A stretch of 64,000 bases of DNA from contig JAUNGC010000005.1 in assembly GCA_030524745.1 (NCBI GenBank), positions 62,001 to 126,000 of the forward strand, in the 5' to 3' direction. Made by a program: the position numbers and the translations under genes. The notes under the pieces were generated by a model, which saw only the letters and a program-made list of their open reading frames with translations, was not told the DNA's origin and did no database searches. Positions 1 through 64,000 of this stretch are shown here, piece after piece (positions within the stretch are counted from its first letter, which is position 1; each line of letters starts with the position of its first letter). The DNA comes from Eubacteriales bacterium (lineage in GTDB: Bacteria; Bacillota; Clostridia; Lachnospirales; Lachnospiraceae).

Positions 1-951
1 GACAGCTTTCACCCGCGTTATCACATTCCGGTGATTTCTCTGTACGGCGATCACCGCAAGCCTACGGACGAGGATGTGGAAAATCTGGATCTTCTGGTCT
101 ATGATATTCAGGATGTGGGGCTCCGTTATTATACGTATCTTTATACCATGTGTTATTCCCTGGATAAAGCAGCCCAAAAGGGGATTCCCTATGTGATTCT
201 GGACCGCCCGAATCCTCTGGGCGGCCGTCAGATCCGGGGCGCCCGAATCCGTCAGGATTATCACAGCTTTGTGGGAGATTATGAACTGCCGATGCGTTAT
301 GGCCTGACCATCGGCGAGGCGGCGCACTATTATCTGAAGTATACCGGAACAAAGGCGGATCTCACGGTGATTCCGATGGAGAATTACACCATGGACACCA
401 CTTTTCCCCGAACCGGGCTTTTGTGGAATGTGCCGTCTCCGGCGCTTCCTGCTTTTGAGAGCGTGTTATGCTATTGCGGCGGCTGTCTGTTTGAGACGGT
501 CAATGTCAGCGAAGGCCGCGGAAGCGCAAAACCGTTTCAGATGTACGGCGCGCCTTTCATCGATATGGATCGGTTTTACGAGGATGTGAAGGCGCAGTGG
601 AAGGACGATTCCATTGTGTTCCGCAGAAGAGCCTTTGTACCAAACTGCAGCAAGCATCAGGGAGAAGTCTGCTATGGGCTGGAATTTTTCCCGCTCAGAG
701 AGGAATGCGATTTCCTTCCGCTGGCGCTTATCATGATGAAAGCGATCTTTGAACGCTACCCTGAGAAGGCGGTATTTTGCGCCTTGCCGGACGGGGAGAG
801 CGAAAACCGTCTGGCGGTTCTGTACGGCAATGAACTGGCGCTTGCGTATATCAGAGGAAATATAGCCATGAAGGAACTGCAGGAAGCCTGGACGGCGGAA
901 GACGAAGCGTTTGCGGCGTATGCAAGGGATATCCGGATTTACCGGGATTAA
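1..951 (+). CDS. NamZ/DUF1343-family exo-beta-N-acetylmuramidase, 5' truncated by window
   Basis: The reading frame is open from base 1, so the gene starts before the window; 316 residues of the C-terminal part are visible. The stretch LLVYDIQDVGLRYYTYLYT, followed by DRPNPLGG, is typical of the DUF1343 family, whose characterised member NamZ removes terminal MurNAc from peptidoglycan fragments. ETVNVSEGRGSAKPF further on is also a family hallmark. The next gene, 13 bases downstream, is a GlcNAc/MurNAc-type kinase, which fits recovery of cell-wall amino sugars. The N-terminus, and so any signal peptide, cannot be seen. The family call is firm; the exact substrate is inferred. Confidence 0.88.
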   Translation, partial: DSFHPRYHIPVISLYGDHRKPTDEDVENLDLLVYDIQDVGLRYYTYLYTMCYSLDKAAQKGIPYVILDRPNPLGGRQIRGARIRQDYHSFVGDYELPMRYGLTIGEAAHYYLKYTGTKADLTVIPMENYTMDTTFPRTGLLWNVPSPALPAFESVLCYCGGCLFETVNVSEGRGSAKPFQMYGAPFIDMDRFYEDVKAQWKDDSIVFRRRAFVPNCSKHQGEVCYGLEFFPLREECDFLPLALIMMKAIFERYPEKAVFCALPDGESENRLAVLYGNELALAYIRGNIAMKELQEAWTAEDEAFAAYARDIRIYRD

Positions 952-964
952 GCGGGGAGAGAAT

Positions 965-1882
965 ATGTATCGGATCGGGATAGACGGCGGCGGAACGAGA
1001 AGCCGGTTTGCGGTGCTGGAAAACGGAAAAGAGTTGTTCCGGTGCGAAAGCGGCGGGCTGAACTATAACAGCTATGGAGAGAAGGAAATTCTGTCAAATC
1101 TTTTGGCGGCAATGACAGCATTGACAAAAGCAGGATTTAAACCGCAGGATTGTGCGGGAATCGGCGCGGGCGCGGCCGGAATCAGCAATCCGAAGGCGAT
1201 TCCTTTTTTAAAAGGCAGCCTGCGGAAACAGGGATTTTCCTGTCCTATTGTAATTGCTGGCGATCAGGAAGCCGCTCTTGTGGGAGGAATCGGAAAGAAA
1301 GCGGGAATTTTGCTGATTGCCGGAACCGGTTCCATCTGCATGGCGCAGGACGGCAGAGGAAACCGCTTCCGGACCGGCGGTTACGGACATATCATAGATG
1401 ATGCCGGAAGCGCCTATGCGGTGGGAAGGGACATTTTAAATGCGGTAGTGCGGGCGCGGGATGGCAGGGCCAATCCCACCGCATTGGAAGAAAGGGTATT
1501 TGAAACCTTATCCGTTAAAACGATGGAGGAAGTAATCGCCTATATCTATGCTCCGGAACGGAACAAAAAAGATATCGCGGCGCTGGCCTCCATTCTGACC
1601 GATACATTGATTTTGGAGGATGCCGCCGCAGGGCGGATTGCGGCCCATGCCGCAGAAGAACTGACTCTGCTGGTGATTGCAGCGCTGGCGCAAATCAATT
1701 CTTCCGCAGTAAGAACGGAAAATGGACCCGAATGCTTCCCTCTGCTTCTGGAAGGAGGACTGATCCTGAAAAACCGGGAAATCAACCGGATGTTCTGGAG
1801 AATTCTTCAGGAAAAAGAGATACCGGTCTTTCCGGCGCAAAAGGAACATGACGCGGCATACGGCGCGGCGCTGCTGCTTTAA
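965..1882 (+). CDS. BadF/BadG/BcrA/BcrD-type sugar kinase (GlcNAc/MurNAc kinase-like)
   Basis: A 305-residue ASKHA-fold kinase. The N-terminal phosphate loop is IGIDGGGTRSRF (residues 4-15), and the second phosphate motif is AGTGSICMA. Family members phosphorylate GlcNAc, MurNAc or glucosamine. The chosen ATG follows GGGGAGAGAAT; a longer frame opens at 911 inside the upstream gene but has no ribosome site. Coming straight after the NamZ-like gene, it probably phosphorylates the released MurNAc or GlcNAc, like MurK of clostridia. This is inference, since close homologues differ in sugar preference. Its stop overlaps the stop of the convergent pseudouridine synthase (shared TTAA), leaving no room for a terminator. 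Confidence 0.85.
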   Translation: MYRIGIDGGGTRSRFAVLENGKELFRCESGGLNYNSYGEKEILSNLLAAMTALTKAGFKPQDCAGIGAGAAGISNPKAIPFLKGSLRKQGFSCPIVIAGDQEAALVGGIGKKAGILLIAGTGSICMAQDGRGNRFRTGGYGHIIDDAGSAYAVGRDILNAVVRARDGRANPTALEERVFETLSVKTMEEVIAYIYAPERNKKDIAALASILTDTLILEDAAAGRIAAHAAEELTLLVIAALAQINSSAVRTENGPECFPLLLEGGLILKNREINRMFWRILQEKEIPVFPAQKEHDAAYGAALLL

Positions 1883-2766
1883 CGAAGTACCTGTTGCATG
1901 TCATCCGGCAGAGGAGCGGTAAATTCCATTTTTATTCCTGTGATGGGATGTAAAAATTCCAGCCTGTAAGAATGCAGCGCCTGGCGGCTGATGAATTCCA
2001 TATCGGGATTATAGAGGGAGTCTCCGATCAGCGGAAATCCCAGATATTTCATATGAATCCGTATCTGATGGGTACGGCCTGTTTCCAGATGAAGGCGGAT
2101 CAGGCTGTGCCCGTTTTTTTCTTCGATGCGTTCATAATGGGTGACGGCGGATTCCCCGTTTTCAAAATCGATGGTCCGCTCGATGATGGAGCCGGGCTTT
2201 CTGCCAAGCGGCGCGGTGATCGTTCCTCTTTCGGGCTCGATTTTCCCACGCACGATTCCCAGATATTCCCGGTGAATTTCCCTTCTTTTCACCATAGTGG
2301 ACAGAATGCTGCCGCTTACCATGTGCTTTGCGATGATGGTGAGCCCGGAAGTGTTGTGATCCAGCCGGTTGATACAGCGAAAGACGAAAGGACAGTTCTG
2401 CTGCGCATAGTACCATGCCACCGCGTTGCCCAGGGAGTTGGTATAATTGCTCATAGAAGGATGAATAGGCATATCCGCCTGCTTATTGATGACAAGCAGA
2501 TCTTCATCCTCATAGACGATATCCAGAGGATGCTCCACCGGAGGGATCTTGGGAGAAGATACATCCTCCACAATATGTACCGTCAGCACATCCCCTTCCC
2601 GCAGGCCAAAGATCATATATTCCCGCTTGCCATTGACCAGTATCCCCTCCGGAATCTTCTTCAAATCCGTCAGATTAGCTGCAGAATACCCCCTCTTTTT
2701 CAAAAACTGAGCCACCGTATGATCGCTATCCTCGCCGCTTATCCGATAAATAATCGTACGTTCCAT
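1879..2766 (-). CDS. RluA-family RNA pseudouridine synthase
   Basis: A 295-residue RluA-type enzyme that isomerises uridine to pseudouridine in rRNA or tRNA. An N-terminal S4-like region (about residues 10-75) precedes the catalytic domain. The catalytic motif is CINRLDHNTSGL, with the essential Asp in RLD, followed by LETGRTHQIRIHM. The frame stays open 87 codons upstream, but that part lies in a long inverted repeat and has no family similarity, so the start MERTIIYR is chosen. RluA, RluC and RluD subtypes cannot be separated here. The gene lies downstream of potD on the same strand, but a 220-nt hairpin separates them. Confidence 0.9.
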   Translation of the reverse strand: MERTIIYRISGEDSDHTVAQFLKKRGYSAANLTDLKKIPEGILVNGKREYMIFGLREGDVLTVHIVEDVSSPKIPPVEHPLDIVYEDEDLLVINKQADMPIHPSMSNYTNSLGNAVAWYYAQQNCPFVFRCINRLDHNTSGLTIIAKHMVSGSILSTMVKRREIHREYLGIVRGKIEPERGTITAPLGRKPGSIIERTIDFENGESAVTHYERIEEKNGHSLIRLHLETGRTHQIRIHMKYLGFPLIGDSLYNPDMEFISRQALHSYRLEFLHPITGIKMEFTAPLPDDMQQVLR

Positions 2767-2832
2767 AAAGTTAGTTTTACTCCACTGATAAATATTGTTG
2801 TTTGACCACCTGACGAAAGAAAACACAATCCG

Positions 2833-3052
2833 GAAGACGGCAATACAGTCCGGAGTGAAGAAGAACAGCGCCCGGAAGCATTCCTTTGCCGGCAGAACCT
2901 TTGAAAACGCATCGGCACTTAACAAGCAACGATCGAAGATCGGTGCGCGTTTAGTGCCGCTATGCGTTTTCAGAGCGAAAGCGTGTTCTGCGGGAAAGGA
3001 ATGCTTCCGGGCGCGTCCTTCTGCCACTCACCCGGACTGTAACGCCGTCCTT
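2833..3052. repeat. ~220-nt imperfect inverted repeat (long hairpin) between potD and rluA-like gene
   Basis: The left arm (2833-2930) and right arm (about 2945-3052) are reverse complements over nearly their whole length with small bulges. CCCGGAAGCATTCCTTT at 2871-2887 pairs with AAAGGAATGCTTCCGGG at 2995-3011. TACAGTCCGG at 2844-2853 pairs with CCGGACTGTA at 3032-3041. GAAAACGCAT at 2903-2912 pairs with ATGCGTTTTC at 2962-2971. The centre is near 2936 (GATCGAAGATCG). It abuts the potD stop codon. It may be a MITE-like element, a structured RNA, or an elaborate 3' end of the pot operon. No transposase is present. Confidence 0.85.
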
Positions 3053-4150
3053 TTAATTGGATTTCACTTCTTTCCACATGTCGTTGTAGAGAGAATCCCC
3101 TTCCTCTCCGAGGTAGTTAAAGGTCTCCAGATTCTGATACTGGGACAGATCCGGGAATGCGATCGGAGAATTGCGGATATCCTCATCCTCAATCAGTTCC
3201 CGCGCCGCATCGTTTGGCGTGGAATAGGTGATGTATTCAAAGTTCATCAGCGCGATATCGGGCCGGCACATGAAATCGATGAACTTCTCTGCGTTTTCCA
3301 TATTGGGCGCATTTTTGGGGATGACCCAGGAATCGATCCAGACGTTCGTACCTTCTTTGGGGACCACATATTCCAGATCGGGATTTTCTCTTTGGGTGTA
3401 AATCGCTTCACCGGAGTAGATTACGCCGAGAGCAGCCTCGCCGCCGATCATTTTATCACGAACCTGATCGATTACATATGCCTGTACAAGCGGCTTCTGA
3501 GCGATCAGCAGATCTCTTGCGGCGGCAAGTTCGTCGGGGTCGGTGCTGTTCATGGAATTGCCGTTCAGTTTCAGGGCTACCATGAAGGCGTCGCGGACGG
3601 AATCCTGCATGAGAATATTATCCGCATATTTTTCATTCCAGAGGATCGACCAACTGTCCACGGGATCATCCACCATCGTTTTGTTATACAAAATTCCCAC
3701 AGTGCCCCAGCAATAGGGAACGGAATATTTATTTTCGGGATCAAAGCCTCTGGACTGTTCCCAGTAGGACTCGCCGATATTTTCCTTCGCGTTGGGAATG
3801 TTGTCAAAGTTTATTTCCGCCAGAAGATCGTTGTCGATCATTTTCTGAATCATGTAGTCGGAAGGGCAGATGACGTCATATTTGGACGCTCCGGCTTCCA
3901 CCTTGGGATACATGATTTCGTTGGTTTCAAATTCATCATAAACGACTTTAATGCCTGTCTCTTCTTCAAACATCTCGATTGCGTCCGGATCGATGTATTC
4001 GCCCCAGTTGTAAACGACCACTTCGCCGTTTGAGCCGGCCGAAGAAGAAGAGCCGCAGGCTGTGAGCATGCCTGCCGTCAGGGAAAAGAACAGGAGAGCG
4101 CATACGCTCTTTTTCAGAATAACGGGAAGGAAAGATAATTTCTTGTTCAT
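3053..4150 (-). CDS. potD: Spermidine/putrescine ABC transporter, substrate-binding lipoprotein PotD
   Basis: A 365-residue extracellular binding lipoprotein. A hydrophobic signal peptide ends in the lipobox L-T-A-C with the lipidated Cys at residue 32. The mature part opens with VVVYNWGEYIDPDAI, the PotD/PotF signature, and contains YDVICPSDYMIQKM and the polyamine-site region with SYWEQSRGFDPENKYSVPYCWGT-like order. It is the last gene of the operon, four bases after potC. It captures polyamines for the PotB/PotC channel. Length and order match the usual potABCD arrangement. The choice between spermidine and putrescine cannot be made from sequence. Confidence 0.95.
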   Translation of the reverse strand: MNKKLSFLPVILKKSVCALLFFSLTAGMLTACGSSSSAGSNGEVVVYNWGEYIDPDAIEMFEEETGIKVVYDEFETNEIMYPKVEAGASKYDVICPSDYMIQKMIDNDLLAEINFDNIPNAKENIGESYWEQSRGFDPENKYSVPYCWGTVGILYNKTMVDDPVDSWSILWNEKYADNILMQDSVRDAFMVALKLNGNSMNSTDPDELAAARDLLIAQKPLVQAYVIDQVRDKMIGGEAALGVIYSGEAIYTQRENPDLEYVVPKEGTNVWIDSWVIPKNAPNMENAEKFIDFMCRPDIALMNFEYITYSTPNDAARELIEDEDIRNSPIAFPDLSQYQNLETFNYLGEEGDSLYNDMWKEVKSN

Positions 4151-4154
4151 TTTT

Positions 4155-4958
4155 CTAATTCCTTTCTATGGATAATGTGGCGCCGGCTTTGTTTTTGGAC
4201 TTCGGCGTATGGTTAACCAGAATCAAAAGCACCAGCACGCTGATGAAAATCAGCGTGGACAACGCATACATTTCAGGCTTGATTCCTTTTTTGACTTCCG
4301 TATAAATTTTTGTGGACAGCGTATCCACGCCCGGCCCCTTTGTGAAGTGGGTGATAACGAAATCGTCCAAAGACATCGTAAAGGCCATTAAAAATCCGGA
4401 CAGGATGCCCGGCAGAAGATCCGGAAATACAACCTTGAAAAACGCCTGGCTTTTGGAAGCGCCCAGGTCCAGAGCAGCCTCATAGACGCTTGGATTTAAT
4501 TGTTTTACCCGGGGCATAACGCTCAAAATCACATAGGGGATATTGAACGTGATGTGGGACAGCAGGATGGTGCCGAAACCAAATTTTGCGCGCAGGGTCA
4601 AAAACAGCAGCATCAGGGAAATTCCTGTTACAATTTCCGCATTCAGCATCGGGATATTGGTGATGCTCATGAAAATCGCGCGGCTTTGGCGTTTCATGCT
4701 GTTAAACGACAGCGTGGCGACCGTGCCGATCAGCGTGGCGGCGACGGCGGAGAGTAGGGCGATCAGCAGCGTGTTATACAGCGCCTGCATGATGTCCGCA
4801 TTGGAAAAAAGTTCGCCGTACCATTTCAGGGTGAACCCGCCCCATTTCGCGCGGGTTCTGCTGGCATTGAAGGAGAGCACGATCAGCGTTACGATGGGGG
4901 CGTACATGAAAATAATAATCAGGGCGATATAAATTTTCTGCGCATATTTCTTAATCAT
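4155..4958 (-). CDS. potC: Spermidine/putrescine ABC transporter permease PotC
   Basis: A 267-residue membrane protein with about six hydrophobic segments. The EAA loop that docks the ATPase reads YEAALDLGASKSQAFFKVVFP. The N-terminus KKYAQKIYIALIIIFMYAPI and the phrase LSFNASR are typical of PotC. Its ATG overlaps the potB stop codon, so the pair is probably translationally coupled. It forms the inner-membrane channel together with PotB. Confidence 0.94.
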   Translation of the reverse strand: MIKKYAQKIYIALIIIFMYAPIVTLIVLSFNASRTRAKWGGFTLKWYGELFSNADIMQALYNTLLIALLSAVAATLIGTVATLSFNSMKRQSRAIFMSITNIPMLNAEIVTGISLMLLFLTLRAKFGFGTILLSHITFNIPYVILSVMPRVKQLNPSVYEAALDLGASKSQAFFKVVFPDLLPGILSGFLMAFTMSLDDFVITHFTKGPGVDTLSTKIYTEVKKGIKPEMYALSTLIFISVLVLLILVNHTPKSKNKAGATLSIERN

Positions 4959-5815
4959 AATGCGGTTCCCTCCCCATTTTTATCAAATATTGCGGTCAGA
5001 ACCATATTGATGATAATGAAAATCATCAGTACGATGGAAAGGCCGCTGCCCAGGTGCCAGTTGCTGGCCTGGGTGAATTCCTGCTCGATGACATTGCCGA
5101 TCAGGAGAATCTTGCTGCCGCCCAGCAAATTGCTGATTACGAAGGTGGTCAGCGCAGGCACGAATACCATCGTGATGCCGCTGATGACGCCGGGAATGCT
5201 CAGCGGAAAGATCACGCGCAGAAAGGTCTGTACCGCGTTTGCACCCAGGTCGTAAGCCGCATTGACCACGTTGGGATCGATCTTTGTGAGCGAGTTGTAT
5301 AGCGGCAGTATCATAAACGGCAGAAAATTATATACCATGCCGAGGATGATGGCGCCCGGCGTATTGATAATATTTAAGGCCGGCAAATGCAAAAAATTCA
5401 GTATCGAATTGATGACGCCCGTTTTTTCCAGCAGGGTCTGCCATGCCAGCGTGCGGAGCAGAAAGTTCATCCACATGGGCAGAATGAAGATCAGCACGAT
5501 GAAACTCTGCTGACTGACGTTTTTCTGCGCCAGAATCATTGCCAGCGGATAAGCCAGAAGCAGGCAGATCACGGTGCTGACGATGGAAAGCCCGATGGAA
5601 AGCCAGAGAGCTTTTGCATGTTCTGCAGTGGCGATGGCGGTGACATTTTCCAAAGTGAAAGCGCCTGTCCGGTCTGTCAACCCATAATAAAATATCATGC
5701 AGAGCGGAATGATGATAAAGGCGATTGACCAGAACAGATAGGGGGCGGTCATAAGCTTCTCGTTAAAGTATGCAGTTTTGGGAGGTTCCGTTTTTTTACT
5801 GACAGCTTTACTCAT
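4955..5815 (-). CDS. potB: Spermidine/putrescine ABC transporter permease PotB
   Basis: A 286-residue permease with six predicted membrane helices and an EAA loop ([20 protein letters not shown]). I chose the ATG at 5815 (MSKAVSKK), which overlaps the potA stop as ATGAGTAA and has GGAGG 12 bases upstream. A TTG nine bases earlier sits too close to that ribosome site. It is the second half of the polyamine channel, partner of PotC, and fits the operon order potA-potB-potC-potD. Confidence 0.94.
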
Positions 5816-6881
5816 CGATTGCAACAGCCTCCTCGTCTTCCGAAGCCGGTTTGTTCATGATCTGAATATCGAAGGGATCCACCCTGATACCAACTCTTGT
5901 GCCCACCGGGAACATATCGGTGGAGTGAACCAGCCATTCAAAACCGTTTGCAGTAACTTCCATCTCGTAGTGAACGCCTTTGAAGATCAGATGGGTGACA
6001 ACGCCTTCCAGCGTACCTTCCTCCGGCTTGACCAGATCCACGTCTTCCGGACGGATCACCACGTCCACGGGCTTGTTCTGCCCGAAACCTTTGTCCACAC
6101 AGGCAAATTTCGCACCGAGTATTTCCACCAGTTCATCCCGGATCATGGTGGAAGCGATAATATTGGAATCGCCGATAAAGTCCGCCACAAAAGCGTTTTC
6201 CGGCTCATTGTATATTTTTTCCGGGGTGCCGATCTGCTGGATATAGCCCTGGTTCATGACGACGATGGTATCGGACATGGTGAGGGCCTCTTCCTGGTCG
6301 TGGGTGACATAGATGAAGGTGATGCCCAGTTCGTTTTTCAGGCGGATCAGTTCATATTGCATGTCCTGGCGCAGCTTTAAGTCCAGCGCGCCCAGCGGTT
6401 CGTCCAGAAGCAGAAGCTTCGGTTCGTTCACAATGGCGCGGGCGATCGCAATACGCTGCTGCTGGCCGCCGCTTAAGGAATCGGGCATACGGTTCTCAAA
6501 ACCGTCCAGGTTTACCAGCTTCAGGGCATATTTGATCTTATCGTTTATATAGGATTTGGTTTTTCCTTTGATTTTTAAGCCGAAAGCGATATTTTCCGCA
6601 ATAGTCATATGGGGAAAAAGCGCATATTTCTGGAAAACAGTGTTGAGCTGACGTTTGTTCGGCGGAAGATTGGTGATATCCTGTCCGTTAAAATAGACGA
6701 TACCCTGGTCGGGCTTTTCAAAGCCGCCGATGATGCGCAGCGTGGTGGTTTTCCCGCAGCCGCTGGGACCCAAAAGCGTCAGAAATTCATTCTCACGAAT
6801 GTAAAGGTTCATGTCGTCCAGGACCGTATTGTCATCATAAATTTTGGTGATGTGCTGTAAGTCGATCAGTCTCGTGCTCAT
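5808..6881 (-). CDS. potA: Spermidine/putrescine ABC transporter ATP-binding protein PotA
   Basis: A 357-residue ATPase. Walker A is GPSGCGKTT (about residues 38-46), the ABC signature is LSGGQQQR, Walker B is [12 protein letters not shown], and the switch His lies in THDQEEAL. The C-terminal 120 residues form the TOBE-type regulatory domain usual for PotA (MevaI/MalK-like), with [11 protein letters not shown]. It powers polyamine import through PotB/PotC. It follows the XRE-cupin gene by 73 bases in the same direction, with only a small CAGTG/CACTG hairpin between. Confidence 0.95.
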
Positions 6882-6954
6882 TTGTAAAAACCTTTGCAGT
6901 GTGTGACACTGTTCCCTTCTTAATTAAAATAATGAAGTAAAAGCCTGCGCCCGT

Positions 6955-7494
6955 TTAAAAACTGGGCGGGCTGGATACCCAGATGAGAGAGGCGCCCGTT
7001 TTGGAACCCGCCGTGATATAGTGGGTGGATTTGGGTACAAAATAGAAGGATTCCCCTTTTTTGGCGCGGTAACTTTTCTTGCCGATGTGGATGGTGATGC
7101 TGCCGGAAAGCACATAGCCGAATTCTTCGCCTTCGTGCGGGTTGTCCGGATAAGTGCTCCCGCCGGGAGCGAGCGTTACGCGGATCGGCTCCATGATATT
7201 TTTCTGGGCGTTGGGGATGATCCATTCCGTTTTGTTTTTGTACTCTTCATCCAGCTTTTCAAAGTAATCGCTGTCGTGGAATACAACCTGCTCTTCCGGC
7301 TCTTCGTTGAAAAAATCCTTCAGATCGGTGCCCAGCGCCTGCAGGATGTCCATCAGGGTGGCGATGGAAGGGGAGGTGAGATCCCGCTCCAGTTGTGAGA
7401 TGAAGCCTTTTGACAGTTCCGTGCGGTCCGCCAGTTCTTCCTGCGTGAGGTTTTTCTGGATCCGCAGTTCCTTTAATTTTGCTCCGATTTCCAT
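6955..7494 (-). CDS. XRE-family regulator with C-terminal cupin domain, probable regulator of pot operon
   Basis: A 179-residue regulator. Residues 3-60 form an XRE helix-turn-helix (LKELRIQKNLTQEELADRT, then SKGFISQLERD). Residues 105-178 form a cupin with HEGEEFGYVLSGS and SFYFVPKSTHYITAG. This layout is that of PuuR-like polyamine or amino-acid responsive repressors. The ATG at 7494 follows AAGGA by seven bases; an upstream TTG at 7542 has no such site. It is the first gene of the potABCD operon, so autoregulation through polyamine sensing by the cupin is a reasonable inference. Confidence 0.88.
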   Translation of the reverse strand: MEIGAKLKELRIQKNLTQEELADRTELSKGFISQLERDLTSPSIATLMDILQALGTDLKDFFNEEPEEQVVFHDSDYFEKLDEEYKNKTEWIIPNAQKNIMEPIRVTLAPGGSTYPDNPHEGEEFGYVLSGSITIHIGKKSYRAKKGESFYFVPKSTHYITAGSKTGASLIWVSSPPSF

Positions 7495-7570
7495 AATTTT
7501 GTCCTTCTCTGACAGCCTCTTTGAAAAGGGGATCTGCCGCAACTGTGAAAAACAGTTATTTTAAACAAAA

Positions 7571-7632
7571 AGTTTAATAAAACTAAACAAACACACTGAT
7601 TCTCATTATAGATTTTTTTTTACGGTTGTCAA
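7571..7632 (-). promoter_or_regulatory. Consensus promoter and palindromic operator of xre-potABCD operon
   Basis: On the minus strand a perfect TTGACA (7627-7632) is followed after 16 bases by TATAAT (7605-7610). Downstream of the -10 lies the palindrome AGTTT-AATA-AAACT (7571-7584), followed by an extra AAAC-type half site. It lies in the early transcribed region, where a bound repressor could block the polymerase. It is the natural candidate operator for the XRE-cupin protein. Confidence 0.75.
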
Positions 7633-7696
7633 TGGTATCCTGCAAAAAAAACAGATAAATTTTTGCGGGGATCCGGGACAATTTCAAAAAATAGGA

Positions 7697-7726
7697 TTAA
7701 CAAAATGCGGAAAGGTATGGTAGAAT
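7697..7726 (+). promoter_or_regulatory. Promoter of lactonase-like gene
   Basis: TTAACA (7697-7702), 18 bases, TAGAAT (7721-7726), about 60 bases before the start codon at 7785. It diverges from the pot operon promoter. Confidence 0.5.
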
Positions 7727-7784
7727 AAATACAACGGTGCAAAAGAGGCGCCGGATTGAAAATAATGGCCGGGAGGTTTGCGTC

Positions 7785-8840
7785 ATGTCAAAAAATGAAA
7801 AGTATGTAGCCTATGTTTCTACTTATACAATGGGGGACCATCATGGCATTACCATATACGATGTGGATCTGGAAAACGGCAGGTTTTCCTTAAAGGATAA
7901 GGTGGAAATCACAAATTCATCCTATCTTACCATTTCCCACAACAGGAAGTGGCTGTATTCCATCACGGATTTCGGTGTGGAAGCTTATGAGATTTTGCCG
8001 GACGGCGCCTTAAAAACGATCAACACGGCGACGATTAACGGCATGCGCGGCCACTATCTGTCCACAGATTACGAGGATAAATTTCTTTTTGTTGCGGGCT
8101 GGCACGACGGCAAGATCACAGCCCTGCGGCTGAACGGGGACGGCAGCGTGGGAGAGATCACGGATGAAATTTTCCATAAAGGGCTGGGAAGCATTTCGGA
8201 ACGGAATTTCCGTCCTCATGTGAGCTGCGTGAAGATGACCAGAGACAACCACTATCTTTGCGCCGCGGATATGGGACTGGACCACACAAAGATATACCGC
8301 CTGGATCATCAGACCGGGAAACTGAAGCTGACGGATGTCATCAGAAGCGAACTGGAATCCGCGCCCAGCCATATCAAATTCAGCAGGAACGGGGAATTCC
8401 TTTATATTGTACATGAATTGAAGAAGATCATCGATGTGTATACTTATCAGGAAGTGAATGATATCCCATATTTTGAAAAGATTCAGACGATTCCGACGGT
8501 CAATAATTACCATGCCAGCGGCACGGCGGCAAGCGCGCTGAATCTGTCCGAGGATTTCAAATATCTGATCAGTTCCAACGCGGGAGACAACAGCGTGGTG
8601 GTCTATCAGATTGAAGAGGGCACCGGTCTTTTGACGAAGCTGTTCTGCCTGCCGATCAGCGGCGAATATCCCAAGGATGCAGCGCTGTTCCCGGATAACC
8701 GCCATCTGGTTTCCTTAAATCATGAATCCAATACCATGACGTTTTTCACAGTGGATTTGAAAAAGGGACTGATCGTTATGAACGGAAAGGAGATCCGGGT
8801 GGATCAGCCAAACTGTGTGATTTTCCATCGGATCGGTTAG
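7785..8840 (+). CDS. Lactonase-family beta-propeller protein (6-phosphogluconolactonase/YbhE-like)
   Basis: A 351-residue cytosolic-looking protein without signal peptide or membrane segment. Repeated blades with hydrophobic beta-strands and phrases such as FRPHVSCVKMT, LCAADMGLDHTKIYRLD, GTAASALNLSEDFKYLISSNAGDNSVVVY-type order and GEYPKDAALFPDNRHLVSLNHESNTMTFF mark the seven-bladed lactonase family (COG2706). Members act as 6-phosphogluconolactonase or remain of unknown substrate. The ATG follows GGGAGG by nine bases. A frame opening at 7737 lacks a ribosome site. It stands alone, so the pathway is not fixed by context. Confidence 0.82.
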   Translation: MSKNEKYVAYVSTYTMGDHHGITIYDVDLENGRFSLKDKVEITNSSYLTISHNRKWLYSITDFGVEAYEILPDGALKTINTATINGMRGHYLSTDYEDKFLFVAGWHDGKITALRLNGDGSVGEITDEIFHKGLGSISERNFRPHVSCVKMTRDNHYLCAADMGLDHTKIYRLDHQTGKLKLTDVIRSELESAPSHIKFSRNGEFLYIVHELKKIIDVYTYQEVNDIPYFEKIQTIPTVNNYHASGTAASALNLSEDFKYLISSNAGDNSVVVYQIEEGTGLLTKLFCLPISGEYPKDAALFPDNRHLVSLNHESNTMTFFTVDLKKGLIVMNGKEIRVDQPNCVIFHRIG

Positions 8841-8859
8841 GACAGGAAGCCGCCGTATC

Positions 8860-9411
8860 TTATATCTGTGCGGGCGGCTGCAGGCATTCCCGCGTCAGGC
8901 ACTCCGTTATTTTGCCGAGGATTTCAATGACCCGCTGGGGGTCCTGGTTTTTGTACATGGAGAATGCGCTGGCATTTCCCTGAATTAAAACGGTTAAGAA
9001 GACTTCTGTTTCAAGGCTGCCTTCATATTCCGGATGCCCGGAATAGATGTCGGCCTTGATTTTTTGTTCCAGCTTTGCGATCAGGTGCGGCTGCCTGTTG
9101 CCGGAAAAGAGAATGTCCACGAGGGAGTTCTGGGAAGTTAAGGCTTCAAACAGATCCCGGCAGCCCTGACGGGGATTTTCCATCAGATTGTTGACGTGAG
9201 GAATGCTGTTAAAAATGGCTTCGATGACCTCGTCTTCCAGAATTTCCGATAATTCATAAATATCGCTGAAATGCTGGTAAAAGGTGGCTTTGTTGACCAG
9301 GGCCTTTTCGGACAGTTCCTTTACCGTAATTTTTTCCAAAGGCTTTTTGCTTCTCAGTTCCAAAAAAGCGTTGATAATGCTTCTGCGGGTTCTCTGTACT
9401 CTTAAGTCCAT
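8860..9411 (-). CDS. TetR/AcrR-family transcriptional regulator
   Basis: A 183-residue regulator. Residues 5-52 are the TetR helix-turn-helix (QRTRRSIINAFLELRSKKP, then ITVKELSEKALVNKATFYQHF). The rest is a helical ligand domain of the TetR_C type. The ATG at 9411 follows AAAGGA; a TTG 36 bases upstream has none. The gene is divergent from the branching enzyme gene, and the shared intergenic region has palindromes suited to a TetR dimer. The ligand is unknown. It converges with the lactonase gene with a 19-base gap. Confidence 0.88.
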   Translation of the reverse strand: MDLRVQRTRRSIINAFLELRSKKPLEKITVKELSEKALVNKATFYQHFSDIYELSEILEDEVIEAIFNSIPHVNNLMENPRQGCRDLFEALTSQNSLVDILFSGNRQPHLIAKLEQKIKADIYSGHPEYEGSLETEVFLTVLIQGNASAFSMYKNQDPQRVIEILGKITECLTRECLQPPAQI

Positions 9412-9485
9412 CCTTTTCCTTTCATTGCCATAGTCGTTTTTCGACAATATAAAAAAAGCGTTGAATTAGTTGACGTATTATAAAA

Positions 9486-9523
9486 TCTGCGGATTGCTGT
9501 CCGCAGACTGGTTACAGTATAAT
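9486..9523 (+). promoter_or_regulatory. glgB promoter overlapped by a perfect 8+8 palindrome (candidate TetR operator)
   Basis: TCTGCGGA (9486-9493) and TCCGCAGA (9500-9507) form a perfect inverted repeat around TTGCTG. That TTGCTG (9494-9499) can serve as the -35 box, with TATAAT at 9518-9523 after 18 bases. A dimer bound there would cover the -35 element. A further GTTGAC/GTCAAC inverted pair flanks the region (about 9470 and 9547). Confidence 0.6.
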
Positions 9524-9575
9524 TATAAAAAAATAAACGACGGTAGTCAACAAACGAAAACGGAGAATACGGATT

Positions 9576-11366
9576 ATGGATATGTATGGATTTTACACGG
9601 GGCAGGTTTTTGACGCATACGAATGGCTGGGATGTCATTTGGACAAGAACCGGGCGACTTTTCGCGTTTTTGCGCCGGCTGCGGCCAGGGTTTCGGTAAT
9701 CGGAGAATTTAACGGCTGGTCGGACGCCTGGATGAGCAAGTCCTATGACGGAAATTTCTGGGAGTGCACGATCGATAACGTGAAGGAAGGGCAGATGTAT
9801 AAGTACCGGATCTATGAGAACAGAGGGGGCATGACGGAACGATGCGATCCCTATGGTTATGGGATGGAACTGCGTCCCAACAACGCTTCTCTGATCCGGG
9901 ATATGCACGCTTATGAATTCCATGACGAAGAATGGATGAAAAAAAGGTCGGACTGCAAAGCCGGGCCGCTTAACATATATGAAGTGCATCTGGGGTCCTG
10001 GAAAAAGAACGACGCGGATGAAAACGGCTGGTTTCATTATCCGGAAATCGCAGAGTCTCTGGCGGAATATATGAAGAAGACAGGATATAACTATCTGGAA
10101 ATCATGCCGCTGGCGGAACATCCCTGCGATGAATCCTGGGGCTATCAGATTTCCGGCTTTTACAGCCCTACCTCCCGTTACGGAACGGCGGATGAATTAA
10201 AGGAATTTGTGGACATCATGCACCGGCATGAGATCGGCGTCATTCTGGATTTTGTCCCGGTACATTTTGCCGTAGACGGTTATGCGCTGGCGGATTTTGA
10301 CGGGACGGCGCTCTATGAATATCCGCACAATGCGGTGGGAACGAGCGAATGGGGAAGCAAGAATTTCATGCATTCCAGAGGAGAGGTCAGAAGCTTTTTG
10401 CAGTCCAACGCGGCTTACTGGCTGAAGGAGTACCATTTTGACGGCCTGCGCATGGACGCGATCAGCAATATGATCTACTGGCAGGGAAATCAGGCGCGGG
10501 GCGTGAACATGAATGCCGTTTCCTTCCTGCAGAATATGAATAAGGGATTGAAGAGCCAATTTCCGGGCATCATTCTGGCGGCGGAGGATTCCACTTCCTA
10601 TCCGGGCGTCACAAAACCGGTCTGGGAAAACGGGCTGGGATTTGACTACAAGTGGGATATGGGATGGATGAACGATACGCTTACTTATTTTCGGACTGCG
10701 CCCGAATACCGGACCCGGGATTATCATAAGCTGACCTTTTCCATGATGTATTATTATGATGAATTTTTCCTGCTGCCGCTGTCTCACGATGAGGTGGTGC
10801 ATGGCAAGGCCACGATTCTGCAGAAGATGAACGGGGACTACGACGGCAAATTCCCGCAGGCGAGAGCCTTCTATCTTTATATGTATGCGCATCCCGGGAA
10901 GAAGCTGAATTTCATGGGAAATGAATTCGGACAGCTTCGGGAGTGGACCCAGAAGCAGGAGCAGGACTGGTGTGTGCTGGAATATCCGATCCATGACGCG
11001 TTTTTACATTTCATGAAGGATTTGAACGCTTTATACCTGGAGAATCCCGCATTTTGGGAGAAGGATTATGACCGGGACGGTTTTGTATGGCGGGATTGTC
11101 ATGAAGAAGAAAAGTGCGTTTATGCGTTTGAGCGCAGAAGTAAATCGCAGCGGATTCTGGCGGTTTTCAATTTTTCCGATAAAGTACAGGAGGGATTCTG
11201 CATACAGACAGAGTCAGGAAAAAAGCTGATCCCTTTGCTGAACAGCGAGTGGGAAAAGTACGGCGGCAGCGTGAAGGAGAAAAAAGAGGAGGCGCCGCTT
11301 GCCGATGGAAAGGCGGAAATTACGCTTCCCGCTTTTTGCGGCATGATATTTGAAATACAGGAATGA
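9576..11366 (+). CDS. glgB: 1,4-alpha-glucan branching enzyme, short form
   Basis: A 596-residue GH13 enzyme that makes alpha-1,6 branches in glycogen. It starts almost directly with the CBM48 module (ATFRVFAPAAARVSVIGEFNGW) and lacks the extra N1 module. Catalytic residues visible are the nucleophile D294 in FDGLRMDAI and the acid/base E337 in LAAEDST, with the transition-state motif LSHDEVVHGK. A C-terminal beta domain ends the protein. A second, longer branching enzyme is encoded at 26984. No glgA, glgC or glgP gene accompanies it, so it lies apart from any glycogen operon. A bidirectional hairpin terminator follows. Confidence 0.93.
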   Translation: MDMYGFYTGQVFDAYEWLGCHLDKNRATFRVFAPAAARVSVIGEFNGWSDAWMSKSYDGNFWECTIDNVKEGQMYKYRIYENRGGMTERCDPYGYGMELRPNNASLIRDMHAYEFHDEEWMKKRSDCKAGPLNIYEVHLGSWKKNDADENGWFHYPEIAESLAEYMKKTGYNYLEIMPLAEHPCDESWGYQISGFYSPTSRYGTADELKEFVDIMHRHEIGVILDFVPVHFAVDGYALADFDGTALYEYPHNAVGTSEWGSKNFMHSRGEVRSFLQSNAAYWLKEYHFDGLRMDAISNMIYWQGNQARGVNMNAVSFLQNMNKGLKSQFPGIILAAEDSTSYPGVTKPVWENGLGFDYKWDMGWMNDTLTYFRTAPEYRTRDYHKLTFSMMYYYDEFFLLPLSHDEVVHGKATILQKMNGDYDGKFPQARAFYLYMYAHPGKKLNFMGNEFGQLREWTQKQEQDWCVLEYPIHDAFLHFMKDLNALYLENPAFWEKDYDRDGFVWRDCHEEEKCVYAFERRSKSQRILAVFNFSDKVQEGFCIQTESGKKLIPLLNSEWEKYGGSVKEKKEEAPLADGKAEITLPAFCGMIFEIQE

Positions 11367-11370
11367 AAAA

Positions 11371-11408
11371 CAGCAGCGGACTGTGAAAAGCCCGCTGCTG
11401 TATGTTAT
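11371..11408. terminator. Bidirectional terminator between glgB and aroC
   Basis: CAGCAGCGG (11371-11379) pairs with CCGCTGCTG (11392-11400), with A-rich sequence on the left and ATTTTT just to the right. It serves two convergent genes; the aroC stop codon lies at its right edge. Confidence 0.85.
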
Positions 11409-12505
11409 TTTTGATAAAATGCGGTTATCCCGTCCATCCGGGCGGTCATGTTTGACATCAGAAGATCCAGCACGGTGAGAGCGGCCATGCATTCCACCAC
11501 CACAACGGCGCGGGGGACGATGACGGGATCATGTCTGCCTTTGATCTGCACGGTTCTGTTTTCGTGATCCCTTCCGACCGTTTCCTGCTCCTGGAAAATA
11601 GAAGGGGTAGGCTTTATGTGGGCGCGCAGAATGACGGTGTCGCCGTCGCTGATGCCGCCCAGGATGCCGCCTGCGTGGTTGGTCTTTTTATGAACGCCGC
11701 TTTCGTCGGCATAGAAGGCGTCGTTATTCTGAGAACCTTTGGCTTTGGCAGCCGCGACGCCGTCTCCGATTTCAAAGGCTTTCACGGCTCCGATGGACAT
11801 AACCGCGCCGGCCAGGCGGGCGTCCAGCTTGTCAAAGACGGTTTCTCCGATGCCGGCGGGCATGCCGGTGATGGTACATTCGATGATGCCGCCTGCGGAA
11901 TCCTGTTTTGCCATGCAGGCGGAGAGATAGTTTTCCGCTTCTGCGCTGGCAATGCGGTCCGGCATTGCGGTTGCGGTCTGGGTGATCGCTTCCTTTTCAA
12001 AACGGGCCATATCGATGGAAACGGGGCCGATCGCTTTGGTGTAGGCGCAGACCTCGATGCCCAGTTCTTTTAAAATTTTTGCCGCGATAGCGCCGCCCGC
12101 CACGCGGCCGATGGTTTCACGGCCGGAAGAACGGCCGCCGCCGCGGTAATCACGGAATCCGTATTTTTCATCAAAGGTATAGTCCGCATGCCCCGGTCTG
12201 TAGTAGGATGCGATTTCGGAATAGTCTGCGGAACGCTGAGAAGTGTTCGGCACAAGCAGGGAGATGGGCGTGCCGGTCGTTTTCCCTTCAAAGACGCCGG
12301 AGAGAATCTGCACCTCATCCGCTTCCCTGCGCGGGGTGGAGTAGCGGGTCGCGCCGGGTTTTCTTCTGTTTAAATATGTCTGAATATCTTCTTCACACAG
12401 GGAAAGTCCGGCGGGACAGCCGTCTACGACGACGCCCAGCGCCTTTCCGTGGGATTCTCCCCAGGTGGTGATTGTGAAATTTTTTCCGAAGGTTGAGCCT
12501 GCCAT
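11405..12505 (-). CDS. aroC: Chorismate synthase
   Basis: A 366-residue enzyme that converts 5-enolpyruvylshikimate-3-phosphate to chorismate using reduced FMN, the last shared step to aromatic amino acids. Family signatures are visible: GESHGKALGVVVDGCPAGL near the N-terminus, FRDYRGGGRSSGRETIGRVAGGA-type order (about residues 118-140), and RHDPVIVPRAVVVVE near the C-terminus. Length is normal for the family. It stands alone, with no other shikimate gene near. The start MAGSTFGKN follows a GGAAC-type ribosome site. Confidence 0.96.
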   Translation of the reverse strand: MAGSTFGKNFTITTWGESHGKALGVVVDGCPAGLSLCEEDIQTYLNRRKPGATRYSTPRREADEVQILSGVFEGKTTGTPISLLVPNTSQRSADYSEIASYYRPGHADYTFDEKYGFRDYRGGGRSSGRETIGRVAGGAIAAKILKELGIEVCAYTKAIGPVSIDMARFEKEAITQTATAMPDRIASAEAENYLSACMAKQDSAGGIIECTITGMPAGIGETVFDKLDARLAGAVMSIGAVKAFEIGDGVAAAKAKGSQNNDAFYADESGVHKKTNHAGGILGGISDGDTVILRAHIKPTPSIFQEQETVGRDHENRTVQIKGRHDPVIVPRAVVVVECMAALTVLDLLMSNMTARMDGITAFYQK

Positions 12506-12615
12506 GTTGTGTTCCTTTCGTCGGTTTGCGTCTGCTCACGTCATATGGCCGATCGGGTTATGATGCGAACAGCAGTATCGGTTGTGCCGGATTTTTTTCA
12601 GTATAAAACATTTTT

Positions 12616-12644
12616 TTGACGGATACAAGGGAATCTGTTATACT
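12616..12644 (+). promoter_or_regulatory. Promoter of acyltransferase-tgt-yajC unit
   Basis: TTGACG (12616-12621), 17 bases, TATACT (12639-12644), 31 bases before the start codon. Confidence 0.7.
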
Positions 12645-12675
12645 TGTTGTGCACATTTATAATCAGGAGGAAGCG

Positions 12676-13803
12676 ATGAAGAAAACAAGACAGGCGAATC
12701 TGGAACTATTGCGCATCATTGCCATGCTGATGGTGGTGACGGCCCATCTGGTCAACCACGGAAGCATGATTACCTTCGCGCAGCAGGGAACGGTTTCCTA
12801 TTATATCGTCTGGACGCTGTTCGGCATAGCGTTTACCTGTATCACGATTTATCTGCTCATCAGCGGCTATTTTCTGATCGATGCGAAATTTTCGACCTGG
12901 AAGCTGGCGAAAATGGGAGGACAGGTCTTTTTTTATGCTTTCGGCATTACGATACTGTACTGGATATTCGGCGGCGTGGAACGCGATCTGAAATATATGG
13001 TGTATTCCATTTTGCCGATCAGTTCCGATTTTTACTGGTTCATTTCCATGTATGTGGGGATGTACATTCTGGCGCCGCTGATGAATAAATTTATCCGGTC
13101 TCTGACGAAACGTCAGCTGGAATGCGCCATGGCGGTCTGTTTCCTGCTCGTGTCCGTCTGGCCGAATATTATCTATTTTTCGGCCGCGCTCAATACGGCC
13201 GGAGGCGTGAGCATCAGCTGGTTTCTGACGGTATATCTGTTCGGCGCTTATATCAGACTGTACTATAAGCCGGACGGACGCTTCGGAAGAAAGCTTCTGT
13301 GGGCCGTTTTTGCGGCGCTGCTCATTCCGGCGAGCCGGTTTCTGATTGAAGCGCTTTTGAAAACCCCGCTCGGAAAAATCAGCATACTGGAGGATCTGAT
13401 GTGGGGCTACAGCGTGTTTTACAACTACAGCACCATCCTGGTCAGCCTGGCGGCGCTGCTTTTGTTTCTGGCTTTTCTGAATCTGAACATCAGACCGGGA
13501 AGGATGGCGCGCTTTATCAATACGATAGCGGGAGCGGCCTTCGGCGTTTATCTGATTCACGATCATTATTATATCCGGGAGACTTTGTGGACAAAGATCG
13601 ACGGCGTTTCTCTGCTTGACAAGTGGTATCTGCTTCCGGCCAGTCTGGGAATTATTCTGGCGGTTTATGCCGTCTGCACGGCGATTGAACTTTTGCGGCA
13701 GATCATTTTTAAACCGATTGACAACAATCAGAAGCTTAGGGGCTTCTTTTACAGACTGGATCAAAAGCTGTATGCGGTCTGGAACGGGGAGAAGAGGAAA
13801 TGA
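12676..13803 (+). CDS. Acyltransferase-3 family membrane protein
   Basis: A 375-residue protein with about ten hydrophobic segments. The N-terminal NLELLRIIAMLMVVTAHL holds the catalytic His of the acyltransferase-3 family, and AFGVYLIHDHYYIRE near the C-terminus is also typical. Members O-acetylate or succinylate cell-wall glycans, capsules or lipids at the membrane. The substrate cannot be told here. The ATG follows AGGAGG by six bases. Its stop overlaps the start of tgt (ATGATG), so the two are co-transcribed, though a functional link is not evident. Confidence 0.88.
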   Translation: MKKTRQANLELLRIIAMLMVVTAHLVNHGSMITFAQQGTVSYYIVWTLFGIAFTCITIYLLISGYFLIDAKFSTWKLAKMGGQVFFYAFGITILYWIFGGVERDLKYMVYSILPISSDFYWFISMYVGMYILAPLMNKFIRSLTKRQLECAMAVCFLLVSVWPNIIYFSAALNTAGGVSISWFLTVYLFGAYIRLYYKPDGRFGRKLLWAVFAALLIPASRFLIEALLKTPLGKISILEDLMWGYSVFYNYSTILVSLAALLLFLAFLNLNIRPGRMARFINTIAGAAFGVYLIHDHYYIRETLWTKIDGVSLLDKWYLLPASLGIILAVYAVCTAIELLRQIIFKPIDNNQKLRGFFYRLDQKLYAVWNGEKRK

Positions 13804-14948
13804 TGAAATATGAAGTGATAAAACGGGAAGGCAGGGCGAAACGCGCGGTGATGGAAACCGTTCACGGAACGATTCAGACGCCGGTCTTTATGAATGTGGG
13901 GACCGTGGCCGCGATTAAGGGAGCGGTGTCCACGGAGGATCTGGAACAGATCGGCACGCAGGTGGAATTATCCAATACCTATCATCTGCATGTCCGTCCC
14001 GGAGATGAAAAGATCAGACAGTTCGGCGGGCTGCATAAATTCATGTCCTGGAATAAGCCGATTCTGACGGATTCCGGCGGCTTTCAGGTCTTTTCCCTGG
14101 CGGGCTTACGAAAGATTAAGGAAGAAGGCGTGACTTTCCGCTGTCATATTGACGGGCATAAGATATTCATGGGACCGGAAGAGAGCATGCGCATTCAGTC
14201 CAATCTGGCTTCCACCATCGCCATGGCGTTTGACGAATGCGCCCCTGCGAAGGCGGAGCGGCAGTACGTGGAAAATTCCGTGGCGCGCACGACGCGCTGG
14301 CTGGAGCGCTGCAAAAAGGAGATGGCGCGTTTAAACGGGCTGGAAGATACGATCAATAAGGAACAGTTGCTGTTTGGCATCAACCAGGGCGCGGTCTATG
14401 AAGACGTCCGGATCGATCATGCGAAGCGGATTGCGGAAATGGAACTGGACGGCTATGCAATCGGCGGACTGGCGGTGGGAGAAACCCATGAGGAGATGTA
14501 TCATATTTTAGATGAAACGATTCCTTATCTGCCGGTGAATAAGCCCACTTATTTGATGGGGGTCGGCACGCCCGCCAATATTCTGGAAGCGGTGGAGAGG
14601 GGCGTGGACTTCTTTGACTGCGTCTATCCGACCAGAAACGGCCGCCACGGACACTTATATACGAACTTCGGAAAGATCAATCTGTTCAACGCGAAATACG
14701 AACTGGATGAGCGGCCGATCGAGCCGGGATGTCAATGCCCCGCCTGCCGCCGTTATTCCCGCGCCTATATCCGTCATCTGCTCAAGGCGAAGGAAATGCT
14801 GGGCATGCGGCTCTGCGTGCTGCATAACCTGTACTTTTACAACACGATGATGACGGAGATCCGGGACGCCATCGACCGCGGCGAATTTGCGGCATATAAG
14901 AAGAGGAAACTTGACGGAATGCAAAATATTGTGTATGATGAACAATAG
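13800..14948 (+). CDS. tgt: tRNA-guanine transglycosylase (queuine tRNA-ribosyltransferase)
   Basis: A 382-residue enzyme that swaps guanine-34 for preQ1 in tRNAs with GUN anticodons. Key motifs are DSGGFQVFSLA (substrate-base Asp), the catalytic Asp region FFDCVYPTRNGRHGHLYT, and the zinc site CQCPACRR followed by a His in the helix. Start at ATG 13800 overlaps the preceding stop; ATG 13803 is equally possible. It is followed by yajC, the usual tgt-yajC neighbourhood of bacteria. Confidence 0.97.
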   Translation: MMKYEVIKREGRAKRAVMETVHGTIQTPVFMNVGTVAAIKGAVSTEDLEQIGTQVELSNTYHLHVRPGDEKIRQFGGLHKFMSWNKPILTDSGGFQVFSLAGLRKIKEEGVTFRCHIDGHKIFMGPEESMRIQSNLASTIAMAFDECAPAKAERQYVENSVARTTRWLERCKKEMARLNGLEDTINKEQLLFGINQGAVYEDVRIDHAKRIAEMELDGYAIGGLAVGETHEEMYHILDETIPYLPVNKPTYLMGVGTPANILEAVERGVDFFDCVYPTRNGRHGHLYTNFGKINLFNAKYELDERPIEPGCQCPACRRYSRAYIRHLLKAKEMLGMRLCVLHNLYFYNTMMTEIRDAIDRGEFAAYKKRKLDGMQNIVYDEQ

Positions 14949-14993
14949 ATGTGGTGCTTGTACCACGAGACGAATCCAGGAGGAACAGATTAC

Positions 14994-15317
14994 ATGAGCA
15001 TTTTATTGACAGCGACAGATGCCGCCGGCGCAGGGAGCATGGTGCCGATGATTCTGATGTATGTGGTGATCTTCGGCGCATTTTTCTATTTTGCGTTATA
15101 TCGCCCTCAGAAGAAAGAGCAGAAGAAAATGAGTTCGATGCTTTCCACATTGGAAATCGGGGACTGCATTCTGACCAACAGCGGTTTTTACGGAATTGTC
15201 ATCGATATCACGGATGATACGGTGATCGTGGAATTCGGCAACAATAAGAACTGCCGCATTCCGATGCAGAAGAGCGCGATCGCACAGGTGGAGAAAGCGG
15301 ATACGGAAACGAAATAA
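14994..15317 (+). CDS. yajC: Preprotein translocase subunit YajC
   Basis: A 107-residue protein with one membrane helix (about residues 17-36), followed by the diagnostic RPQKKEQKK and a small cytosolic domain (LEIGDCILTNSGFYGIVIDI). YajC is an accessory partner of the SecDF-SecYEG complex. The ATG follows CCAGGAGG by eight bases. secD and secF, which often follow, are not here; a strong terminator closes the unit. Confidence 0.95.
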   Translation: MSILLTATDAAGAGSMVPMILMYVVIFGAFFYFALYRPQKKEQKKMSSMLSTLEIGDCILTNSGFYGIVIDITDDTVIVEFGNNKNCRIPMQKSAIAQVEKADTETK

Positions 15318-15323
15318 GATAGG

Positions 15324-15349
15324 AGGACCGGCGGACGCCGGTCCTTTTT
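15324..15349 (+). terminator. Terminator after yajC
   Basis: AGGACCGGCG and CGCCGGTCCT form a 10-bp stem with a minimal loop, followed by TTTTTG. Confidence 0.88.
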
Positions 15350-15420
15350 GCGGCTTTGGGAATAGTATATTATAAAATTCTGTTTGGAAGCAGAATGATC
15401 GGAAGCAGGAGAAAGTAAGA

Positions 15421-16410
15421 ATGAAAGTTGTGGATATGCACTGCGATACGATATCGGGGCTGGTCAAATATCAGGATCAGAACTGGTCGTTAGGCGAGAA
15501 CGAGTTACATATACGCCTGGACAAAATGGAAGCAGGGGAGTATCTGCTGCAGAACTTTGCGCTGTTTGTGTTTGCGAAAAGCGGAAAAGATCCTTATCAG
15601 GCAGCGGTGGAAATGGCGGATTGCTTTGACCGGCAGATGAAGTTGTTCCCTGACCGGATCGCGCAGGTGCGGTCCTTTGCGGACATTGAAAAATGTGTGC
15701 GGGAGAGGAAAATCGGCGCCATGCTCACCATTGAAGAGGGAGCGGTCATAAAGGGGAGTCTGGAAAAATTGAAGGAGTTTTATGACCGGGGCGTGCGGAT
15801 GATGACGCTGACCTGGAATTTCCCGAATGAAATCGGTTTTCCCAATGTGAAAATGACTCCAAAGGGAGAAAAGCCGGATTTTACGGTACCGCAGACAAAG
15901 AAGGGGCTGACGGAGTTTGGCGTCTCTGTGGTGGAAGAGATGGAAAGGATGGGCATGATTGCAGATGTTTCTCATCTGTCGGACGCCGGCTTTTGGGATG
16001 TGCTCGCGCATACGAAGAAACCGTTTGTGGCAAGCCATTCCAATGCAAGGGCGGTGTGCGGCCATGTGCGCAATCTGACCGATGAAATGATCCGCGCGCT
16101 GGGAGAGCGGGGCGGCGTGACGGGCCTGAATTTCTGCGCGGATTTTCTGGAAACCGTTCCCGAGGGGCAGGTGAATGCAGGAACGATTGAGGATGTGGTG
16201 CGCCATGCGAAGCATATTGTGAATGTGGGCGGCATGGATTGTCTGGGGCTTGGGAGCGATTTTGACGGGATCGACACCCACGCGGAACTGACCGGAGCGG
16301 ATAAAATGCCGCTTTTGGACAGCGCGTTGGAAAAGGCGGGCTTTACCGTTTCCCAGAGGGAGAAGATTTTTTACAAAAACGTGCTGCGGGTATATCAGGA
16401 ACTGCTGTAG
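15421..16410 (+). CDS. Membrane dipeptidase, peptidase family M19 (renal dipeptidase-like)
   Basis: A 329-residue zinc hydrolase. The N-terminal VVDMHCDTI is the metal site H-x-D of family M19, and IADVSHLSDAGFWDV, SHSNARAVCGHVRNLTDEM and LGSDFDGI carry the remaining ligands. Family members cleave dipeptides, often with D-residues at the second position. There is no signal peptide, so the protein is cytosolic. Single gene unit, bounded upstream by the yajC terminator. The start follows GGAGAAAGTAAG. Confidence 0.92.
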   Translation: MKVVDMHCDTISGLVKYQDQNWSLGENELHIRLDKMEAGEYLLQNFALFVFAKSGKDPYQAAVEMADCFDRQMKLFPDRIAQVRSFADIEKCVRERKIGAMLTIEEGAVIKGSLEKLKEFYDRGVRMMTLTWNFPNEIGFPNVKMTPKGEKPDFTVPQTKKGLTEFGVSVVEEMERMGMIADVSHLSDAGFWDVLAHTKKPFVASHSNARAVCGHVRNLTDEMIRALGERGGVTGLNFCADFLETVPEGQVNAGTIEDVVRHAKHIVNVGGMDCLGLGSDFDGIDTHAELTGADKMPLLDSALEKAGFTVSQREKIFYKNVLRVYQELL

Positions 16411-16554
16411 GAAGCGCAGCCCCTTTTTAGAAATCTTTAAGAATCCATTTGGGAAAGTTTTATGCAAATCTGCATTGGCTCTTTCGTTTTCGGGCGTATT
16501 CTTATTGCAGAAAGCAATAGAAAGTACGCATTTGGCGGAGACGGAGGAGAAACT

Positions 16555-17064
16555 ATGAGCGATGCAGGTTATGTAAAAAATGAGGAGACGGGAAGGAAGA
16601 AAAAGTGGTGGATTGCAGCGACCATCGTTCTGCTGATTCTGGCGCTGCCGGTGCTCGTGCCGGCGGCAGTCGGAGTCGGCGCGGCGGCGCTGGGGCTGAT
16701 CGCAGCCCTGGCCGGCTGTGGGATTGCGGTTCTTCTGGGAGCCGGAGGATGTGCGCTGGCCGCGCTGGTATGCCTTGCGGCAGCATTGTTATGCGCGGTA
16801 GTGGGAACGGGGTTTGGTTTGGTGATGCTGTTTTCCACGCCGGCAAGCGGGCTGGCTGTGCTGGGGACGAGTTTGCTCGTCGGCGGCGCGGGTATTCTGG
16901 GATGCCTGATTATCTGGCAGTTTTGCAGGTTTCTGGTCTGGGCGGCGCGAAAGTTTGCGGGCTGGCTGAACATACGTCTTTTTTCTGCAAATAAAGGGAA
17001 AAAAACGACGGAACACCAGATAAAAGATCAAACTGTACAGGAGGAAGACAGCCATGAAGAGTAA
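16555..17064 (+). CDS. DUF1700-like membrane protein
   Basis: A 169-residue protein: a short charged N-terminus, then a Gly/Ala/Leu-rich block of about four membrane helices (residues 18-135), then a charged tail. The helix block resembles the membrane half of DUF1700 (HAAS-signalling) proteins. That family usually has a helical N-terminal half and a PadR partner; both are missing here. The ATG follows ACGGAGGAG. The stop codon overlaps the next gene, a DUF4097 protein, so the two form a pair. Function unknown; an envelope-stress or sensing role is a family-based guess. Confidence 0.6.
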   Translation: MSDAGYVKNEETGRKKKWWIAATIVLLILALPVLVPAAVGVGAAALGLIAALAGCGIAVLLGAGGCALAALVCLAAALLCAVVGTGFGLVMLFSTPASGLAVLGTSLLVGGAGILGCLIIWQFCRFLVWAARKFAGWLNIRLFSANKGKKTTEHQIKDQTVQEEDSHEE

Positions 17065-18040
17065 GTTCGTAAAAACAGCGCTGCTGGCAGCAGGAATTGT
17101 GATTGCGGCAGGCGGCGTCTGCCTGGGAGCGGGCCTGGCAATGGGAGGCTCTCCGAGTTTCTATTATGACAGTGAAGGAATCCACGTGAAGGAAGAATCC
17201 GGTTCTGCAGGGCGGGCGGATTATGAACTTTCCGATACGGAGATCGACGCCGTTAAAAATCTCGAAATTGAACTGGTGGATGCGGATCTGGAAATTGTGT
17301 CCGGAAAAGAATGGGCGGTAGAATATGTGCTGGACGGACAGCGGTCAGAGCCGGAGTTTAGCGTGGAGAATCAGACGTTGACGATTCGGGAAGGCCAGAA
17401 CAGCAAAATGAAAAACGGCTATACAACTTTTGGGATCGGACATTCCTGGTGGTATGATAACGAAGAAGCATGGAAAAGTCCGTATGTGAAAATTACGGTG
17501 CCGGATGCAGCCAGGCTGGAAACAGTTTCTATAGTCAGCCGGTACGGCAGCGTGACGGTGGGAAAAAAGCTGTATGCGCAGACGACAGGCATTCAGGCGG
17601 AAAACGGGGAAGTGAAGCTTGACGGGTGGGAAGGCGGCGATCTGTCCTTCGAAATGCTGTACGGTACTTTGGTGACCGGAAAACTGGAAGGGAAAAACCT
17701 GACGGTGAAAAATCAGGACGGATCGGTGAAGATGGAAAGCCTGCTTGTGGAGACTGCTGATTTCTCTCTGGGGTACGGCGATCTTTCCGCCACACTGGAC
17801 GGCACAGGCAGCGTGGAAGTGGAGAGCGAAAGCGGAGAAGTGAGTCTGAGCCTTGTGGGCGGTATGGATCGCTACGGCGTCAGCCTTCATACAGACTGGG
17901 GAACAATCCGCACGCCGCAGGGGATTGCAGAAGCGGATGAATGCAACGGCAATTCCGATTTCATCCGTATGGAGCAGGATACGGCGGGCGTTCGGGTCTA
18001 TACGCAGGATGGAGACATCCGGATACGGGATGCCGCTTAG
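17054..18040 (+). CDS. DUF4097-family beta-strand repeat protein, membrane anchored
   Basis: A 328-residue protein. Residues 7-30 are hydrophobic (LLAAGIVIAAGGVCLGAGLAM) and serve as an uncleaved anchor or signal. The rest is a right-handed beta-helix type domain with repeating short strands (SVTVGKKLYAQTTGIQAENGEVKLDG, then GTLVTGKLEGKNLTVKNQDGS-type order) typical of DUF4097 adhesin-like proteins. These are commonly encoded next to DUF1700 proteins and a PadR regulator. Function is not known. It overlaps the upstream gene by 11 bases, and a terminator follows. Confidence 0.82.
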   Translation: MKSKFVKTALLAAGIVIAAGGVCLGAGLAMGGSPSFYYDSEGIHVKEESGSAGRADYELSDTEIDAVKNLEIELVDADLEIVSGKEWAVEYVLDGQRSEPEFSVENQTLTIREGQNSKMKNGYTTFGIGHSWWYDNEEAWKSPYVKITVPDAARLETVSIVSRYGSVTVGKKLYAQTTGIQAENGEVKLDGWEGGDLSFEMLYGTLVTGKLEGKNLTVKNQDGSVKMESLLVETADFSLGYGDLSATLDGTGSVEVESESGEVSLSLVGGMDRYGVSLHTDWGTIRTPQGIAEADECNGNSDFIRMEQDTAGVRVYTQDGDIRIRDAA

Positions 18041-18093
18041 CACATTATATCAATCAGGAATATCAGAACGTTATTTTATTCCAACAGGTTATA

Positions 18094-18126
18094 AAGACCA
18101 TGCCGAAAGGGTATGGTCTTTTTTTA
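18094..18126 (+). terminator. Terminator after DUF4097 gene
   Basis: AAGACCAT pairs with ATGGTCTT across a GCCGAAAGGGT loop, followed by seven T residues. Confidence 0.85.
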
Positions 18127-18135
18127 TAGAAACGG

Positions 18136-18164
18136 TTGAAAAAGGCTTATTGATACGATAAAAT
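18136..18164 (+). promoter_or_regulatory. Promoter of leuB-ilvD-ilvB-serC-serA operon
   Basis: TTGAAA (18136-18141), 17 bases, TAAAAT (18159-18164). The leader to leuB is about 65 bases. It has a weak GACTG/CAGTC hairpin but no T-box or leader-peptide attenuator that I can recognise. Confidence 0.6.
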
Positions 18165-18234
18165 GTAATTTAATGTAACAGTATAGACTTGTCTGGACTG
18201 TTATCATTTATCAGTCTGGAAGGAGGCTTATCAT

Positions 18235-19317
18235 ATGGAATTGAATATTGTCTGCATTCCCGGAGACGGGATCGGTCCTGAGATCGTGGCCGAAGCGAAG
18301 AAGGTTTTGAATAAAGTAGCGGACAAATATGGTCATGAAATAAAGTTTAAGGATATTTTAATGGGAGGCGCGTCCATCGATGTGCACGGAGTGCCGTTGA
18401 CCGACGAGGCGATCGCGGATGCAAAAGCGGCCGACGCGGTGCTGATGGGTTCCATCGGCGGAGATACCAATACCTCTCCCTGGTACCGGCTGTCGCCGGA
18501 TAAGAGACCGGAGGCGGGACTTCTGAAGATCCGCAAAGCGCTGAACCTGTTTGCGAATCTGCGCCCGGCATATCTTTATGAGGAACTTGCGGCGGCCTGT
18601 CCGTTAAAAGAGGAGATCAGCAGGGCCGGATTTGACATGCTGATTATGAGGGAACTGACCGGCGGCCTGTATTTCGGCGAGAGAAAGACCACGACGGAAA
18701 ACGGCGTGCGCAGAGCGGTCGATACGCTGACCTATGACGAGAATGAAATCAGAAGAATTGCAATCAAGGGCTTTGAAATCGCAAGAAAAAGAAGGCATAA
18801 AGTGACCAGCGTGGATAAGGCAAACGTGCTGGATTCTTCCAGGCTGTGGAGAGCGGTGGTCAACGAGGTGGCGAAGGATTACCCTGATGTGACCGTGGAG
18901 CACATGCTGGTGGATAACTGCGCGATGCAGCTTGTGAAGGACCCGGCGCAGTTCGACGTGATTCTGACGGAGAATATGTTCGGGGATATTTTGTCCGACG
19001 AGGCGAGCATGGTGACGGGTTCCATCGGGATGCTTTCCTCTGCCAGCTTAAACGATACGAAATTCGGCTTATACGAGCCCAGTCACGGCAGCGCGCCGGA
19101 TATCGCGGGACAGGATATTGCAAATCCGATTGCGACCGTGCTGAGCGCCGCCATGATGCTGCGCTATTCCTTCGATCTGGATCAGGAAGCGGATGCGGTT
19201 GAGAATGCGGTGCGGCAGGTATTAAAGGACGGTTACCGGACAGGAGACATTATGTCGGAGGGCTGTGTGAAGGTAGGCTGTAAGCAGATGGGCGATCTGC
19301 TGGCACAGCGCATTTGA
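18235..19317 (+). CDS. leuB: 3-isopropylmalate dehydrogenase
   Basis: A 360-residue enzyme that oxidises and decarboxylates 3-isopropylmalate in leucine synthesis. Visible motifs are [29 protein letters not shown] (substrate loop), the metal-binding region [16 protein letters not shown], and [15 protein letters not shown]. Length matches the family. It opens the operon; leuA and leuCD are not present. The ATG follows GGAGG by ten bases. Confidence 0.96.
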
Positions 19318-19390
19318 AGGAAAAAAGCCCGGACTTTTGGAAAAAAGAGAAAGAAAGCGCCCTGCCAGGGGCCGAGTGGAGGACGAGGAT

Positions 19391-21055
19391 ATGAAAAGTG
19401 ATAATGTGACAAAGGGCGTGCAGCAGGCGCCGCACAGAAGCTTATTTAATGCGCTGGGATATACGGAGGAGGAGAGAAACAGACCGTTGATCGGTATTGT
19501 CAGTTCCTATAACGAGATCGTGCCCGGTCATATGAATCTGGATAAAATTACGGAAGCGGTGAAAATGGGTGTTGCCATGGCTGGCGGAACGCCCATTGTA
19601 TTCCCTGCAATCGCGGTCTGCGACGGCATCGCCATGGGACATGTGGGCATGAAATACTCCCTGGTGACCCGGGATCTGATCTGCGACAGCACCGAATGTA
19701 TGGCGCTGGCCCATCAGTTTGACGGTCTGGTGTGCATCCCCAACTGCGACAAGAACGTGCCCGGCCTTTTAATGGCGGCGGCACGGGTGAATATTCCCAC
19801 CATTTTCGTATCCGGCGGCCCTATGCTTGCAGGGCGCGTGAAAGGGGAAAAGAAGAGCCTTTCTTCCATGTTTGAGGCGGTCGGCTCCGTGGCGGCAGGC
19901 ACCATGACGCTGGAGGATCTGGCGGAATTTGAAGAAAAGGTGTGCCCCACATGCGGTTCCTGCTCCGGCATGTATACCGCAAACTCCATGAACTGTCTGA
20001 CGGAGGCGCTGGGCATGGGGCTGAAAGGAAACGGCACCATTCCCGCGGTTTACTCTGAGAGAATTCGTCTGGCAAAGCATGCCGGCATGAAGATTATGGA
20101 ACTGGTGGAGAAAAATATCCGGCCCCGTGATATCATGACGAAGGATGCGTTCATGAACGCGCTGACCGTGGATATGGCGCTGGGCTGTTCCACAAACTCC
20201 ATGCTGCATCTGCCTGCAATCGCGCATGAGGCGGGCGTGGAACTGAACATGGAAATCGCAAACGAACTGTCCGCAAAGACGCCTAACCTCTGCCATCTGG
20301 CGCCCGCAGGACCCACTTATATGGAAGATTTAAACGAGGCGGGCGGCGTTTACGCGGTGATGAACGAGTTGAATAAAAAGGGACTGCTGCATACGGATTT
20401 GATGACCGTAACAGGAAAGACCGTAGGCGAGAACATTGCCGGATGTATCAATAAGAATCCGGAAGTCATCCGTCCGGTGGAAAATCCCTATTCCCAGACC
20501 GGCGGCATTGCGGTGCTGAAAGGAAATCTGGCTCCCGACACAGGCGTTGTAAAGCGCAGCGCCGTCGTTCCCGAAATGATGGTGCATGAAGGACCGGCCC
20601 GCGTCTTTGACTGCGAAGAGGATGCGATTGCAGCGATCAAGGGCGGAAAGATTGTGGCAGGCGACGTTGTCGTCATTCGCTATGAAGGACCCAAAGGCGG
20701 CCCCGGCATGAGAGAAATGCTCAATCCCACTTCCGCAATCGCCGGCATGGGGCTCGGCTCCAGCGTGGCGCTGATTACGGACGGACGTTTTTCCGGCGCA
20801 TCCAGAGGCGCATCCATCGGGCATGTTTCTCCGGAAGCGGCTGTCGGCGGACCGATCGCGCTGGTGGAAGAGGGCGATATCATCAGCATCAATATTCCGG
20901 AAAATAAGCTGGATGTGAAGATTTCCGATGAAGAGATGGCGGCAAGAAAGGCGAAATGGCAGCCAAGAGAGCCGAAGGTGACGACCGGCTATCTGGCAAG
21001 ATATCGTGAAATGGTCACCAGCGGCAACAGAGGCGCTATTTTGGAGATAAGATAG
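19391..21055 (+). CDS. ilvD: Dihydroxy-acid dehydratase
   Basis: A 554-residue Fe-S enzyme that makes the 2-keto acids of valine and isoleucine synthesis. Cluster and metal cysteines lie in [14 protein letters not shown] and [37 protein letters not shown] near the C-terminus is the family signature. The ATG follows GAGGACGAGG; the frame is open 18 codons further up without support. It is the second gene of the operon, 73 bases after leuB. Confidence 0.97.
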
Positions 21056-21079
21056 TTGTAAAGGATGGGGAGAATACAT

Positions 21080-22759
21080 ATGTTATTAACAGGTGCGGAA
21101 ATCATCGTGGAATGTTTAAAAGAACAGGGCGTGGATACGGTCTTCGGCTATCCGGGCGGCACGATTCTGAATGTATACGATGCGCTTTACAAACACAGCG
21201 ACGAGATTTTTCATGTCTTGACCTCTCATGAGCAGGGAGCGGCCCACGCGGCGGACGGGTATGCCAGAGCGACGGGAAAGGTCGGCGTCTGCATGGCGAC
21301 CAGCGGCCCCGGCGCGACAAATCTGGTTACGGGAATTGCGACTGCATATATGGACAGTGTGCCGATGGTGGCGATTACGGCGAATGTGAATCTGCCGCTT
21401 TTGGGAAAGGACACCTTTCAGGAGGTGGACATCGCAGGCGTAACCATGCCGATCACGAAGCATGGCTATATTGTAAAGGATGTCAATATTCTGGCACAGA
21501 CGATCCGCAAGGCATTCCAGATCGCGCGTTCCGGCAGACCGGGACCGGTGCTGGTGGACGTGACCAAGGACGTGACGGCCAATACCTGCGAATTTGAGCC
21601 GATGAAACCGGCAGCGCCGGAACGCGTCAGCAAATACGCGCCGGAAGATATCGAAAAAGCGCTGGAACTGATTCAAAATGCGAAGAAGCCCTTTATCTAT
21701 CTGGGCGGCGGCGCGATTCTTTCCGGCGCGGCGGACGAAGTGCGCGAGTTCGCCAAAAAGCTGGATGCGCCCGTCTGCGATACGCTGATGGGAAAAGGGG
21801 CGTATGACGGATACGATCCCCTTTATACCGGCATGATCGGCATGCACGGGACCAAGGCGTCCAATCTGGGCGTGAGCGAGTGCGACCTGCTGGTGGCGCT
21901 GGGCGCGCGTTTTTCCGACCGTGTGGTGGGAAATGCGGCGAAATTTGCCAGCAATGCGAAGGTGCTGCATATCGATATCGATGCGGCGGAGATCAATAAG
22001 AATATCAAAGCGGATGTGGCCGTAGTGGGGGATCTGAAAACCGTTCTTCAGGAATTAAACAGCCGTATGGACCAGGCAGACCATACAGAATGGACTGACC
22101 ATGTGAAGGCGCTGAAGGAAAAATATCCTCTCAAATACGAGGAATCCCAGTTGAGTTGTCCTTACGTGATAGAAGAACTGGACCGCATTACAAAGGGAGA
22201 AGCGATTGTTTCCACCGATGTGGGACAGCATCAGATGTGGGCCGCGCAGTTTTATCATTATACAAAGCCGAGAACCTTCCTTTCTTCCGGCGGACTGGGA
22301 ACCATGGGCTATGGCCTGGGAGCCTGTATCGGCGCGAAGATGGGACGGCCTGAAAAAATATGCGTCAACATTGCGGGCGACGGGTGCTTCCGCATGAATA
22401 TGAACGAACTGGCGACGGCGAGCCGCTATAATATTCCGGTCATTCAGATTGTTATCAACAATCATGTGCTGGGAATGGTTCGTCAGTGGCAGACCTTATT
22501 CTACGGACAGCGTTATTCCCAGACCGTGCTGGAGGACGCCGTGGATTTCTGTAAAGTGGCGGAAGGACTGGGCTGTACGGCGATCCGCGTGACGAAAAAG
22601 GAAGAGGTCGCGCCTGCTATCGAGAAGGCGATTGCGCTGCAGAAGCCTGTGATGATCGAGTGCGTCATTCCCAAGGATGATAAGGTATTCCCGATGGTGC
22701 CCGCAGGAGCGGCGATCAGCGAAGTGTTCGACGGAGACGATCTGGCGGCAAAAAAATAA
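21080..22759 (+). CDS. ilvB: Acetolactate synthase large (catalytic) subunit
   Basis: A 559-residue ThDP enzyme. The N-terminal domain has VDTVFGYPGGTILNVYDAL with the catalytic Glu in SHEQGAAHAADGYARATGK. The C-terminal ThDP motif is NIAGDGCFRMNMNELATASRYN-like (GDG...N). The biosynthetic type is supported by the ilvD neighbour. It condenses pyruvate to acetolactate or acetohydroxybutyrate. The regulatory small subunit gene ilvN, often adjacent, is absent, and serC follows instead. GGGGAGAA lies six bases before the ATG. Confidence 0.95.
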   Translation: MLLTGAEIIVECLKEQGVDTVFGYPGGTILNVYDALYKHSDEIFHVLTSHEQGAAHAADGYARATGKVGVCMATSGPGATNLVTGIATAYMDSVPMVAITANVNLPLLGKDTFQEVDIAGVTMPITKHGYIVKDVNILAQTIRKAFQIARSGRPGPVLVDVTKDVTANTCEFEPMKPAAPERVSKYAPEDIEKALELIQNAKKPFIYLGGGAILSGAADEVREFAKKLDAPVCDTLMGKGAYDGYDPLYTGMIGMHGTKASNLGVSECDLLVALGARFSDRVVGNAAKFASNAKVLHIDIDAAEINKNIKADVAVVGDLKTVLQELNSRMDQADHTEWTDHVKALKEKYPLKYEESQLSCPYVIEELDRITKGEAIVSTDVGQHQMWAAQFYHYTKPRTFLSSGGLGTMGYGLGACIGAKMGRPEKICVNIAGDGCFRMNMNELATASRYNIPVIQIVINNHVLGMVRQWQTLFYGQRYSQTVLEDAVDFCKVAEGLGCTAIRVTKKEEVAPAIEKAIALQKPVMIECVIPKDDKVFPMVPAGAAISEVFDGDDLAAKK

Positions 22760-22782
22760 AATCAAATTTGAGGAGGAGAAAG

Positions 22783-23865
22783 ATGTCGAGAGTTTACAAT
22801 TTTTCGGCGGGACCGGCGGTCCTTCCGGAGGAAGTTTTGAAAGAAGCGGCGGAAGAAATGCTGGATTATAAGGGCTGCGGCATGTCCGTTATGGAGATGA
22901 GCCATCGTTCCAAAATGTTTGAAACGATCATCAACGAAGCGGAGGCAGACCTGCGGGAACTGATGAATATTCCGGATAATTATAAGGTGCTGTTTCTGCA
23001 GGGCGGCGCAAGCCAGCAGTTTGCCATGATCCCCATGAATCTTATGAAAAACGGTGTGGCGGACTATATCATCACCGGCCAGTGGGCGAAGAAGGCATAC
23101 AAGGAAGCCTGCATTTACGGCAACGCGAAGGCGGTCGCTTCTTCCGAGGACCAGACATTTTCTTATATTCCCGATTGCTCCGATCTGCCCATCGACGAGG
23201 ATGCGGACTATGTTTACATATGTGAAAACAATACCATTTACGGGACAAAATTCAAAACATTGCCCAATACCAAGGGGAAAACGCTGGTTTCCGACGTCTC
23301 TTCCTGCTTTTTATCCGAGCCTGTGGATGTGACGAAATACGGCGTGATTTACGGCGGCGTGCAGAAGAATGTCGGCCCTGCCGGCGTGGTAATCGTCATC
23401 ATCCGGGAAGACCTGATCACGGAAGACGTGCTTCCGGGAACCCCTACCATGCTTCGCTATAAGACTCATGCGGACGCGGATTCTCTGTACAATACGCCCC
23501 CCGCATACGGAATCTATATCTGCGGCAAGGTATTTAAGTGGCTCAAAGCCCAGGGCGGTCTGGAAGCAATGAAAGAGCGCAACGAAAAGAAGGCGAAGAT
23601 TCTGTACGATTTCCTGGACGAGAGCAGGCTGTTTAAGGGAACGGTGAGAAAAGAAGACCGCTCTTTGATGAATGTGCCTTTTGTGACAGGGAATGCGGAA
23701 CTGGATGCGAAGTTTGTCAAAGAAGCGAAGGCGGCCGGTTTTGAGAACCTCAAAGGACACCGCAGCGTCGGCGGCATGCGCGCAAGCATTTATAATGCAA
23801 TGCCTATGGAAGGCGTGGAGAAACTGGTTGCGTTCATGAAGAAATTTGAAGAAGAAAATCTGTAA
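22783..23865 (+). CDS. serC: Phosphoserine aminotransferase
   Basis: A 360-residue class V PLP enzyme that makes 3-phosphoserine from 3-phosphohydroxypyruvate. The N-terminus RVYNFSAGPAVLPEEVLKEA and GMSVMEMSHRSK are diagnostic, and VIYGGVQKNVGPAGVVIVI holds the PLP lysine (QKN). GHRSVGGMRASIYNAMP closes the family pattern. AGGAGGAG precedes the ATG closely. It sits directly before serA. Confidence 0.97.
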   Translation: MSRVYNFSAGPAVLPEEVLKEAAEEMLDYKGCGMSVMEMSHRSKMFETIINEAEADLRELMNIPDNYKVLFLQGGASQQFAMIPMNLMKNGVADYIITGQWAKKAYKEACIYGNAKAVASSEDQTFSYIPDCSDLPIDEDADYVYICENNTIYGTKFKTLPNTKGKTLVSDVSSCFLSEPVDVTKYGVIYGGVQKNVGPAGVVIVIIREDLITEDVLPGTPTMLRYKTHADADSLYNTPPAYGIYICGKVFKWLKAQGGLEAMKERNEKKAKILYDFLDESRLFKGTVRKEDRSLMNVPFVTGNAELDAKFVKEAKAAGFENLKGHRSVGGMRASIYNAMPMEGVEKLVAFMKKFEEENL

Positions 23866-23888
23866 GGGCCTGCGGGAAGGAGAAAACG

Positions 23889-25052
23889 ATGTATCGTTAT
23901 TTATGCTTGAATCCGATTGCAAAGACGGGACTTGATAATTTTACCGATGATTATAAAAAGACGGAGGAGATGACGGAAGCCGACGGCATTCTGGTCAGAA
24001 GCGCCTCCATGCATGAAATGGAATTGCCGGATAATCTGCTGGCGATCGCCCGGGCGGGCGCAGGCGTCAACAATATTCCGCTGGATAAGTGCGCGCAGAA
24101 GGGAATCGTCGTTTTCAATACGCCCGGCGCAAACGCGAACGGCGTAAAGGAACTGGTGATTGCCGGTATGCTTCTCGCATGCCGCGACGTGGTGGAAGGC
24201 ATCAACTGGGTAAAAGAAAACCAGGAAGACAGCAATATCGCCAAAGATGCGGAGAAGGAAAAGAAAAAATTCGCCGGCACGGAAGTGATGGGAAAACGCC
24301 TGGGGATTATCGGACTTGGCGCGATCGGCGTGAAAGTCGCCAATGTGGCAAGACATCTGGGCATGGAGGTTCTGGGCTACGATCCGTATGTATCCGTGGC
24401 CGCTGCGTGGAGTTTAAGCCGCGACGTAAAACACGTGCTGGATGTGAACGAGATTTATGAACAGTGCGATTTCATCACGATCCATGTGCCTCTGATGGAC
24501 GCTACGAAAGGAATGATTAATGCGGACGCGATTTCCCGCATGAAGGACGGCGTCGTCATATTAAACTTCGCGCGGGATCTGTTGGTGGACGAGGCCGCTG
24601 TGATGGACGGCATCGCTTCCGGCAAGGTGAGAAGATATGTTTCCGACTTTCCCAATCCCGTTACGGCAGGAAAGCCCGGCTGTATTGTGATTCCCCATCT
24701 GGGCGCATCCACGGAAGAATCGGAAGAAAACTGCGCGGTGATGGCGGTAAAGGAATTGAAGGATTATCTGGAGAACGGAACGATTTCCCACAGCGTCAAT
24801 TATCCTGACTGCGATATGGGAATCTGCACATCGGCGTCCAGAATTGTGATTTTCCATAAAAATATCGCCAATATGATTGCGAAATTCACATCCGTCATGG
24901 GATGGAACAATTTAAATATTGCGAATATGATGAACCGGTCGAAGGGAGATGTGGCATATACCATGCTGGATCTGGAATCGCCTGCGAATGAAAGTATTGT
25001 GACGCAGTTAAAGACGATCGACGGGGTGTTCCGCGTCAGAGTCGTAAAATGA
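23889..25052 (+). CDS. serA: D-3-phosphoglycerate dehydrogenase with C-terminal ACT domain
   Basis: A 387-residue NAD enzyme that commits 3-phosphoglycerate to serine. The Rossmann motif is GLGAIGVKVANVARHLGMEVLGYD. The catalytic Arg lies in NFARDLLVDE and the His in IPHLGASTEESEENCAVMA. Residues from about 315 form a single ACT domain (NNLNIANMMNRSKGDVAYTMLDL), the likely serine sensor. It is the last gene of the operon. No serB phosphatase follows; the next same-strand gene is DUF1015. Confidence 0.95.
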   Translation: MYRYLCLNPIAKTGLDNFTDDYKKTEEMTEADGILVRSASMHEMELPDNLLAIARAGAGVNNIPLDKCAQKGIVVFNTPGANANGVKELVIAGMLLACRDVVEGINWVKENQEDSNIAKDAEKEKKKFAGTEVMGKRLGIIGLGAIGVKVANVARHLGMEVLGYDPYVSVAAAWSLSRDVKHVLDVNEIYEQCDFITIHVPLMDATKGMINADAISRMKDGVVILNFARDLLVDEAAVMDGIASGKVRRYVSDFPNPVTAGKPGCIVIPHLGASTEESEENCAVMAVKELKDYLENGTISHSVNYPDCDMGICTSASRIVIFHKNIANMIAKFTSVMGWNNLNIANMMNRSKGDVAYTMLDLESPANESIVTQLKTIDGVFRVRVVK

Positions 25053-25131
25053 GCCGGCGTTTGAAATGTGAGCAATTAAGGAAATGATCCAGAGGAGTCC
25101 GTCCTGAAAGAAAGACGGTTCCTGAAAATAA

Positions 25132-25199
25132 AAACCAGGCGTATTTCTATCTTCGCTGCCCAAGGGAGCGGTGAACGGAAATACGTCTGGTTTTTTAGC
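25132..25199 (+). terminator. Terminator after serA
   Basis: AAACCAGGCGTATTTC (25132-25147) pairs with GAAATACGTCTGGTTT (25178-25193) with one mismatch, then TTTTTT. The 30-base loop holds a further small CGCTGCC/GGAGCGG pairing. An extra CCGTC/GACGG hairpin precedes it at about 25099-25119. Confidence 0.85.
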
Positions 25200-25216
25200 A
25201 TAAATGATTGACCAAA

Positions 25217-25498
25217 TCAGTCAAAACGAAGAACGGAGTTATTGCCCTCCAGATCCGCCATCGCTTCCCGCATTTTCTGGTCGCTGGCAACAAAAGCCTC
25301 GTTCGCAAGGTCCATATATTTGATGAAAATATCCTCGACGGCGGCATTTTGCTCCTTTGCGATTGTCTCAAAAATCGGCATCATTTTGTCAAGCTGTACG
25401 GAAACCTGGGTCTTTTGCGGGTCAAGATCGGGCATGACCTCATTTGCATAGCTGGTGATGCGGTCTAAAAATTCCTTGTCTTCTTTGCTCATAGCCAT
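25217..25498 (-). CDS. Small helical hypothetical protein
   Basis: A 93-residue acidic protein predicted to be almost all helix (SKEDKEFLDRITSYANEVM, IFIKYMDLANEAFVASDQKMREAM). I do not recognise a family. No signal peptide or membrane segment. The start MAMSKEDK at 25498 is preceded by AGAGG; another ATG six bases in is possible. The frame is open further up, to 25579, without support. It faces the serA operon and shares the DUF1015 upstream region on its other side. The coding frame is convincing by codon pattern, but function cannot be told. Confidence 0.65.
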   Translation of the reverse strand: MAMSKEDKEFLDRITSYANEVMPDLDPQKTQVSVQLDKMMPIFETIAKEQNAAVEDIFIKYMDLANEAFVASDQKMREAMADLEGNNSVLRFD

Positions 25499-25604
25499 TT
25501 TGAAAATCATCCTCTTTCTGTGTCTGTGTAAACAGTAACCGGCGGCGTTATAGTTCCCTTCGCGGCCGGCTGCTCTCATATTTTTCTTTCCACCATTTTA
25601 ACAC

Positions 25605-25633
25605 TTGCGTATTATCCTGTCAAAATGTAAAAT
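25605..25633 (+). promoter_or_regulatory. Promoter of DUF1015 gene
   Basis: TTGCGT (25605-25610), 17 bases, TAAAAT (25628-25633), 37 bases before the ATG. The -10 is good and the -35 fair. Confidence 0.5.
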
Positions 25634-25669
25634 GGAGATAGAAATAAATCGGGTTTATGGAGAAAATAT

Positions 25670-26893
25670 ATGGCAGAAATCAGACCATTTCAGGCAATCA
25701 GGCCTCAAAAAGGATACGAAAGCAAAATAGCCGCGCTACCGTACGACGTTTTTTCCCTGCAGGAAGCGAGAGCGGAAGTGCAAAAGCAGCCGCTGTCTTT
25801 CCTGGCGGTTGACCGGCCGGAAACGATTGCCGGAAAAGAGGAAAATATTTATGAAAAAGCGGGAAATCTGTTATGGAAACAGATCAAAGACGGCAATTAT
25901 GTGCAGGATGAGCAGCCCTGTTATTACATTTATGAACTGACGGATCAGGGCCGCAGCCAGACGGGGATCGGCGCTTTGACCAGCGTGGACGACTATTTAA
26001 ACGGCGTGACGCGCAGGCATGAAAATACCAGGGCGGACAAGGAAGCGGACAGAGTGAGCCACGTGCAGTCATGTAAAGCGCAGACCGGCCCCATTTTTCT
26101 GGCCTATCGGGCGAAAGAGGAGATCGGGGCGATTGTGAAAGAAATCAAAGAAATCCAAAAACCTGTTTATGATTTTACATCTTCTGACGGCGTCAGGCAT
26201 CGCATGTGGCCAGTGGAAGATGTGGAAACGATAGAAACGCTTTATGAGGCCTTCGAAAACGTGGAGAACTTTTATATCGCGGACGGACATCACCGCTGTG
26301 CGGCGGCTGTTTCCTATGCGCTGAAGATGCGGCGGGAAAATCCGTCCTATTCGGGCGAGGAGCCGTGGAATTTCATTTTGTCCGTGCTCTTTCCCGATGA
26401 AGAGTTGAAGATTCTGGATTACAACCGTGTGGTCCGGGATCTCAACGGTATGAGCGAAAAACAGTTTTTGAGCGGCCTTGGCAAATATTTTGAAGTGGAG
26501 TTTGCAGGAAGCGAGGCGGTTTCTCCCAAAGAAAAGGGCGTCTTTGGCATGTATTTAAAGGACGGTTGGTATACGCTGTATATCCGGAAGGAAAACATGA
26601 GCGATGATCCGGTGGAAGGACTGGATGTTTCGCTGCTGCAGCAATATCTGCTGGCTCCTGTGCTTGGCATTCTGGAACCGCGCACGGACAAAAGAATTTC
26701 GTTTGTGGGAGGCATCCGCGGATTGTCAGAACTGGAACGGCTTGTGGATCAAAACGGCGGCGCGGCCTTTTCCATGTATCCTACGGCGATTGAAGAATTG
26801 TTTGCGGTGGCCGACGCAGGCAGGCTGATGCCGCCAAAGTCCACATGGTTTGAACCCAAACTCCGCAGCGGACTGCTGATTTATCCGCTTTGA
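25670..26893 (+). CDS. DUF1015 family protein, serC-serA neighbour
   Basis: A 407-residue cytosolic protein of the DUF1015/COG4198 family: IRPFQAIRPQKGYESKIAALPYDVFS at the start and YFIADGHHRCAAA-like centre, here FYIADGHHRCAAAVSY with D205, H207, H208, R209. The DGHHR motif recalls the ParB/SerK fold, in which archaeal SerK and staphylococcal SbnI phosphorylate free serine. In many clostridia this gene follows serC and serA, as it does here. A role in the phosphoserine branch is therefore plausible but not proven. It has its own promoter and is separated from serA by a terminator and an opposite gene. Confidence 0.85.
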   Translation: MAEIRPFQAIRPQKGYESKIAALPYDVFSLQEARAEVQKQPLSFLAVDRPETIAGKEENIYEKAGNLLWKQIKDGNYVQDEQPCYYIYELTDQGRSQTGIGALTSVDDYLNGVTRRHENTRADKEADRVSHVQSCKAQTGPIFLAYRAKEEIGAIVKEIKEIQKPVYDFTSSDGVRHRMWPVEDVETIETLYEAFENVENFYIADGHHRCAAAVSYALKMRRENPSYSGEEPWNFILSVLFPDEELKILDYNRVVRDLNGMSEKQFLSGLGKYFEVEFAGSEAVSPKEKGVFGMYLKDGWYTLYIRKENMSDDPVEGLDVSLLQQYLLAPVLGILEPRTDKRISFVGGIRGLSELERLVDQNGGAAFSMYPTAIEELFAVADAGRLMPPKSTWFEPKLRSGLLIYPL

Positions 26894-26983
26894 ACCGGAA
26901 TTTGTTAAAAATGCGCGGCTTGAAAGGCCGTATCTGTCGTCTGACAAGGCGACTATAAAAAAGAATTGCAGGAGGGCGTTACG

Positions 26984-29482
26984 ATGAATGAAAAGCTGTA
27001 TAGGATGATGAACTGGCCGGAAATCGAGGCGGTCATCTACTCGGAGGAGGACGATCCGCACAAAATTTTAGGACCGCATGAAGAAGGAAACGAGACGGTG
27101 GTGCAGGCTTTCTTCCCGGATGCGGTATCTGTTTTATTGCTGGCAAATAACGGCGGAGAATATTGGATGGAGATGGAAGACGAGGCGGGCTATTTTGCCG
27201 TACTGATTCCGGAAAGAGAACTGGGCGGATATCGTTACCGGATCACGTATGGAGACGGCGCGCAGGTGGAAACGGAAGATCCTTACCGGTTCGGACCGGT
27301 CATCACAGCGGAAGATACGGCGAAATTCAATGCCGGCATTCACTATGAAGCATACCGGATTCTGGGCGCCCATCTGATGACTATTGACGGCGTGGACGGC
27401 GTACATTTCGCGGTCTGGGCGCCCAATGCGATGCGCGTCAGCGTAGTGGGGGATTTCAACAACTGGGACGGCCGTATTCATCAGATGCGCAGACTTTGGG
27501 ACTCCGGGATTTTTGAACTGTTTATTCCGGGCGTGAAAGAGGGCGAAAACTATAAGTATGAACTGAAGGTGAAGGGCGGACTGACTTATTTAAAGGCGGA
27601 TCCCTATGCCTTCGGACAGCAGATGCGGCCGGAGACGGCTTCGGTTGTCCGCAGCATCGACGGGTTTGCATGGGAGGATGAAGACTGGATCGCTGCGCGC
27701 GAGAAAAAGGACTTTAAACAGGAGCCGGTCAGCGTTTATGAGATGTATCTGGGTTCTTTTGCAAAGCCGGACGACGGCAGGATCTATTATAATTACAGAG
27801 AACTTGCTCCTCTGGTGGTTTCCTATATTCGGGAAATGGGATATACCCATGTGGAACTGATGCCGGTGATGGAGCATCCCTTCGACGGCTCCTGGGGCTA
27901 TCAGGTGATCGGATATTACGCGCCCACGTCCAGGTATGGAACGCCGGAAGATTTCATGTATTTTGTCAATGAACTGCACAAGGCGGGAATCGGCGTGATT
28001 CTGGACTGGGTGCCCGCACACTTCCCGCGGGATACTTACGGCCTTTCCAATTTTGACGGAACCTGTCTGTATGAGCACAGGGATCCCCGGCAGGGTTCCC
28101 ATCCTCACTGGGGAACGCTGATCTACAATTACGGCCGTCCGGAAGTGCGCAACTATCTGATTGCCAATGCGCTTTACTGGATCGAGCAGTTCCACGCGGA
28201 CGGGATCCGTATGGACGCCGTGGCTTCCATGCTCTATCTGGACTACGGAAAGAACGACGGCGAATGGGTTGCCAATATGTACGGCGGTCATGAGAATCTG
28301 GAAGCGGTGGAATTTTTAAAACATGTGAACAGCATGATTGCAAAACGCGGAAGAGGGGCGCTGACCATTGCGGAAGAATCCACGGCATGGCCGAAGGTTA
28401 CGGGAGATCTGGACGACGACGGGCTTGGCTTTTCCATGAAGTGGAATATGGGATGGATGAACGATTTCCTGGGCTATATCCGCAACGATCCGTATTTCAG
28501 ATCCTATCATCACGGTGAAATCACTTTCTCCATGATCTACGCTTACAGCGAGCACTTCATGCTGGTGCTTTCTCATGACGAGGTGGTGCACGGCAAGGCT
28601 TCCATGCTTGGAAAGATGCCGGAAAATGAGGAAGAGAAGTTCGCAAATCTGAAAACGAGTTATGGTTATATGATGACTCATCCCGGAAAGAAGCTGTTAT
28701 TCATGGGCCAGGATATCGGAGAATACGATGAATGGAATGAAAACCGCAGCGTGGAATGGGAACTTCTGAAAGAAGACAAGCATAAGGGACTTCAGCAGTT
28801 TGTGAAGAAATTAAACGAACTGTACCGCGACTGCCCTGCGATGCATGAGAAGGATACGAGTTGGGAAGGCTTTGAATGGATTAACTGCATCGACGCCAAC
28901 GATTGTATTCTTACCTATCTTCGGAAGGACGGAAAAGAAGAAGATACGCTGATCGTGAGCGTGAATTTTGCAAATGTGGAACGCAAGGACTATTTTATCG
29001 GCGTGCCTTTTGAAGGAAAATATAAAGAAATACTGAATTCCGACGAAAAGAAGTTCGGCGGACAGGGACGCGTTAACAGAACTGTAAAGGAAGCGGTCGA
29101 AAAAGAGTGCGACGGCAGAGAACTCGCAATTAAAATTCATCAGGCGCCGCTTTCCGTCAGCATTTTCTCCTATACGCCCTATACGGAAGAAGAAAAACTC
29201 GCCATGAAGAAGGCGGAGGAAGAAAAAGCGAGGAAGAAAGCGGAAGCTGCCGCTGCGAAAAAGAAAGGTAAAAAGGCGGCCCCCGCAAAGAAAAAGACGC
29301 TGAAGGAAGAACTTACGGAAAAGGTGGAGCAGGCTGACGCCGTCATCTCTTCCGGGTTGGAAAAGGAAAAGCCGGTGAAGGTTTCCCGGAAAAAGAAAGC
29401 GGAGGCGCAGACAGAAGAAGAAAAGACTGTCAAAAAGAGCGATAAGCCCAAAAGCGCCGGGAAAGGAAAGAAGAAAGCATGA
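26984..29482 (+). CDS. glgB: 1,4-alpha-glucan branching enzyme, long form with Lys/Ala-rich C-terminal tail
   Basis: An 832-residue GH13 enzyme. It has an N1 module (residues 1-105), a CBM48 module (VHFAVWAPNAMRVSVVGDFNNW), the catalytic barrel with nucleophile D411 (DGIRMDAV), acid/base E464 (AEEST) and LSHDEVVHGK, and a beta domain. From about residue 735 it continues for some 98 residues rich in Lys, Ala and Glu (KKAEEEKARKK, AAPAKKKTLKEEL), unlike ordinary GlgB. The tail is reminiscent of histone H1-like tails. The ATG follows GGAGGG. It is the second glgB in this window and overlaps the start of the MscS gene. Confidence 0.93.
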   Translation: MNEKLYRMMNWPEIEAVIYSEEDDPHKILGPHEEGNETVVQAFFPDAVSVLLLANNGGEYWMEMEDEAGYFAVLIPERELGGYRYRITYGDGAQVETEDPYRFGPVITAEDTAKFNAGIHYEAYRILGAHLMTIDGVDGVHFAVWAPNAMRVSVVGDFNNWDGRIHQMRRLWDSGIFELFIPGVKEGENYKYELKVKGGLTYLKADPYAFGQQMRPETASVVRSIDGFAWEDEDWIAAREKKDFKQEPVSVYEMYLGSFAKPDDGRIYYNYRELAPLVVSYIREMGYTHVELMPVMEHPFDGSWGYQVIGYYAPTSRYGTPEDFMYFVNELHKAGIGVILDWVPAHFPRDTYGLSNFDGTCLYEHRDPRQGSHPHWGTLIYNYGRPEVRNYLIANALYWIEQFHADGIRMDAVASMLYLDYGKNDGEWVANMYGGHENLEAVEFLKHVNSMIAKRGRGALTIAEESTAWPKVTGDLDDDGLGFSMKWNMGWMNDFLGYIRNDPYFRSYHHGEITFSMIYAYSEHFMLVLSHDEVVHGKASMLGKMPENEEEKFANLKTSYGYMMTHPGKKLLFMGQDIGEYDEWNENRSVEWELLKEDKHKGLQQFVKKLNELYRDCPAMHEKDTSWEGFEWINCIDANDCILTYLRKDGKEEDTLIVSVNFANVERKDYFIGVPFEGKYKEILNSDEKKFGGQGRVNRTVKEAVEKECDGRELAIKIHQAPLSVSIFSYTPYTEEEKLAMKKAEEEKARKKAEAAAAKKKGKKAAPAKKKTLKEELTEKVEQADAVISSGLEKEKPVKVSRKKKAEAQTEEEKTVKKSDKPKSAGKGKKKA

Positions 29483-30369
29483 GGCAGATTTATTTTCTGC
29501 TTATGAGTAATATGCAGGATGCGGATGCGGTTGTGGCGGAAGTGGAAGAGAAAATCGGTTTTTTTGAACGTCATTTGAATGAATTGCCGGATATGCTTCT
29601 GGCTCTGGGCGTCCGGGTGGTGATGGCGATGGTTGTTTTCGCCATCGGCACCCGCGTGATCGCCTTCCTGCGAAAAATTGTGAAAAAGGCGCTGGCGAAA
29701 TCCAGCGCCTCTAAAGAAGCGGAGCAGTTTCTGGATTCTGCAATCAAAGCGCTTCTGTATGTGATCCTCATTTTCATGATTCTGCAACTCTTCGGCGTAC
29801 AGGCGGCGAGCATTGCAACCGTGATCGGCTCTGTCGGCGTGACGGTGGCGCTTGCCATACAGGGAAGTCTGACCAACTGCATCGGCGGCATTCTGATTCT
29901 GACCCTGAAGCCTTTTAAGGTTGGAGATTATATCGTCGAGGACACCTACAAAAACGAGGGCGTGGTGCGGGAAATCACGATTTTCTATACGAAGCTGTTT
30001 ACTTATGACAATAAGATGATTCTCGTGCCGAACGGCACGCTGGCCAACTGCAGTCTGACCAACGTGACGGACGCGACGGAAAGACGCGTGGATTTGACGG
30101 TGGGGATTTCCTATGACTCCGATATCAGGCAGGCCAGAAGCGTGGTAGAACGGCTGGCCGCACAGCATCCGCTGGTGTTAAAAGACCGGGACGTTTCCGT
30201 ATATGTGGATTCCCTGGGGGACAGTAGCGTCGTGCTGGGAATCCGCTTCTGGGCAAAGAAGGAAAATATCTGGAAGGCGAGATGCGAAATGCTGGAGAAC
30301 ATCAAGTACGCGTTTGACGAGGAAGGAATCCGGATTCCGTTCAATCAGTTGGATGTACATCTCATGTAA
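29479..30369 (+). CDS. Small-conductance mechanosensitive channel, MscS family
   Basis: A 296-residue channel. Three membrane helices (about residues 34-62, 88-112 and 115-140) are followed by the pore-lining Gly/Ala helix (VGVTVALAIQGSLTNCIGGILI) and the soluble MscS domain with KVGDYIVEDTYKNEGVVREI and the FIPN-type phrase LVPNGTLANCSLTN. It releases solutes on hypo-osmotic shock. The ATG overlaps the glgB stop (ATGA), so the two are probably co-translated; an internal ATG at 29503 is an alternative start. Confidence 0.93.
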   Translation: MRQIYFLLMSNMQDADAVVAEVEEKIGFFERHLNELPDMLLALGVRVVMAMVVFAIGTRVIAFLRKIVKKALAKSSASKEAEQFLDSAIKALLYVILIFMILQLFGVQAASIATVIGSVGVTVALAIQGSLTNCIGGILILTLKPFKVGDYIVEDTYKNEGVVREITIFYTKLFTYDNKMILVPNGTLANCSLTNVTDATERRVDLTVGISYDSDIRQARSVVERLAAQHPLVLKDRDVSVYVDSLGDSSVVLGIRFWAKKENIWKARCEMLENIKYAFDEEGIRIPFNQLDVHLM

Positions 30370-30430
30370 CAGTTTGGCCCAGAACTTTTATCATCTCATG
30401 GACTCGGAATGAAAAAATATCAAAAAGGGC

Positions 30431-30459
30431 TTGCAAAATGCAGCGCCAGCGTATATAAT
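30431..30459 (+). promoter_or_regulatory. Promoter of tRNA-Thr gene
   Basis: TTGCAA (30431-30436), 17 bases, TATAAT (30454-30459), 17 bases before the first tRNA base. Confidence 0.75.
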
Positions 30460-30476
30460 ATCGAGTGTTGAGATTT

Positions 30477-30549
30477 GCTGGAATAGCGCAGTCGGTAGCG
30501 CAACTGATTCGTAATCAGTAGGTCGAGGGTTCGAGTCCCTTTTCCAGCT
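30477..30549 (+). tRNA. tRNA-Thr (anticodon CGU)
   Basis: Acceptor arms GCTGGAA and TTCCAGC pair fully. The D arm is GCGC-AGTCGGTA-GCGC. The anticodon stem ACTGA/TCAGT encloses the loop TTCGTAA with anticodon CGT. The T arm is GAGGG-TTCGAGT-CCCTT. The 73-base gene does not encode CCA. It has its own promoter and terminator, so it is a single-gene unit. Confidence 0.96.
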
Positions 30550-30551
30550 TG

Positions 30552-30606
30552 AAAAAAGAGTTGCTGTAAATCAGTGTTTTTACTGGTTTGCAGCAACTCT
30601 TTTTTG
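30552..30606 (+). terminator. Terminator after tRNA-Thr
   Basis: AAAAAAGAGTTGCTG pairs with CAGCAACTCTTTTTT over 15 bases; an inner CAGT/ACTG stem caps the loop. It has T-runs for either strand. Confidence 0.9.
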
Positions 30607-30638
30607 CTATTTATACCGGCGGGAAGCATATTTTATGG

Positions 30639-31538
30639 CTAAGAGTAATTGGTAATTTTTCCGGCGAACAATTGCCGGTATTCTGTTGGGGTCATGGAAC
30701 GGCAATTCACATAAGCTCTTTCAAAGGAATGATAGCTGGCAAAGCCAAGTCTGGCAGAGATCTCAGATACGGGAATCGTTGAATTTACAAGCAGAAAATC
30801 AGCTTTTGTCATTTTCTGATCTGTGATGTACTGCTTCAGGGTCATGCCGGAAAAACGCTTGAAAAGCTTGGAGAGGTATTTTTCATTGTAATTGAATTGT
30901 CTGGCGATGTCGGATATTTTCAGCGGCTTATGCATTTCATGACTGATATAACCCGAAATATCATTGAACAACTGCCTGGGACCGTTATTGTTTCCGGAAG
31001 ACTCGTTTTGATAAGAAATCCTGTGTTGATTGGCAATTTCACATAGGATCAATGTGGAAAGCAAGTCGGTATAGCAATTTTCATAACCGGACAGAATACT
31101 GTCCTGAAGGCGTACCATCAGCAGCAATGCCTTTTCGGGAACGGCAAGTTTATTGTGTACCGGTATGAGGATGTTATCCCGGCCGTCATTGATATAGTCC
31201 TGACTCAGGCTGCTTCTTGGAGATACATCCCGACAGTTGAAATGCATCCAGTAAAAGCTGCAGTTTGACTTCTGGAACCCTTTTCGGATTTTATCCATTT
31301 TTGTATTGCCGGTATTTTTTAACGGAGGAGCAAGCAAAAGATATTCGCCCTCGCCGACGGTATATTTTTCATCCTGATATTTGATGTAAAGTTTATTTCT
31401 CGTAACAATGATTAGTTCAAAGTCTTCCAGTCTGGAAGCGGGGTGCGTCCAGTTTTCGTCAAGAGATTCAAATTTTCCGGCGCGGCTGAAGGATACCGGA
31501 GTGGAAATATGAATGGAATAGGCCAATATTTGTCTCAT
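30639..31538 (-). CDS. AraC-family transcriptional regulator of the glycan locus
   Basis: A 299-residue regulator. Residues 1-150 form a cupin-like sugar-sensing domain (EGEYLLLAPPLKNTGNT, FYWMHFNC). Residues 195-295 hold the paired AraC helix-turn-helix (LKISDIARQFNYNEKYLSKLFKRFSGMTLKQYI, then ISARLGFASYHSFERAYVNCRSMTPTEYR-like). It is divergent from the sugar ABC transporter and two glycosidases, which it probably activates. Upstream on its strand is an extended -10 TGC-TATAAT (31701-31709). Confidence 0.9.
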   Translation of the reverse strand: MRQILAYSIHISTPVSFSRAGKFESLDENWTHPASRLEDFELIIVTRNKLYIKYQDEKYTVGEGEYLLLAPPLKNTGNTKMDKIRKGFQKSNCSFYWMHFNCRDVSPRSSLSQDYINDGRDNILIPVHNKLAVPEKALLLMVRLQDSILSGYENCYTDLLSTLILCEIANQHRISYQNESSGNNNGPRQLFNDISGYISHEMHKPLKISDIARQFNYNEKYLSKLFKRFSGMTLKQYITDQKMTKADFLLVNSTIPVSEISARLGFASYHSFERAYVNCRSMTPTEYRQLFAGKITNYS

Positions 31539-31700
31539 AATAAGATTCCTTTTTGGAATAAAAAATTCCTTTTCGTCATAAAAAAACCTTCAGATTTATT
31601 ATTTTTTACCATAAAATTGGAATAAAACGATAAAAAATAGCACTTTTTTCACATAATTGAAATGTTACTTTTTTGATTAATGTATCCTTTTACTTAATAG

Positions 31701-31787
31701 ATTATAGCATATGAAAATGCTAAAATAAACAAAAATGAATCAGGAATACATGAATTTGTAGACATATTTTATATATTTGTGATTCAT
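31701..31787. promoter_or_regulatory. Divergent control region of the glycan locus
   Basis: On the minus strand an extended -10 TGCTATAAT lies at 31701-31709 for the AraC gene; its -35 is poor. ATGAATCA (31735-31742) and TGATTCAT (31780-31787) form an inverted pair 37 bases apart, with a further TGAAT in between. They are candidate AraC-type sites. No clear sigma-A boxes were found for the plus-strand operon, as expected for an activator-dependent promoter. The rest of the 290-base gap is AT-rich with no gene. Confidence 0.5.
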
Positions 31788-31828
31788 GTTTGGGACATTT
31801 GTATTTTCTATCCAAGGAGGAAAACGGT

Positions 31829-33103
31829 ATGAAGAAAAGAGTTTTGGCACTGTTGACGGCGGCTGTGGCAGCCGGACTGACAGCCTGTTCCGGAGCCGGG
31901 CAGGCGGTGGAAGAGAAGGAAATCAGCGAAGAAACGGTTTCTGCCGGAGACGATGCAGTTTCCGGTGAAAAGACGGTCCTTAACTTTTACGAGCATGCGG
32001 ATAATGAAGCGATCGCAAAGATGCAGGTTGAGGCATATAACGCTATGCAGTCTGATGTGGAGGTCAGATTATCTATCATTGCCAATGACGATTACGACGA
32101 TAAGATCAAAATTATGTTATCAGGCGGGGCGGATATCGATGTGTTCTGGATCCGCAGCGGCGATCAGGCAAGACAAATGGCAGGCGGCGGCGCGGTTCTG
32201 GCATTGGATGAGCTGATGGAAAAAAATGGAGTGGATTATACGGATTATGGAGATATGGGAGAGCAGTTCTTTTATGACGGACAAACATACGGCCTGCCTG
32301 CCAATCAGACCTGCTGGCTTCTTTTCTATAACAAAACACTGTTTGACGAAGCGGGTCTGGAATATCCGACTGATCTGACATGGGATGCGTATGCGCAGCT
32401 TTGCAAGGAACTGACAACAGACGAAACGCAGGGCGGTCTTCTCGTGAACTGGATCATGAATATCGGATCTGTTGCGGCGGGAGAATATCTGACGGACAGG
32501 GAACTCGAACGGACAAAGGAGTATGTGCAGTTTCTGAATCGTGTATATAATGAGGACCAATCGAATATGAGCCTGGAAGAAATGTCGGGTTCCTTCGATG
32601 TGAATTCCGTTTTTGCAGAGGGAAATACTTATATGATGATAAACGGGGACTGGACTTTCCAGCTTTTCCCGGACTATGCCCCGGGATTTGAATGGGCTGC
32701 GGCGCCGCTTCCGCATTTTGAAGATGTTCCGGTGGGATCGTCCATTGGCACGGCGCCCGCGTATGGCATCAATGCGAAGTCTGAGAAGACGGAAGCGGCA
32801 TTTGATTTTATCAGATTCTGCAACTATTCTGACGAGGGAGCGGTTATTTATGCGAAGAACGCATCGGTGCCCTGTTACCCCAGCGAAGAGGCGTTGGAGG
32901 TTTATAGACAGAGCGTAACGATACCCGGGACGGAATATGTGTTTTCTGCAAGCGTGCGCGGACAGGACGGAGTGGAAGAAAATTATAGTGAGATTAAACA
33001 GGCATATGTGGAGGAAATAACAGAATATCTGATCGGCAACTGTGAGATCGATACAGCGTTCGGGAATTATAAACAGCGCCGGAATGAAATTTCTGCCAAG
33101 TAG
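31829..33103 (+). CDS. Sugar ABC transporter, substrate-binding lipoprotein
   Basis: A 424-residue extracellular binding protein (SBP family 1). The signal peptide ends in the lipobox L-T-A-C with the lipidated Cys at residue 20. The mature protein has NFYEHADNEAIAKMQVEAYN, VFWIRSGDQARQMA and YGLPANQTCWLLFYNKTLFDEAGL, typical of oligosaccharide binders. The ATG follows AAGGAGG. It is the first gene of the transport and glycosidase operon. The two enzymes downstream suggest a plant or host glycan with mannose and arabinofuranose, but the ligand is inferred. Confidence 0.92.
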   Translation: MKKRVLALLTAAVAAGLTACSGAGQAVEEKEISEETVSAGDDAVSGEKTVLNFYEHADNEAIAKMQVEAYNAMQSDVEVRLSIIANDDYDDKIKIMLSGGADIDVFWIRSGDQARQMAGGGAVLALDELMEKNGVDYTDYGDMGEQFFYDGQTYGLPANQTCWLLFYNKTLFDEAGLEYPTDLTWDAYAQLCKELTTDETQGGLLVNWIMNIGSVAAGEYLTDRELERTKEYVQFLNRVYNEDQSNMSLEEMSGSFDVNSVFAEGNTYMMINGDWTFQLFPDYAPGFEWAAAPLPHFEDVPVGSSIGTAPAYGINAKSEKTEAAFDFIRFCNYSDEGAVIYAKNASVPCYPSEEALEVYRQSVTIPGTEYVFSASVRGQDGVEENYSEIKQAYVEEITEYLIGNCEIDTAFGNYKQRRNEISAK

Positions 33104-33188
33104 CCATTGCCATATGCAGATATCCGATGTTTCCGGGCAGGGACATCGGATATCTTTCTGCTTTTGGAACGGAAAGAGGATTGCGTAT

Positions 33189-34082
33189 ATGAACAAAAGG
33201 AAAATGAGTAAACTGAATCGAAAGGAATGGCTGGCAGGCATTTTGTTTTTGCTTCCGAATCTGGCCGGTTTTCTGGTTTTCACGGCGTTTCCCGTCATTA
33301 TGGGATTTTATATCAGTCTGACCGATTATACGGGATTTGGAGATATGAATTTTGTCGGTCTGTCGAATTATGCCAGGATGTTTTCCGACAGCAGTTTTCG
33401 GATTGCGCTGCAAAATAATTTGTTTTACACATTGACATGCGTGCCGCTTACGCTTTTGTGTTCTTTGCTTTTAGCGTTAATGCTCAACAGAAAACTTTAT
33501 GGCGGACATATATTTCAGACGCTGTACTTTTTTCCGAATCTGACGTCCATGGTGGCGATCGGCTGCGTGTGGCTGCAGTTGTTTGAAAGCAAGAATGGAC
33601 CGGTTAATCAGATGCTGAGAAATATCGGAATTTCCGATCCGCCAAAATGGTTTTGGGGGACTTCAACGGCGCTTTTGACGATTGTGATTGTCGTCGTCTG
33701 GAAACAGGCGGGCTACTATATGATTATGTTTCTGGGAGGTTTGAAAAATATCAATCCCGAACTGTATGAAGCCGCCAAAATAGACGGAGCAGGAGCGTGG
33801 GGAGCCTTCCGGCATATTACATGGCCGATGTTGTCGCCGACCACTTTTATGGTGACGATTCTGACCTTTATCGCTTCCTTTCAGGTGTTCGATATCATTA
33901 ATGTCACTACAGAAGGCGGCCCCGGCCGTTCCACACAGGTGCTGGTCATGCGCATCTATCAGGAGGCCTTTAAATACGGCCGCATGGGATATGGTTCGGC
34001 AATTGGATACTTTCTGTTTCTGATCATCTTTATCATCACGGCGATTCAATGGTACGGACAAAGAAAATGGGTTGTGGAATAA
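33189..34082 (+). CDS. Sugar ABC transporter permease (MalF/UgpA type)
   Basis: A 297-residue membrane protein with six hydrophobic segments. The N-terminal AGILFLLPNLAGFLVFTAFPVI and the EAA loop YEAAKIDGAGAWGAFRHITWPML are typical of the first permease of sugar CUT1 transporters. AGAGG precedes the ATG. A frame open upstream overlaps the binding-protein gene and is not used. Confidence 0.93.
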   Translation: MNKRKMSKLNRKEWLAGILFLLPNLAGFLVFTAFPVIMGFYISLTDYTGFGDMNFVGLSNYARMFSDSSFRIALQNNLFYTLTCVPLTLLCSLLLALMLNRKLYGGHIFQTLYFFPNLTSMVAIGCVWLQLFESKNGPVNQMLRNIGISDPPKWFWGTSTALLTIVIVVVWKQAGYYMIMFLGGLKNINPELYEAAKIDGAGAWGAFRHITWPMLSPTTFMVTILTFIASFQVFDIINVTTEGGPGRSTQVLVMRIYQEAFKYGRMGYGSAIGYFLFLIIFIITAIQWYGQRKWVVE

Positions 34083-34095
34083 AGGAGAGTGGGAC

Positions 34096-34929
34096 ATGAA
34101 AAATAAGAGAAGAAGGATGATAAATAATATTATCATGTTTATCATAGCTGTATTGGTGACGGTCGTTATGGTTGTTCCGTTTTTATGGATGCTTGGCGCT
34201 TCTTTTAAGCTGAGGAGTGAGATCTTTACAGTGCCGATTCAGTGGATTCCAAAGACCTTTCATCTGGATAATTATTATGAGGTCCTGCATGAGATCAACT
34301 TTCCGGTTTACTTTTGGAATACGGCCAAAATTACAATCAGCATTACGCTGCTGCAGGTGCTCACCTGTTCCATGGCGGCTTATGCGTTCTCCAAGCTGAA
34401 ATGGCCCGGAAGGGATCTGGTATTTTTGCTGTATCTGGGAACCATGATGATTCCGTGGCATGCAATTATGATCCCACAGTTTATCATCATACAGCGGCTC
34501 GGGTTATACGATAATCATCTTTCACTGATATTGACCGGGGCATTCAGCGTTTTTGGAGTATTTGTTCTGCGACAGAATATGGTGAGTATTCCGGACAGCA
34601 TATGCGAGGCGGCGAAAATAGATGGCTGCAGTCCGTTTGGCATCTATGCGAGAATCATCCTTCCGTTGACCAAAAACGGTATTCTTACGTTAGTTGTGCT
34701 GACCTTCAATACGGTATGGAATGATTACATGGGACCGATGATATATCTGGACAGCGATGCAAAGCGGACGATTCAATTGGGACTGGCTACCTTTAAGCGC
34801 CAGTATGACGCTAATTACGGAGCGATCATGGCGGGAACCGTCATATCGCTCATTCCGGTCGTTGTGATCTATATGATTGCACAAAGATATATTGTCGACG
34901 GCATCGCCTATTCCGGGGTGAAAGGATGA
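34096..34929 (+). CDS. Sugar ABC transporter permease (MalG/UgpE type)
   Basis: A 277-residue partner permease with six segments. The EAA loop is CEAAKIDGCSPFGIYARIILPL, and the C-terminus IVDGIAYSGVKG is the usual end of MalG-like proteins. AAAGGAGAG precedes the ATG. It starts 13 bases after the first permease. No ATPase is encoded in the operon; as usual for CUT1 systems, a shared MsmX-like ATPase elsewhere probably serves it. Confidence 0.93.
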   Translation: MKNKRRRMINNIIMFIIAVLVTVVMVVPFLWMLGASFKLRSEIFTVPIQWIPKTFHLDNYYEVLHEINFPVYFWNTAKITISITLLQVLTCSMAAYAFSKLKWPGRDLVFLLYLGTMMIPWHAIMIPQFIIIQRLGLYDNHLSLILTGAFSVFGVFVLRQNMVSIPDSICEAAKIDGCSPFGIYARIILPLTKNGILTLVVLTFNTVWNDYMGPMIYLDSDAKRTIQLGLATFKRQYDANYGAIMAGTVISLIPVVVIYMIAQRYIVDGIAYSGVKG

Positions 34930-34981
34930 AACTCGGACAGAAACGGGAAGCCTTATAACTGATTTTAGAAAGGGGACTGAA

Positions 34982-37651
34982 ATGGATATCGTAAATTTGG
35001 CAGGAAAGTACCGATTGCGCGCGGAGTTTTTGGATGTAGGAGCCGGGCGTTTTCAGGAGGTTTTGAATCATGCGGATGAAAAAGAACCTTTTCGCATTCT
35101 GAAAACAAGTGAACACCGGAAACGTCATCCCAATACGTTTCCATGCAGACAGGGCGCAATGGATGCGGTAGTGCCTTGCGACGTGATTGAACCGCTCATG
35201 GAAAACGGTCTGATGGAAGAACCGCTTACCGGAGTTTGCGCGAAGGATACCGCCTGGTTATGCGATCTTTCCTGGTGGTTTATCAAAGAATTTGAGGCGG
35301 ATTCGGCTCTGCTGGAACATGACGAGGTGCACTTATTCATAGAAATGCTCGATTATAAGGCGGATCTTATTTTAAACGGGATTCCCGTCGGGCATCATGC
35401 GAACGCGTTTAGGCCTTTTGACAAGGATGTAAAGCGCTATTTAAAGAAAGGCGTCAATCAGTTGGTGATACGTCTGACATCCGGGACAGAGGATTATTAT
35501 ATTCAGGATTCGGTATCTTACTATTGCGCTACGGACGACGGAACGAAAAACCAGAGGGCATATCTGCGGAAACCCCAGTATACGTATGGGTGGGACTGGT
35601 GTCCTTCGGTGCCGACCTGCGGAATCGGCGGCCGCGTAGAACTGCAGGGGAGAAGCGGCGCTCAAATCACTGCTTTTCGGGCGGATACTTTGTCCATAAG
35701 GGAAAAGGACGCCTCTTTGGATCTGTTTTTTGAAATCGATAAGACGGATATGGTGAGCGCGGAGGATGCGGTTCTTTCTTATGCCGTTTCTTTTGGGGGA
35801 AAGGATGTTTTAACCGGACAGAGGCAACTGTATCTTTCCGGAGGACTGAATTTTGTGCATGAATCCGTGACGGTGCCCGATGCGCATCTGTGGTGGCCGA
35901 ATGGATACGGGAATCCCGATTTGTATACGATGACAGCTTCTGTCGAATGCAGAAATATTTTGAATGAAATGGAGCCGGCGCGGTTTGGCATCAGGACGAT
36001 AGAAATGCGTCAGGATAAAATCGATCAGGATCAGAGAACCTTTGAATTTTGGGTAAACGGAATCCGCATCTTCTGTAAGGGCGGAAATTGGGTTCCGCCG
36101 GATTCCGTTTATCTCCGGGTGTCCGAACAGAAATACCGGCATTTAATTGATGAGGCGCATGCGCTTCACTTTAACATGCTTCGGGTGTGGGGCGGCGGGC
36201 TGTATGCGCCGGATTTCTTCTATGAGTATTGCTCGGAAAAGGGCATTCTGATCATGCAGGATTTTATGTATTCCTGCGCCTATTATCCGGATCATCTGGA
36301 ATGGTTTGTGCATGAGGCGGAACTGGAAGCGGAATATCAGACGAAACGGCTGGCCCGTTTTGCCTGTATGGCGGTCTGGACCGGTAATAATGAGATTGCG
36401 GAATCGTGGACGGACTGGTGGTGCGGTGATTTACATGCGGAATATGATTACGGAAAGAGAATTTACCACTACATTCAGCCGAAGATTGTGATGGCAAACA
36501 GCCCGAAAATACCTTATATGGCGAGCACGCCGTACTTTGGAAGCTTTACCAAAAACGTGAGAGAAGGAAAAGCGGAAGGGATGAGCGCGTTTCCCAGATG
36601 GGGAAAGCATGCCAACAATCCGCTCAGCGGAGATGTGCACGCATGGAATTATTTCCTGAACGATCCGGATACCCGCTATGACAGCGAAAGCATATTTGAA
36701 GCCTTTGAGCGGTTTCCGGCCCGGTTTTTGAGTGAATACGGATTTTACGGGCCGCTGTCAGCTACGTCGATGCAAAAAGCAGTTTTGGGAACCGAATTGT
36801 CCTTTATAGATCCGGCTTGGCTGTTTCATGGGGAAAAACCGGAAAAACGTCAGATGATTCTTCAGGCTATTGCCGCCATGTTCCGGGATACGGGCCGGAT
36901 GTCGGAAGAGGAGTATCTTTTATATGGCGGGATTACGCAGGGGATTTTGTATGAAAAGCTGGCGGAGGCAATGCGGAGAAAGCGATACGGTTCGGGATTT
37001 CTGATCTGGATGTTCAACGATGCATGGCCGGAAACCGGCTGGACGGTGATCGACTATTATCTGACAAGGAAAATAGCATACTATTATTTGAAAAGGGCTT
37101 TTTGTCCCAGGAAAATGATCCTGCGGTCAGAAGAAGGAAAACTTTTGCTGACGGTCATTAACGAAACGGATGCGGAATTGAAAACCGGAATTATTTATGG
37201 GTATATGAGTTTTGACGGTCAAAGAAAGACGGAAAAATTTTTGCCGCTGACGCTTGCGCCTCATCAGAAAAGCGATTTGAACCTGGCGCCGGCGGAAAAA
37301 GAACGGCTGGATTTCGCGTACGCATATGCGCCCGACAAGTCGTTGGAATCCTGTACGGATCTGTTTCCGTATTACAGGCGGTACAGATTGCCACAGGCAG
37401 AAGCGGCGATACAATCGGTGCGCATGGCGGGGGAGGAATGGCAGATTACAGTGAAAGCCCAAAATTATATTCCCTGCGTATATTTGACGGTTGAAGATCC
37501 CGAACAGAATTTCAGTGATAATTATTTTTCCATGCTTCCCGGAGAAGAACGGGTGGTGCGCACTGACCGGCCCTGTAAACTTCTGGAGATTCATACGGCG
37601 GACACCGTATATCGGGAAATGTCCGTAGATGTTGGAGGACAACATGAATAA
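34982..37651 (+). CDS. Glycoside hydrolase family 2, beta-mannosidase-like
   Basis: An 889-residue cytosolic GH2 enzyme without signal peptide. An N-terminal jelly-roll domain (residues 1-220) precedes an Ig-like domain and the TIM barrel. The acid/base is E471 in AVWTGNNEIAESW, and the nucleophile is E585 in RFLSEYGFYG. FNDAWPETGWTVIDYY is typical of the beta-mannosidase subgroup. It would remove terminal beta-linked mannose, or a similar sugar, from oligosaccharides brought in by the upstream importer. The exact sugar is inferred; other GH2 activities remain possible. It overlaps the next gene by eight bases. Confidence 0.88.
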   Translation: MDIVNLAGKYRLRAEFLDVGAGRFQEVLNHADEKEPFRILKTSEHRKRHPNTFPCRQGAMDAVVPCDVIEPLMENGLMEEPLTGVCAKDTAWLCDLSWWFIKEFEADSALLEHDEVHLFIEMLDYKADLILNGIPVGHHANAFRPFDKDVKRYLKKGVNQLVIRLTSGTEDYYIQDSVSYYCATDDGTKNQRAYLRKPQYTYGWDWCPSVPTCGIGGRVELQGRSGAQITAFRADTLSIREKDASLDLFFEIDKTDMVSAEDAVLSYAVSFGGKDVLTGQRQLYLSGGLNFVHESVTVPDAHLWWPNGYGNPDLYTMTASVECRNILNEMEPARFGIRTIEMRQDKIDQDQRTFEFWVNGIRIFCKGGNWVPPDSVYLRVSEQKYRHLIDEAHALHFNMLRVWGGGLYAPDFFYEYCSEKGILIMQDFMYSCAYYPDHLEWFVHEAELEAEYQTKRLARFACMAVWTGNNEIAESWTDWWCGDLHAEYDYGKRIYHYIQPKIVMANSPKIPYMASTPYFGSFTKNVREGKAEGMSAFPRWGKHANNPLSGDVHAWNYFLNDPDTRYDSESIFEAFERFPARFLSEYGFYGPLSATSMQKAVLGTELSFIDPAWLFHGEKPEKRQMILQAIAAMFRDTGRMSEEEYLLYGGITQGILYEKLAEAMRRKRYGSGFLIWMFNDAWPETGWTVIDYYLTRKIAYYYLKRAFCPRKMILRSEEGKLLLTVINETDAELKTGIIYGYMSFDGQRKTEKFLPLTLAPHQKSDLNLAPAEKERLDFAYAYAPDKSLESCTDLFPYYRRYRLPQAEAAIQSVRMAGEEWQITVKAQNYIPCVYLTVEDPEQNFSDNYFSMLPGEERVVRTDRPCKLLEIHTADTVYREMSVDVGGQHE

Positions 37652-39572
37652 GGAATTCGATGTGAAAAATTTTGAAATTACGGATGCGTTCTGGGCGCCG
37701 AGACAGCGCCTGGTATCGGAAACGGTGATACCCTATCAGGAAAAGGTGCTCAATGATGAAGTGCCGGGAATTGAAAAGAGTCATGCACTGGCGAATTTCA
37801 GAATTGCGGCGGGTATGGAAGACGGTGAGTTTTATGGAATGGTTTTTCAGGACAGTGACGTCGCCAAATGGCTGGAGGGAGTCGCCTATTCTCTTTGCGT
37901 GAAGCCGGATCCGGAACTGGAAAGAAGAGCGGATGAGATTATTCGTATCATTGCGGCGGCGCAGCAGCCGGACGGCTATCTGGATACTTATTTTATCATA
38001 AAGGAACCGGACCGGAAGTTTCAGAATCTGCAGGAATGTCATGAACTTTACTGCGCAGGACATATGATGGAGGCGGCAGTCGCGTATTATGAGGCCACCG
38101 GGAAGGATGCGCTTCTCAAAGTTATGCAGAACGTGGTGGACTGCATTGATTCTCATATTGGAACGGAGTCAGGGAAAATTCCCGGCGTGCCGGGACATGA
38201 AGAAATAGAGATCGGCCTTTTGCGCATGTATCGCCTTACCGGGGAAAAAAAGGCGCTGAAGCTGGCGGCTTATTTCATCAACCAGAGGGGAGTAAATCCG
38301 GGTTTTTTTGACGAAGAAACGAAAACAAGAGGCTGGATTCAATGGGAAAACAGTCCGCATGATACAGAATATAATCAATCCTTTGCGCCGGTGAGACAGC
38401 AGAAAGCGGCGAAGGGACACAGCGTGCGCGCGATGTATCTTTATGCCGCGATGGCTGATTATGCAGAGATTTCAGGCGACCGGTCCCTGGCGGAAGCCTG
38501 TGAAGCGCTCTGGAATGATGTGACCCAGAAACAGATGTATCTTACAGGCGGAATCGGGCAGGTCGCACGATGGGAAGGCTTTACACATGCTTACGATCTG
38601 CCGAACGATACTGCTTATGCGGAAACCTGCGCCTCTATCGGACTTGTCATGTTTGCAAAGCGTATGCTGAACCTCCGTGCGGACTCAAAATATGCGGATG
38701 TGATGGAACGGGCGTTGTATAACGGTATTCTTTCCGGCATGCAGTTGGACGGAAAGCGCTTCTTCTATGTAAATCCGCTGGAGGTAAATCCGGGCGTGTC
38801 CGGAAAGCTTCCCGGCTATGAGCACGTTCTGACGAAGCGTCCGGAGTGGTTTGGGTGCGCCTGCTGTCCGCCGAATGTTGTGAGGATGATTGCATCTTTG
38901 GGAAAATACGCATGGGATGAAAAGGATGGGGTCATCTACTCCCATCTCTTTGTGGGAGGAACGGCGAAATTTGAACAGGCAGTGATCCGGGTGGAAAGCA
39001 GTTATCCATGGGAAGGGCATATCAGATATTATTTTGAGAAAAGTGCGAAAAAGGCGATTTGTCTGGCCGTTCGGATTCCCTCTTATGTGAAAAACGCCGT
39101 GATCTCCATAAATGAAGAAAATGTGGAAATGCAGAGAAATGACAGCGGATATGCGTATCTCGAGCGGGTTTGGGAAAGAGGAGATATTGTTGCGGTTGAT
39201 TTTGAAATGCCGGTTCGGCGTACATATTGCAATCCGTTGGTCAGAGCGGATGAAAACTGTGTTGCGCTGCAACGGGGGCCGTTTGTCTATTGCTTTGAGG
39301 GCGCGGATAACGGGGAGAATATCCAGCAATTGCGCATTCCGGAAGAAGCGGCGTTCAGCGTATCTGCAGAACCGGACGGATTGCTGAAAGGCATGAAGGT
39401 AATTGAGTTTGAAGGAATACGGGCAGTGTCGCAGGACGGAGAACTTTATTCAGAGATCAGACCGGAAGAACAAACGGTACCCATGCGGGCAATTCCGTAT
39501 TTTGCCTGGGGCAACAGAGGAGAAAATCAGATGCGCGTCTGGCTGCCGGAAAGGAGAAAAGGAAAAGAATAA
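37644..39572 (+). CDS. Glycoside hydrolase family 127, beta-L-arabinofuranosidase-like
   Basis: A 642-residue enzyme of the DUF1680/GH127 family. An all-alpha barrel fills residues 1-430, then beta domains follow. The zinc and catalytic set of the Bifidobacterium enzyme HypBA1 is conserved in order: E311 (acid/base, RWEGFTHAYD), E327 and C329 (YAETCAS), and C407-C408 (GCACCPPN), with the last including the cysteine nucleophile. The ATG overlaps the end of the GH2 gene, so the two enzymes are made together. A target containing beta-L-arabinofuranose, for example hydroxyproline-linked arabinan, is likely. Confidence 0.9.
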   Translation: MNKEFDVKNFEITDAFWAPRQRLVSETVIPYQEKVLNDEVPGIEKSHALANFRIAAGMEDGEFYGMVFQDSDVAKWLEGVAYSLCVKPDPELERRADEIIRIIAAAQQPDGYLDTYFIIKEPDRKFQNLQECHELYCAGHMMEAAVAYYEATGKDALLKVMQNVVDCIDSHIGTESGKIPGVPGHEEIEIGLLRMYRLTGEKKALKLAAYFINQRGVNPGFFDEETKTRGWIQWENSPHDTEYNQSFAPVRQQKAAKGHSVRAMYLYAAMADYAEISGDRSLAEACEALWNDVTQKQMYLTGGIGQVARWEGFTHAYDLPNDTAYAETCASIGLVMFAKRMLNLRADSKYADVMERALYNGILSGMQLDGKRFFYVNPLEVNPGVSGKLPGYEHVLTKRPEWFGCACCPPNVVRMIASLGKYAWDEKDGVIYSHLFVGGTAKFEQAVIRVESSYPWEGHIRYYFEKSAKKAICLAVRIPSYVKNAVISINEENVEMQRNDSGYAYLERVWERGDIVAVDFEMPVRRTYCNPLVRADENCVALQRGPFVYCFEGADNGENIQQLRIPEEAAFSVSAEPDGLLKGMKVIEFEGIRAVSQDGELYSEIRPEEQTVPMRAIPYFAWGNRGENQMRVWLPERRKGKE

Positions 39573-39620
39573 AAGAGGGAGTTTCTCAGGACCTGAAGGA
39601 TGACGGGAAGCCAAAAAATC

Positions 39621-39648
39621 TTGACAATATTCCGGAATTGTGCATAAT
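39621..39648 (+). promoter_or_regulatory. Promoter of aminotransferase gene
   Basis: Perfect TTGACA (39621-39626), 16 bases, CATAAT (39643-39648), about 73 bases before the start codon. Confidence 0.68.
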
Positions 39649-39720
39649 GAATTAAGAAGTTAAGAAGTGTAAAGCTAATTCGTGAGAGTTCATCAGATGC
39701 ATGATGAGGAGGAGAAAAAT

Positions 39721-41007
39721 ATGACGGCTTACAAAGACAGAAGCAAGGAAGAACTGTTGCAGCTCAAAGAAGAACTGGAAGCAAAATACAAAGAGTTTCA
39801 GGGCATGGGCCTGAAGCTGGATATGTCCCGCGGAAAGCCGAGCGCGGCCCAGTTGGACTTGTCCATGGGTATGATGGATGTGCTGGACAGCTTTACCGAT
39901 CTGAAATGCGAAGCTGGCATTGACTGCCGTAACTATGGCGTAATGGACGGCGTGCCGGAGGCAAAGCGGCTGCTGGGAGAATTGATCGAGGTTCCGGCGG
40001 AGCATATTATTATTTACGGAAACTCCAGCCTGAACGTTATGTTTGATACTGTCAGCCACGCATATACGCATGGCGTGCTGGGTATGACGCCCTGGTGTAA
40101 GCTGGACAAGGTGAAATTTTTGTGTCCGGTGCCCGGTTATGACAGACATTTTTCAATCACGGAATATTTTGGAATTGAGATGATAAATGTTCCCATGACT
40201 CCGGACGGACCGGATATGGATATGGTGGAAAAGCTGGTGAGCGAGGATGAGGCGATCAAGGGTATCTGGTGCGTGCCCAAGTATTCCAATCCGCAGGGAT
40301 ATACCTATTCTGACGAGACGGTCCGCCGTTTCGCAAACCTGAAACCGGCTGCAAAAGATTTCCGTATTTTCTGGGATAACGCCTATAATGTGCATCATCT
40401 CTACAGCGAGCCCCAGGACGTGATTCTGGAACTGCTTTCAGAATGTGAAAAAGCGGGCAACCCTGATATGGTTTATAAATTCAGTTCCACAAGTAAAATC
40501 AGCTTCCCTGGTTCCGGTGTGGCCGCCGTTTCCGCATCCACTGCGAATCTGGACGATCTGCGGAAACATTTAAAGGTGCAGACGATCGGTCATGATAAGC
40601 TGAATCAGCTTCGTCATGTGCGTTATTTTAAGAATATTCACGGCATTGAGAAGCAGATGGAGAAGCATGCGGAAATCATGCGTCCGAAGTTTGAAGCGGT
40701 GCTTGAAATTCTGGATCGGGAACTGGGCGGTCTTGAAATCGGCGAATGGACAAAGCCGTACGGCGGTTATTTCATTTCCTTTGATTCGATGGAGGGCTGT
40801 GCAAAGGCGATTGTGGCGAAGGCGAAAGAGGCCGGCGTTGTGATGACCGGAGCCGGCGCGACCTATCCTTATGGAAAGGATCCCCACGATTCTAATATCC
40901 GTATCGCGCCTTCCTTCCCGCCGATTGAGGAGTTGATACAGGCGACCGAACTTTTCGTGCTCTGCGTGAAGCTGGTCAGCGTGGATAAATTGCTGGAAAG
41001 TATGTAA
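39721..41007 (+). CDS. PLP-dependent aminotransferase, MocR-type (Aminotran_MocR), probable aspartate aminotransferase
   Basis: A 428-residue fold-type I aminotransferase. LKLDMSRGKPSAAQLDLSMGM near the N-terminus and YGVMDGVPEAKRLLGELI mark the Aminotran_MocR group, in which some members are aspartate aminotransferases. WCVPKYSNPQGYTYSDETV and IFWDNAYNVHHL hold the PLP pocket, and the Schiff-base Lys is in KFSSTSKISFPGSG. There is no DNA-binding domain. The ATG follows GAGGAGG. Single gene with its own promoter and terminator. Confidence 0.88.
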   Translation: MTAYKDRSKEELLQLKEELEAKYKEFQGMGLKLDMSRGKPSAAQLDLSMGMMDVLDSFTDLKCEAGIDCRNYGVMDGVPEAKRLLGELIEVPAEHIIIYGNSSLNVMFDTVSHAYTHGVLGMTPWCKLDKVKFLCPVPGYDRHFSITEYFGIEMINVPMTPDGPDMDMVEKLVSEDEAIKGIWCVPKYSNPQGYTYSDETVRRFANLKPAAKDFRIFWDNAYNVHHLYSEPQDVILELLSECEKAGNPDMVYKFSSTSKISFPGSGVAAVSASTANLDDLRKHLKVQTIGHDKLNQLRHVRYFKNIHGIEKQMEKHAEIMRPKFEAVLEILDRELGGLEIGEWTKPYGGYFISFDSMEGCAKAIVAKAKEAGVVMTGAGATYPYGKDPHDSNIRIAPSFPPIEELIQATELFVLCVKLVSVDKLLESM

Positions 41008-41078
41008 AGGTAAATACGGTTACGGTTTACGGCCATGACGTTTACGAAACGACGAGCCGTGAATGATAACAAATATAG

Positions 41079-41123
41079 CGGGGATGCTCAGACACAATTT
41101 ATTTTGAGGCATCCCTGTTTTTT
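41079..41123 (+). terminator. Terminator after aminotransferase gene
   Basis: GGGATGCTC pairs with GAGGCATCCC across an AT-rich loop, followed by TGTTTTTTG. Confidence 0.85.
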
Positions 41124-41140
41124 GATAAGGGGGAAGAAAA

Positions 41141-41944
41141 ATGGAGACGGGAAAGAACCTGCAAGGGGAACGCGCGGATCAGCGGGACGTGTTCAATGCG
41201 GCAATGGAAGCGGGACATATCCTTTTGGAGAACGGGGCGGAGATATCGAGAGTGGAGGAGACTATCGACAGGATCTGCAGACATTTCGGCGTGGAGTCGG
41301 AAAATGCTTTTGTGCTGAGCAACGGAATATTTCTGACTGCGGGCAACGAAAATGAAAAGCGTTTTGCGAAGGTTTTACATATACCGGTTCACGGCGTACA
41401 GCTACAGCGGGTGGCGGCGGTGAACCAGCTTTCCCGTGAGATCGAGGAGAATAAATATGAACTGTGGCAGGTCAGTGAAAAGCTGAAGCAGATCCGGGAA
41501 CAGCCGGGAAAATCCAAACGCACGCTGGTGCTGATGTCCGGACTGGGAAGCGGCTGTTTCTGCCTGCTGTTTGGCGGCGGCCTTCAGGACTGTACGGCGG
41601 CGTTTGTCATCGGAATTCTGCTTTATTGTTATCTTTTGGCGATCGGAGAGCGTTTTTCAAAAATTGTGGCGAATATCGGCGGCGGAATGTTGATTACCAT
41701 ATTGTCCATCCTTTTCATAAAGCTGCCTTTCCATATGGATATGGGCCATATCATCAGCGGCGCGATCATGCCGCTGGTGCCGGGCGTTGCGTTTACCAAC
41801 GGAATACGGGACATTGCGGACGGCGATTATATTTCCGGTACGGTCCGCATGATCGATGCGATTTTGGTATTTTTGTCCATTGCGGCGGGCGTAGGCTTTA
41901 TTATCGGGGCTTATCATCAGTTCACGGGAGGTGCGGTCCTTTGA
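41141..41944 (+). CDS. Threonine/serine exporter ThrE family, N-terminal half protein (DUF1212)
   Basis: A 267-residue membrane protein. Residues 15-115 are the cytosolic DUF1212 region (EAGHILLENGAEISRVEETIDRIC, VLSNGIFLTAG). Five hydrophobic segments follow. In these bacteria the exporter is split into two proteins, with the C-terminal half next door. The pair probably exports small amino acids such as threonine or serine. GGGGGAAG precedes the ATG. Its stop overlaps the TTG start of the second half. Confidence 0.85.
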   Translation: METGKNLQGERADQRDVFNAAMEAGHILLENGAEISRVEETIDRICRHFGVESENAFVLSNGIFLTAGNENEKRFAKVLHIPVHGVQLQRVAAVNQLSREIEENKYELWQVSEKLKQIREQPGKSKRTLVLMSGLGSGCFCLLFGGGLQDCTAAFVIGILLYCYLLAIGERFSKIVANIGGGMLITILSILFIKLPFHMDMGHIISGAIMPLVPGVAFTNGIRDIADGDYISGTVRMIDAILVFLSIAAGVGFIIGAYHQFTGGAVL

Positions 41945-42384
41945 CTTTATTGACGCAGGTTTTGGCAGCCGCCGTCGGAACGGTGGCGTTTGGCGCGATC
42001 TTTGGCGTGCCGAAAAAATATTATGTCTATTGCGGGCTGATCGGAGGCGCGGGATGGGCAGTTTATGTCATATTGTGGGAAGGGCTGCATTTCTGGTCGG
42101 AATCTGTCGCGGTCTTTCTTGCTACGGTTCTCGTGATTTTTCTTTCAAGATTGTGCGCAGTCTGGCAAAGGTGTCCCGTGACGATTTTTTTAATCAGCGG
42201 CATTTTTCCGCTGGTTCCCGGCGCCGGGATTTACTGGACTTCCTTTTATCTGGTGACCAATCAGCTTGCGGAAGCGTCGGCAAGAGGTTTTGCGGCGGTG
42301 AAAGCGGCAATTGCGATTGTGCTGGGAATTGTTTTCGTTTTCGAGATTCCCCAGGGATTTTTCAGAAAGGCGGTACGGCGGTGA
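41941..42384 (+). CDS. Threonine/serine exporter ThrE family, C-terminal half protein (ThrE_2)
   Basis: A 147-residue protein with four to five membrane segments (LLTQVLAAAVGTVAFGAIFG, YYVYCGLIGGAGWAVYVIL). FPLVPGAGIYWTSFYLVTNQ matches the ThrE_2 family. The start is TTG at 41941, overlapping the upstream stop as TTGA, with GGGAGG at good spacing. It is the partner of the DUF1212 half. Confidence 0.85.
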   Translation: MTLLTQVLAAAVGTVAFGAIFGVPKKYYVYCGLIGGAGWAVYVILWEGLHFWSESVAVFLATVLVIFLSRLCAVWQRCPVTIFLISGIFPLVPGAGIYWTSFYLVTNQLAEASARGFAAVKAAIAIVLGIVFVFEIPQGFFRKAVRR

Positions 42385-42554
42385 TGAACTGTGATAACTG
42401 TGTGAATTATGTTTATGATGAAGATTATGAGTGCTATACATGCCAGCAGGACCTGGACGAGGATGAAATGGGGAAATTTTTAAGCGGCTCTTTCGATAAC
42501 TGCCCCTATTTCAGGCTGGATGACGAATATGGGGTAGTGCGGCGCCAGATGTGA
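42384..42554 (+). CDS. Small Cys-rich acidic protein (DUF6472-like)
   Basis: A 56-residue protein MNCDNCVNYVYDEDYECYTC..., with four Cys in C3, C6, C17, C20 and a fifth at about residue 40. The spacing (two CxxC pairs) suggests a small zinc or Fe-S knuckle. It resembles DUF6472 proteins found widely in Lachnospiraceae. Its ATG overlaps the exporter stop by one base, so it belongs to the same operon. Function unknown. Confidence 0.75.
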   Translation: MNCDNCVNYVYDEDYECYTCQQDLDEDEMGKFLSGSFDNCPYFRLDDEYGVVRRQM

Positions 42555-42583
42555 ACATGCCGGACTGTTTTATGAAATCCTGG

Positions 42584-42642
42584 TAGAAATCCGAAATTTT
42601 TCCGGATTTCTCCTTGACGTTTGACGGTTCCTATGATAAGAT
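42584..42642 (+). promoter_or_regulatory. Hairpin and promoter upstream of coiled-coil gene
   Basis: AGAAATCCG (42584-42592) pairs with CGGATTTCT (42602-42610), but lacks a T-run, so it is a weak terminator candidate. TTGACG (42614-42619), 17 bases, TAAGAT (42637-42642) is a good promoter. The 337-base gap then holds a ~245-base leader with no riboswitch that I recognise. An out-of-frame ORF at 42744 in that leader has a fair ribosome site (see rejected items). Confidence 0.6.
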
Positions 42643-42891
42643 TTGGAACATCAGAAATTCTTTTATATCTAAATTTCAGATTTAGTCATTTACTAATTTC
42701 AGGTACAAATTTCCCAAAATTCTATAACGCGAAGAGGTGAGTTATGATTCACAGGCTTTTTTTGCGTGCGAACAGGGTGAGAGACGCTCCGGAGCAATCA
42801 AATCCGAATGCGCGTTATTTCGTCCGGCAATTTCCGCAAAAACATTCGTCATGCAATGCCGGACATCAGAGAATGGGAGGAGGAAAAACCC

Positions 42892-44898
42892 ATGAAATCT
42901 ACAAATCAGAAAAAAATATTCCGTTCTGAAGAGGAAGGAACAAAGAAACTGACAAAATCAGCGCAGAGAAAACTGACGGTAACCTGTATTGGAATTATTG
43001 CGATCGCATTAATTTTATTGGGAGCGGGACTGACGCTTTCTCAGAAGAATCATACAGAAGAAAGCGCGATATCCTTTGAGGAGATGCAAAACAGTATAAG
43101 CGGACAAATGAAGAACGAGATGGCAGAAGCGACCGCATATCTGGAAAAGCTGGATGGGAGTATTGTTGAAAACCAGAAAAAACTCGAGGAAGTGAATGAA
43201 CAGCTTATTGAGAGACAGAAGTCGCTTGTGGAAGTGGAAAGCACACAAAAAAAGCTGGACGAAAATACAACGGACGTCTCGCTGAAGGTTCAGGAACTGG
43301 AAAAGAAGACCGAGACGCAGGTTCATACATTGCAGAAGAATATGGATGCTGTACACGAAGATATTCAGACAACAATGGAAAAGATATCCGCAATCATTAC
43401 CTCTCTGGAAGAGAACAGGGTTCAGCATAACGCCGATCAGGAGCAGTCCATGTCAAAAATCAACGAGGTGAATGCGTCCGTAAAAGAAGTGAATCAGTCT
43501 GTCAGGGATGTGGAAACAAAGCTGAGCAAATCTTACGATAATCTGAAAGCCCTGATAAAGGAACTGCAGACAGAGAAGACGGAAAATCAGGGTGAAATCG
43601 AGCGACGGCTTGCAGAGGTGGAGCAGAGCCTGAAACTGATCCTGGAAGCGGATATGCGTCAGATAACGGAAGCCTTCGATAAACTTACGTCGGATTTTGA
43701 ACTGCAGCTTGCAAGACTTGGGCAGGTTCTGGACGGACGGCTTGAGGAACTGGATCAGAATATGAGCGGCAGCTTCGAAAATCTGGGACAGAATATGAGC
43801 GGCGGCTTCGAAAGTCTGGGGCAGAATATGAACGGACAATTTTCGAGTCTGGATCAGGATTTGCGCGACAGTTTTTCAGGGCTGGATCAGAGTGTGAACG
43901 GCAATTTTGCGGAGTTCAGCCAGGAATTGGGGAAAACGCTTACAAGTCTGGATGAGAAGATGGGCGGAAGGTTTGAAGTTCTGGATCGGGATATGGCGGA
44001 TAAATTCCAGGCGATGAATCAGACTTTGATACAGCATATTACGGAACTGAACGTCTCGTCCGGTCAGGAAAATGAAGATCTCAAGACGTATCTGCAATCT
44101 CTTCAGGATTCGCTGAGGCAGGACTTGAATCAGGTTTTTACATATGTGAGTAATGGTAAGAAGAAGCTGGCGTCCGCGTTGCTCACAAAAGGTGTCGGGA
44201 CGGAGGCGGATGCAACCTTTGAACAGATCAGGGACGCCATCTTAAGCATCGATCAGAATATTGTAATCGGCGTACAGGAAATCCCCGGTACAATTACTTA
44301 TCAATATCATTATCATCAGGATGCTTCGGGAGAAAATCCTCACACGGATTCCAGCCAGGTACAGGGCGGCTGCTATACGATTCCGGAAGGGCATGCGCAT
44401 TCGGAGGAATGCTATCGGGTTGAGAACTATCACGTGCATACCAGTCAATGCCCTAAAAAGTCGATTTGGGTGGATTGGGTTGAAAATCCTTATTGGGGGG
44501 CGGAATATACCTGCGGTAATGTCCCTCAGAATGCGTCAAAAAACGTGCTGGTCTGTACAAAGACAGAAACGGATGTCGATTCTTATCTGCCGTCCTGCGG
44601 CCTGGTAGACGGGCAGATTATCGGCGCACAGATCGTTTATGACCGGAACGCGGTGGAAGCAACGGCTGCTGCAGCAATTATAAATGCGGCGGAAGCGACA
44701 ATTACGCAACAGCCGGATGAACAGGAGACGGAATTGCCTCCGCGCGCTTCGGAAGACCTTATAAAGGAAACAGAATCAGGACGGCAGGAAGGGGAAGAAG
44801 AAACTGCGCAGCCGGAGGAAAAGACAGAAGAGAATGAGGCGGAATTTCCGGAAAGCGATGAAACGATGACGCCGGAAGAAACAGAAGATTCTGATTGA
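42892..44898 (+). CDS. Large coiled-coil membrane protein with Cys/His-rich outer domain
   Basis: A 668-residue protein. A basic N-terminus precedes one membrane helix (about 28-49), so the rest is probably outside. Residues 60-290 form long coiled coils, and 287-375 carry 11-residue repeats of the LDQNMSGSFENLG/QNMNGQFSS kind. Residues 416-452 (NGKKKLASALLTKGVGTEADATFEQIRDAI) resemble a motif of phage tail proteins. Residues 470-570 hold HxH pairs, GGCYTIPEGHAHSEECY and six Cys. The tail from 605 is Glu/Pro-rich. I know no function for the whole. Start at ATG 42892 with GGGAGGAGG; an in-frame ATG at 42808 is possible. Confidence 0.75.
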   Translation: MKSTNQKKIFRSEEEGTKKLTKSAQRKLTVTCIGIIAIALILLGAGLTLSQKNHTEESAISFEEMQNSISGQMKNEMAEATAYLEKLDGSIVENQKKLEEVNEQLIERQKSLVEVESTQKKLDENTTDVSLKVQELEKKTETQVHTLQKNMDAVHEDIQTTMEKISAIITSLEENRVQHNADQEQSMSKINEVNASVKEVNQSVRDVETKLSKSYDNLKALIKELQTEKTENQGEIERRLAEVEQSLKLILEADMRQITEAFDKLTSDFELQLARLGQVLDGRLEELDQNMSGSFENLGQNMSGGFESLGQNMNGQFSSLDQDLRDSFSGLDQSVNGNFAEFSQELGKTLTSLDEKMGGRFEVLDRDMADKFQAMNQTLIQHITELNVSSGQENEDLKTYLQSLQDSLRQDLNQVFTYVSNGKKKLASALLTKGVGTEADATFEQIRDAILSIDQNIVIGVQEIPGTITYQYHYHQDASGENPHTDSSQVQGGCYTIPEGHAHSEECYRVENYHVHTSQCPKKSIWVDWVENPYWGAEYTCGNVPQNASKNVLVCTKTETDVDSYLPSCGLVDGQIIGAQIVYDRNAVEATAAAAIINAAEATITQQPDEQETELPPRASEDLIKETESGRQEGEEETAQPEEKTEENEAEFPESDETMTPEETEDSD

Positions 44899-44922
44899 AA
44901 AGACAGGGGTATTTAATTACGT

Positions 44923-44973
44923 AAAAAAAGAAGCGGATGGTTGTTGAAAAGCGGCCATTCGTTTCTTTTTTTG
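44923..44973 (+). terminator. Terminator after coiled-coil gene
   Basis: AAAAAAAGAAGCGGATGG pairs with CCATTCGTTTCTTTTTTT, with a long U-tract on the right arm. Confidence 0.88.
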
Positions 44974-44992
44974 CATTTGGGAGATTTTAGAT

Positions 44993-45021
44993 TTGCTTTG
45001 ATGAATTAAAAATGATAAAAT
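44993..45021 (+). promoter_or_regulatory. Promoter of plsC-like gene
   Basis: TTGCTT (44993-44998), 17 bases, TAAAAT (45016-45021), 49 bases before the ATG. Confidence 0.5.
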
Positions 45022-45070
45022 AAGAATGCATTAGGCTTTGGTCTGCAAAAGAGAATGAGGAGAGAAAGAG

Positions 45071-45820
45071 ATGTTACGTCTGATTTATGTAATAGGCATT
45101 TCCCTGCCGTTTGTAATTTATTATCTGATAAAAGTGATGTATTATATCCGGAATGAAGAAAAATATACGGAAGAGCAGCGTTATAATCTGGCTGTGCGCC
45201 TGGTGGGGAGAATGAACCGGAACGGCAGAATTCACACAATAAGTTACGGACAGGAGAAGCTGCCGAAAGAGAATGGGTATATCATGTACCCCAATCATCA
45301 GGGAAAGTACGATGCTTTGGGAATTATTTCCGCACATGAAAGGCCCTGCTCTGTAGTGATTGATGACAAAGCGTCGCACGCGTTAATCACCTCTCAGTTT
45401 ATCGATTTATTGAAGGGAATCCGGATGGACAAGACTGATATGAGAAAGCAGGTTGAAGCGATACGCGAGGTGGCGAAGGAAGTAAAAGACGGAAGAAATT
45501 TCGTGATATTTCCGGAAGGCGGTTATGACAATAATCAGAATTGTCTGCAGGAATTTCTGGCGGGAGCGTTCAAATGCGCGCAGTTATCCCGGTCTCCGAT
45601 CGTGCCTGTCGCCATTTATGATTCTTATAAGGTATTCTCCATCAATTCAATAAAAAAGGTGCGCACACAGGTCAGCTTTTTGGAGCCTATTTTTTATGAA
45701 GAATATAAAGGGATGAATACCCGCGCAATCGCGCAGATGGTGAAGCAGCGAATTGAAGATGAAATGAAGAAGCTGGCGGAGTATGAAAAGGAATACAGAC
45801 ATTCCTTTGTAAACATTTGA
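45071..45820 (+). CDS. 1-acyl-sn-glycerol-3-phosphate acyltransferase (PlsC family)
   Basis: A 249-residue membrane-bound acyltransferase. An N-terminal helix (residues 2-18) is followed by the catalytic motif N-H-Q-G-K-Y-D (HX4D) and the substrate motif FPEGGYDNN. It adds the second acyl chain in phospholipid synthesis or a related lipid step. AGGAGAG precedes the ATG. It is a single gene between a terminator and the convergent ABC genes. Confidence 0.9.
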   Translation: MLRLIYVIGISLPFVIYYLIKVMYYIRNEEKYTEEQRYNLAVRLVGRMNRNGRIHTISYGQEKLPKENGYIMYPNHQGKYDALGIISAHERPCSVVIDDKASHALITSQFIDLLKGIRMDKTDMRKQVEAIREVAKEVKDGRNFVIFPEGGYDNNQNCLQEFLAGAFKCAQLSRSPIVPVAIYDSYKVFSINSIKKVRTQVSFLEPIFYEEYKGMNTRAIAQMVKQRIEDEMKKLAEYEKEYRHSFVNI

Positions 45821-45895
45821 GTATCTGGGGATATTGCAGAAAACAGCATGCGTATGCAGGAGAAGTTTTCTGACAATATCCCTTTTGATTTGCGT

Positions 45896-46702
45896 TCAGA
45901 TTCTTTTTTTGTAGCAATGTTCAAGGTACTGGATGATCTGGTATAGCGCCATTGCAATGACGCACAGGATCAGAATGGACGTGATGAGCATGTTGAGTTG
46001 GAATACCTGGCTTCCGTAGATGATCAGATATCCAAGGCCCCTTCTGGCGGCCAGGAATTCTCCGATGATGACGCCTACCAGCGCCAGCCCGATATTAACC
46101 TTCATTGTGCTTAAAATAGTAGGAATGGACGCGGGAAGCACTACTTTTAAGAAGGTATCTCTCCGGGTGCCGCCGAGGGTATAAATCAGTTTGAGTTTTT
46201 CGGCATCAACCTGCAGGAAGCCTGTATAAAGGCTGATAATAGCGCCGAAAATGGCGACGGAGATGCCGGCAACGATAATCGTGTTGATGCCCGTTCCGAG
46301 CCATACGATCAGAAGCGGCGCCAGAGCGGACTTTGGCAGGCTGTTTAATACAACCAGATAGGGCTCCAGAATTTCTGAAAGCTTTGCGGAATACCAAAGC
46401 AAAGTGGCCGCGGCGAGACTGATTGCTACAACCAGAAGAAAACTGACGACAGTTTCAAACAGAGTAACGCCGATATGAGAAAACAGCGATTTGTCCCGGA
46501 CCATGGAAAAGAAGCATTTCACGACCCGGGAAGGGCTGGAAAAAAAGAAGCTGTCGATCACTCCGGCGTTCGCACAAATTTCCCATACGGCAAGAAAGAG
46601 AATCAGCACTGCCAGCCGCGCCCAGCGGATGAACTGATGATGACGTTTGTGATCTTTTATAAATTCCTGTTGTGCGAGCGACGCTGCTTCAATGGTTTTC
46701 AT
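45896..46702 (-). CDS. ABC transporter permease, TauC/SsuC type
   Basis: A 268-residue permease with six hydrophobic segments. The ATPase-docking loop is AEKLKLIYTLGGTRRDTFLKVVLPASIP, typical of taurine, sulfonate, nitrate or thiamine-precursor importers. The ATG at 46702 (MKTIEAAS) follows GGGAGG; an upstream start lies inside the ATPase gene. It overlaps the ATPase gene by 14 bases. The substrate-binding protein normally encoded with this pair is not in the neighbourhood. Confidence 0.9.
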   Translation of the reverse strand: MKTIEAASLAQQEFIKDHKRHHQFIRWARLAVLILFLAVWEICANAGVIDSFFFSSPSRVVKCFFSMVRDKSLFSHIGVTLFETVVSFLLVVAISLAAATLLWYSAKLSEILEPYLVVLNSLPKSALAPLLIVWLGTGINTIIVAGISVAIFGAIISLYTGFLQVDAEKLKLIYTLGGTRRDTFLKVVLPASIPTILSTMKVNIGLALVGVIIGEFLAARRGLGYLIIYGSQVFQLNMLITSILILCVIAMALYQIIQYLEHCYKKRI

Positions 46703-47456
46703 CGGATAATTCCTCCCAGATCTGATTAAAGTATTTTGCATATTCCGGGGCTTTCCTGGCGGCGAGCAGGGAATCGTCGGGTAGCGTTAAGTGAATATGA
46801 AATTCCGCTTTGATATGTGCGGGCCTTTGTGTGAGCACAAGAATCCGGTCAGCCAGACTGACCGCCTCTGAAAGATCGTGCGTAATTAAAATGACGGTCT
46901 TTCCGGCGGACTTGATAATGCGGGCAATATCGGCAGAGACCGTAAGTCTGGTCTGATAGTCCAGCGCGCAAAACGGCTCATCCAGCAGCAGAATCTCCGG
47001 CTCCAGCGCCATGGTGCGGATGAGCGCCGCCCGCTGTTTCATGCCGCCGGATAATTCGCTTGGCCTTTTCTGCGCGAAGCCTGCAAGTCCGTAGTCATCC
47101 AGCATTTTCTCAACCTTTCGCTTATTTTCCTCTGTCAGTTTGTGCTGTATTTCCAGACCCAGCGTTACGTTTTGCCAGATGCTGCGCCATTCAAAAAGAT
47201 GGTCATGCTGGAGCATGTAGCCGATGCCCGGCTTTTTCCCGTTTTTCCCATAAAAAGTGATTCCGCCCTCTTCCGCCTGTAATAATCCTGCGATGAGGGA
47301 AAGAATGGTGGATTTGCCGCAGCCGGAAGGACCGACTATCGCCAGAAATTCCCCTTCTTTGACGGAGAATGTCAGATCATCCAGCGCCTTTGTTTCTCCG
47401 TTTAAATTATGATAAGAGAAAGAAAGATGATCAATTTTTACAAGTTCCGATTCCAT
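46689..47456 (-). CDS. ABC transporter ATP-binding protein, TauB/SsuB type
   Basis: A 255-residue ATPase. Walker A is GPSGCGKST, the Q-loop region is YMLQHDHLFEWRS, the signature LSGGMKQR, Walker B LLLDEPFCALD and the switch His in THDLSEAV. It drives the TauC-like permease with which it overlaps. Substrate cannot be assigned; family members import sulfonates, nitrate, or thiamine and pyrimidine precursors. Confidence 0.92.
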   Translation of the reverse strand: MESELVKIDHLSFSYHNLNGETKALDDLTFSVKEGEFLAIVGPSGCGKSTILSLIAGLLQAEEGGITFYGKNGKKPGIGYMLQHDHLFEWRSIWQNVTLGLEIQHKLTEENKRKVEKMLDDYGLAGFAQKRPSELSGGMKQRAALIRTMALEPEILLLDEPFCALDYQTRLTVSADIARIIKSAGKTVILITHDLSEAVSLADRILVLTQRPAHIKAEFHIHLTLPDDSLLAARKAPEYAKYFNQIWEELSDENH

Positions 47457-47531
47457 CTTCGGATTCCCTCCGTTTTCATTTGGCGGGCATACATTCGCCC
47501 AATTATAATCTTATCATATGAAAAAAATGAG

Positions 47532-47953
47532 GAAATGTACCGATCATTGTCATTTCATGGCTGCCGCCCCGCCGTCCATTCCTGTGCTGCCGCCGTCCCC
47601 TGCCTGCCTCTGTGCGCCTCTTGTCGTTCCGTCGCCAAGAACCTGCAGGCATTTTCGGCATTCCGATATCTGAAACGGGAAATTCCAACCAAAGTTTCTT
47701 CCGTTCCAGACAGTCGCACAGCGCGCAAACTCACAGCGAATCCATGATTCGCTGCTCAGACAATACGCGCCGTGCGACGGAAACGGAATGAAACTTTGGG
47801 GAATTTCATCGTTTCAGATATAAGTCATGCGCTCAAATGTCTGCAGGCTCTTGGCAGCGGAACGACAAGAGGCGCACAGAGGCAGGCAGGGGACGGCGGC
47901 AGCGCAGGAACGGAGGCGGAACGGCGACATTTCATGAAAAATGTCGGTAACTT
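47532..47953. repeat. ~420-nt imperfect inverted repeat (long hairpin) between ABC pair and argH
   Basis: Most of the 560-base gap is one palindrome. CTGCCGCCGTCCCCTGCCTG (from about 47587) is matched by CAGGCAGGGGACGGCGGCAG (to about 47901). CCTCTGTGCGCCTCTTGTCG pairs with CGACAAGAGGCGCACAGAGG. CTGCAGG and CCTGCAG-type segments, AACTTTGG/CCAAAGTT and TATCTGAAACG/CGTTTCAGATA continue the pairing to a centre AGCGAATC-CAT-GATTCGCT near 47742. Arms differ by scattered substitutions and small bulges. No ORF of note lies inside. It may be a MITE-like element or a large structured RNA. Confidence 0.85.
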
Positions 47954-47955
47954 TA

Positions 47956-47984
47956 TTGCAATGAAGTGATTTTTGTGTTAGTAT
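47956..47984 (+). promoter_or_regulatory. Promoter of argH
   Basis: TTGCAA (47956-47961), 17 bases, TAGTAT (47979-47984), directly to the right of the long palindrome and 33 bases before the ATG. Confidence 0.55.
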
Positions 47985-48017
47985 CAGACGTAAATTGAAA
48001 AGACAGGAGGAGTGCTT

Positions 48018-49436
48018 ATGGCGCAGCTCTGGGGAGGACGCTTTACCAAGGAAACGGACAAGCTGGTTTATCAGTTTAACGCTTCGATTTCCTTTGACCG
48101 GCGTTTCTTACAGCAGGACATCGAGGGCAGCATTGCGCATGTGGTGATGCTGGCCAAGCAGGGCATTTTGACAATAGAAGAGAAGGACAAAATCGTAAAG
48201 GGACTGACCGGCATCCGGGAGGATGTGGAGAACGGTACCTTAAAGATTACGGAAGAATATGAGGATATTCACAGCTTTGTGGAAGCGAATCTGATTGAGC
48301 GGATCGGCGATACCGGGAAGAAGCTGCATACCGGAAGGAGCAGGAACGATCAGGTGGCGCTGGATATGCGCCTGTATGTGCGTATGGAAGTGCTGCATGT
48401 GGACGAACTTTTGCAGGAACTTCTGGAAACGCTCTTAAAGCTGATGGAAGAACATCTGGACACCTATATGCCGGGCTTCACCCATCTGCAGAAGGCGCAG
48501 CCGGTCACGCTGGCGCATCACCTCGGTGCATATTTTGAGATGTTTAAGCGGGACCGTCTCAGAATGAAAGACATTTTTAAGCGAATGAATTTTTGCCCGC
48601 TGGGAAGCGGCGCGCTGGCGGGAACCACATATCCGCTGGACCGCAATTATACGGCGTCTCTGATGGGATTTGAAGGGCCGACGCTAAACAGCATGGATTC
48701 CGTAGCGGACCGGGATTATGTGATCGAGTTTTTGTCCGCGCTGTCCACGATCATGATGCATTTGAGCCGTTTCTCGGAAGAAGTGATAATCTGGAACAGC
48801 AATGAATATCGTTTTGTGGAGATTGACGACGCGTATTCCACGGGTTCCTCCATCATGCCGCAGAAGAAGAATCCGGACATTGCGGAACTGGTGCGCGGAA
48901 AGACCGGACGGGTCTATGGCGCGCTGGTGAGCATCCTGACGACGATGAAGGGCATTCCGTTGGCATATAATAAGGATATGCAGGAGGATAAGGAACTTAC
49001 TTTTGACGCGATCGATACGGTAAAGGGCTGTCTGGCTCTTTTTAACGGCATGATGAAGACGATGAAGTTCCATGAAGACGTGATGGCTAAATCGGCCATG
49101 AACGGGTTTACGAACGCGACGGATGCTGCGGACTACCTGGTGGGGAAAGGCGTGCCTTTCCGGGATGCGCACAGCATCATCGGCCAACTCGTTTTGTATT
49201 GCATCGAACACAATAAGAGCATCGAAGAACTGGAACTATCCGAATTAAAGCAGATCAGTCCGGTCTTTGAGGCGGACTTGTATGACGCGGTCAGCTTAAA
49301 GACATGCGTGGAAAAACGTCTGACGATCGGCGCGCCGGGGCAAAAGGCGATGAAAGAAGTGATTGCCAGAAACCGGAAATATCTGGAGGAAGACTGGCGG
49401 GCTTTTGAAACCGGAGAAATTGCGCAGCTTAAGTGA
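48018..49436 (+). CDS. argH: Argininosuccinate lyase
   Basis: A 472-residue fumarase-superfamily enzyme that splits argininosuccinate into arginine and fumarate. [21 protein letters not shown] starts the protein and the signature [12 protein letters not shown] holds the catalytic Ser. [15 protein letters not shown] and [13 protein letters not shown] carry substrate residues. AGGAGG precedes the ATG by eight bases. argG is not adjacent. Confidence 0.97.
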
Positions 49437-49530
49437 TCCGCACGGTCTTTTGATATAGTTTTTGTGAAAATGTTTTTGAAAGGATAAGCAGAAAACATTT
49501 CTATGATACAGTTGAGAGGAGATTGAAAAA

Positions 49531-50616
49531 ATGAGTGAGAAATTAAGAGTAGGTATCCTGGGCGGTACCGGCATGGTAGGGCAGCGTTTTATCGCGCTTT
49601 TGGAGAACCATCCCTGGTTTGAAGTGACGACCATTGCGGCGAGTCCGCGCAGCGCCGGAAAAACCTATGAAGAAGCGGTGGGCGGCAGATGGAAGATGGA
49701 TACGCCCATGCCGGAGGCGGTGAAGAATATCGTTGTGATGAATGTCAACGAGGTGGAAAAGGTTGCATCCGAAGTGGACTTCGTTTTCAGCGCAGTGGAT
49801 ATGTCCAAAGAAGAGATTAAGAAGATCGAAGAGGAGTATGCGAAAACGGAGACTCCCGTAGTTTCCAATAACTCCGCGCACCGCTGGACCCCTGATGTTC
49901 CCATGGTGGTGCCGGAAATCAATCCGGAGCATATGGAAGTGATCAAATATCAGAGAGAACGTCTGGGCACAAAGAGAGGCTTTGTGGCGGTAAAACCCAA
50001 CTGCTCCATTCAGAGTTACGCGCCTGTTCTGACCGCATGGAAAGAATTCGAGCCTTATGAAGTGGTTGCGACCACTTACCAGGCAATTTCCGGAGCCGGA
50101 AAGACGTTTGCGGACTGGCCGGAAATGGTTGGAAATATCATTCCTTATATCGGCGGCGAAGAGGAAAAGAGCGAGAAGGAGCCGCTGCGCATCTGGGGCA
50201 AAATTGAGGACGGCGTCATTAAGCCGGCCCAGAGTCCCGTTATTACCTGCCAGTGTATCCGCGTGCCGGTATTGAATGGTCACACGGCTGCCGTTTTCGT
50301 AAAATTCAGGAAGAATCCCACGAAGGAGCAGTTGCTGGAAAAACTGGTGAATTTCAAAGGCGTTCCGCAGGAACTGAATCTTCCCAGCGCGCCGAAGCAG
50401 TTCATTCAGTATCTGGAAGAGGACAACAGACCGCAGGTGAGCCTGGATGTGGATTTTGAAAACGGAATGGGCGTTTCGGTCGGACGTCTGAGAGAGGATA
50501 CCGTATATGACTGGAAATTTGTGGGCTTGTCCCATAATACGGTCCGCGGCGCGGCGGGCGGCGCCGTTCTCTGTGCAGAACTGTTAAAGGCGCAGGGCTA
50601 TATTGAAAAGAAATAA
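49531..50616 (+). CDS. asd: Aspartate-semialdehyde dehydrogenase
   Basis: A 361-residue NADP enzyme that reduces aspartyl phosphate to the semialdehyde, the entry to lysine, methionine and threonine. GILGGTGMVGQRFIALLENHP is the nucleotide motif, and the catalytic Cys lies in VKPNCSIQSY. Subtype features (long form, FSAVDMSKEEIK, NNSAHRW) match the fungal/archaeal-type Asd common in Clostridia. GAGGAGATTG precedes the ATG. Confidence 0.96.
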   Translation: MSEKLRVGILGGTGMVGQRFIALLENHPWFEVTTIAASPRSAGKTYEEAVGGRWKMDTPMPEAVKNIVVMNVNEVEKVASEVDFVFSAVDMSKEEIKKIEEEYAKTETPVVSNNSAHRWTPDVPMVVPEINPEHMEVIKYQRERLGTKRGFVAVKPNCSIQSYAPVLTAWKEFEPYEVVATTYQAISGAGKTFADWPEMVGNIIPYIGGEEEKSEKEPLRIWGKIEDGVIKPAQSPVITCQCIRVPVLNGHTAAVFVKFRKNPTKEQLLEKLVNFKGVPQELNLPSAPKQFIQYLEEDNRPQVSLDVDFENGMGVSVGRLREDTVYDWKFVGLSHNTVRGAAGGAVLCAELLKAQGYIEKK

Positions 50617-50709
50617 GGAATAGAAAAGGGGCTTTTGCAAAAGGTGCCGGTTTATGGCTGAAAATGAGATTTTGCAAAAGCCTCTTTACAGGAAAGACGG
50701 AGAAACAGT

Positions 50710-52785
50710 TTGGGGAAGAAATTATTTATTGCAGAGAAGCCGAGCGTGGCGCAGGAGTTTGCGAAAGCCCTGAAGTATAATTTAAGCCGCAGGGACGGTT
50801 ATCTGGAATCGCAGGAAGCGATTGTGACATGGTGCGTGGGGCATCTGGTTACGATGAGTTATCCGGAAGCTTATGATCTGAAATATAAACGCTGGGCGCT
50901 TGAGACGCTACCGTTTATGCCGGATACTTACCGGTATGAAGTGATTCCGGGGGTGAAGAAGCAGTACGATATCGTCACTTCCCTGCTGAACAGGCCGGAT
51001 GTGGATACCATTTACGTATGCACGGACTCCGGGCGGGAGGGAGAATACATATACAGGCTGGTGGAGCAGCAGGCCGGCGTGCACGGAAAAGAGCGCCGGC
51101 GGGTCTGGATCGATTCCCAGACGGAGGAAGAGATTTTGCGCGGGATCCGGGAAGCGAAGGATCTGTCCGCCTATGACAATCTCTGTGACGCGGCCTATCT
51201 GCGGGCCAAGGAAGACTATCTAATGGGCATCAATTTTTCCCGTGTGCTCACGTTAAAATACGGAAATCACGTGAAGAATTACCTGAAAAAGGACCGGGCG
51301 GTTATCTCCGTTGGCCGCGTGATGACCTGCGTGCTGGGAATGGTGGTCAACCGGGAACGGGAGATCCGCAATTTTGTGAAAACGCCTTTCTACAGGGTGA
51401 CCGGCAGCTTTTCCATTCCGGCGGACGGGGAAGAAAAGCCCTGGCCTTTCGAAGGCGAATGGAAGGCGGCCCAGGGCAGCGCATGGTTTGAATCGCCGCT
51501 TTTATATAAGGAAAACGGATTCAAAGAGAAAAAAGACGCCGAAGCTTTGATGGCAAAGCTTGGCATGCAGCTTCCGGAAGGAACGCCGGCGGAGGAATGC
51601 CGGGGGGCTTTTCTGGAAAAATGCGAGAAAAAGAAAGAACAGAAAAATCCGCCGCTGCTGTACAATCTGGCGGAACTGCAGAACGACTGTTCCAGACTGT
51701 TTAAAATCAGTCCGGACGAAACCCTGCGGATCGCGCAGGAATTGTATGAGAAAAAACTGACCACTTATCCGAGAACGGATGCGAGAGTGCTGTCTTCGGC
51801 GGTGGCGAAGGAAATTCATAAAAATATCGGCGGCCTGCAGAAATATAATCCTGTAGCACCTTTCGCGGCGCAGATTCTGAAGGAAGGCAGCTACAAACAG
51901 ATCGCCAAAACCCGTTATGTAAATGATAAACAAATCACGGATCACTATGCGATTATCCCCACCGGTCAGGGGCTTTCGGCGCTGCAGGCGCTGTCCCCGA
52001 CGGCAGCGAAGGTCTATGAGGTGATCGCGCGGCGGTTCTTAAGCATCTTTTATCCGGCGGCGGTCTATCAGAAAATTTCCCTGACCGTACTGGTGAAGTC
52101 GGCGCAGCTTCCGGCAGGGGAGCGTTTCTTCGCCTCTTTTAAGGTGCTGACGGAAGAAGGATATCTGACGGTGTCGAGACCTTCTTTTTCCGGAAAAAAG
52201 GAAGAAAGCGCGGAGACCGCAAAAAAGGATGGAAACGGTGCGGAAGAAGTAAAATGTGACGCGGCCTTATTTAACAGGCTGCAGAAGCTGAGAAAGGGAA
52301 TGCAGTTTCCGCTTGCCGGTCTTGCAATCAAAGAAGGAGAGACCTCGCCGCCGAAGCGGTATAATTCCGGCACGCTGATTCTGGCCATGGAAAATGCCGG
52401 ACAGCTCATCGAGGATGAAGAACTGCGCGCCCAGATCAAGGGCAGCGGCATCGGCACTTCCGCCACGCGGGCGGAGATTTTAAAAAAGCTTGTGACGATC
52501 GAATATCTGGCGCTCAATAAAAAGACGCAGATCATCACGCCGACGCTGATGGGCGAAATGATTTACGACGTGGTGTCCGATTCCATAAAGCCGCTTTTAA
52601 ATCCTGCGCTCACGGCAAGCTGGGAAAAGGGACTGGCCGGGGTGGCACAAGGGACGATCACGGCGGAAGAATATATGGAGAAACTCAACGGTTTTGTCGC
52701 ACGGCGCACCAACGCTGTGAAGCAGTTAAACAATCAATCGGTTTTGTTCCGGCAGTTTGATGCGAGCGCACAATTTTATAAATAG
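50710..52785 (+). CDS. topB: DNA topoisomerase III
   Basis: A 691-residue type IA topoisomerase. TOPRIM motifs KLFIAEKPSVAQEF and TDSGREGEYIYRL open the protein, and the catalytic Tyr is about residue 353 in LTTYPRTDARVL. GTSATRAEILKKL and ITPTLMGEMIYDVV complete the core. It lacks the long zinc-finger tail of TopA. The start codon is TTG, with GGAGA five bases upstream. It decatenates DNA during replication and repair. The size fits the TopB form seen on Firmicute chromosomes. Confidence 0.95.
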   Translation: MGKKLFIAEKPSVAQEFAKALKYNLSRRDGYLESQEAIVTWCVGHLVTMSYPEAYDLKYKRWALETLPFMPDTYRYEVIPGVKKQYDIVTSLLNRPDVDTIYVCTDSGREGEYIYRLVEQQAGVHGKERRRVWIDSQTEEEILRGIREAKDLSAYDNLCDAAYLRAKEDYLMGINFSRVLTLKYGNHVKNYLKKDRAVISVGRVMTCVLGMVVNREREIRNFVKTPFYRVTGSFSIPADGEEKPWPFEGEWKAAQGSAWFESPLLYKENGFKEKKDAEALMAKLGMQLPEGTPAEECRGAFLEKCEKKKEQKNPPLLYNLAELQNDCSRLFKISPDETLRIAQELYEKKLTTYPRTDARVLSSAVAKEIHKNIGGLQKYNPVAPFAAQILKEGSYKQIAKTRYVNDKQITDHYAIIPTGQGLSALQALSPTAAKVYEVIARRFLSIFYPAAVYQKISLTVLVKSAQLPAGERFFASFKVLTEEGYLTVSRPSFSGKKEESAETAKKDGNGAEEVKCDAALFNRLQKLRKGMQFPLAGLAIKEGETSPPKRYNSGTLILAMENAGQLIEDEELRAQIKGSGIGTSATRAEILKKLVTIEYLALNKKTQIITPTLMGEMIYDVVSDSIKPLLNPALTASWEKGLAGVAQGTITAEEYMEKLNGFVARRTNAVKQLNNQSVLFRQFDASAQFYK

Positions 52786-52801
52786 CATGGAGGATGAAAA
52801 A

Positions 52802-53467
52802 ATGGAAGCAATGAAAGTGAAGAATCTTTACAATCTGGAAGAGACGATTGCGGCGCCTCTTTTGCAGGAGGCGCAATATCCCTGGGAAGTTCTGGGAAAA
52901 ATTAAGGATTTTATTGTGGAGTTGGGCAATTCCCTTCCGGAAGAACGCTTTGAAAAGAGAGGCGAAAATATCTGGGTGGCTAAAAGCGCGAAGGTCGCGC
53001 CGACCGCCTGCTTAAACGGCCCCTGTATTGTGGATGAGGAAGCGGAAATCCGCCATTGCGCCTTTGTGCGCGGCAGCGCGATTATCGGAAAAGGCGCGGT
53101 AGTCGGGAATTCCACGGAACTGAAGAATGTCATTTTGTTCAATAAAGTGCAGGTTCCCCATTACAATTATGTCGGCGACAGCATTCTGGGCTTTAAGGCG
53201 CACATGGGGGCGGGGTCCATCACCTCCAACGTAAAGAGCGATAAAACGCTGGTTGTGGTGAAGAGCAGGGAAGAAGAAATCGAAACCGGACTGAAGAAAT
53301 TCGGCGCCATGCTGGGAGACAATGTGGAAGTGGGCTGCAACAGCGTGCTTTGCCCCGGAACGGTAATCGGCAGAAACACAAACGTGTATCCGCTCTCCAG
53401 AGTGCGCGGCTTTGTGCCTGCCGGATGCATATACAAAAATCAGGGAGAAGTTGTGGAAAAACGGTAA
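52802..53467 (+). CDS. Left-handed beta-helix (hexapeptide repeat) protein, GlmU-like
   Basis: A 221-residue protein. A short N-terminal region (NLYNLEETIAAPLLQEAQYPWEVL) precedes hexapeptide-repeat coils from about residue 60 (VAPTACLNGPCIVDEEAEIRHCAFVRGSAIIGKGAVVGNS). The layout is that of the sugar-phosphate acyl/nucleotidyl group next to GlmU, often annotated as UDP-GlcNAc pyrophosphorylase-like, but the N-terminal pyrophosphorylase domain is missing. Catalytic partner or acetyltransferase role is open. GGAGG lies nine bases before the ATG. Confidence 0.78.
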   Translation: MEAMKVKNLYNLEETIAAPLLQEAQYPWEVLGKIKDFIVELGNSLPEERFEKRGENIWVAKSAKVAPTACLNGPCIVDEEAEIRHCAFVRGSAIIGKGAVVGNSTELKNVILFNKVQVPHYNYVGDSILGFKAHMGAGSITSNVKSDKTLVVVKSREEEIETGLKKFGAMLGDNVEVGCNSVLCPGTVIGRNTNVYPLSRVRGFVPAGCIYKNQGEVVEKR

Positions 53468-53474
53468 AATTTGC

Positions 53475-53503
53475 TTGACGCAGATTTGGCGTCGGTGTAT
53501 AGT
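53475..53503 (+). promoter_or_regulatory. Promoter of TrpX-type ABC operon
   Basis: TTGACG (53475-53480), 17 bases, TATAGT (53498-53503), 69 bases before the ATG. Confidence 0.7.
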
Positions 53504-53571
53504 GAATTTGTTAGATTTGGCACTTGTACGCGTTAAAGCGTGACAGGGGAAAAGAAAGAGGAGGAAATATT

Positions 53572-54636
53572 ATGAAAAAATTAGCAGTTCTTGCCATGGT
53601 GCTTGCCATGACAGCAACAACGCTTGCAGGCTGCGGCAGCGAAGCTACGGCTGAACCTGCAGCGGAGACAACTGCAACGGAAGAAGAAGTTTCCACAGAG
53701 GTTGCGGAAGAGGAAAGCGAAGAGGCTCCCGCAGCAGAAGCAGCGGCTGACGGCACGGTTTACAATATCGGTATCTGCCAGTTGGTACAGCATCCGGCGC
53801 TGGATGCGGCGACCGAGGGCTTTCAGGACGCTTTGACGGAGAAGCTTGGCGACAATGTTGTTTTTGACCTTCAGAATGCATCCGGAGATTCTCCGCTTTG
53901 CGCTACGATCGTGAACCAGTTTGTGGCAGCGGACGTAGACCTGATTCTCGCCAATGCGACGGCGGCTCTGCAGGCTGCGGCACAGGCAACAGAGGACATC
54001 CCGATTCTGGGAACTTCTATCACGGACTATGCAACTGCGCTGGATATCGATAACTGGACCGGAACAACCGGCGTGAATATTTCCGGTACTTCCGATCTGG
54101 CTCCGCTGGAAGAACAGGCGGCTATGCTGAACGAGTTGTTCCCCGATGCGAAGACAGTAGGACTGTTGTATTGCTCCGCAGAACCCAACTCCGAATACCA
54201 GGTGGGGATTGTAAAGGAAAGTTTGGAAAAGATGGGATATACCTGTGAAACTTATACTTTTACAGATTCCAATGACATTGCATCCGTTACAACTGCGGCG
54301 GTTTCCAAGTGCGATGTGATCTATATTCCTACCGATAATACGGCGGCAAACAACACAGAGGTGATTAATAATATCTGCATTCCCAAAGAGGTTCCGGTAA
54401 TCGCCGGCGAAGAGGGAATCTGTTCCGGCTGCGGCGTTGCGACGCTTTCCATCAGCTACTATGACATCGGCTATAAGGCTGGTGAAATGGCATATGAGAT
54501 TCTGGTAAACGGAGCGGATGTTTCCACGATGCCTATCGAATTTGCCCCTCAGGTTACCAAGAAGTATAATGTGGAAAATTGCGAAGCGCTGGGAATTACT
54601 GTTCCGGATGACTATGTAGCAATTGAAGCGGAATAA
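53572..54636 (+). CDS. ABC transporter substrate-binding lipoprotein, TrpX/COG2984 family
   Basis: A 354-residue lipoprotein. The signal peptide ends in lipobox L-A-G-C with the lipidated Cys at residue 21, followed by a low-complexity Ala/Glu/Thr linker to about residue 60. The binding domain (YNIGICQLVQHPALDAATEGFQDAL, IPILGTSITDYATAL, IYIPTDNTAANN) is that of PF04392, whose members include the tryptophan/tyrosine binder TrpX of streptococci. GAGGAGG precedes the ATG. A terminator-like hairpin separates it from the permease, which would let it be made in excess. Confidence 0.9.
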   Translation: MKKLAVLAMVLAMTATTLAGCGSEATAEPAAETTATEEEVSTEVAEEESEEAPAAEAAADGTVYNIGICQLVQHPALDAATEGFQDALTEKLGDNVVFDLQNASGDSPLCATIVNQFVAADVDLILANATAALQAAAQATEDIPILGTSITDYATALDIDNWTGTTGVNISGTSDLAPLEEQAAMLNELFPDAKTVGLLYCSAEPNSEYQVGIVKESLEKMGYTCETYTFTDSNDIASVTTAAVSKCDVIYIPTDNTAANNTEVINNICIPKEVPVIAGEEGICSGCGVATLSISYYDIGYKAGEMAYEILVNGADVSTMPIEFAPQVTKKYNVENCEALGITVPDDYVAIEAE

Positions 54637-54664
54637 GAAAAACCGAATTATATAAAAAGTGCAG

Positions 54665-54709
54665 GGCGGCAAAAAAGGACTTCTCTTTTTTGCTGCCTTT
54701 TGTTATAAT
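54665..54709 (+). terminator. Attenuating terminator and possible extended -10 promoter between binding protein and permease
   Basis: GGCGGCAAAAAAG (54665-54677) pairs with CTTTTTTGCTGCC (54685-54697), then TTTTG. Directly after comes TGTTATAAT (54701-54709), an extended -10 box without a clear -35, which could restart transcription for the permease and ATPase. Confidence 0.6.
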
Positions 54710-54773
54710 ATTGCATGTGTGCGTCTTTTTGGGAATATAGCACAGTTAAAGTACCTTACAGGAGGAAGCGGAC

Positions 54774-55685
54774 GTGGATATCGTGATACTTTTCAATGCT
54801 TTGCCGGGTGCCCTCGCCCAGGGATTGATCTGGGGCGTTATGGCAATCGGCGTTTATGTGACTTACAAAATACTGGATCTGGCGGATCTGACAGTGGATG
54901 GAACCATGTGTACCGGCGGCGCAGTTTGCGTGATGCTGATGCTGAACGGCCATTCCATCGGTTTTTCCCTTTTCTGCGCTTTTCTGGCCGGTATGCTGGC
55001 TGGCCTTGTGACCGGTATTTTTCATACGGCCCTGGGAATTCCCGCAATTCTGGCCGGTATTTTGTCCCAATTGGGGCTGTATTCCATTAATCTGCGCATT
55101 ATGGGGAACAGGGCGAACCAGACGATCAGTGTGAATAAATATAAACTGTTAATCGCAAACCGCGACAATACCAACGCAATTCTTGTTGTGGGGATCATCA
55201 TTCTTGTCCTGATTGCGGTGCTGTATTGGTTTTTTGGAACGGAACTTGGCTGTTCGATCCGCGCTACCGGATCCAACCAGAATATGTCCCGGGCGCAGGG
55301 AATCAATACGGATTTTACAAAGATTCTGGGGCTGATGCTCTCTAACGGCATTGTGGCTTTTGCCAGCGGATTAAACGCGCAATATTCCGGCTTTGCGGAT
55401 GTGAACGCGGGACGGGGTGCGATCGTCATTGGTCTGGCGGCAGTCATCATCGGCGAGGTTTTACTCGGAAAAATCAGCAGGAATTTCGCATTCCACCTTT
55501 TGTCCGTTGTAGTAGGTGCCGTGATTTATTATTTTGTTATTCAGGTGGTTTTGTGGCTGGGATTGAACACAAATGACCTGAAACTGTTTTCGGCTTTGGT
55601 AGTGGCCGCTTTTCTGGCGATTCCTTATGTAAAGGGAAAATATTTTGCAAAGCCGGTGAAAAAGGGAGGTGTGCCCCGTGCTTGA
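54774..55685 (+). CDS. ABC transporter permease, TrpY/COG4120 family
   Basis: A 303-residue membrane protein with eight or nine hydrophobic segments and a LivH-like fold (GLIWGVMAIGVYVTYKILDLADLTVDGT, SIRATGSNQNMSRAQGI). The start codon is GTG, with AGGAGG eight bases upstream. It forms the channel for the binding protein upstream. The stop overlaps the start of the ATPase gene. Confidence 0.92.
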   Translation: MDIVILFNALPGALAQGLIWGVMAIGVYVTYKILDLADLTVDGTMCTGGAVCVMLMLNGHSIGFSLFCAFLAGMLAGLVTGIFHTALGIPAILAGILSQLGLYSINLRIMGNRANQTISVNKYKLLIANRDNTNAILVVGIIILVLIAVLYWFFGTELGCSIRATGSNQNMSRAQGINTDFTKILGLMLSNGIVAFASGLNAQYSGFADVNAGRGAIVIGLAAVIIGEVLLGKISRNFAFHLLSVVVGAVIYYFVIQVVLWLGLNTNDLKLFSALVVAAFLAIPYVKGKYFAKPVKKGGVPRA

Positions 55686-56472
55686 TATCAATGGAATCAG
55701 TAAAACTTTTAATCCCGGAACGGTCAATGAAAAGACTGCCCTGGATGGCCTTTCGCTGCATCTGAACGAAGGGGATTTCGTAACGGTAATCGGCGGAAAC
55801 GGCGCCGGAAAATCCACGATGCTGAATGCTGTCGCCGGAGTATGGGCGGTCGATGAAGGACAGATTGTGATCGGCGGGGTAAATGTTACCCGACTGGCGG
55901 AACACAAAAGAGCGAAATACTTAGGGCGGGTGTTCCAGGATCCCATGACGGGAACGGCCGCCAGCATGCAAATTGAGGAAAACATGGCGATGGCTGCCCG
56001 CAGAGGTAAGGTGAGGACTCTGCGCAGGGGTATTACGAATAAAGAAAGAGAGTTCTATAAAGAACAACTGAAAATATTGGAACTTGGTCTGGAAGACCGT
56101 CTGACGGCAAAAGTCGGCCTTCTCTCCGGCGGGCAGCGGCAGGCGCTGACGCTTCTGATGGCGACCCTGCAGAAGCCGAAGCTGCTGCTTCTGGATGAAC
56201 ATACGGCGGCGCTGGATCCGAAAACGGCAGCGAAGGTGCTGGAAGCAACGGACCGCATTGTGGAAAGAGACCATCTGACCACGATCATGATTACGCATAA
56301 TATGAAGGATGCCATCGCGCACGGCAACCGTCTCGTCATGATGGATGCCGGCAGAATTATCTACGATGTGTCCGGCGAAGAAAAAAGAAAGCTGACCGTT
56401 TCTGATCTTTTGAAGAAGTTTGAAGAGGTGAGCGGAAGCGAATTCGCAAACGACAGAATGATTCTGTCTTAA
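55678..56472 (+). CDS. ABC transporter ATP-binding protein, COG1101 family
   Basis: A 264-residue ATPase. Walker A is GGNGAGKST, the signature LLSGGQRQALTL, Walker B LLLLDEHTAALDP and the switch His in THNMKDAI. The EHTAALDP variant in place of EPTxGLDP is usual in this transporter family. The start is GTG at 55678, eight bases past GGGAGG; a GTG at 55669 overlaps the ribosome site. It completes the binding protein, permease and ATPase set. Confidence 0.93.
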   Translation: MLDINGISKTFNPGTVNEKTALDGLSLHLNEGDFVTVIGGNGAGKSTMLNAVAGVWAVDEGQIVIGGVNVTRLAEHKRAKYLGRVFQDPMTGTAASMQIEENMAMAARRGKVRTLRRGITNKEREFYKEQLKILELGLEDRLTAKVGLLSGGQRQALTLLMATLQKPKLLLLDEHTAALDPKTAAKVLEATDRIVERDHLTTIMITHNMKDAIAHGNRLVMMDAGRIIYDVSGEEKRKLTVSDLLKKFEEVSGSEFANDRMILS

Positions 56473-56614
56473 CTTGTGCTTTTTTGCTAAAAAGGGCTGG
56501 ATTTTTGGCGGAAAATGTGAGAAAATAGCATCAGCGTATGACAGGGTTTATTGCATTTTTTTGCGTGCCCTGTTTACAAATACTCTACTTACATATTTTG
56601 AAAGGAGATTCCAC

Positions 56615-57319
56615 ATGATTTATTCACATGAAGTAGAACAGATGTGCACGGTTGCACAGGGCGTTGCTCATGGCTGTGCTCCCATTCCTGAAGAAGCGAA
56701 ATGGGTAAAAGCAAAAGAAATCAAAGACATTTCCGGTATGACACATGGTGTTGGCTGGTGTGCTCCTCAGCAGGGTGCATGCAAGCTGTCCCTGAACGTA
56801 AAAGAAGGTATCATCCAGGAAGCGCTGGTTGAGACGATCGGCTGCTCCGGCATGACCCATTCCGCAGCTATGGCTGCAGAGATTCTGCCCGGCAGAACCA
56901 TTCTGGAAGCATTGAATACCGACCTTGTTTGTGACGCGATCAATACTGCAATGAGAGAACTGTTCTTACAGATTGTATATGGCCGTTCCCAGTCCGCATT
57001 CTCTGAAGAAGGACTTGCTATCGGCGCAGGTCTGGAGGATCTTGGTAAGGGCTTAAGAAGCCAGGTGGGCACGATGTACGGCACGCTTGCAAAAGGTCCC
57101 CGTTATCTGGAAATGGCAGAAGGCTATGTAACCGGTATCGCTCTGGATGAAGACGATCAGATCATCGGTTACAAGTTCATCAACTTCGGTAAGATGACAG
57201 ACTTCATGAAGAAGGGCGACGACGCTCAGACTGCATACGAGAAGGCATCCGGTCAGTACGGCCGTGTTGCGGATGCGGTGAAGATCATCGATCCCAGAAC
57301 TGACAAGGAGGTAAAATAA
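56615..57319 (+). CDS. NifU-like iron-sulfur cluster scaffold-related protein, partner of GGGtGRT protein
   Basis: A 234-residue cytosolic protein. Residues 45-125 resemble the NifU N-terminal/IscU scaffold fold (VETIGCSGMTHSAAMAAEILPGRTILEAL), with cysteines at 11, 21, 49, 56, 77 and 106. NCBI-type annotation calls this family an iron-sulfur cluster assembly scaffold. It is followed one base later by the GGGtGRT gene, a pairing I know from other anaerobes. AAAGGAGA precedes the ATG. Codons are shifted to GGT, GCT, CGT and AAG types, suggesting strong expression. Its true job is not known. Confidence 0.82.
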   Translation: MIYSHEVEQMCTVAQGVAHGCAPIPEEAKWVKAKEIKDISGMTHGVGWCAPQQGACKLSLNVKEGIIQEALVETIGCSGMTHSAAMAAEILPGRTILEALNTDLVCDAINTAMRELFLQIVYGRSQSAFSEEGLAIGAGLEDLGKGLRSQVGTMYGTLAKGPRYLEMAEGYVTGIALDEDDQIIGYKFINFGKMTDFMKKGDDAQTAYEKASGQYGRVADAVKIIDPRTDKEVK

Positions 57320-57320
57320 C

Positions 57321-58331
57321 ATGGCATTGTTTGAATCCTATGAAAGACGTATTGATCAGATTAACGCTGTATTAAACAGCTATGGAATTGCTTCCATCGA
57401 AGAAGCTGAGAAGATTACAAAAGATGCAGGTCTGGATGTATATCATCAGGTTGAGAAGATTCAGCCCATCTGTTTTGAAAATGCAAAATGGGCTTATACA
57501 GTAGGCGCGGCTATCGCAATTAAGAAGGGTTGCAGAAGAGCGGCGGATGCGGCTGCGGCAATCGGTGAAGGACTTCAGTCCTTCTGTATTCCCGGTTCTG
57601 TTGCCGACCAGCGTAAAGTAGGTCTGGGACACGGCAATCTGGGAAAGATGCTGCTGGAAGAGGATACAGACTGCTTCTGTTTCCTGGCTGGTCATGAATC
57701 CTTCGCTGCTGCAGAAGGCGCAATCGGTATCGCTGAGAAAGCGAACAAAGTTCGTCAGAAACCTCTGCGCGTTATCTTAAACGGTCTTGGTAAGGATGCC
57801 GCACAGGTTATTTCCAGAATCAACGGCTTTACCTATGTTGAGACCGAAATGGATTATTCCACAGGCGAAGTGAAGGAAGTATTCCGGAAGTCTTACTCCG
57901 ACGGCCTTCGCTCCAAAGTTAACTGCTACGGCGCAAACGATGTAACGGAAGGCGTTGCAATCATGTGGAAAGAGGGCGTGGACGTTTCCATCACCGGTAA
58001 CTCCACCAATCCCACCAGATTCCAGCATCCCGTTGCAGGTACCTATAAGAAGGAATGCGTAGAGAAAGGCAAGAAATACTTCTCCGTAGCATCCGGCGGC
58101 GGCACAGGCCGTACCCTGCATCCCGATAACATGGCTGCAGGCCCTGCTTCCTACGGGTTCACCGATACGCTTGGCCGTATGCACTCCGACGCACAGTTCG
58201 CAGGTTCTTCCTCCGTTCCGGCTCACGTTGAGATGATGGGTCTGATCGGTATGGGCAACAACCCGATGGTTGGCGCTACTGTTGCAGTTGCCGTTTCTGT
58301 TGAGGAAGCTGCAAAGGCGGGCAAGTTCTAA
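57321..58331 (+). CDS. GGGtGRT family protein
   Basis: A 336-residue protein named for the motif GGGTGRT (residues 259-265, SVASGGGTGRTLHPDN). Other conserved-looking stretches are AVAIAIKKGCRRAADAAAA-type order, CIPGSVADQRKVGLGHGNLG, CFLAGHESFAAAEGAIGIAEKA and NSTNPTRFQHPVAGTY. No signal peptide or membrane helix. The gene is coupled to the NifU-like gene (one-base gap, GGAGG inside the upstream end) and shares its highly expressed codon style. Biochemical function unknown; the glycine-rich motif could bind a nucleotide or cofactor, which is only a guess. A hairpin terminator follows. Confidence 0.88.
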   Translation: MALFESYERRIDQINAVLNSYGIASIEEAEKITKDAGLDVYHQVEKIQPICFENAKWAYTVGAAIAIKKGCRRAADAAAAIGEGLQSFCIPGSVADQRKVGLGHGNLGKMLLEEDTDCFCFLAGHESFAAAEGAIGIAEKANKVRQKPLRVILNGLGKDAAQVISRINGFTYVETEMDYSTGEVKEVFRKSYSDGLRSKVNCYGANDVTEGVAIMWKEGVDVSITGNSTNPTRFQHPVAGTYKKECVEKGKKYFSVASGGGTGRTLHPDNMAAGPASYGFTDTLGRMHSDAQFAGSSSVPAHVEMMGLIGMGNNPMVGATVAVAVSVEEAAKAGKF

Positions 58332-58355
58332 AATTAAGAGTAAAAAAATCGTTGG

Positions 58356-58390
58356 AAGTGCCGTAAATTCAAGATTTGCGGCACTTTCTT
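58356..58390. terminator. Terminator after GGGtGRT gene, at the element's left side
   Basis: AAGTGCCG (58356-58363) pairs with CGGCACTT (58379-58386), then TCTT. The T-run is short on the plus strand; an A-run on the left gives a tract on the minus strand. Confidence 0.75.
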
Positions 58391-58444
58391 AATACCAGGT
58401 TGTGGAGACAAAAAACAGCCTCAAAACACATAAAATTTGATGGA

Positions 58445-58488
58445 TAACTAACAAACAACTAACGGGTAACTGACAGAGGTAACTAACA
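58445..58488. repeat. Four direct repeats TAACTAACA-type, candidate integrase arm sites
   Basis: TAACTAACA (58445-58453), CAACTAACG (58456-58464), TAACTGACA (58467-58475) and TAACTAACA (58480-58488). Starts are 11, 11 and 13 bases apart, so sites face about the same side of the helix. They lie just beyond the integrase stop codon, toward the element end. Confidence 0.75.
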
Positions 58489-58498
58489 AAAATGTCAA

Positions 58499-58534
58499 TG
58501 AAAAAAGGCAGCAGGAGTGAACCTGTTGCCTTAA
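58499..58534 (-). terminator. Terminator of the integrase gene
   Basis: Read on the minus strand, AAGGCA-AC-AGG pairs with CCT-GC-TGCCTT, followed by TTTTTT, directly after the integrase stop. Confidence 0.85.
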
Positions 58535-58536
58535 AT

Positions 58537-59601
58537 TTATTTGATAATTTTCTGTATTTCGCGGTGCATTTCTTCCATCGTTCGATGCGTGTATGTCTTT
58601 TCAGTGATATCATTGATTGCGTGTCCGACCATCAATTTTATTATGTATTCATCCACACCATATAATTTTGCTTTTGTTATGAATGTGTGTCGGGTATCAT
58701 GGGGTTTATGATCTAAATGCAGACGTTTCATAATCTTGTTCCATCGCCCGCGGTATTTGTCATATGTGAGATGCGTCCCCTGTTGACCGTCCTCGTCATT
58801 AAACAAGTATTCGCTGTTCATTGAGGTAGCTTTCTCATAATTACGTTTTACAAGGTCAAGCACGAGAGGATGGATAGGAACAATCCTGTTTTTTCCGGCA
58901 TCCGTTTTCAATCCTCCCGTGTAAGTCATTGAGTTAAGGTCAACGTCAGAAACTTTTAAAACAGAGAGTTCCTGCGGTCTCCATCCGGAATATATTCCGA
59001 TAATCACCATGTCAACGAAAGGAAAATCGATATGCTCCCAAAGAATAGATATTTCATCATTTGAAAAGGGAATGCGGACTATGTCGGGTTTTGGTCGCTT
59101 GATGCTATCGCATAGTTGCGCATAATTTTTATCCACAATTTCGCTTTTCATAGCATATTTGTACATGAGATTAAAAATACTTTTCATTCTGCCTTTTGTC
59201 GAATCCCCAACATCGGCGTTTTTGATAGTTTGCTCAAGGTGATTCGTGCGTATATCTCGCATTTTCATGTTGTAAAGCGGCGCACAGTATTTATACGCTG
59301 CAGTTATCGTTCGGATGCTCGATTTACTTCCGAGCGTCGGGAAATATCCCTCTGACCACTTTTCATATACCTCTGCGAAAGTGATATTGTTTGTGTCAAG
59401 GTCATATGGATTTTCGTTGTAGTTTACAAGGGCGGTCATTGCCTCCTGCTTTGTTGCATAATATCCGATCGGTCTCTGAATTTGTTTCGCTTTTCCGGTA
59501 TTCTCGTTGATTTCCCATCCAAAGGTTTTTGCAGCAACCCAAGGATGACGGCGTTTTCCGGACAGTTTATAAACGGAACCGAATCCATTTGGTAATTTCA
59601 T
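58537..59601 (-). CDS. int: Tyrosine site-specific recombinase (phage integrase)
   Basis: A 354-residue integrase. An N-terminal arm-binding domain (residues 1-70) precedes a SAM-like core-binding domain (about 70-165) and the catalytic domain. Catalytic residues visible are Arg in YSGWRPQEL, His-x-x-Arg in HDTRHTF, a His in VGHAINDITEKT and the nucleophile Tyr in KTYTHRTMEE (about residue 337). The ATG at 59601 is preceded by GGTGA; a TTG one codon earlier is less likely. It lies at the left end of the element facing outward, next to the arm-type repeats. Confidence 0.94.
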   Translation of the reverse strand: MKLPNGFGSVYKLSGKRRHPWVAAKTFGWEINENTGKAKQIQRPIGYYATKQEAMTALVNYNENPYDLDTNNITFAEVYEKWSEGYFPTLGSKSSIRTITAAYKYCAPLYNMKMRDIRTNHLEQTIKNADVGDSTKGRMKSIFNLMYKYAMKSEIVDKNYAQLCDSIKRPKPDIVRIPFSNDEISILWEHIDFPFVDMVIIGIYSGWRPQELSVLKVSDVDLNSMTYTGGLKTDAGKNRIVPIHPLVLDLVKRNYEKATSMNSEYLFNDEDGQQGTHLTYDKYRGRWNKIMKRLHLDHKPHDTRHTFITKAKLYGVDEYIIKLMVGHAINDITEKTYTHRTMEEMHREIQKIIK

Positions 59602-59635
59602 CAATTTTCACCATCCTAAAAAAGAGTATAAAAAA

Positions 59636-59710
59636 TAAAACCAGTGCAAAAAGCACGGTTTTATGATAGAATGGTGCTTGTGGGAGGCATTCTATCAAGT
59701 GCTTTTTGCA
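59636..59710. repeat. Nested hairpins between integrase and DnaQ-BRCT gene
   Basis: ATAAAACC-A-GTGC and GCAC-GGTTTTAT (about 59636-59664) form a minus-strand terminator followed by TTTTTTATA. An alternative pairing joins TGCAAAAAGCAC (59645-59656) with GTGCTTTTTGCA (59699-59710), with GATAGAATG (59665-59673) and CATTCTATC (59688-59696) inside. The two structures exclude each other. Confidence 0.75.
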
Positions 59711-59735
59711 GGAGCATGAGATAATGTTTCACAAA

Positions 59736-59770
59736 GGCGATTCACGTTGCAGCGTGGGTCGCCTTATTCT
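59736..59770 (-). terminator. Terminator after DnaQ-BRCT gene
   Basis: On the minus strand AAGGCGACCCACG pairs with CGTGAATCGCCTT (mismatch in the middle) directly after the stop codon. The T-run is weak. Confidence 0.65.
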
Positions 59771-59772
59771 TA

Positions 59773-60708
59773 TTATTGAAGTAACTCCAGAAATTCTTTT
59801 TCGTGTAGTATCTTTATTTCTTTTCCACTTTTAATCAATTCATGGGCTTTTCTTTCTTTTGTACTCATTCCATCAGAACCGACGACCGACGCATCCTGTT
59901 TCCCGACAATGACATAATGAGTTTTAGCGGAAACGCTACTCTTGATGACACCGCCGACATCTACTATTTTTTGCATAGCTGCGGCACGGGTTAAAGTCTC
60001 AAGATCACCTGTTAAGACTATGTTTTTGCCATTAAAAGGATGATTTGGGTCAATAGCAGGAGCAGTTGGGACGATGCTCGATATTTTAGGCTGCTTATTC
60101 CCAAAAGATACATGATTTGGCATTTTAGTCATTGGTTTTAATTCAGAAAATATGTGGGTCGTTCGCCGCCTGAAAGAAGAACAGTATGTTTTAAGCGATT
60201 TTCTGTTTGTGGTCTTTACGGAAGAAATGACAATATTTGCGCAGGTAACAGCATCATCAAGCGAATTATGATGATTTTCAATCGGAATGTTAAAGTATGC
60301 AGCACGGTCAATGAGAGATTGTCCATAGTTTTTATCGTTAATCACACGATTAGATATTGCAATGCTGTCAATGTACTGAAAATCGACCATTTCAATTCCG
60401 TAAAAATCAAAGCATGATTTTAATACAGACATATCAAAACGCGCATTATGCGCAACAACAATACTGTCAGAGAATAATTCTTTAATTTCGCTCCAGACAG
60501 CAGGAAAAAGTGGAGCGTTTACAGTGTCTAATGCGGATAAGCCATGAATATCCGTATTATTTGCCAAATATTTATTTTCTGGCGGTTGTATAAGAAAATA
60601 GTATGTCTTTTGTATTTCAAATTTGTCTACGCAAGCAATACCGAGAGAGCAGGCACTATTCATTTCATTGGTTGCTGTCTCAAAGTCTATAGCGATAAAG
60701 TCATACAT
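59773..60708 (-). CDS. DnaQ-like 3'-5' exonuclease fused to a BRCT domain
   Basis: A 311-residue protein. Residues 1-175 are a DEDD exonuclease: FIAIDFETATNE (first Asp/Glu), VVAHNARFDMSVL (second Asp) and HNSLDDAVTCANI (last His and Asp). Residues about 222-311 are a BRCT domain (FNGKNIVLTGDLETLTRAAAMQKIVDVGGVIKSSVSAKTHYVIVG). Such fusions act in DNA repair or nick processing. It sits in the lysogeny module of the element next to the integrase, and could be cargo or take part in recombination. The ATG is preceded by CAGGAGGA. Confidence 0.88.
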   Translation of the reverse strand: MYDFIAIDFETATNEMNSACSLGIACVDKFEIQKTYYFLIQPPENKYLANNTDIHGLSALDTVNAPLFPAVWSEIKELFSDSIVVAHNARFDMSVLKSCFDFYGIEMVDFQYIDSIAISNRVINDKNYGQSLIDRAAYFNIPIENHHNSLDDAVTCANIVISSVKTTNRKSLKTYCSSFRRRTTHIFSELKPMTKMPNHVSFGNKQPKISSIVPTAPAIDPNHPFNGKNIVLTGDLETLTRAAAMQKIVDVGGVIKSSVSAKTHYVIVGKQDASVVGSDGMSTKERKAHELIKSGKEIKILHEKEFLELLQ

Positions 60709-60778
60709 TGCGCGTCCTCCTGTTTGTAACTGAATATTCGCATTTTACCATTTTCCTCGTAGAGAGGAGGTGGACAAG

Positions 60779-60976
60779 ATGCAGATTCGTTTGTGGGAAA
60801 TGAGAACCGCAAAAGGGTTCACATTGATGCAGTTGGCAGGAAAATCCGGAATCGGAAAATCTACGCTCAACAACATCGAAAACGGAAAGGTGTCACCGAC
60901 ATTATTTCAGCTTGAAATGATAGCGATTGCGATGAATGTCAAAATCACCGACCTGTTTGATTCCGAGTACAAATAA
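60779..60976 (+). CDS. Small XRE-family helix-turn-helix regulator
   Basis: A 65-residue protein that is almost only a helix-turn-helix: MRTAKGFTLMQLAGKSGIGKSTLNNIENGKVSPTLFQLEMIAIAMN. The ATG at 60779 follows AGGAGG; a GTG at 60770 overlaps the ribosome site. It diverges from the DnaQ-BRCT gene. Two palindromes follow it. Probably a phage regulator. Confidence 0.85.
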   Translation: MQIRLWEMRTAKGFTLMQLAGKSGIGKSTLNNIENGKVSPTLFQLEMIAIAMNVKITDLFDSEYK

Positions 60977-61023
60977 GAATATTATAGCACGGTGCGACGT
61001 GTTCTCGTGCGTCCGGCAGAATA

Positions 61024-61073
61024 TTTCCATAATCATGGAAATGCGAGCCGATTTTTCCACAATCATGGAAAAA
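61024..61073. promoter_or_regulatory. Two related palindromic operators
   Basis: TTTCCAT-AATC-ATGGAAA (61024-61041) and TTTTTCCA-CAATCA-TGGAAAAA (61052-61073). Their centres are 30 bases apart, about three helical turns. They precede the short gene at 61111. A TATTAT box (about 61079-61084) follows with a poor -35, so the second site would overlap a promoter. Confidence 0.75.
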
Positions 61074-61110
61074 TGTGCTATTATGTACATCGGAAAGGGG
61101 TGGTGTTCCC

Positions 61111-61224
61111 TTGCATTACAAAGAGACTATCATTGAGTTAGTCGGAAAGATACGGAGCGAAAGAACCCTCAAGAGGATTTATAAATTCGTTCTATATCTG
61201 TACACCCATGAGACTGGCAGTTGA
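61111..61224 (+). CDS. 37-residue phage small protein
   Basis: The frame TTG-CAT-TAC-AAA to TGA encodes MHYKETIIELVGKIRSERT then LKRIYKFVLYLYTHETGS. The pattern (xYKExIIELxGxI...LKRIYKxxxYLYxHxxG) recalls short proteins of clostridial prophages, whose function is unknown to me. The TTG start is preceded by AAAGGGGTGG. It lies after the paired operators and ends in a terminator hairpin. Confidence 0.65.
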   Translation: MHYKETIIELVGKIRSERTLKRIYKFVLYLYTHETGS

Positions 61225-61247
61225 AAAAGGCTGTCAGTCTTTTTTTG
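61210..61247 (+). terminator. Terminator after 37-residue gene
   Basis: AGACTGGCAG pairs with CTGTCAGTCT across TTGAAAAAGG, then seven T. It overlaps the 3' end of the opposite regulator gene. Confidence 0.85.
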
Positions 61248-61611
61248 AAAATTCTGCAACAAATTCGTCAATCTTTCTCTCTAACATACGCAAATCATCC
61301 TCATTAAACGAAGTAGCGCACCATTTAATCAGCTTCTTGTGAAACTCATTTTCACCCGCCATGATGCGGTCGATTGTTTCCATGATGTCATCGTCGCTTT
61401 CGACGAACATTTCGCCATCACCAGTAGTCAACCATATGTAATCGACACTGAACTCACGGCAGATTGCTTTTGTCATTTGTTCGGTGCAGCCGCGTTCGCC
61501 TTTCTCAATTCTTGAAATGGCGGTTTTTGTAACACCGATTTTTTCGCCAAATTTTTCAAGGGTTAGACCGAGTTCCTTTCGCACTTCTTTAACCCGTTCG
61601 CCTTGGGTCAT
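61234..61611 (-). CDS. XRE-family phage repressor-like regulator
   Basis: A 125-residue protein. Residues 5-62 are a helix-turn-helix (RVKEVRKELGLTLEKFGEKIGVTKTAISRIEKGERG, then FSVDYIWLTTGDG). The C-terminus is helical and acidic. It is divergent from the early genes at 61759, and the region between has promoters in both directions with operator-like repeats. This is the arrangement of a CI/Cro-type switch. AAGGAGG lies before the ATG. Confidence 0.88.
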   Translation of the reverse strand: MTQGERVKEVRKELGLTLEKFGEKIGVTKTAISRIEKGERGCTEQMTKAICREFSVDYIWLTTGDGEMFVESDDDIMETIDRIMAGENEFHKKLIKWCATSFNEDDLRMLERKIDEFVAEFSKKD

Positions 61612-61635
61612 ACTGAATCACCTCCTTTTTAGATA

Positions 61636-61664
61636 AGAATAGCACGGAATAGAAAATAAATCAA
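61636..61664 (-). promoter_or_regulatory. Promoter of the repressor gene
   Basis: On the minus strand TTGATT (61659-61664), 17 bases, TATTCT (61636-61641), ahead of the repressor's AAGGAGG. Confidence 0.65.
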
Positions 61665-61670
61665 TAAAAA

Positions 61671-61724
61671 AGTTGCCAACGGTAACAAAAAGATGTTGAC
61701 AGAGTGACCTAAGGCAATTATAAT
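61671..61724 (+). promoter_or_regulatory. Early promoter with two operator-like repeats
   Basis: TTGACA (61696-61701), 17 bases, TATAAT (61719-61724) is a perfect consensus promoter. GTTGCC-AAC-GGTAAC (about 61672-61686) lies upstream, and a related GTGACC-TAA-GGCAAT (about 61704-61718) lies in the spacer. Repressor bound to the second would cover the promoter. Confidence 0.75.
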
Positions 61725-61758
61725 GTAACCATAGACAACAAACGGGAGGTAAAAAATC

Positions 61759-62175
61759 ATGATGAAATCCGAATTTGAAAATCTTGCAGGTAGAAAAGTA
61801 ACTGACGAACAATATGAGGCGATCGAAAAATTATACATGAGTAGCTCACTCAACAAACGGGATTTTGTGAAAAGCATCCGTCCAATGCTGAAAACAATTC
61901 CGGAGCCTAAAAAAGAAAAGAACATCAAAAAAATGTGCGTAAGAGACCGAAGCGGTTGCAGAAAGACACCAAACGGTTGCTGGTATCACATCGAATATGT
62001 TGAGTTGGTAGATGTTGACATCAAAACAGGAAAATACATAATCAAAGCGCTTGAGGACAAGGATTTTGAGCAGTTAGTGAAAGACGGATGTGATTTGGAT
62101 TTGAGCGGATGGTTTGATTTTGATTACGAGAATTGCATCGATGAAAATGGAAAGCCGATTGAATTGAATTATTAA
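61759..62175 (+). CDS. Hypothetical phage early protein
   Basis: A 138-residue protein that I do not recognise. Charged N-terminal helices (SEFENLAGRKVTDEQYEAIEKLYMSS) precede a small domain with C-x(8)-C spacing (MCVRDRSGCRKTPNGCWYHIEYVELVDVDI). No membrane segment. It is the first gene after the consensus early promoter, with GGGAGG ahead of its ATG, so it takes the place of a cro or early-effector gene. Codons fit the rest of the element. Confidence 0.7.
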   Translation: MMKSEFENLAGRKVTDEQYEAIEKLYMSSSLNKRDFVKSIRPMLKTIPEPKKEKNIKKMCVRDRSGCRKTPNGCWYHIEYVELVDVDIKTGKYIIKALEDKDFEQLVKDGCDLDLSGWFDFDYENCIDENGKPIELNY

Positions 62176-62232
62176 AGCCGAAACGGGGCAGCAGTCTCCC
62201 CGTCAGCGTTCGGATGGCGACCGACGCTCTGA
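62176..62232 (+). ncRNA. Two-hairpin repeated element, copy 1
   Basis: It starts next to the stop codon of the preceding gene with AGCCGAA. Stem 1 is ACGGGG-CAGCAGTCT-CCCCGT. Stem 2 is AGCG-TT-CGG...CCG-A-CGCT, ending in CTGAC. It matches copy 2 at 62649 with paired base changes. The rest of the 255-base gap to the next gene has no convincing ORF. Confidence 0.6.
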
Positions 62233-62430
62233 CGATGGCAAGCCGAAAGACAAAGTCAGTGATACCGTGAAAAACATGGCAGCGGGTGAACCATGCTAGA
62301 GAGTTCATAGTCGGATAACAGGTTTTTATTGATTTTTTAAGGTGAAAAATCAAAACACGGTAGACATCGCCGGAATAGAGGTGAGCGGTTTGAACAGAGC
62401 GAGAGAGCCGCCTAAACAGGAGGAGACAGG

Positions 62431-62649
62431 ATGCTTGAAATTGAGGACAGCAGAGGCAAAAAGGACACGTTAAACAATGGTCAGAGGTTTGCGGCAGGGG
62501 ACAGGCAGGGAAACAGGTATGAATACAGATATGAGGGTATTGAGAATACGGAGAATGGCTTTGACATTCATTTGCGCAACCTCACCACAGACACAGAGAC
62601 ATGGGTTGAAAGAGCATGGTTCAGAAATAGAGTGATAAATGTATATTGA
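62431..62649 (+). CDS. Hypothetical small phage protein
   Basis: A 72-residue protein (MLEIEDSRGKKDTLNNGQRF..., YEYRYEGIENTENGFDIHL) with beta-strand pattern and no known domain. AGGAGGAGACAGG precedes the ATG. It lies in the early gene run; its stop overlaps the second copy of the two-hairpin element by one base. Similar short proteins are common in clostridial phages, but I cannot name one. Confidence 0.65.
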   Translation: MLEIEDSRGKKDTLNNGQRFAAGDRQGNRYEYRYEGIENTENGFDIHLRNLTTDTETWVERAWFRNRVINVY

Positions 62650-62702
62650 GCCGAAACGGGCGGCAGTCGCCCGTCTGCGCGGGATGACCGCCCACGCATT
62701 GA
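62649..62702 (+). ncRNA. Two-hairpin repeated element, copy 2
   Basis: AGCCGAA, then stem 1 ACGGGC-GGCAGTC-GCCCGT, then stem 2 TGCG-CGG-GATGA-CCG-CCCA-CGCA, ending in TTGAC. Compared with copy 1, the last pair of stem 1 changed G-C to C-G and the outer pair of stem 2 changed A-T to T-A. Confidence 0.6.
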
Positions 62703-62732
62703 CAAGGCAGGTCAGAACAGGAGGTCGGACGA

Positions 62733-62954
62733 ATGGAAGTCGGGCGCATATTGCCAACGGAGGCAGCAGTTATTTTGAATGTATCACCGCAATTTGTCCG
62801 GATTGCGATGCAACAGGGGAAATTGCCAATCGGAACAGCGGTGCAAATGTCCTCAATATGGACATATCACATCTCGGAAAAGCTGCTTGCAGAGTATTCC
62901 GGAAAGGACATAAAAGCAGAACTTGAAAGAATTAGAGAAAAGAAAGGAGCATGA
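62733..62954 (+). CDS. Excisionase-like helix-turn-helix protein
   Basis: A 73-residue MerR/excisionase-type protein: ILPTEAAVILNVSPQFVRIAMQQGKLPIGTAVQMSS gives the winged-helix DNA-binding pattern, followed by a Lys/Glu helix. Such proteins control excision or bind phage DNA. GGAGG precedes the ATG. A longer ORF in another frame (62639-62926) lacks support. The stop overlaps the next start (ATGATG). Confidence 0.8.
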   Translation: MEVGRILPTEAAVILNVSPQFVRIAMQQGKLPIGTAVQMSSIWTYHISEKLLAEYSGKDIKAELERIREKKGA

Positions 62955-63118
62955 TGCAAATGTTGAAGAATGAAAGAAAAGAACTGGTTAAGAACATCGC
63001 AGAAAAATTCACGGAAATGGATGATACCGACAAGTCCTATATTGCCGGATATTTGGCAGGAAAGCAGGAGGAACGTCAGAGATGGGAACAGAGAAAGGAA
63101 CAGGTTGCGACAGCGTAA
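62951..63118 (+). CDS. Small phage protein, 55 residues
   Basis: The frame MMQMLKNERKELVKNIAEKF..., MDDTDKSYIAGYLAGKQEER is helical and charged. GYLAGKQEER recalls short proteins near phage excisionase genes, with no known function. The start ATG at 62951 overlaps the upstream stop; 62954 is also possible. AAAGGAG is the ribosome site. It ends 12 bases before the methyltransferase gene. Confidence 0.65.
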   Translation: MMQMLKNERKELVKNIAEKFTEMDDTDKSYIAGYLAGKQEERQRWEQRKEQVATA

Positions 63119-63130
63119 CCGAGCGGGAAC

Positions 63131-63787
63131 ATGTTTGAATTAAACAGACTTTACAACATGGACTGCATGACAGCGATGCGGGAGATTCCGGACAAGTTCT
63201 TTGAACTGGCAATCTGCGACCCGCCCTATGGGATAGGGATTGACGGTCAAAAGTTGAACATCAACAAGCGGAATCCGAAACACACCCGAAAAGAGCACAC
63301 CCGCAAGAACTGGGATGATGCGATTCCTCCGGAGGCGTATTTCAGAGAACTGGAGAGGATTTCGGTCAATCAAGTGATATGGGGGGGCAATTACTTTGTA
63401 GAACACCTCACACGAGGCACAAAAGGGTGGATTGTATGGGATAAAGGTCAACACGGTCTGACAATGTCGGACTGCGAACTTGCATATACGTCATTCGATG
63501 TTCCAACCCGCATTGTCGTCATGAACAGGGTGGAACTCTTGAAAGACGGAACATTTCACCCGACGCAGAAACCCGTGAAACTCTATGAGTGGGTTATCTC
63601 AAGATATGCGAACGAGGGCGACAAAATCATTGATACTCATGCGGGCAGCGGAGCATGTCTTGTCGCTGCACATCGGACACGTCATGAGTTTTTAGGATTT
63701 GAGATTGATGCAGATTATTTCCGGAAAGCATCAGAGCGGGTAAAAGCAGAACAGGCTCAAATGAGTATTTTTGATTTTATAAGATAA
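63131..63787 (+). CDS. Site-specific DNA methyltransferase (DPPY type)
   Basis: A 218-residue amino-methyltransferase (N6-adenine or N4-cytosine). The catalytic motif is D30-P-P-Y33 in AICDPPYGIGI. The SAM motif THAGSGACLVAAH lies near residue 175, after the catalytic motif, as in the beta-class order. GTFHPTQKPVKLYEWVI before it is a family hallmark. No restriction gene is adjacent, so it is an orphan phage enzyme that may protect the element's DNA from host restriction or modify gene control. Confidence 0.93.
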   Translation: MFELNRLYNMDCMTAMREIPDKFFELAICDPPYGIGIDGQKLNINKRNPKHTRKEHTRKNWDDAIPPEAYFRELERISVNQVIWGGNYFVEHLTRGTKGWIVWDKGQHGLTMSDCELAYTSFDVPTRIVVMNRVELLKDGTFHPTQKPVKLYEWVISRYANEGDKIIDTHAGSGACLVAAHRTRHEFLGFEIDADYFRKASERVKAEQAQMSIFDFIR

Positions 63788-63801
63788 CAGGAGGAAACAC
63801 C

Positions 63802-64000
63802 ATGAAATATTATCACGCTGCACCTAAAGAGATGATGTTGAAAATTGTCGGAGAGGGCAGAATCAGAAAATCAGGGGATGGTGTTGTGTATCTTTGCAGA
63901 GAGGCGGTCGATTCTTGCAAATTCCTTGTCATTCGTGGAATGAGCGTGATTGAGGTTGACATCGACAAGAGTGAGGTCAAAGAATCACACGACCATTCAG
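63802..64000 (+). CDS. Unknown phage protein, 3' truncated by window
   Basis: Sixty-six codons are visible: MKYYHAAPKEMMLKIVGEG... , VVYLCREAVDSCKFLV. The start YYHAAPKE-x-...-I-GEGRI-x-GVVYLC recalls ADP-ribosyltransferase-fold proteins of the Tpt1/DUF952 kind, which begin with YHxT and a later VYL strand. This is a weak resemblance, since most of the gene is outside. AGGAGGAAACACC precedes the ATG, directly after the methyltransferase, so they form one operon. Confidence 0.55.
   Translation, partial: MKYYHAAPKEMMLKIVGEGRIRKSGDGVVYLCREAVDSCKFLVIRGMSVIEVDIDKSEVKESHDHS

Follow-up and report, generated by a model that had tools for sequence, protein, structure and literature searches.

Two adjacent genes of a clostridial genome, encoding a NifU/IscU-like protein and a GGGtGRT protein, very probably form an iron-sulfur-dependent and probably oxygen-labile enolase that is unrelated in sequence to the canonical enzyme and serves many anaerobes as their main enolase as long as iron is in good supply. 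A broader reading, which we consider likely at a lower level of confidence, is that this IscU-derived catalytic subunit and its GGGtGRT partner constitute a principal enolase in the glycolysis of anaerobes from four or more phyla, with textbook enolase serving as a repeatedly lost backup for times of low iron or oxygen. The cluster mechanism proposed below is less certain than the identity of the pair as an enolase. The analysis started from a DNA window (the whole stretch that was analyzed, 64,000 nt) of Eubacteriales bacterium, assembly GCA_030524745.1, contig JAUNGC010000005.1, forward-strand positions 62,001-126,000.

The gene pair and its surroundings

Features of the locus are shown in Table 1. 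The two genes, as the initial annotation had stated, are one base apart (stop of the NifU-like gene to start of the GGGtGRT gene). Also as described there, the first protein contains six Cys residues (C11, C21, C49, C56, C77 and C106), and the GGGTGRT motif occupies residues 259-265 of the second, 336-residue protein.

Table 1. Features of the gene pair and its upstream region (window coordinates)
Feature	Position	Strand	Remarks
ABC transporter: substrate-binding protein, permease, ATPase	53572-56469		upstream of pair; profile searches
gaaaggag, ribosome-binding-site-like	56600-56607	+	read in sequence; 7 bases 5′ of first ATG
NifU/IscU-like subunit	56615-57319	+	ATG ORF, 234 aa; proposed [4Fe-4S] subunit
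GGGtGRT subunit	57321-58331	+	ATG ORF, 336 aa; proposed substrate-binding subunit
Inverted repeat, possible terminator of pair	58356-58386	+	by eye; 8 pairs, 15-base loop, then TCTT

The possible terminator was not among the results of an inverted-repeat scan, which covered loops of 3-8 bases only. No promoter-like site was found in front of the pair; the region 56400-58500 gave a single one, located inside the GGGtGRT gene (mean of 2.4 in shuffled sequences). Another inverted repeat, ACAGGG...CCCTGT, was seen by eye at 56541-56573 in the gap 5′ of the pair and is a possible operator. The commonest neighbors of the pair were a transferase-like and a topoisomerase-like family (both named by eye), each present in 22 of 99 loci, and no other family exceeded this number. 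A member of the transferase-like family lies upstream of the pair in the window (52757-53467).

Codon usage

Codon adaptation was calculated with 19 ORFs of the ribosomal protein cluster of the window genome as the reference, and the background consisted of 173 further ORFs, called mechanically and 150 aa or longer. The codon adaptation index (CAI) was 0.774 for the NifU-like gene and 0.747 for the GGGtGRT gene, compared to a ribosomal mean of 0.730 and a background mean of 0.506 (sd 0.060), and none of the 173 background ORFs was as high as the pair. The initial annotation had pointed to unusual codons and proposed a comparison with ribosomal genes, and the adaptation of the pair was indeed far from average. 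Among the codons that it named, GGT (0.39 of its codon family in the pair vs 0.11 in the background), GCT (0.34 vs 0.11) and CGT (0.40 vs 0.13) were strongly enriched, whereas the effect for AAG was weak (0.56 vs 0.45).

Enolase genes are usually strongly codon-biased. The two canonical enolases of the window genome were weakly adapted compared to the pair (CAI 0.573 and 0.467), and bulk glycolytic flux therefore seems to use something else in this organism. In the region L175, 2735-14984, one copy is located between ahpC, accompanied by an ahpF-like gene, and a suf cluster, as if it were part of an oxygen and iron stress set; the other (L176, 5351-6640) is the copy with the below-average CAI of 0.467.

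Sequence families and conserved residues

The GGGtGRT protein matched PF14057 over the entire profile (positions 1-327 of 327) with 632.6 bits (cut-off 27). In the first protein, a match to NifU_N (PF01592) was found at residues 56-113, its 19.7 bits falling short of the curated cut-off (22), and the NCBIfam scaffold profiles TIGR03419, TIGR01999 and TIGR01994 gave 24.7, 20.4 and 17.2 bits (cut-offs 187.9, 192.4 and 92.5, respectively). By the curated cut-offs of all four profiles, this protein falls outside the IscU/NifU scaffold families. Its resemblance to them is confined to about residues 45-113, and the profile comparison indicates that the IscU/NifU-like segment reported in the initial annotation is real but remote. 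Within the profile alignment, C77 falls on the second IscU Cys, and C49 and C106 are without clear alignment partners. Neither subunit matched the Pfam enolase families (Enolase_N and Enolase_C) at E values up to 1, and no relative of GGGtGRT was found in the PDB at E < 0.01.

C49, C77, C106 and H44 were unvarying in 126 of 126 distinct NifU-like sequences, all of which were at least 59% identical to the protein of the window, and in five further records. C56 was replaced once by Val and, in Vibrio, by Ala, and both C11 and C21 were variable. Among 131 distinct GGGtGRT sequences there was no invariant Cys; invariant residues included six His, three Lys, four Asp and seven Arg (R10, R98, R145, R166, R233, R264 and R286). 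Judged by their conservation, C49, C77 and C106 are compatible with a putative [4Fe-4S] cluster that would leave one iron open.

Pairing and distribution

Occurrence of the two genes was assessed in a class sample of 233 genomes, at least 95% complete and evenly drawn, plus the window genome (93%). GGGtGRT was detected in 116 of the 233 genomes, all of which had a strong NifU-like match. Strong matches to the NifU-like profile (E < 1e-70) were present in 117 genomes, i.e., the same 116 and G633, in which the NifU-like gene occurs without GGGtGRT and sits at a contig end. Weaker NifU-like matches in this sample (2e-8 to 6e-4) presumably represent ordinary NifU, IscU or SufU. Both genes could be placed in 103 loci, always on the same strand and at distances of -34 to +263 bp (three read-through artefacts excluded). 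The pair is nearly obligate, beyond chance; the initial annotation had joined the two genes in one system, and the frequent separate occurrence that would have spoken against it was not seen (116 of the 117 NifU-like-positive genomes carry GGGtGRT). A natural fusion of both genes in L086 was ruled out by a stop codon between them.

The pair was also found side by side in records from Vibrio, Collinsella, Parabacteroides (in which a short annotated ORF separates the genes), Persicobacter and Subdoligranulum, and it occurs, window included, in at least four phyla. Vibrio is a genus of facultative anaerobes; the pair of Vibrio sp. THAF191d, which has the C56 to Ala replacement, lies on a 1.85 Mb replicon (L184, 7245-8954). 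In Collinsella aerofaciens (L185, 116-8993), the pair follows sufC, sufB, sufD-, sufS- and sufU-type genes and a transposase.

Loss of canonical enolase in genomes that contain the pair

Canonical enolase was scored by PF00113, a profile that detected it in each of 14 control genomes. Weak or partial matches (e.g., G395, G500 and G344) were scored as present, and genomes without a listed match were taken as negatives, with counts that agree with the overall tallies. Enolase was missing in 39 of the 233 class genomes, and GGGtGRT was present in 38 of these 39 compared to 78 of the 194 genomes with enolase (one-sided Fisher p 1.9e-12, to be read with genomes, like the families that follow, as only partly independent). 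At the level of families, an enolase-less genome occurred in 18 of 38 families with GGGtGRT vs 1 of 30 without it (p 3e-5). Exchange of one gene for the other was visible even within families: genomes with only enolase and with only GGGtGRT numbered 3 and 2 in f102, 6 and 1 in f105, and 1 and 1 in f135, respectively, and the within-family probabilities multiplied over five families gave 0.0027. In the family of the window (248 genomes), GGGtGRT was present in 41 of 42 enolase-less genomes and enolase in 34 of 35 GGGtGRT-less genomes (one-sided p 0.008). A phylum sample of 199 genomes contained GGGtGRT in 3 of 10 enolase-less genomes vs 7 of 189 others (p 0.009).

Exceptions were observed. In the phylum sample, seven of the ten enolase-less genomes were also without GGGtGRT (completeness 97, 94, 93, 91, 85, 79 and 78%), and the three that carried it were 100, 83 and 81% complete. 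Neither gene was found in G202 (96% complete) and G549 (99%) of the class and family samples. Canonical enolase was retained by 78 of the 116 GGGtGRT carriers of the class, and the window genome has two copies.

We also examined enzymes that act near the missing step. Pyruvate kinase was present in 30 of the 39 enolase-less class genomes and absent from the other 9. A match to methylglyoxal synthase was found in 24 of the 39, with 16 above the curated cut-off; in the 15 without such a match, GGGtGRT was always present.

Organisms without enolase have been described before. They include Butyrivibrio strains (PMC2914790, PMC6912079), Butyrivibrio, Prevotella and Lachnospiraceae (PMC6118326, whose authors looked for a function that would complement the loss, an effort that "yielded no substantial additional insights"), Oscillibacter (PMC3558957), Prevotella brevis ("no easy explanation", PMC10542786) and Endomicrobia (PMC11257099, PMC12483993). 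The enolase of B. fibrisolvens 16/4 is reported as truncated; both genes of the pair are intact in this strain (L066). Very low enolase activity is reported for extracts of B. proteoclasticus B316; if this strain carries the pair and the assay was free of oxygen, this would count against the pair as an enolase.

Glycolytic operon and fluoride-riboswitch loci

In all three genomes of f33, a family other than that of the window, the pair was part of a glycolytic operon with the order gap-pgk-tpi-gpmI-NifU-like-GGGtGRT on one strand (G174, G029 and G144, corresponding to loci L153, L154 and L155), the glycolytic genes being confirmed by Pfam. In G174, pyk comes next after GGGtGRT. In B. subtilis and its relatives, it is eno that occupies the position taken here by the pair. 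Glycolytic neighbors of the pair were seen in f33 only, and all three genomes keep a canonical enolase elsewhere. With the glycolytic genes as the reference, the contrast in codon adaptation was clear in G029 (enolase 0.409 vs 0.71 and 0.76 for the pair) and slight in G174, whose enolase (0.679) was nearly as adapted as the pair (0.71 and 0.734).

Fluoride inhibits enolase and is a classical poison of this enzyme. In G089, G125 and G186, two CrcB-type genes and a DUF190 gene were located downstream of the pair and a fluoride riboswitch upstream of it (46.5, 57.3 and 58.5 bits; gathering score 34), with a TauE-type gene in between in G089. One or both of the CrcB genes of each genome were placed by sequence similarity and the others by Pfam. 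No fluoride riboswitch at or above the gathering score was found in the window or in the other loci scanned, namely L002-L006, L010, L032, L066, L072, L085, L123-L156 and L160-L170. L159 contains a second fluoride riboswitch (6015-6076), immediately 5′ of DUF190 in that operon.

Response to iron in published data

In a published C. pasteurianum proteome (PMC5395762), the level of GGGtGRT with iron exceeded that without iron 7.1-fold (early) and 2.2-fold (late), and the NifU-related protein whose tag is listed next was 2.4/1.6- and 3.7/2.9-fold up with iron. Enolase was 4.1/4.0- and 4.8/1.8-fold higher without iron, and GapA and TpiA changed 1.6- and 1.5-fold in the direction opposite to enolase. 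This table also shows flavodoxin and pyruvate formate-lyase up without iron, and hydrogenase, pyruvate:ferredoxin oxidoreductase (PFOR) and aconitase up with iron. Data for B. thetaiotaomicron (PMC10434189) list the pair (BT0173-74) as 11-12.8-fold down without iron (P 0) and the eno row as 2.0-7.7-fold up, a change that was not significant (P 0.144). In Bacteroidetes of the chicken caecum, GGGtGRT and NifU are described as expressed, with little or no phosphoglycerate mutase and enolase; the authors of one such expression study interpreted their own data as flux into serine. Both proteins are also named in rumen and faecal metaproteomes (PMC7035244, PMC13041051).

Alternative explanations

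The initial annotation had suggested a metal-cluster carrier with a nucleotide- or cofactor-binding partner. The near-obligate pairing, the very high codon adaptation and the remote IscU kinship of a Cys-containing first protein make it plausible that a metal-cluster protein is combined with a partner that binds a small molecule, whereas the carrier role is not supported. That the pair is an abundant Fe-S cluster carrier, store or repair complex, linked to enolase loss through shared ancestry or anaerobic life, would agree with its remote IscU/NifU likeness, its higher protein level with iron and the adjoining sufCBDSU genes in Collinsella. However, this reading, which we regard as improbable, leaves unexplained the eno position in three operons, the within-family swaps and the opposite iron response of enolase and the pair, and it has to accommodate a GGGtGRT protein without an invariant Cys and with many invariant basic residues. 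Because enolase is replaced both across genomes and in the operon, and because the iron regulation is opposite to that of enolase, the evidence argues for a metabolic enzyme rather than a carrier. Such an enzyme might instead bypass enolase at the same node, for example by converting 2-phosphoglycerate to pyruvate and phosphate or by a reaction of glycerate. The same phyletic and operon evidence and the absence of pyruvate kinase from 9 of the 39 enolase-less genomes fit this possibility, but pyruvate kinase is kept in the other 30 and the G174 operon continues with pyk, so that phosphoenolpyruvate seems to be the product and a bypass is still less probable than a carrier.

A methylglyoxal shunt serving enolase-less bacteria, with the pair unrelated to the gap, has been proposed for Butyrivibrio, and the methylglyoxal synthase matches in 24 of the 39 genomes (16 over the cut-off) are in its favor. 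The 15 genomes without such a match, all of which have GGGtGRT, imply that the shunt is not a general answer; in addition, it is apparently not encoded in B. proteoclasticus and would cost ATP, as stated in PMC11026938. We consider this explanation very unlikely. It is just as hard to believe that the pair is a non-glycolytic fluoride-stress protein: the riboswitch, crcB and DUF190 genes of three genomes point in this direction, but a riboswitch at the gathering score was absent from the window and the other scanned loci, and the pair of the window is very highly codon-adapted without a fluoride context.

A proposed iron-sulfur enolase

The reaction proposed for the pair is the hydro-lyase conversion of 2-phospho-D-glycerate to phosphoenolpyruvate. 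The NifU-like subunit would hold a [4Fe-4S] cluster through C49, C77 and C106, with one iron open. L-serine dehydratase, a [4Fe-4S] enzyme, dehydrates serine, and 2-phosphoglycerate corresponds to serine whose amino group is exchanged for phosphate. By analogy, the open iron may bind the carboxylate and the C3 hydroxyl of 2-phosphoglycerate and remove the hydroxyl, as in L-serine dehydratase with serine. GGGtGRT could bind the phosphate by its invariant Arg, His and Lys residues and glycine-rich loops, and would supply the base. Canonical Mg-dependent enolase would then serve as the backup when iron is scarce or oxygen is present. An enzyme that lacks the Mg site may also resist fluoride, which might account for fluoride-riboswitch control in some lineages.

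Compared to canonical enolase (PF03952 and PF00113, EC 4.2.1.11), the pair shares the proposed reaction, the gpmI/pyk operon position, high expression and a complementary distribution, but it lacks a sequence match, has two subunits and is predicted to use an iron-sulfur cluster rather than magnesium. The IscU/NifU/SufU scaffolds (PF01592) align with residues 45-113 or so of the first subunit; in contrast to them, this subunit is longer, scores below the cut-off, has its own Cys pattern, nearly always occurs with GGGtGRT and is, by codon use, far more abundant. Three invariant Cys residues, an iron-raised protein level and the proposed dehydration of a small hydroxy acid recall the [4Fe-4S] hydro-lyases L-serine dehydratase and aconitase, although no sequence match was apparent and an IscU-like fold would have to carry the putative cluster. 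The iron response resembles the iron-sparing pairs ferredoxin/flavodoxin and PFOR/pyruvate formate-lyase, in which the iron form is up with iron and the iron-free form is up without it (PMC5395762); unlike these, no such pair is described for enolase in the literature found. Similarity to crcB (FluC) fluoride-riboswitch operons consists of the riboswitch, crcB and DUF190 found with the pair in three genomes, whereas in the loci scanned the pair mostly occurs without them.

No paper giving GGGtGRT a function, or tying the pair to enolase or to the fluoride riboswitch, was found in the open-access literature searched. Enolase is regarded as a single universal enzyme, and the pair offers a concrete and testable answer to the missing enolase. 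If correct, the proposal would explain glycolysis in enolase-less Butyrivibrio, Prevotella and Oscillibacter, place an iron-sparing switch inside core glycolysis and present a cluster scaffold turned catalyst. It would also amend the metabolic models in use for microbes of the gut and rumen, and would offer an explanation for a possible failure of enolase assays performed in air.

A possible integration site

The 3′ end of the GGGtGRT gene resembles an integration site (window 58331-59604; L001 and L126; viral-contig loci L102-L118). In the window, a phage integrase gene lies downstream of the pair on the opposite strand. A duplicated phage attachment site was not found downstream, either in the window or in the remainder of its contig. 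Two integrase families occurred within about 1.7 kb downstream of the pair, one of them in 7 of 99 loci and the other in 4, and 15 viral-contig loci (within L102-L118) contained only the 3′ part of GGGtGRT.
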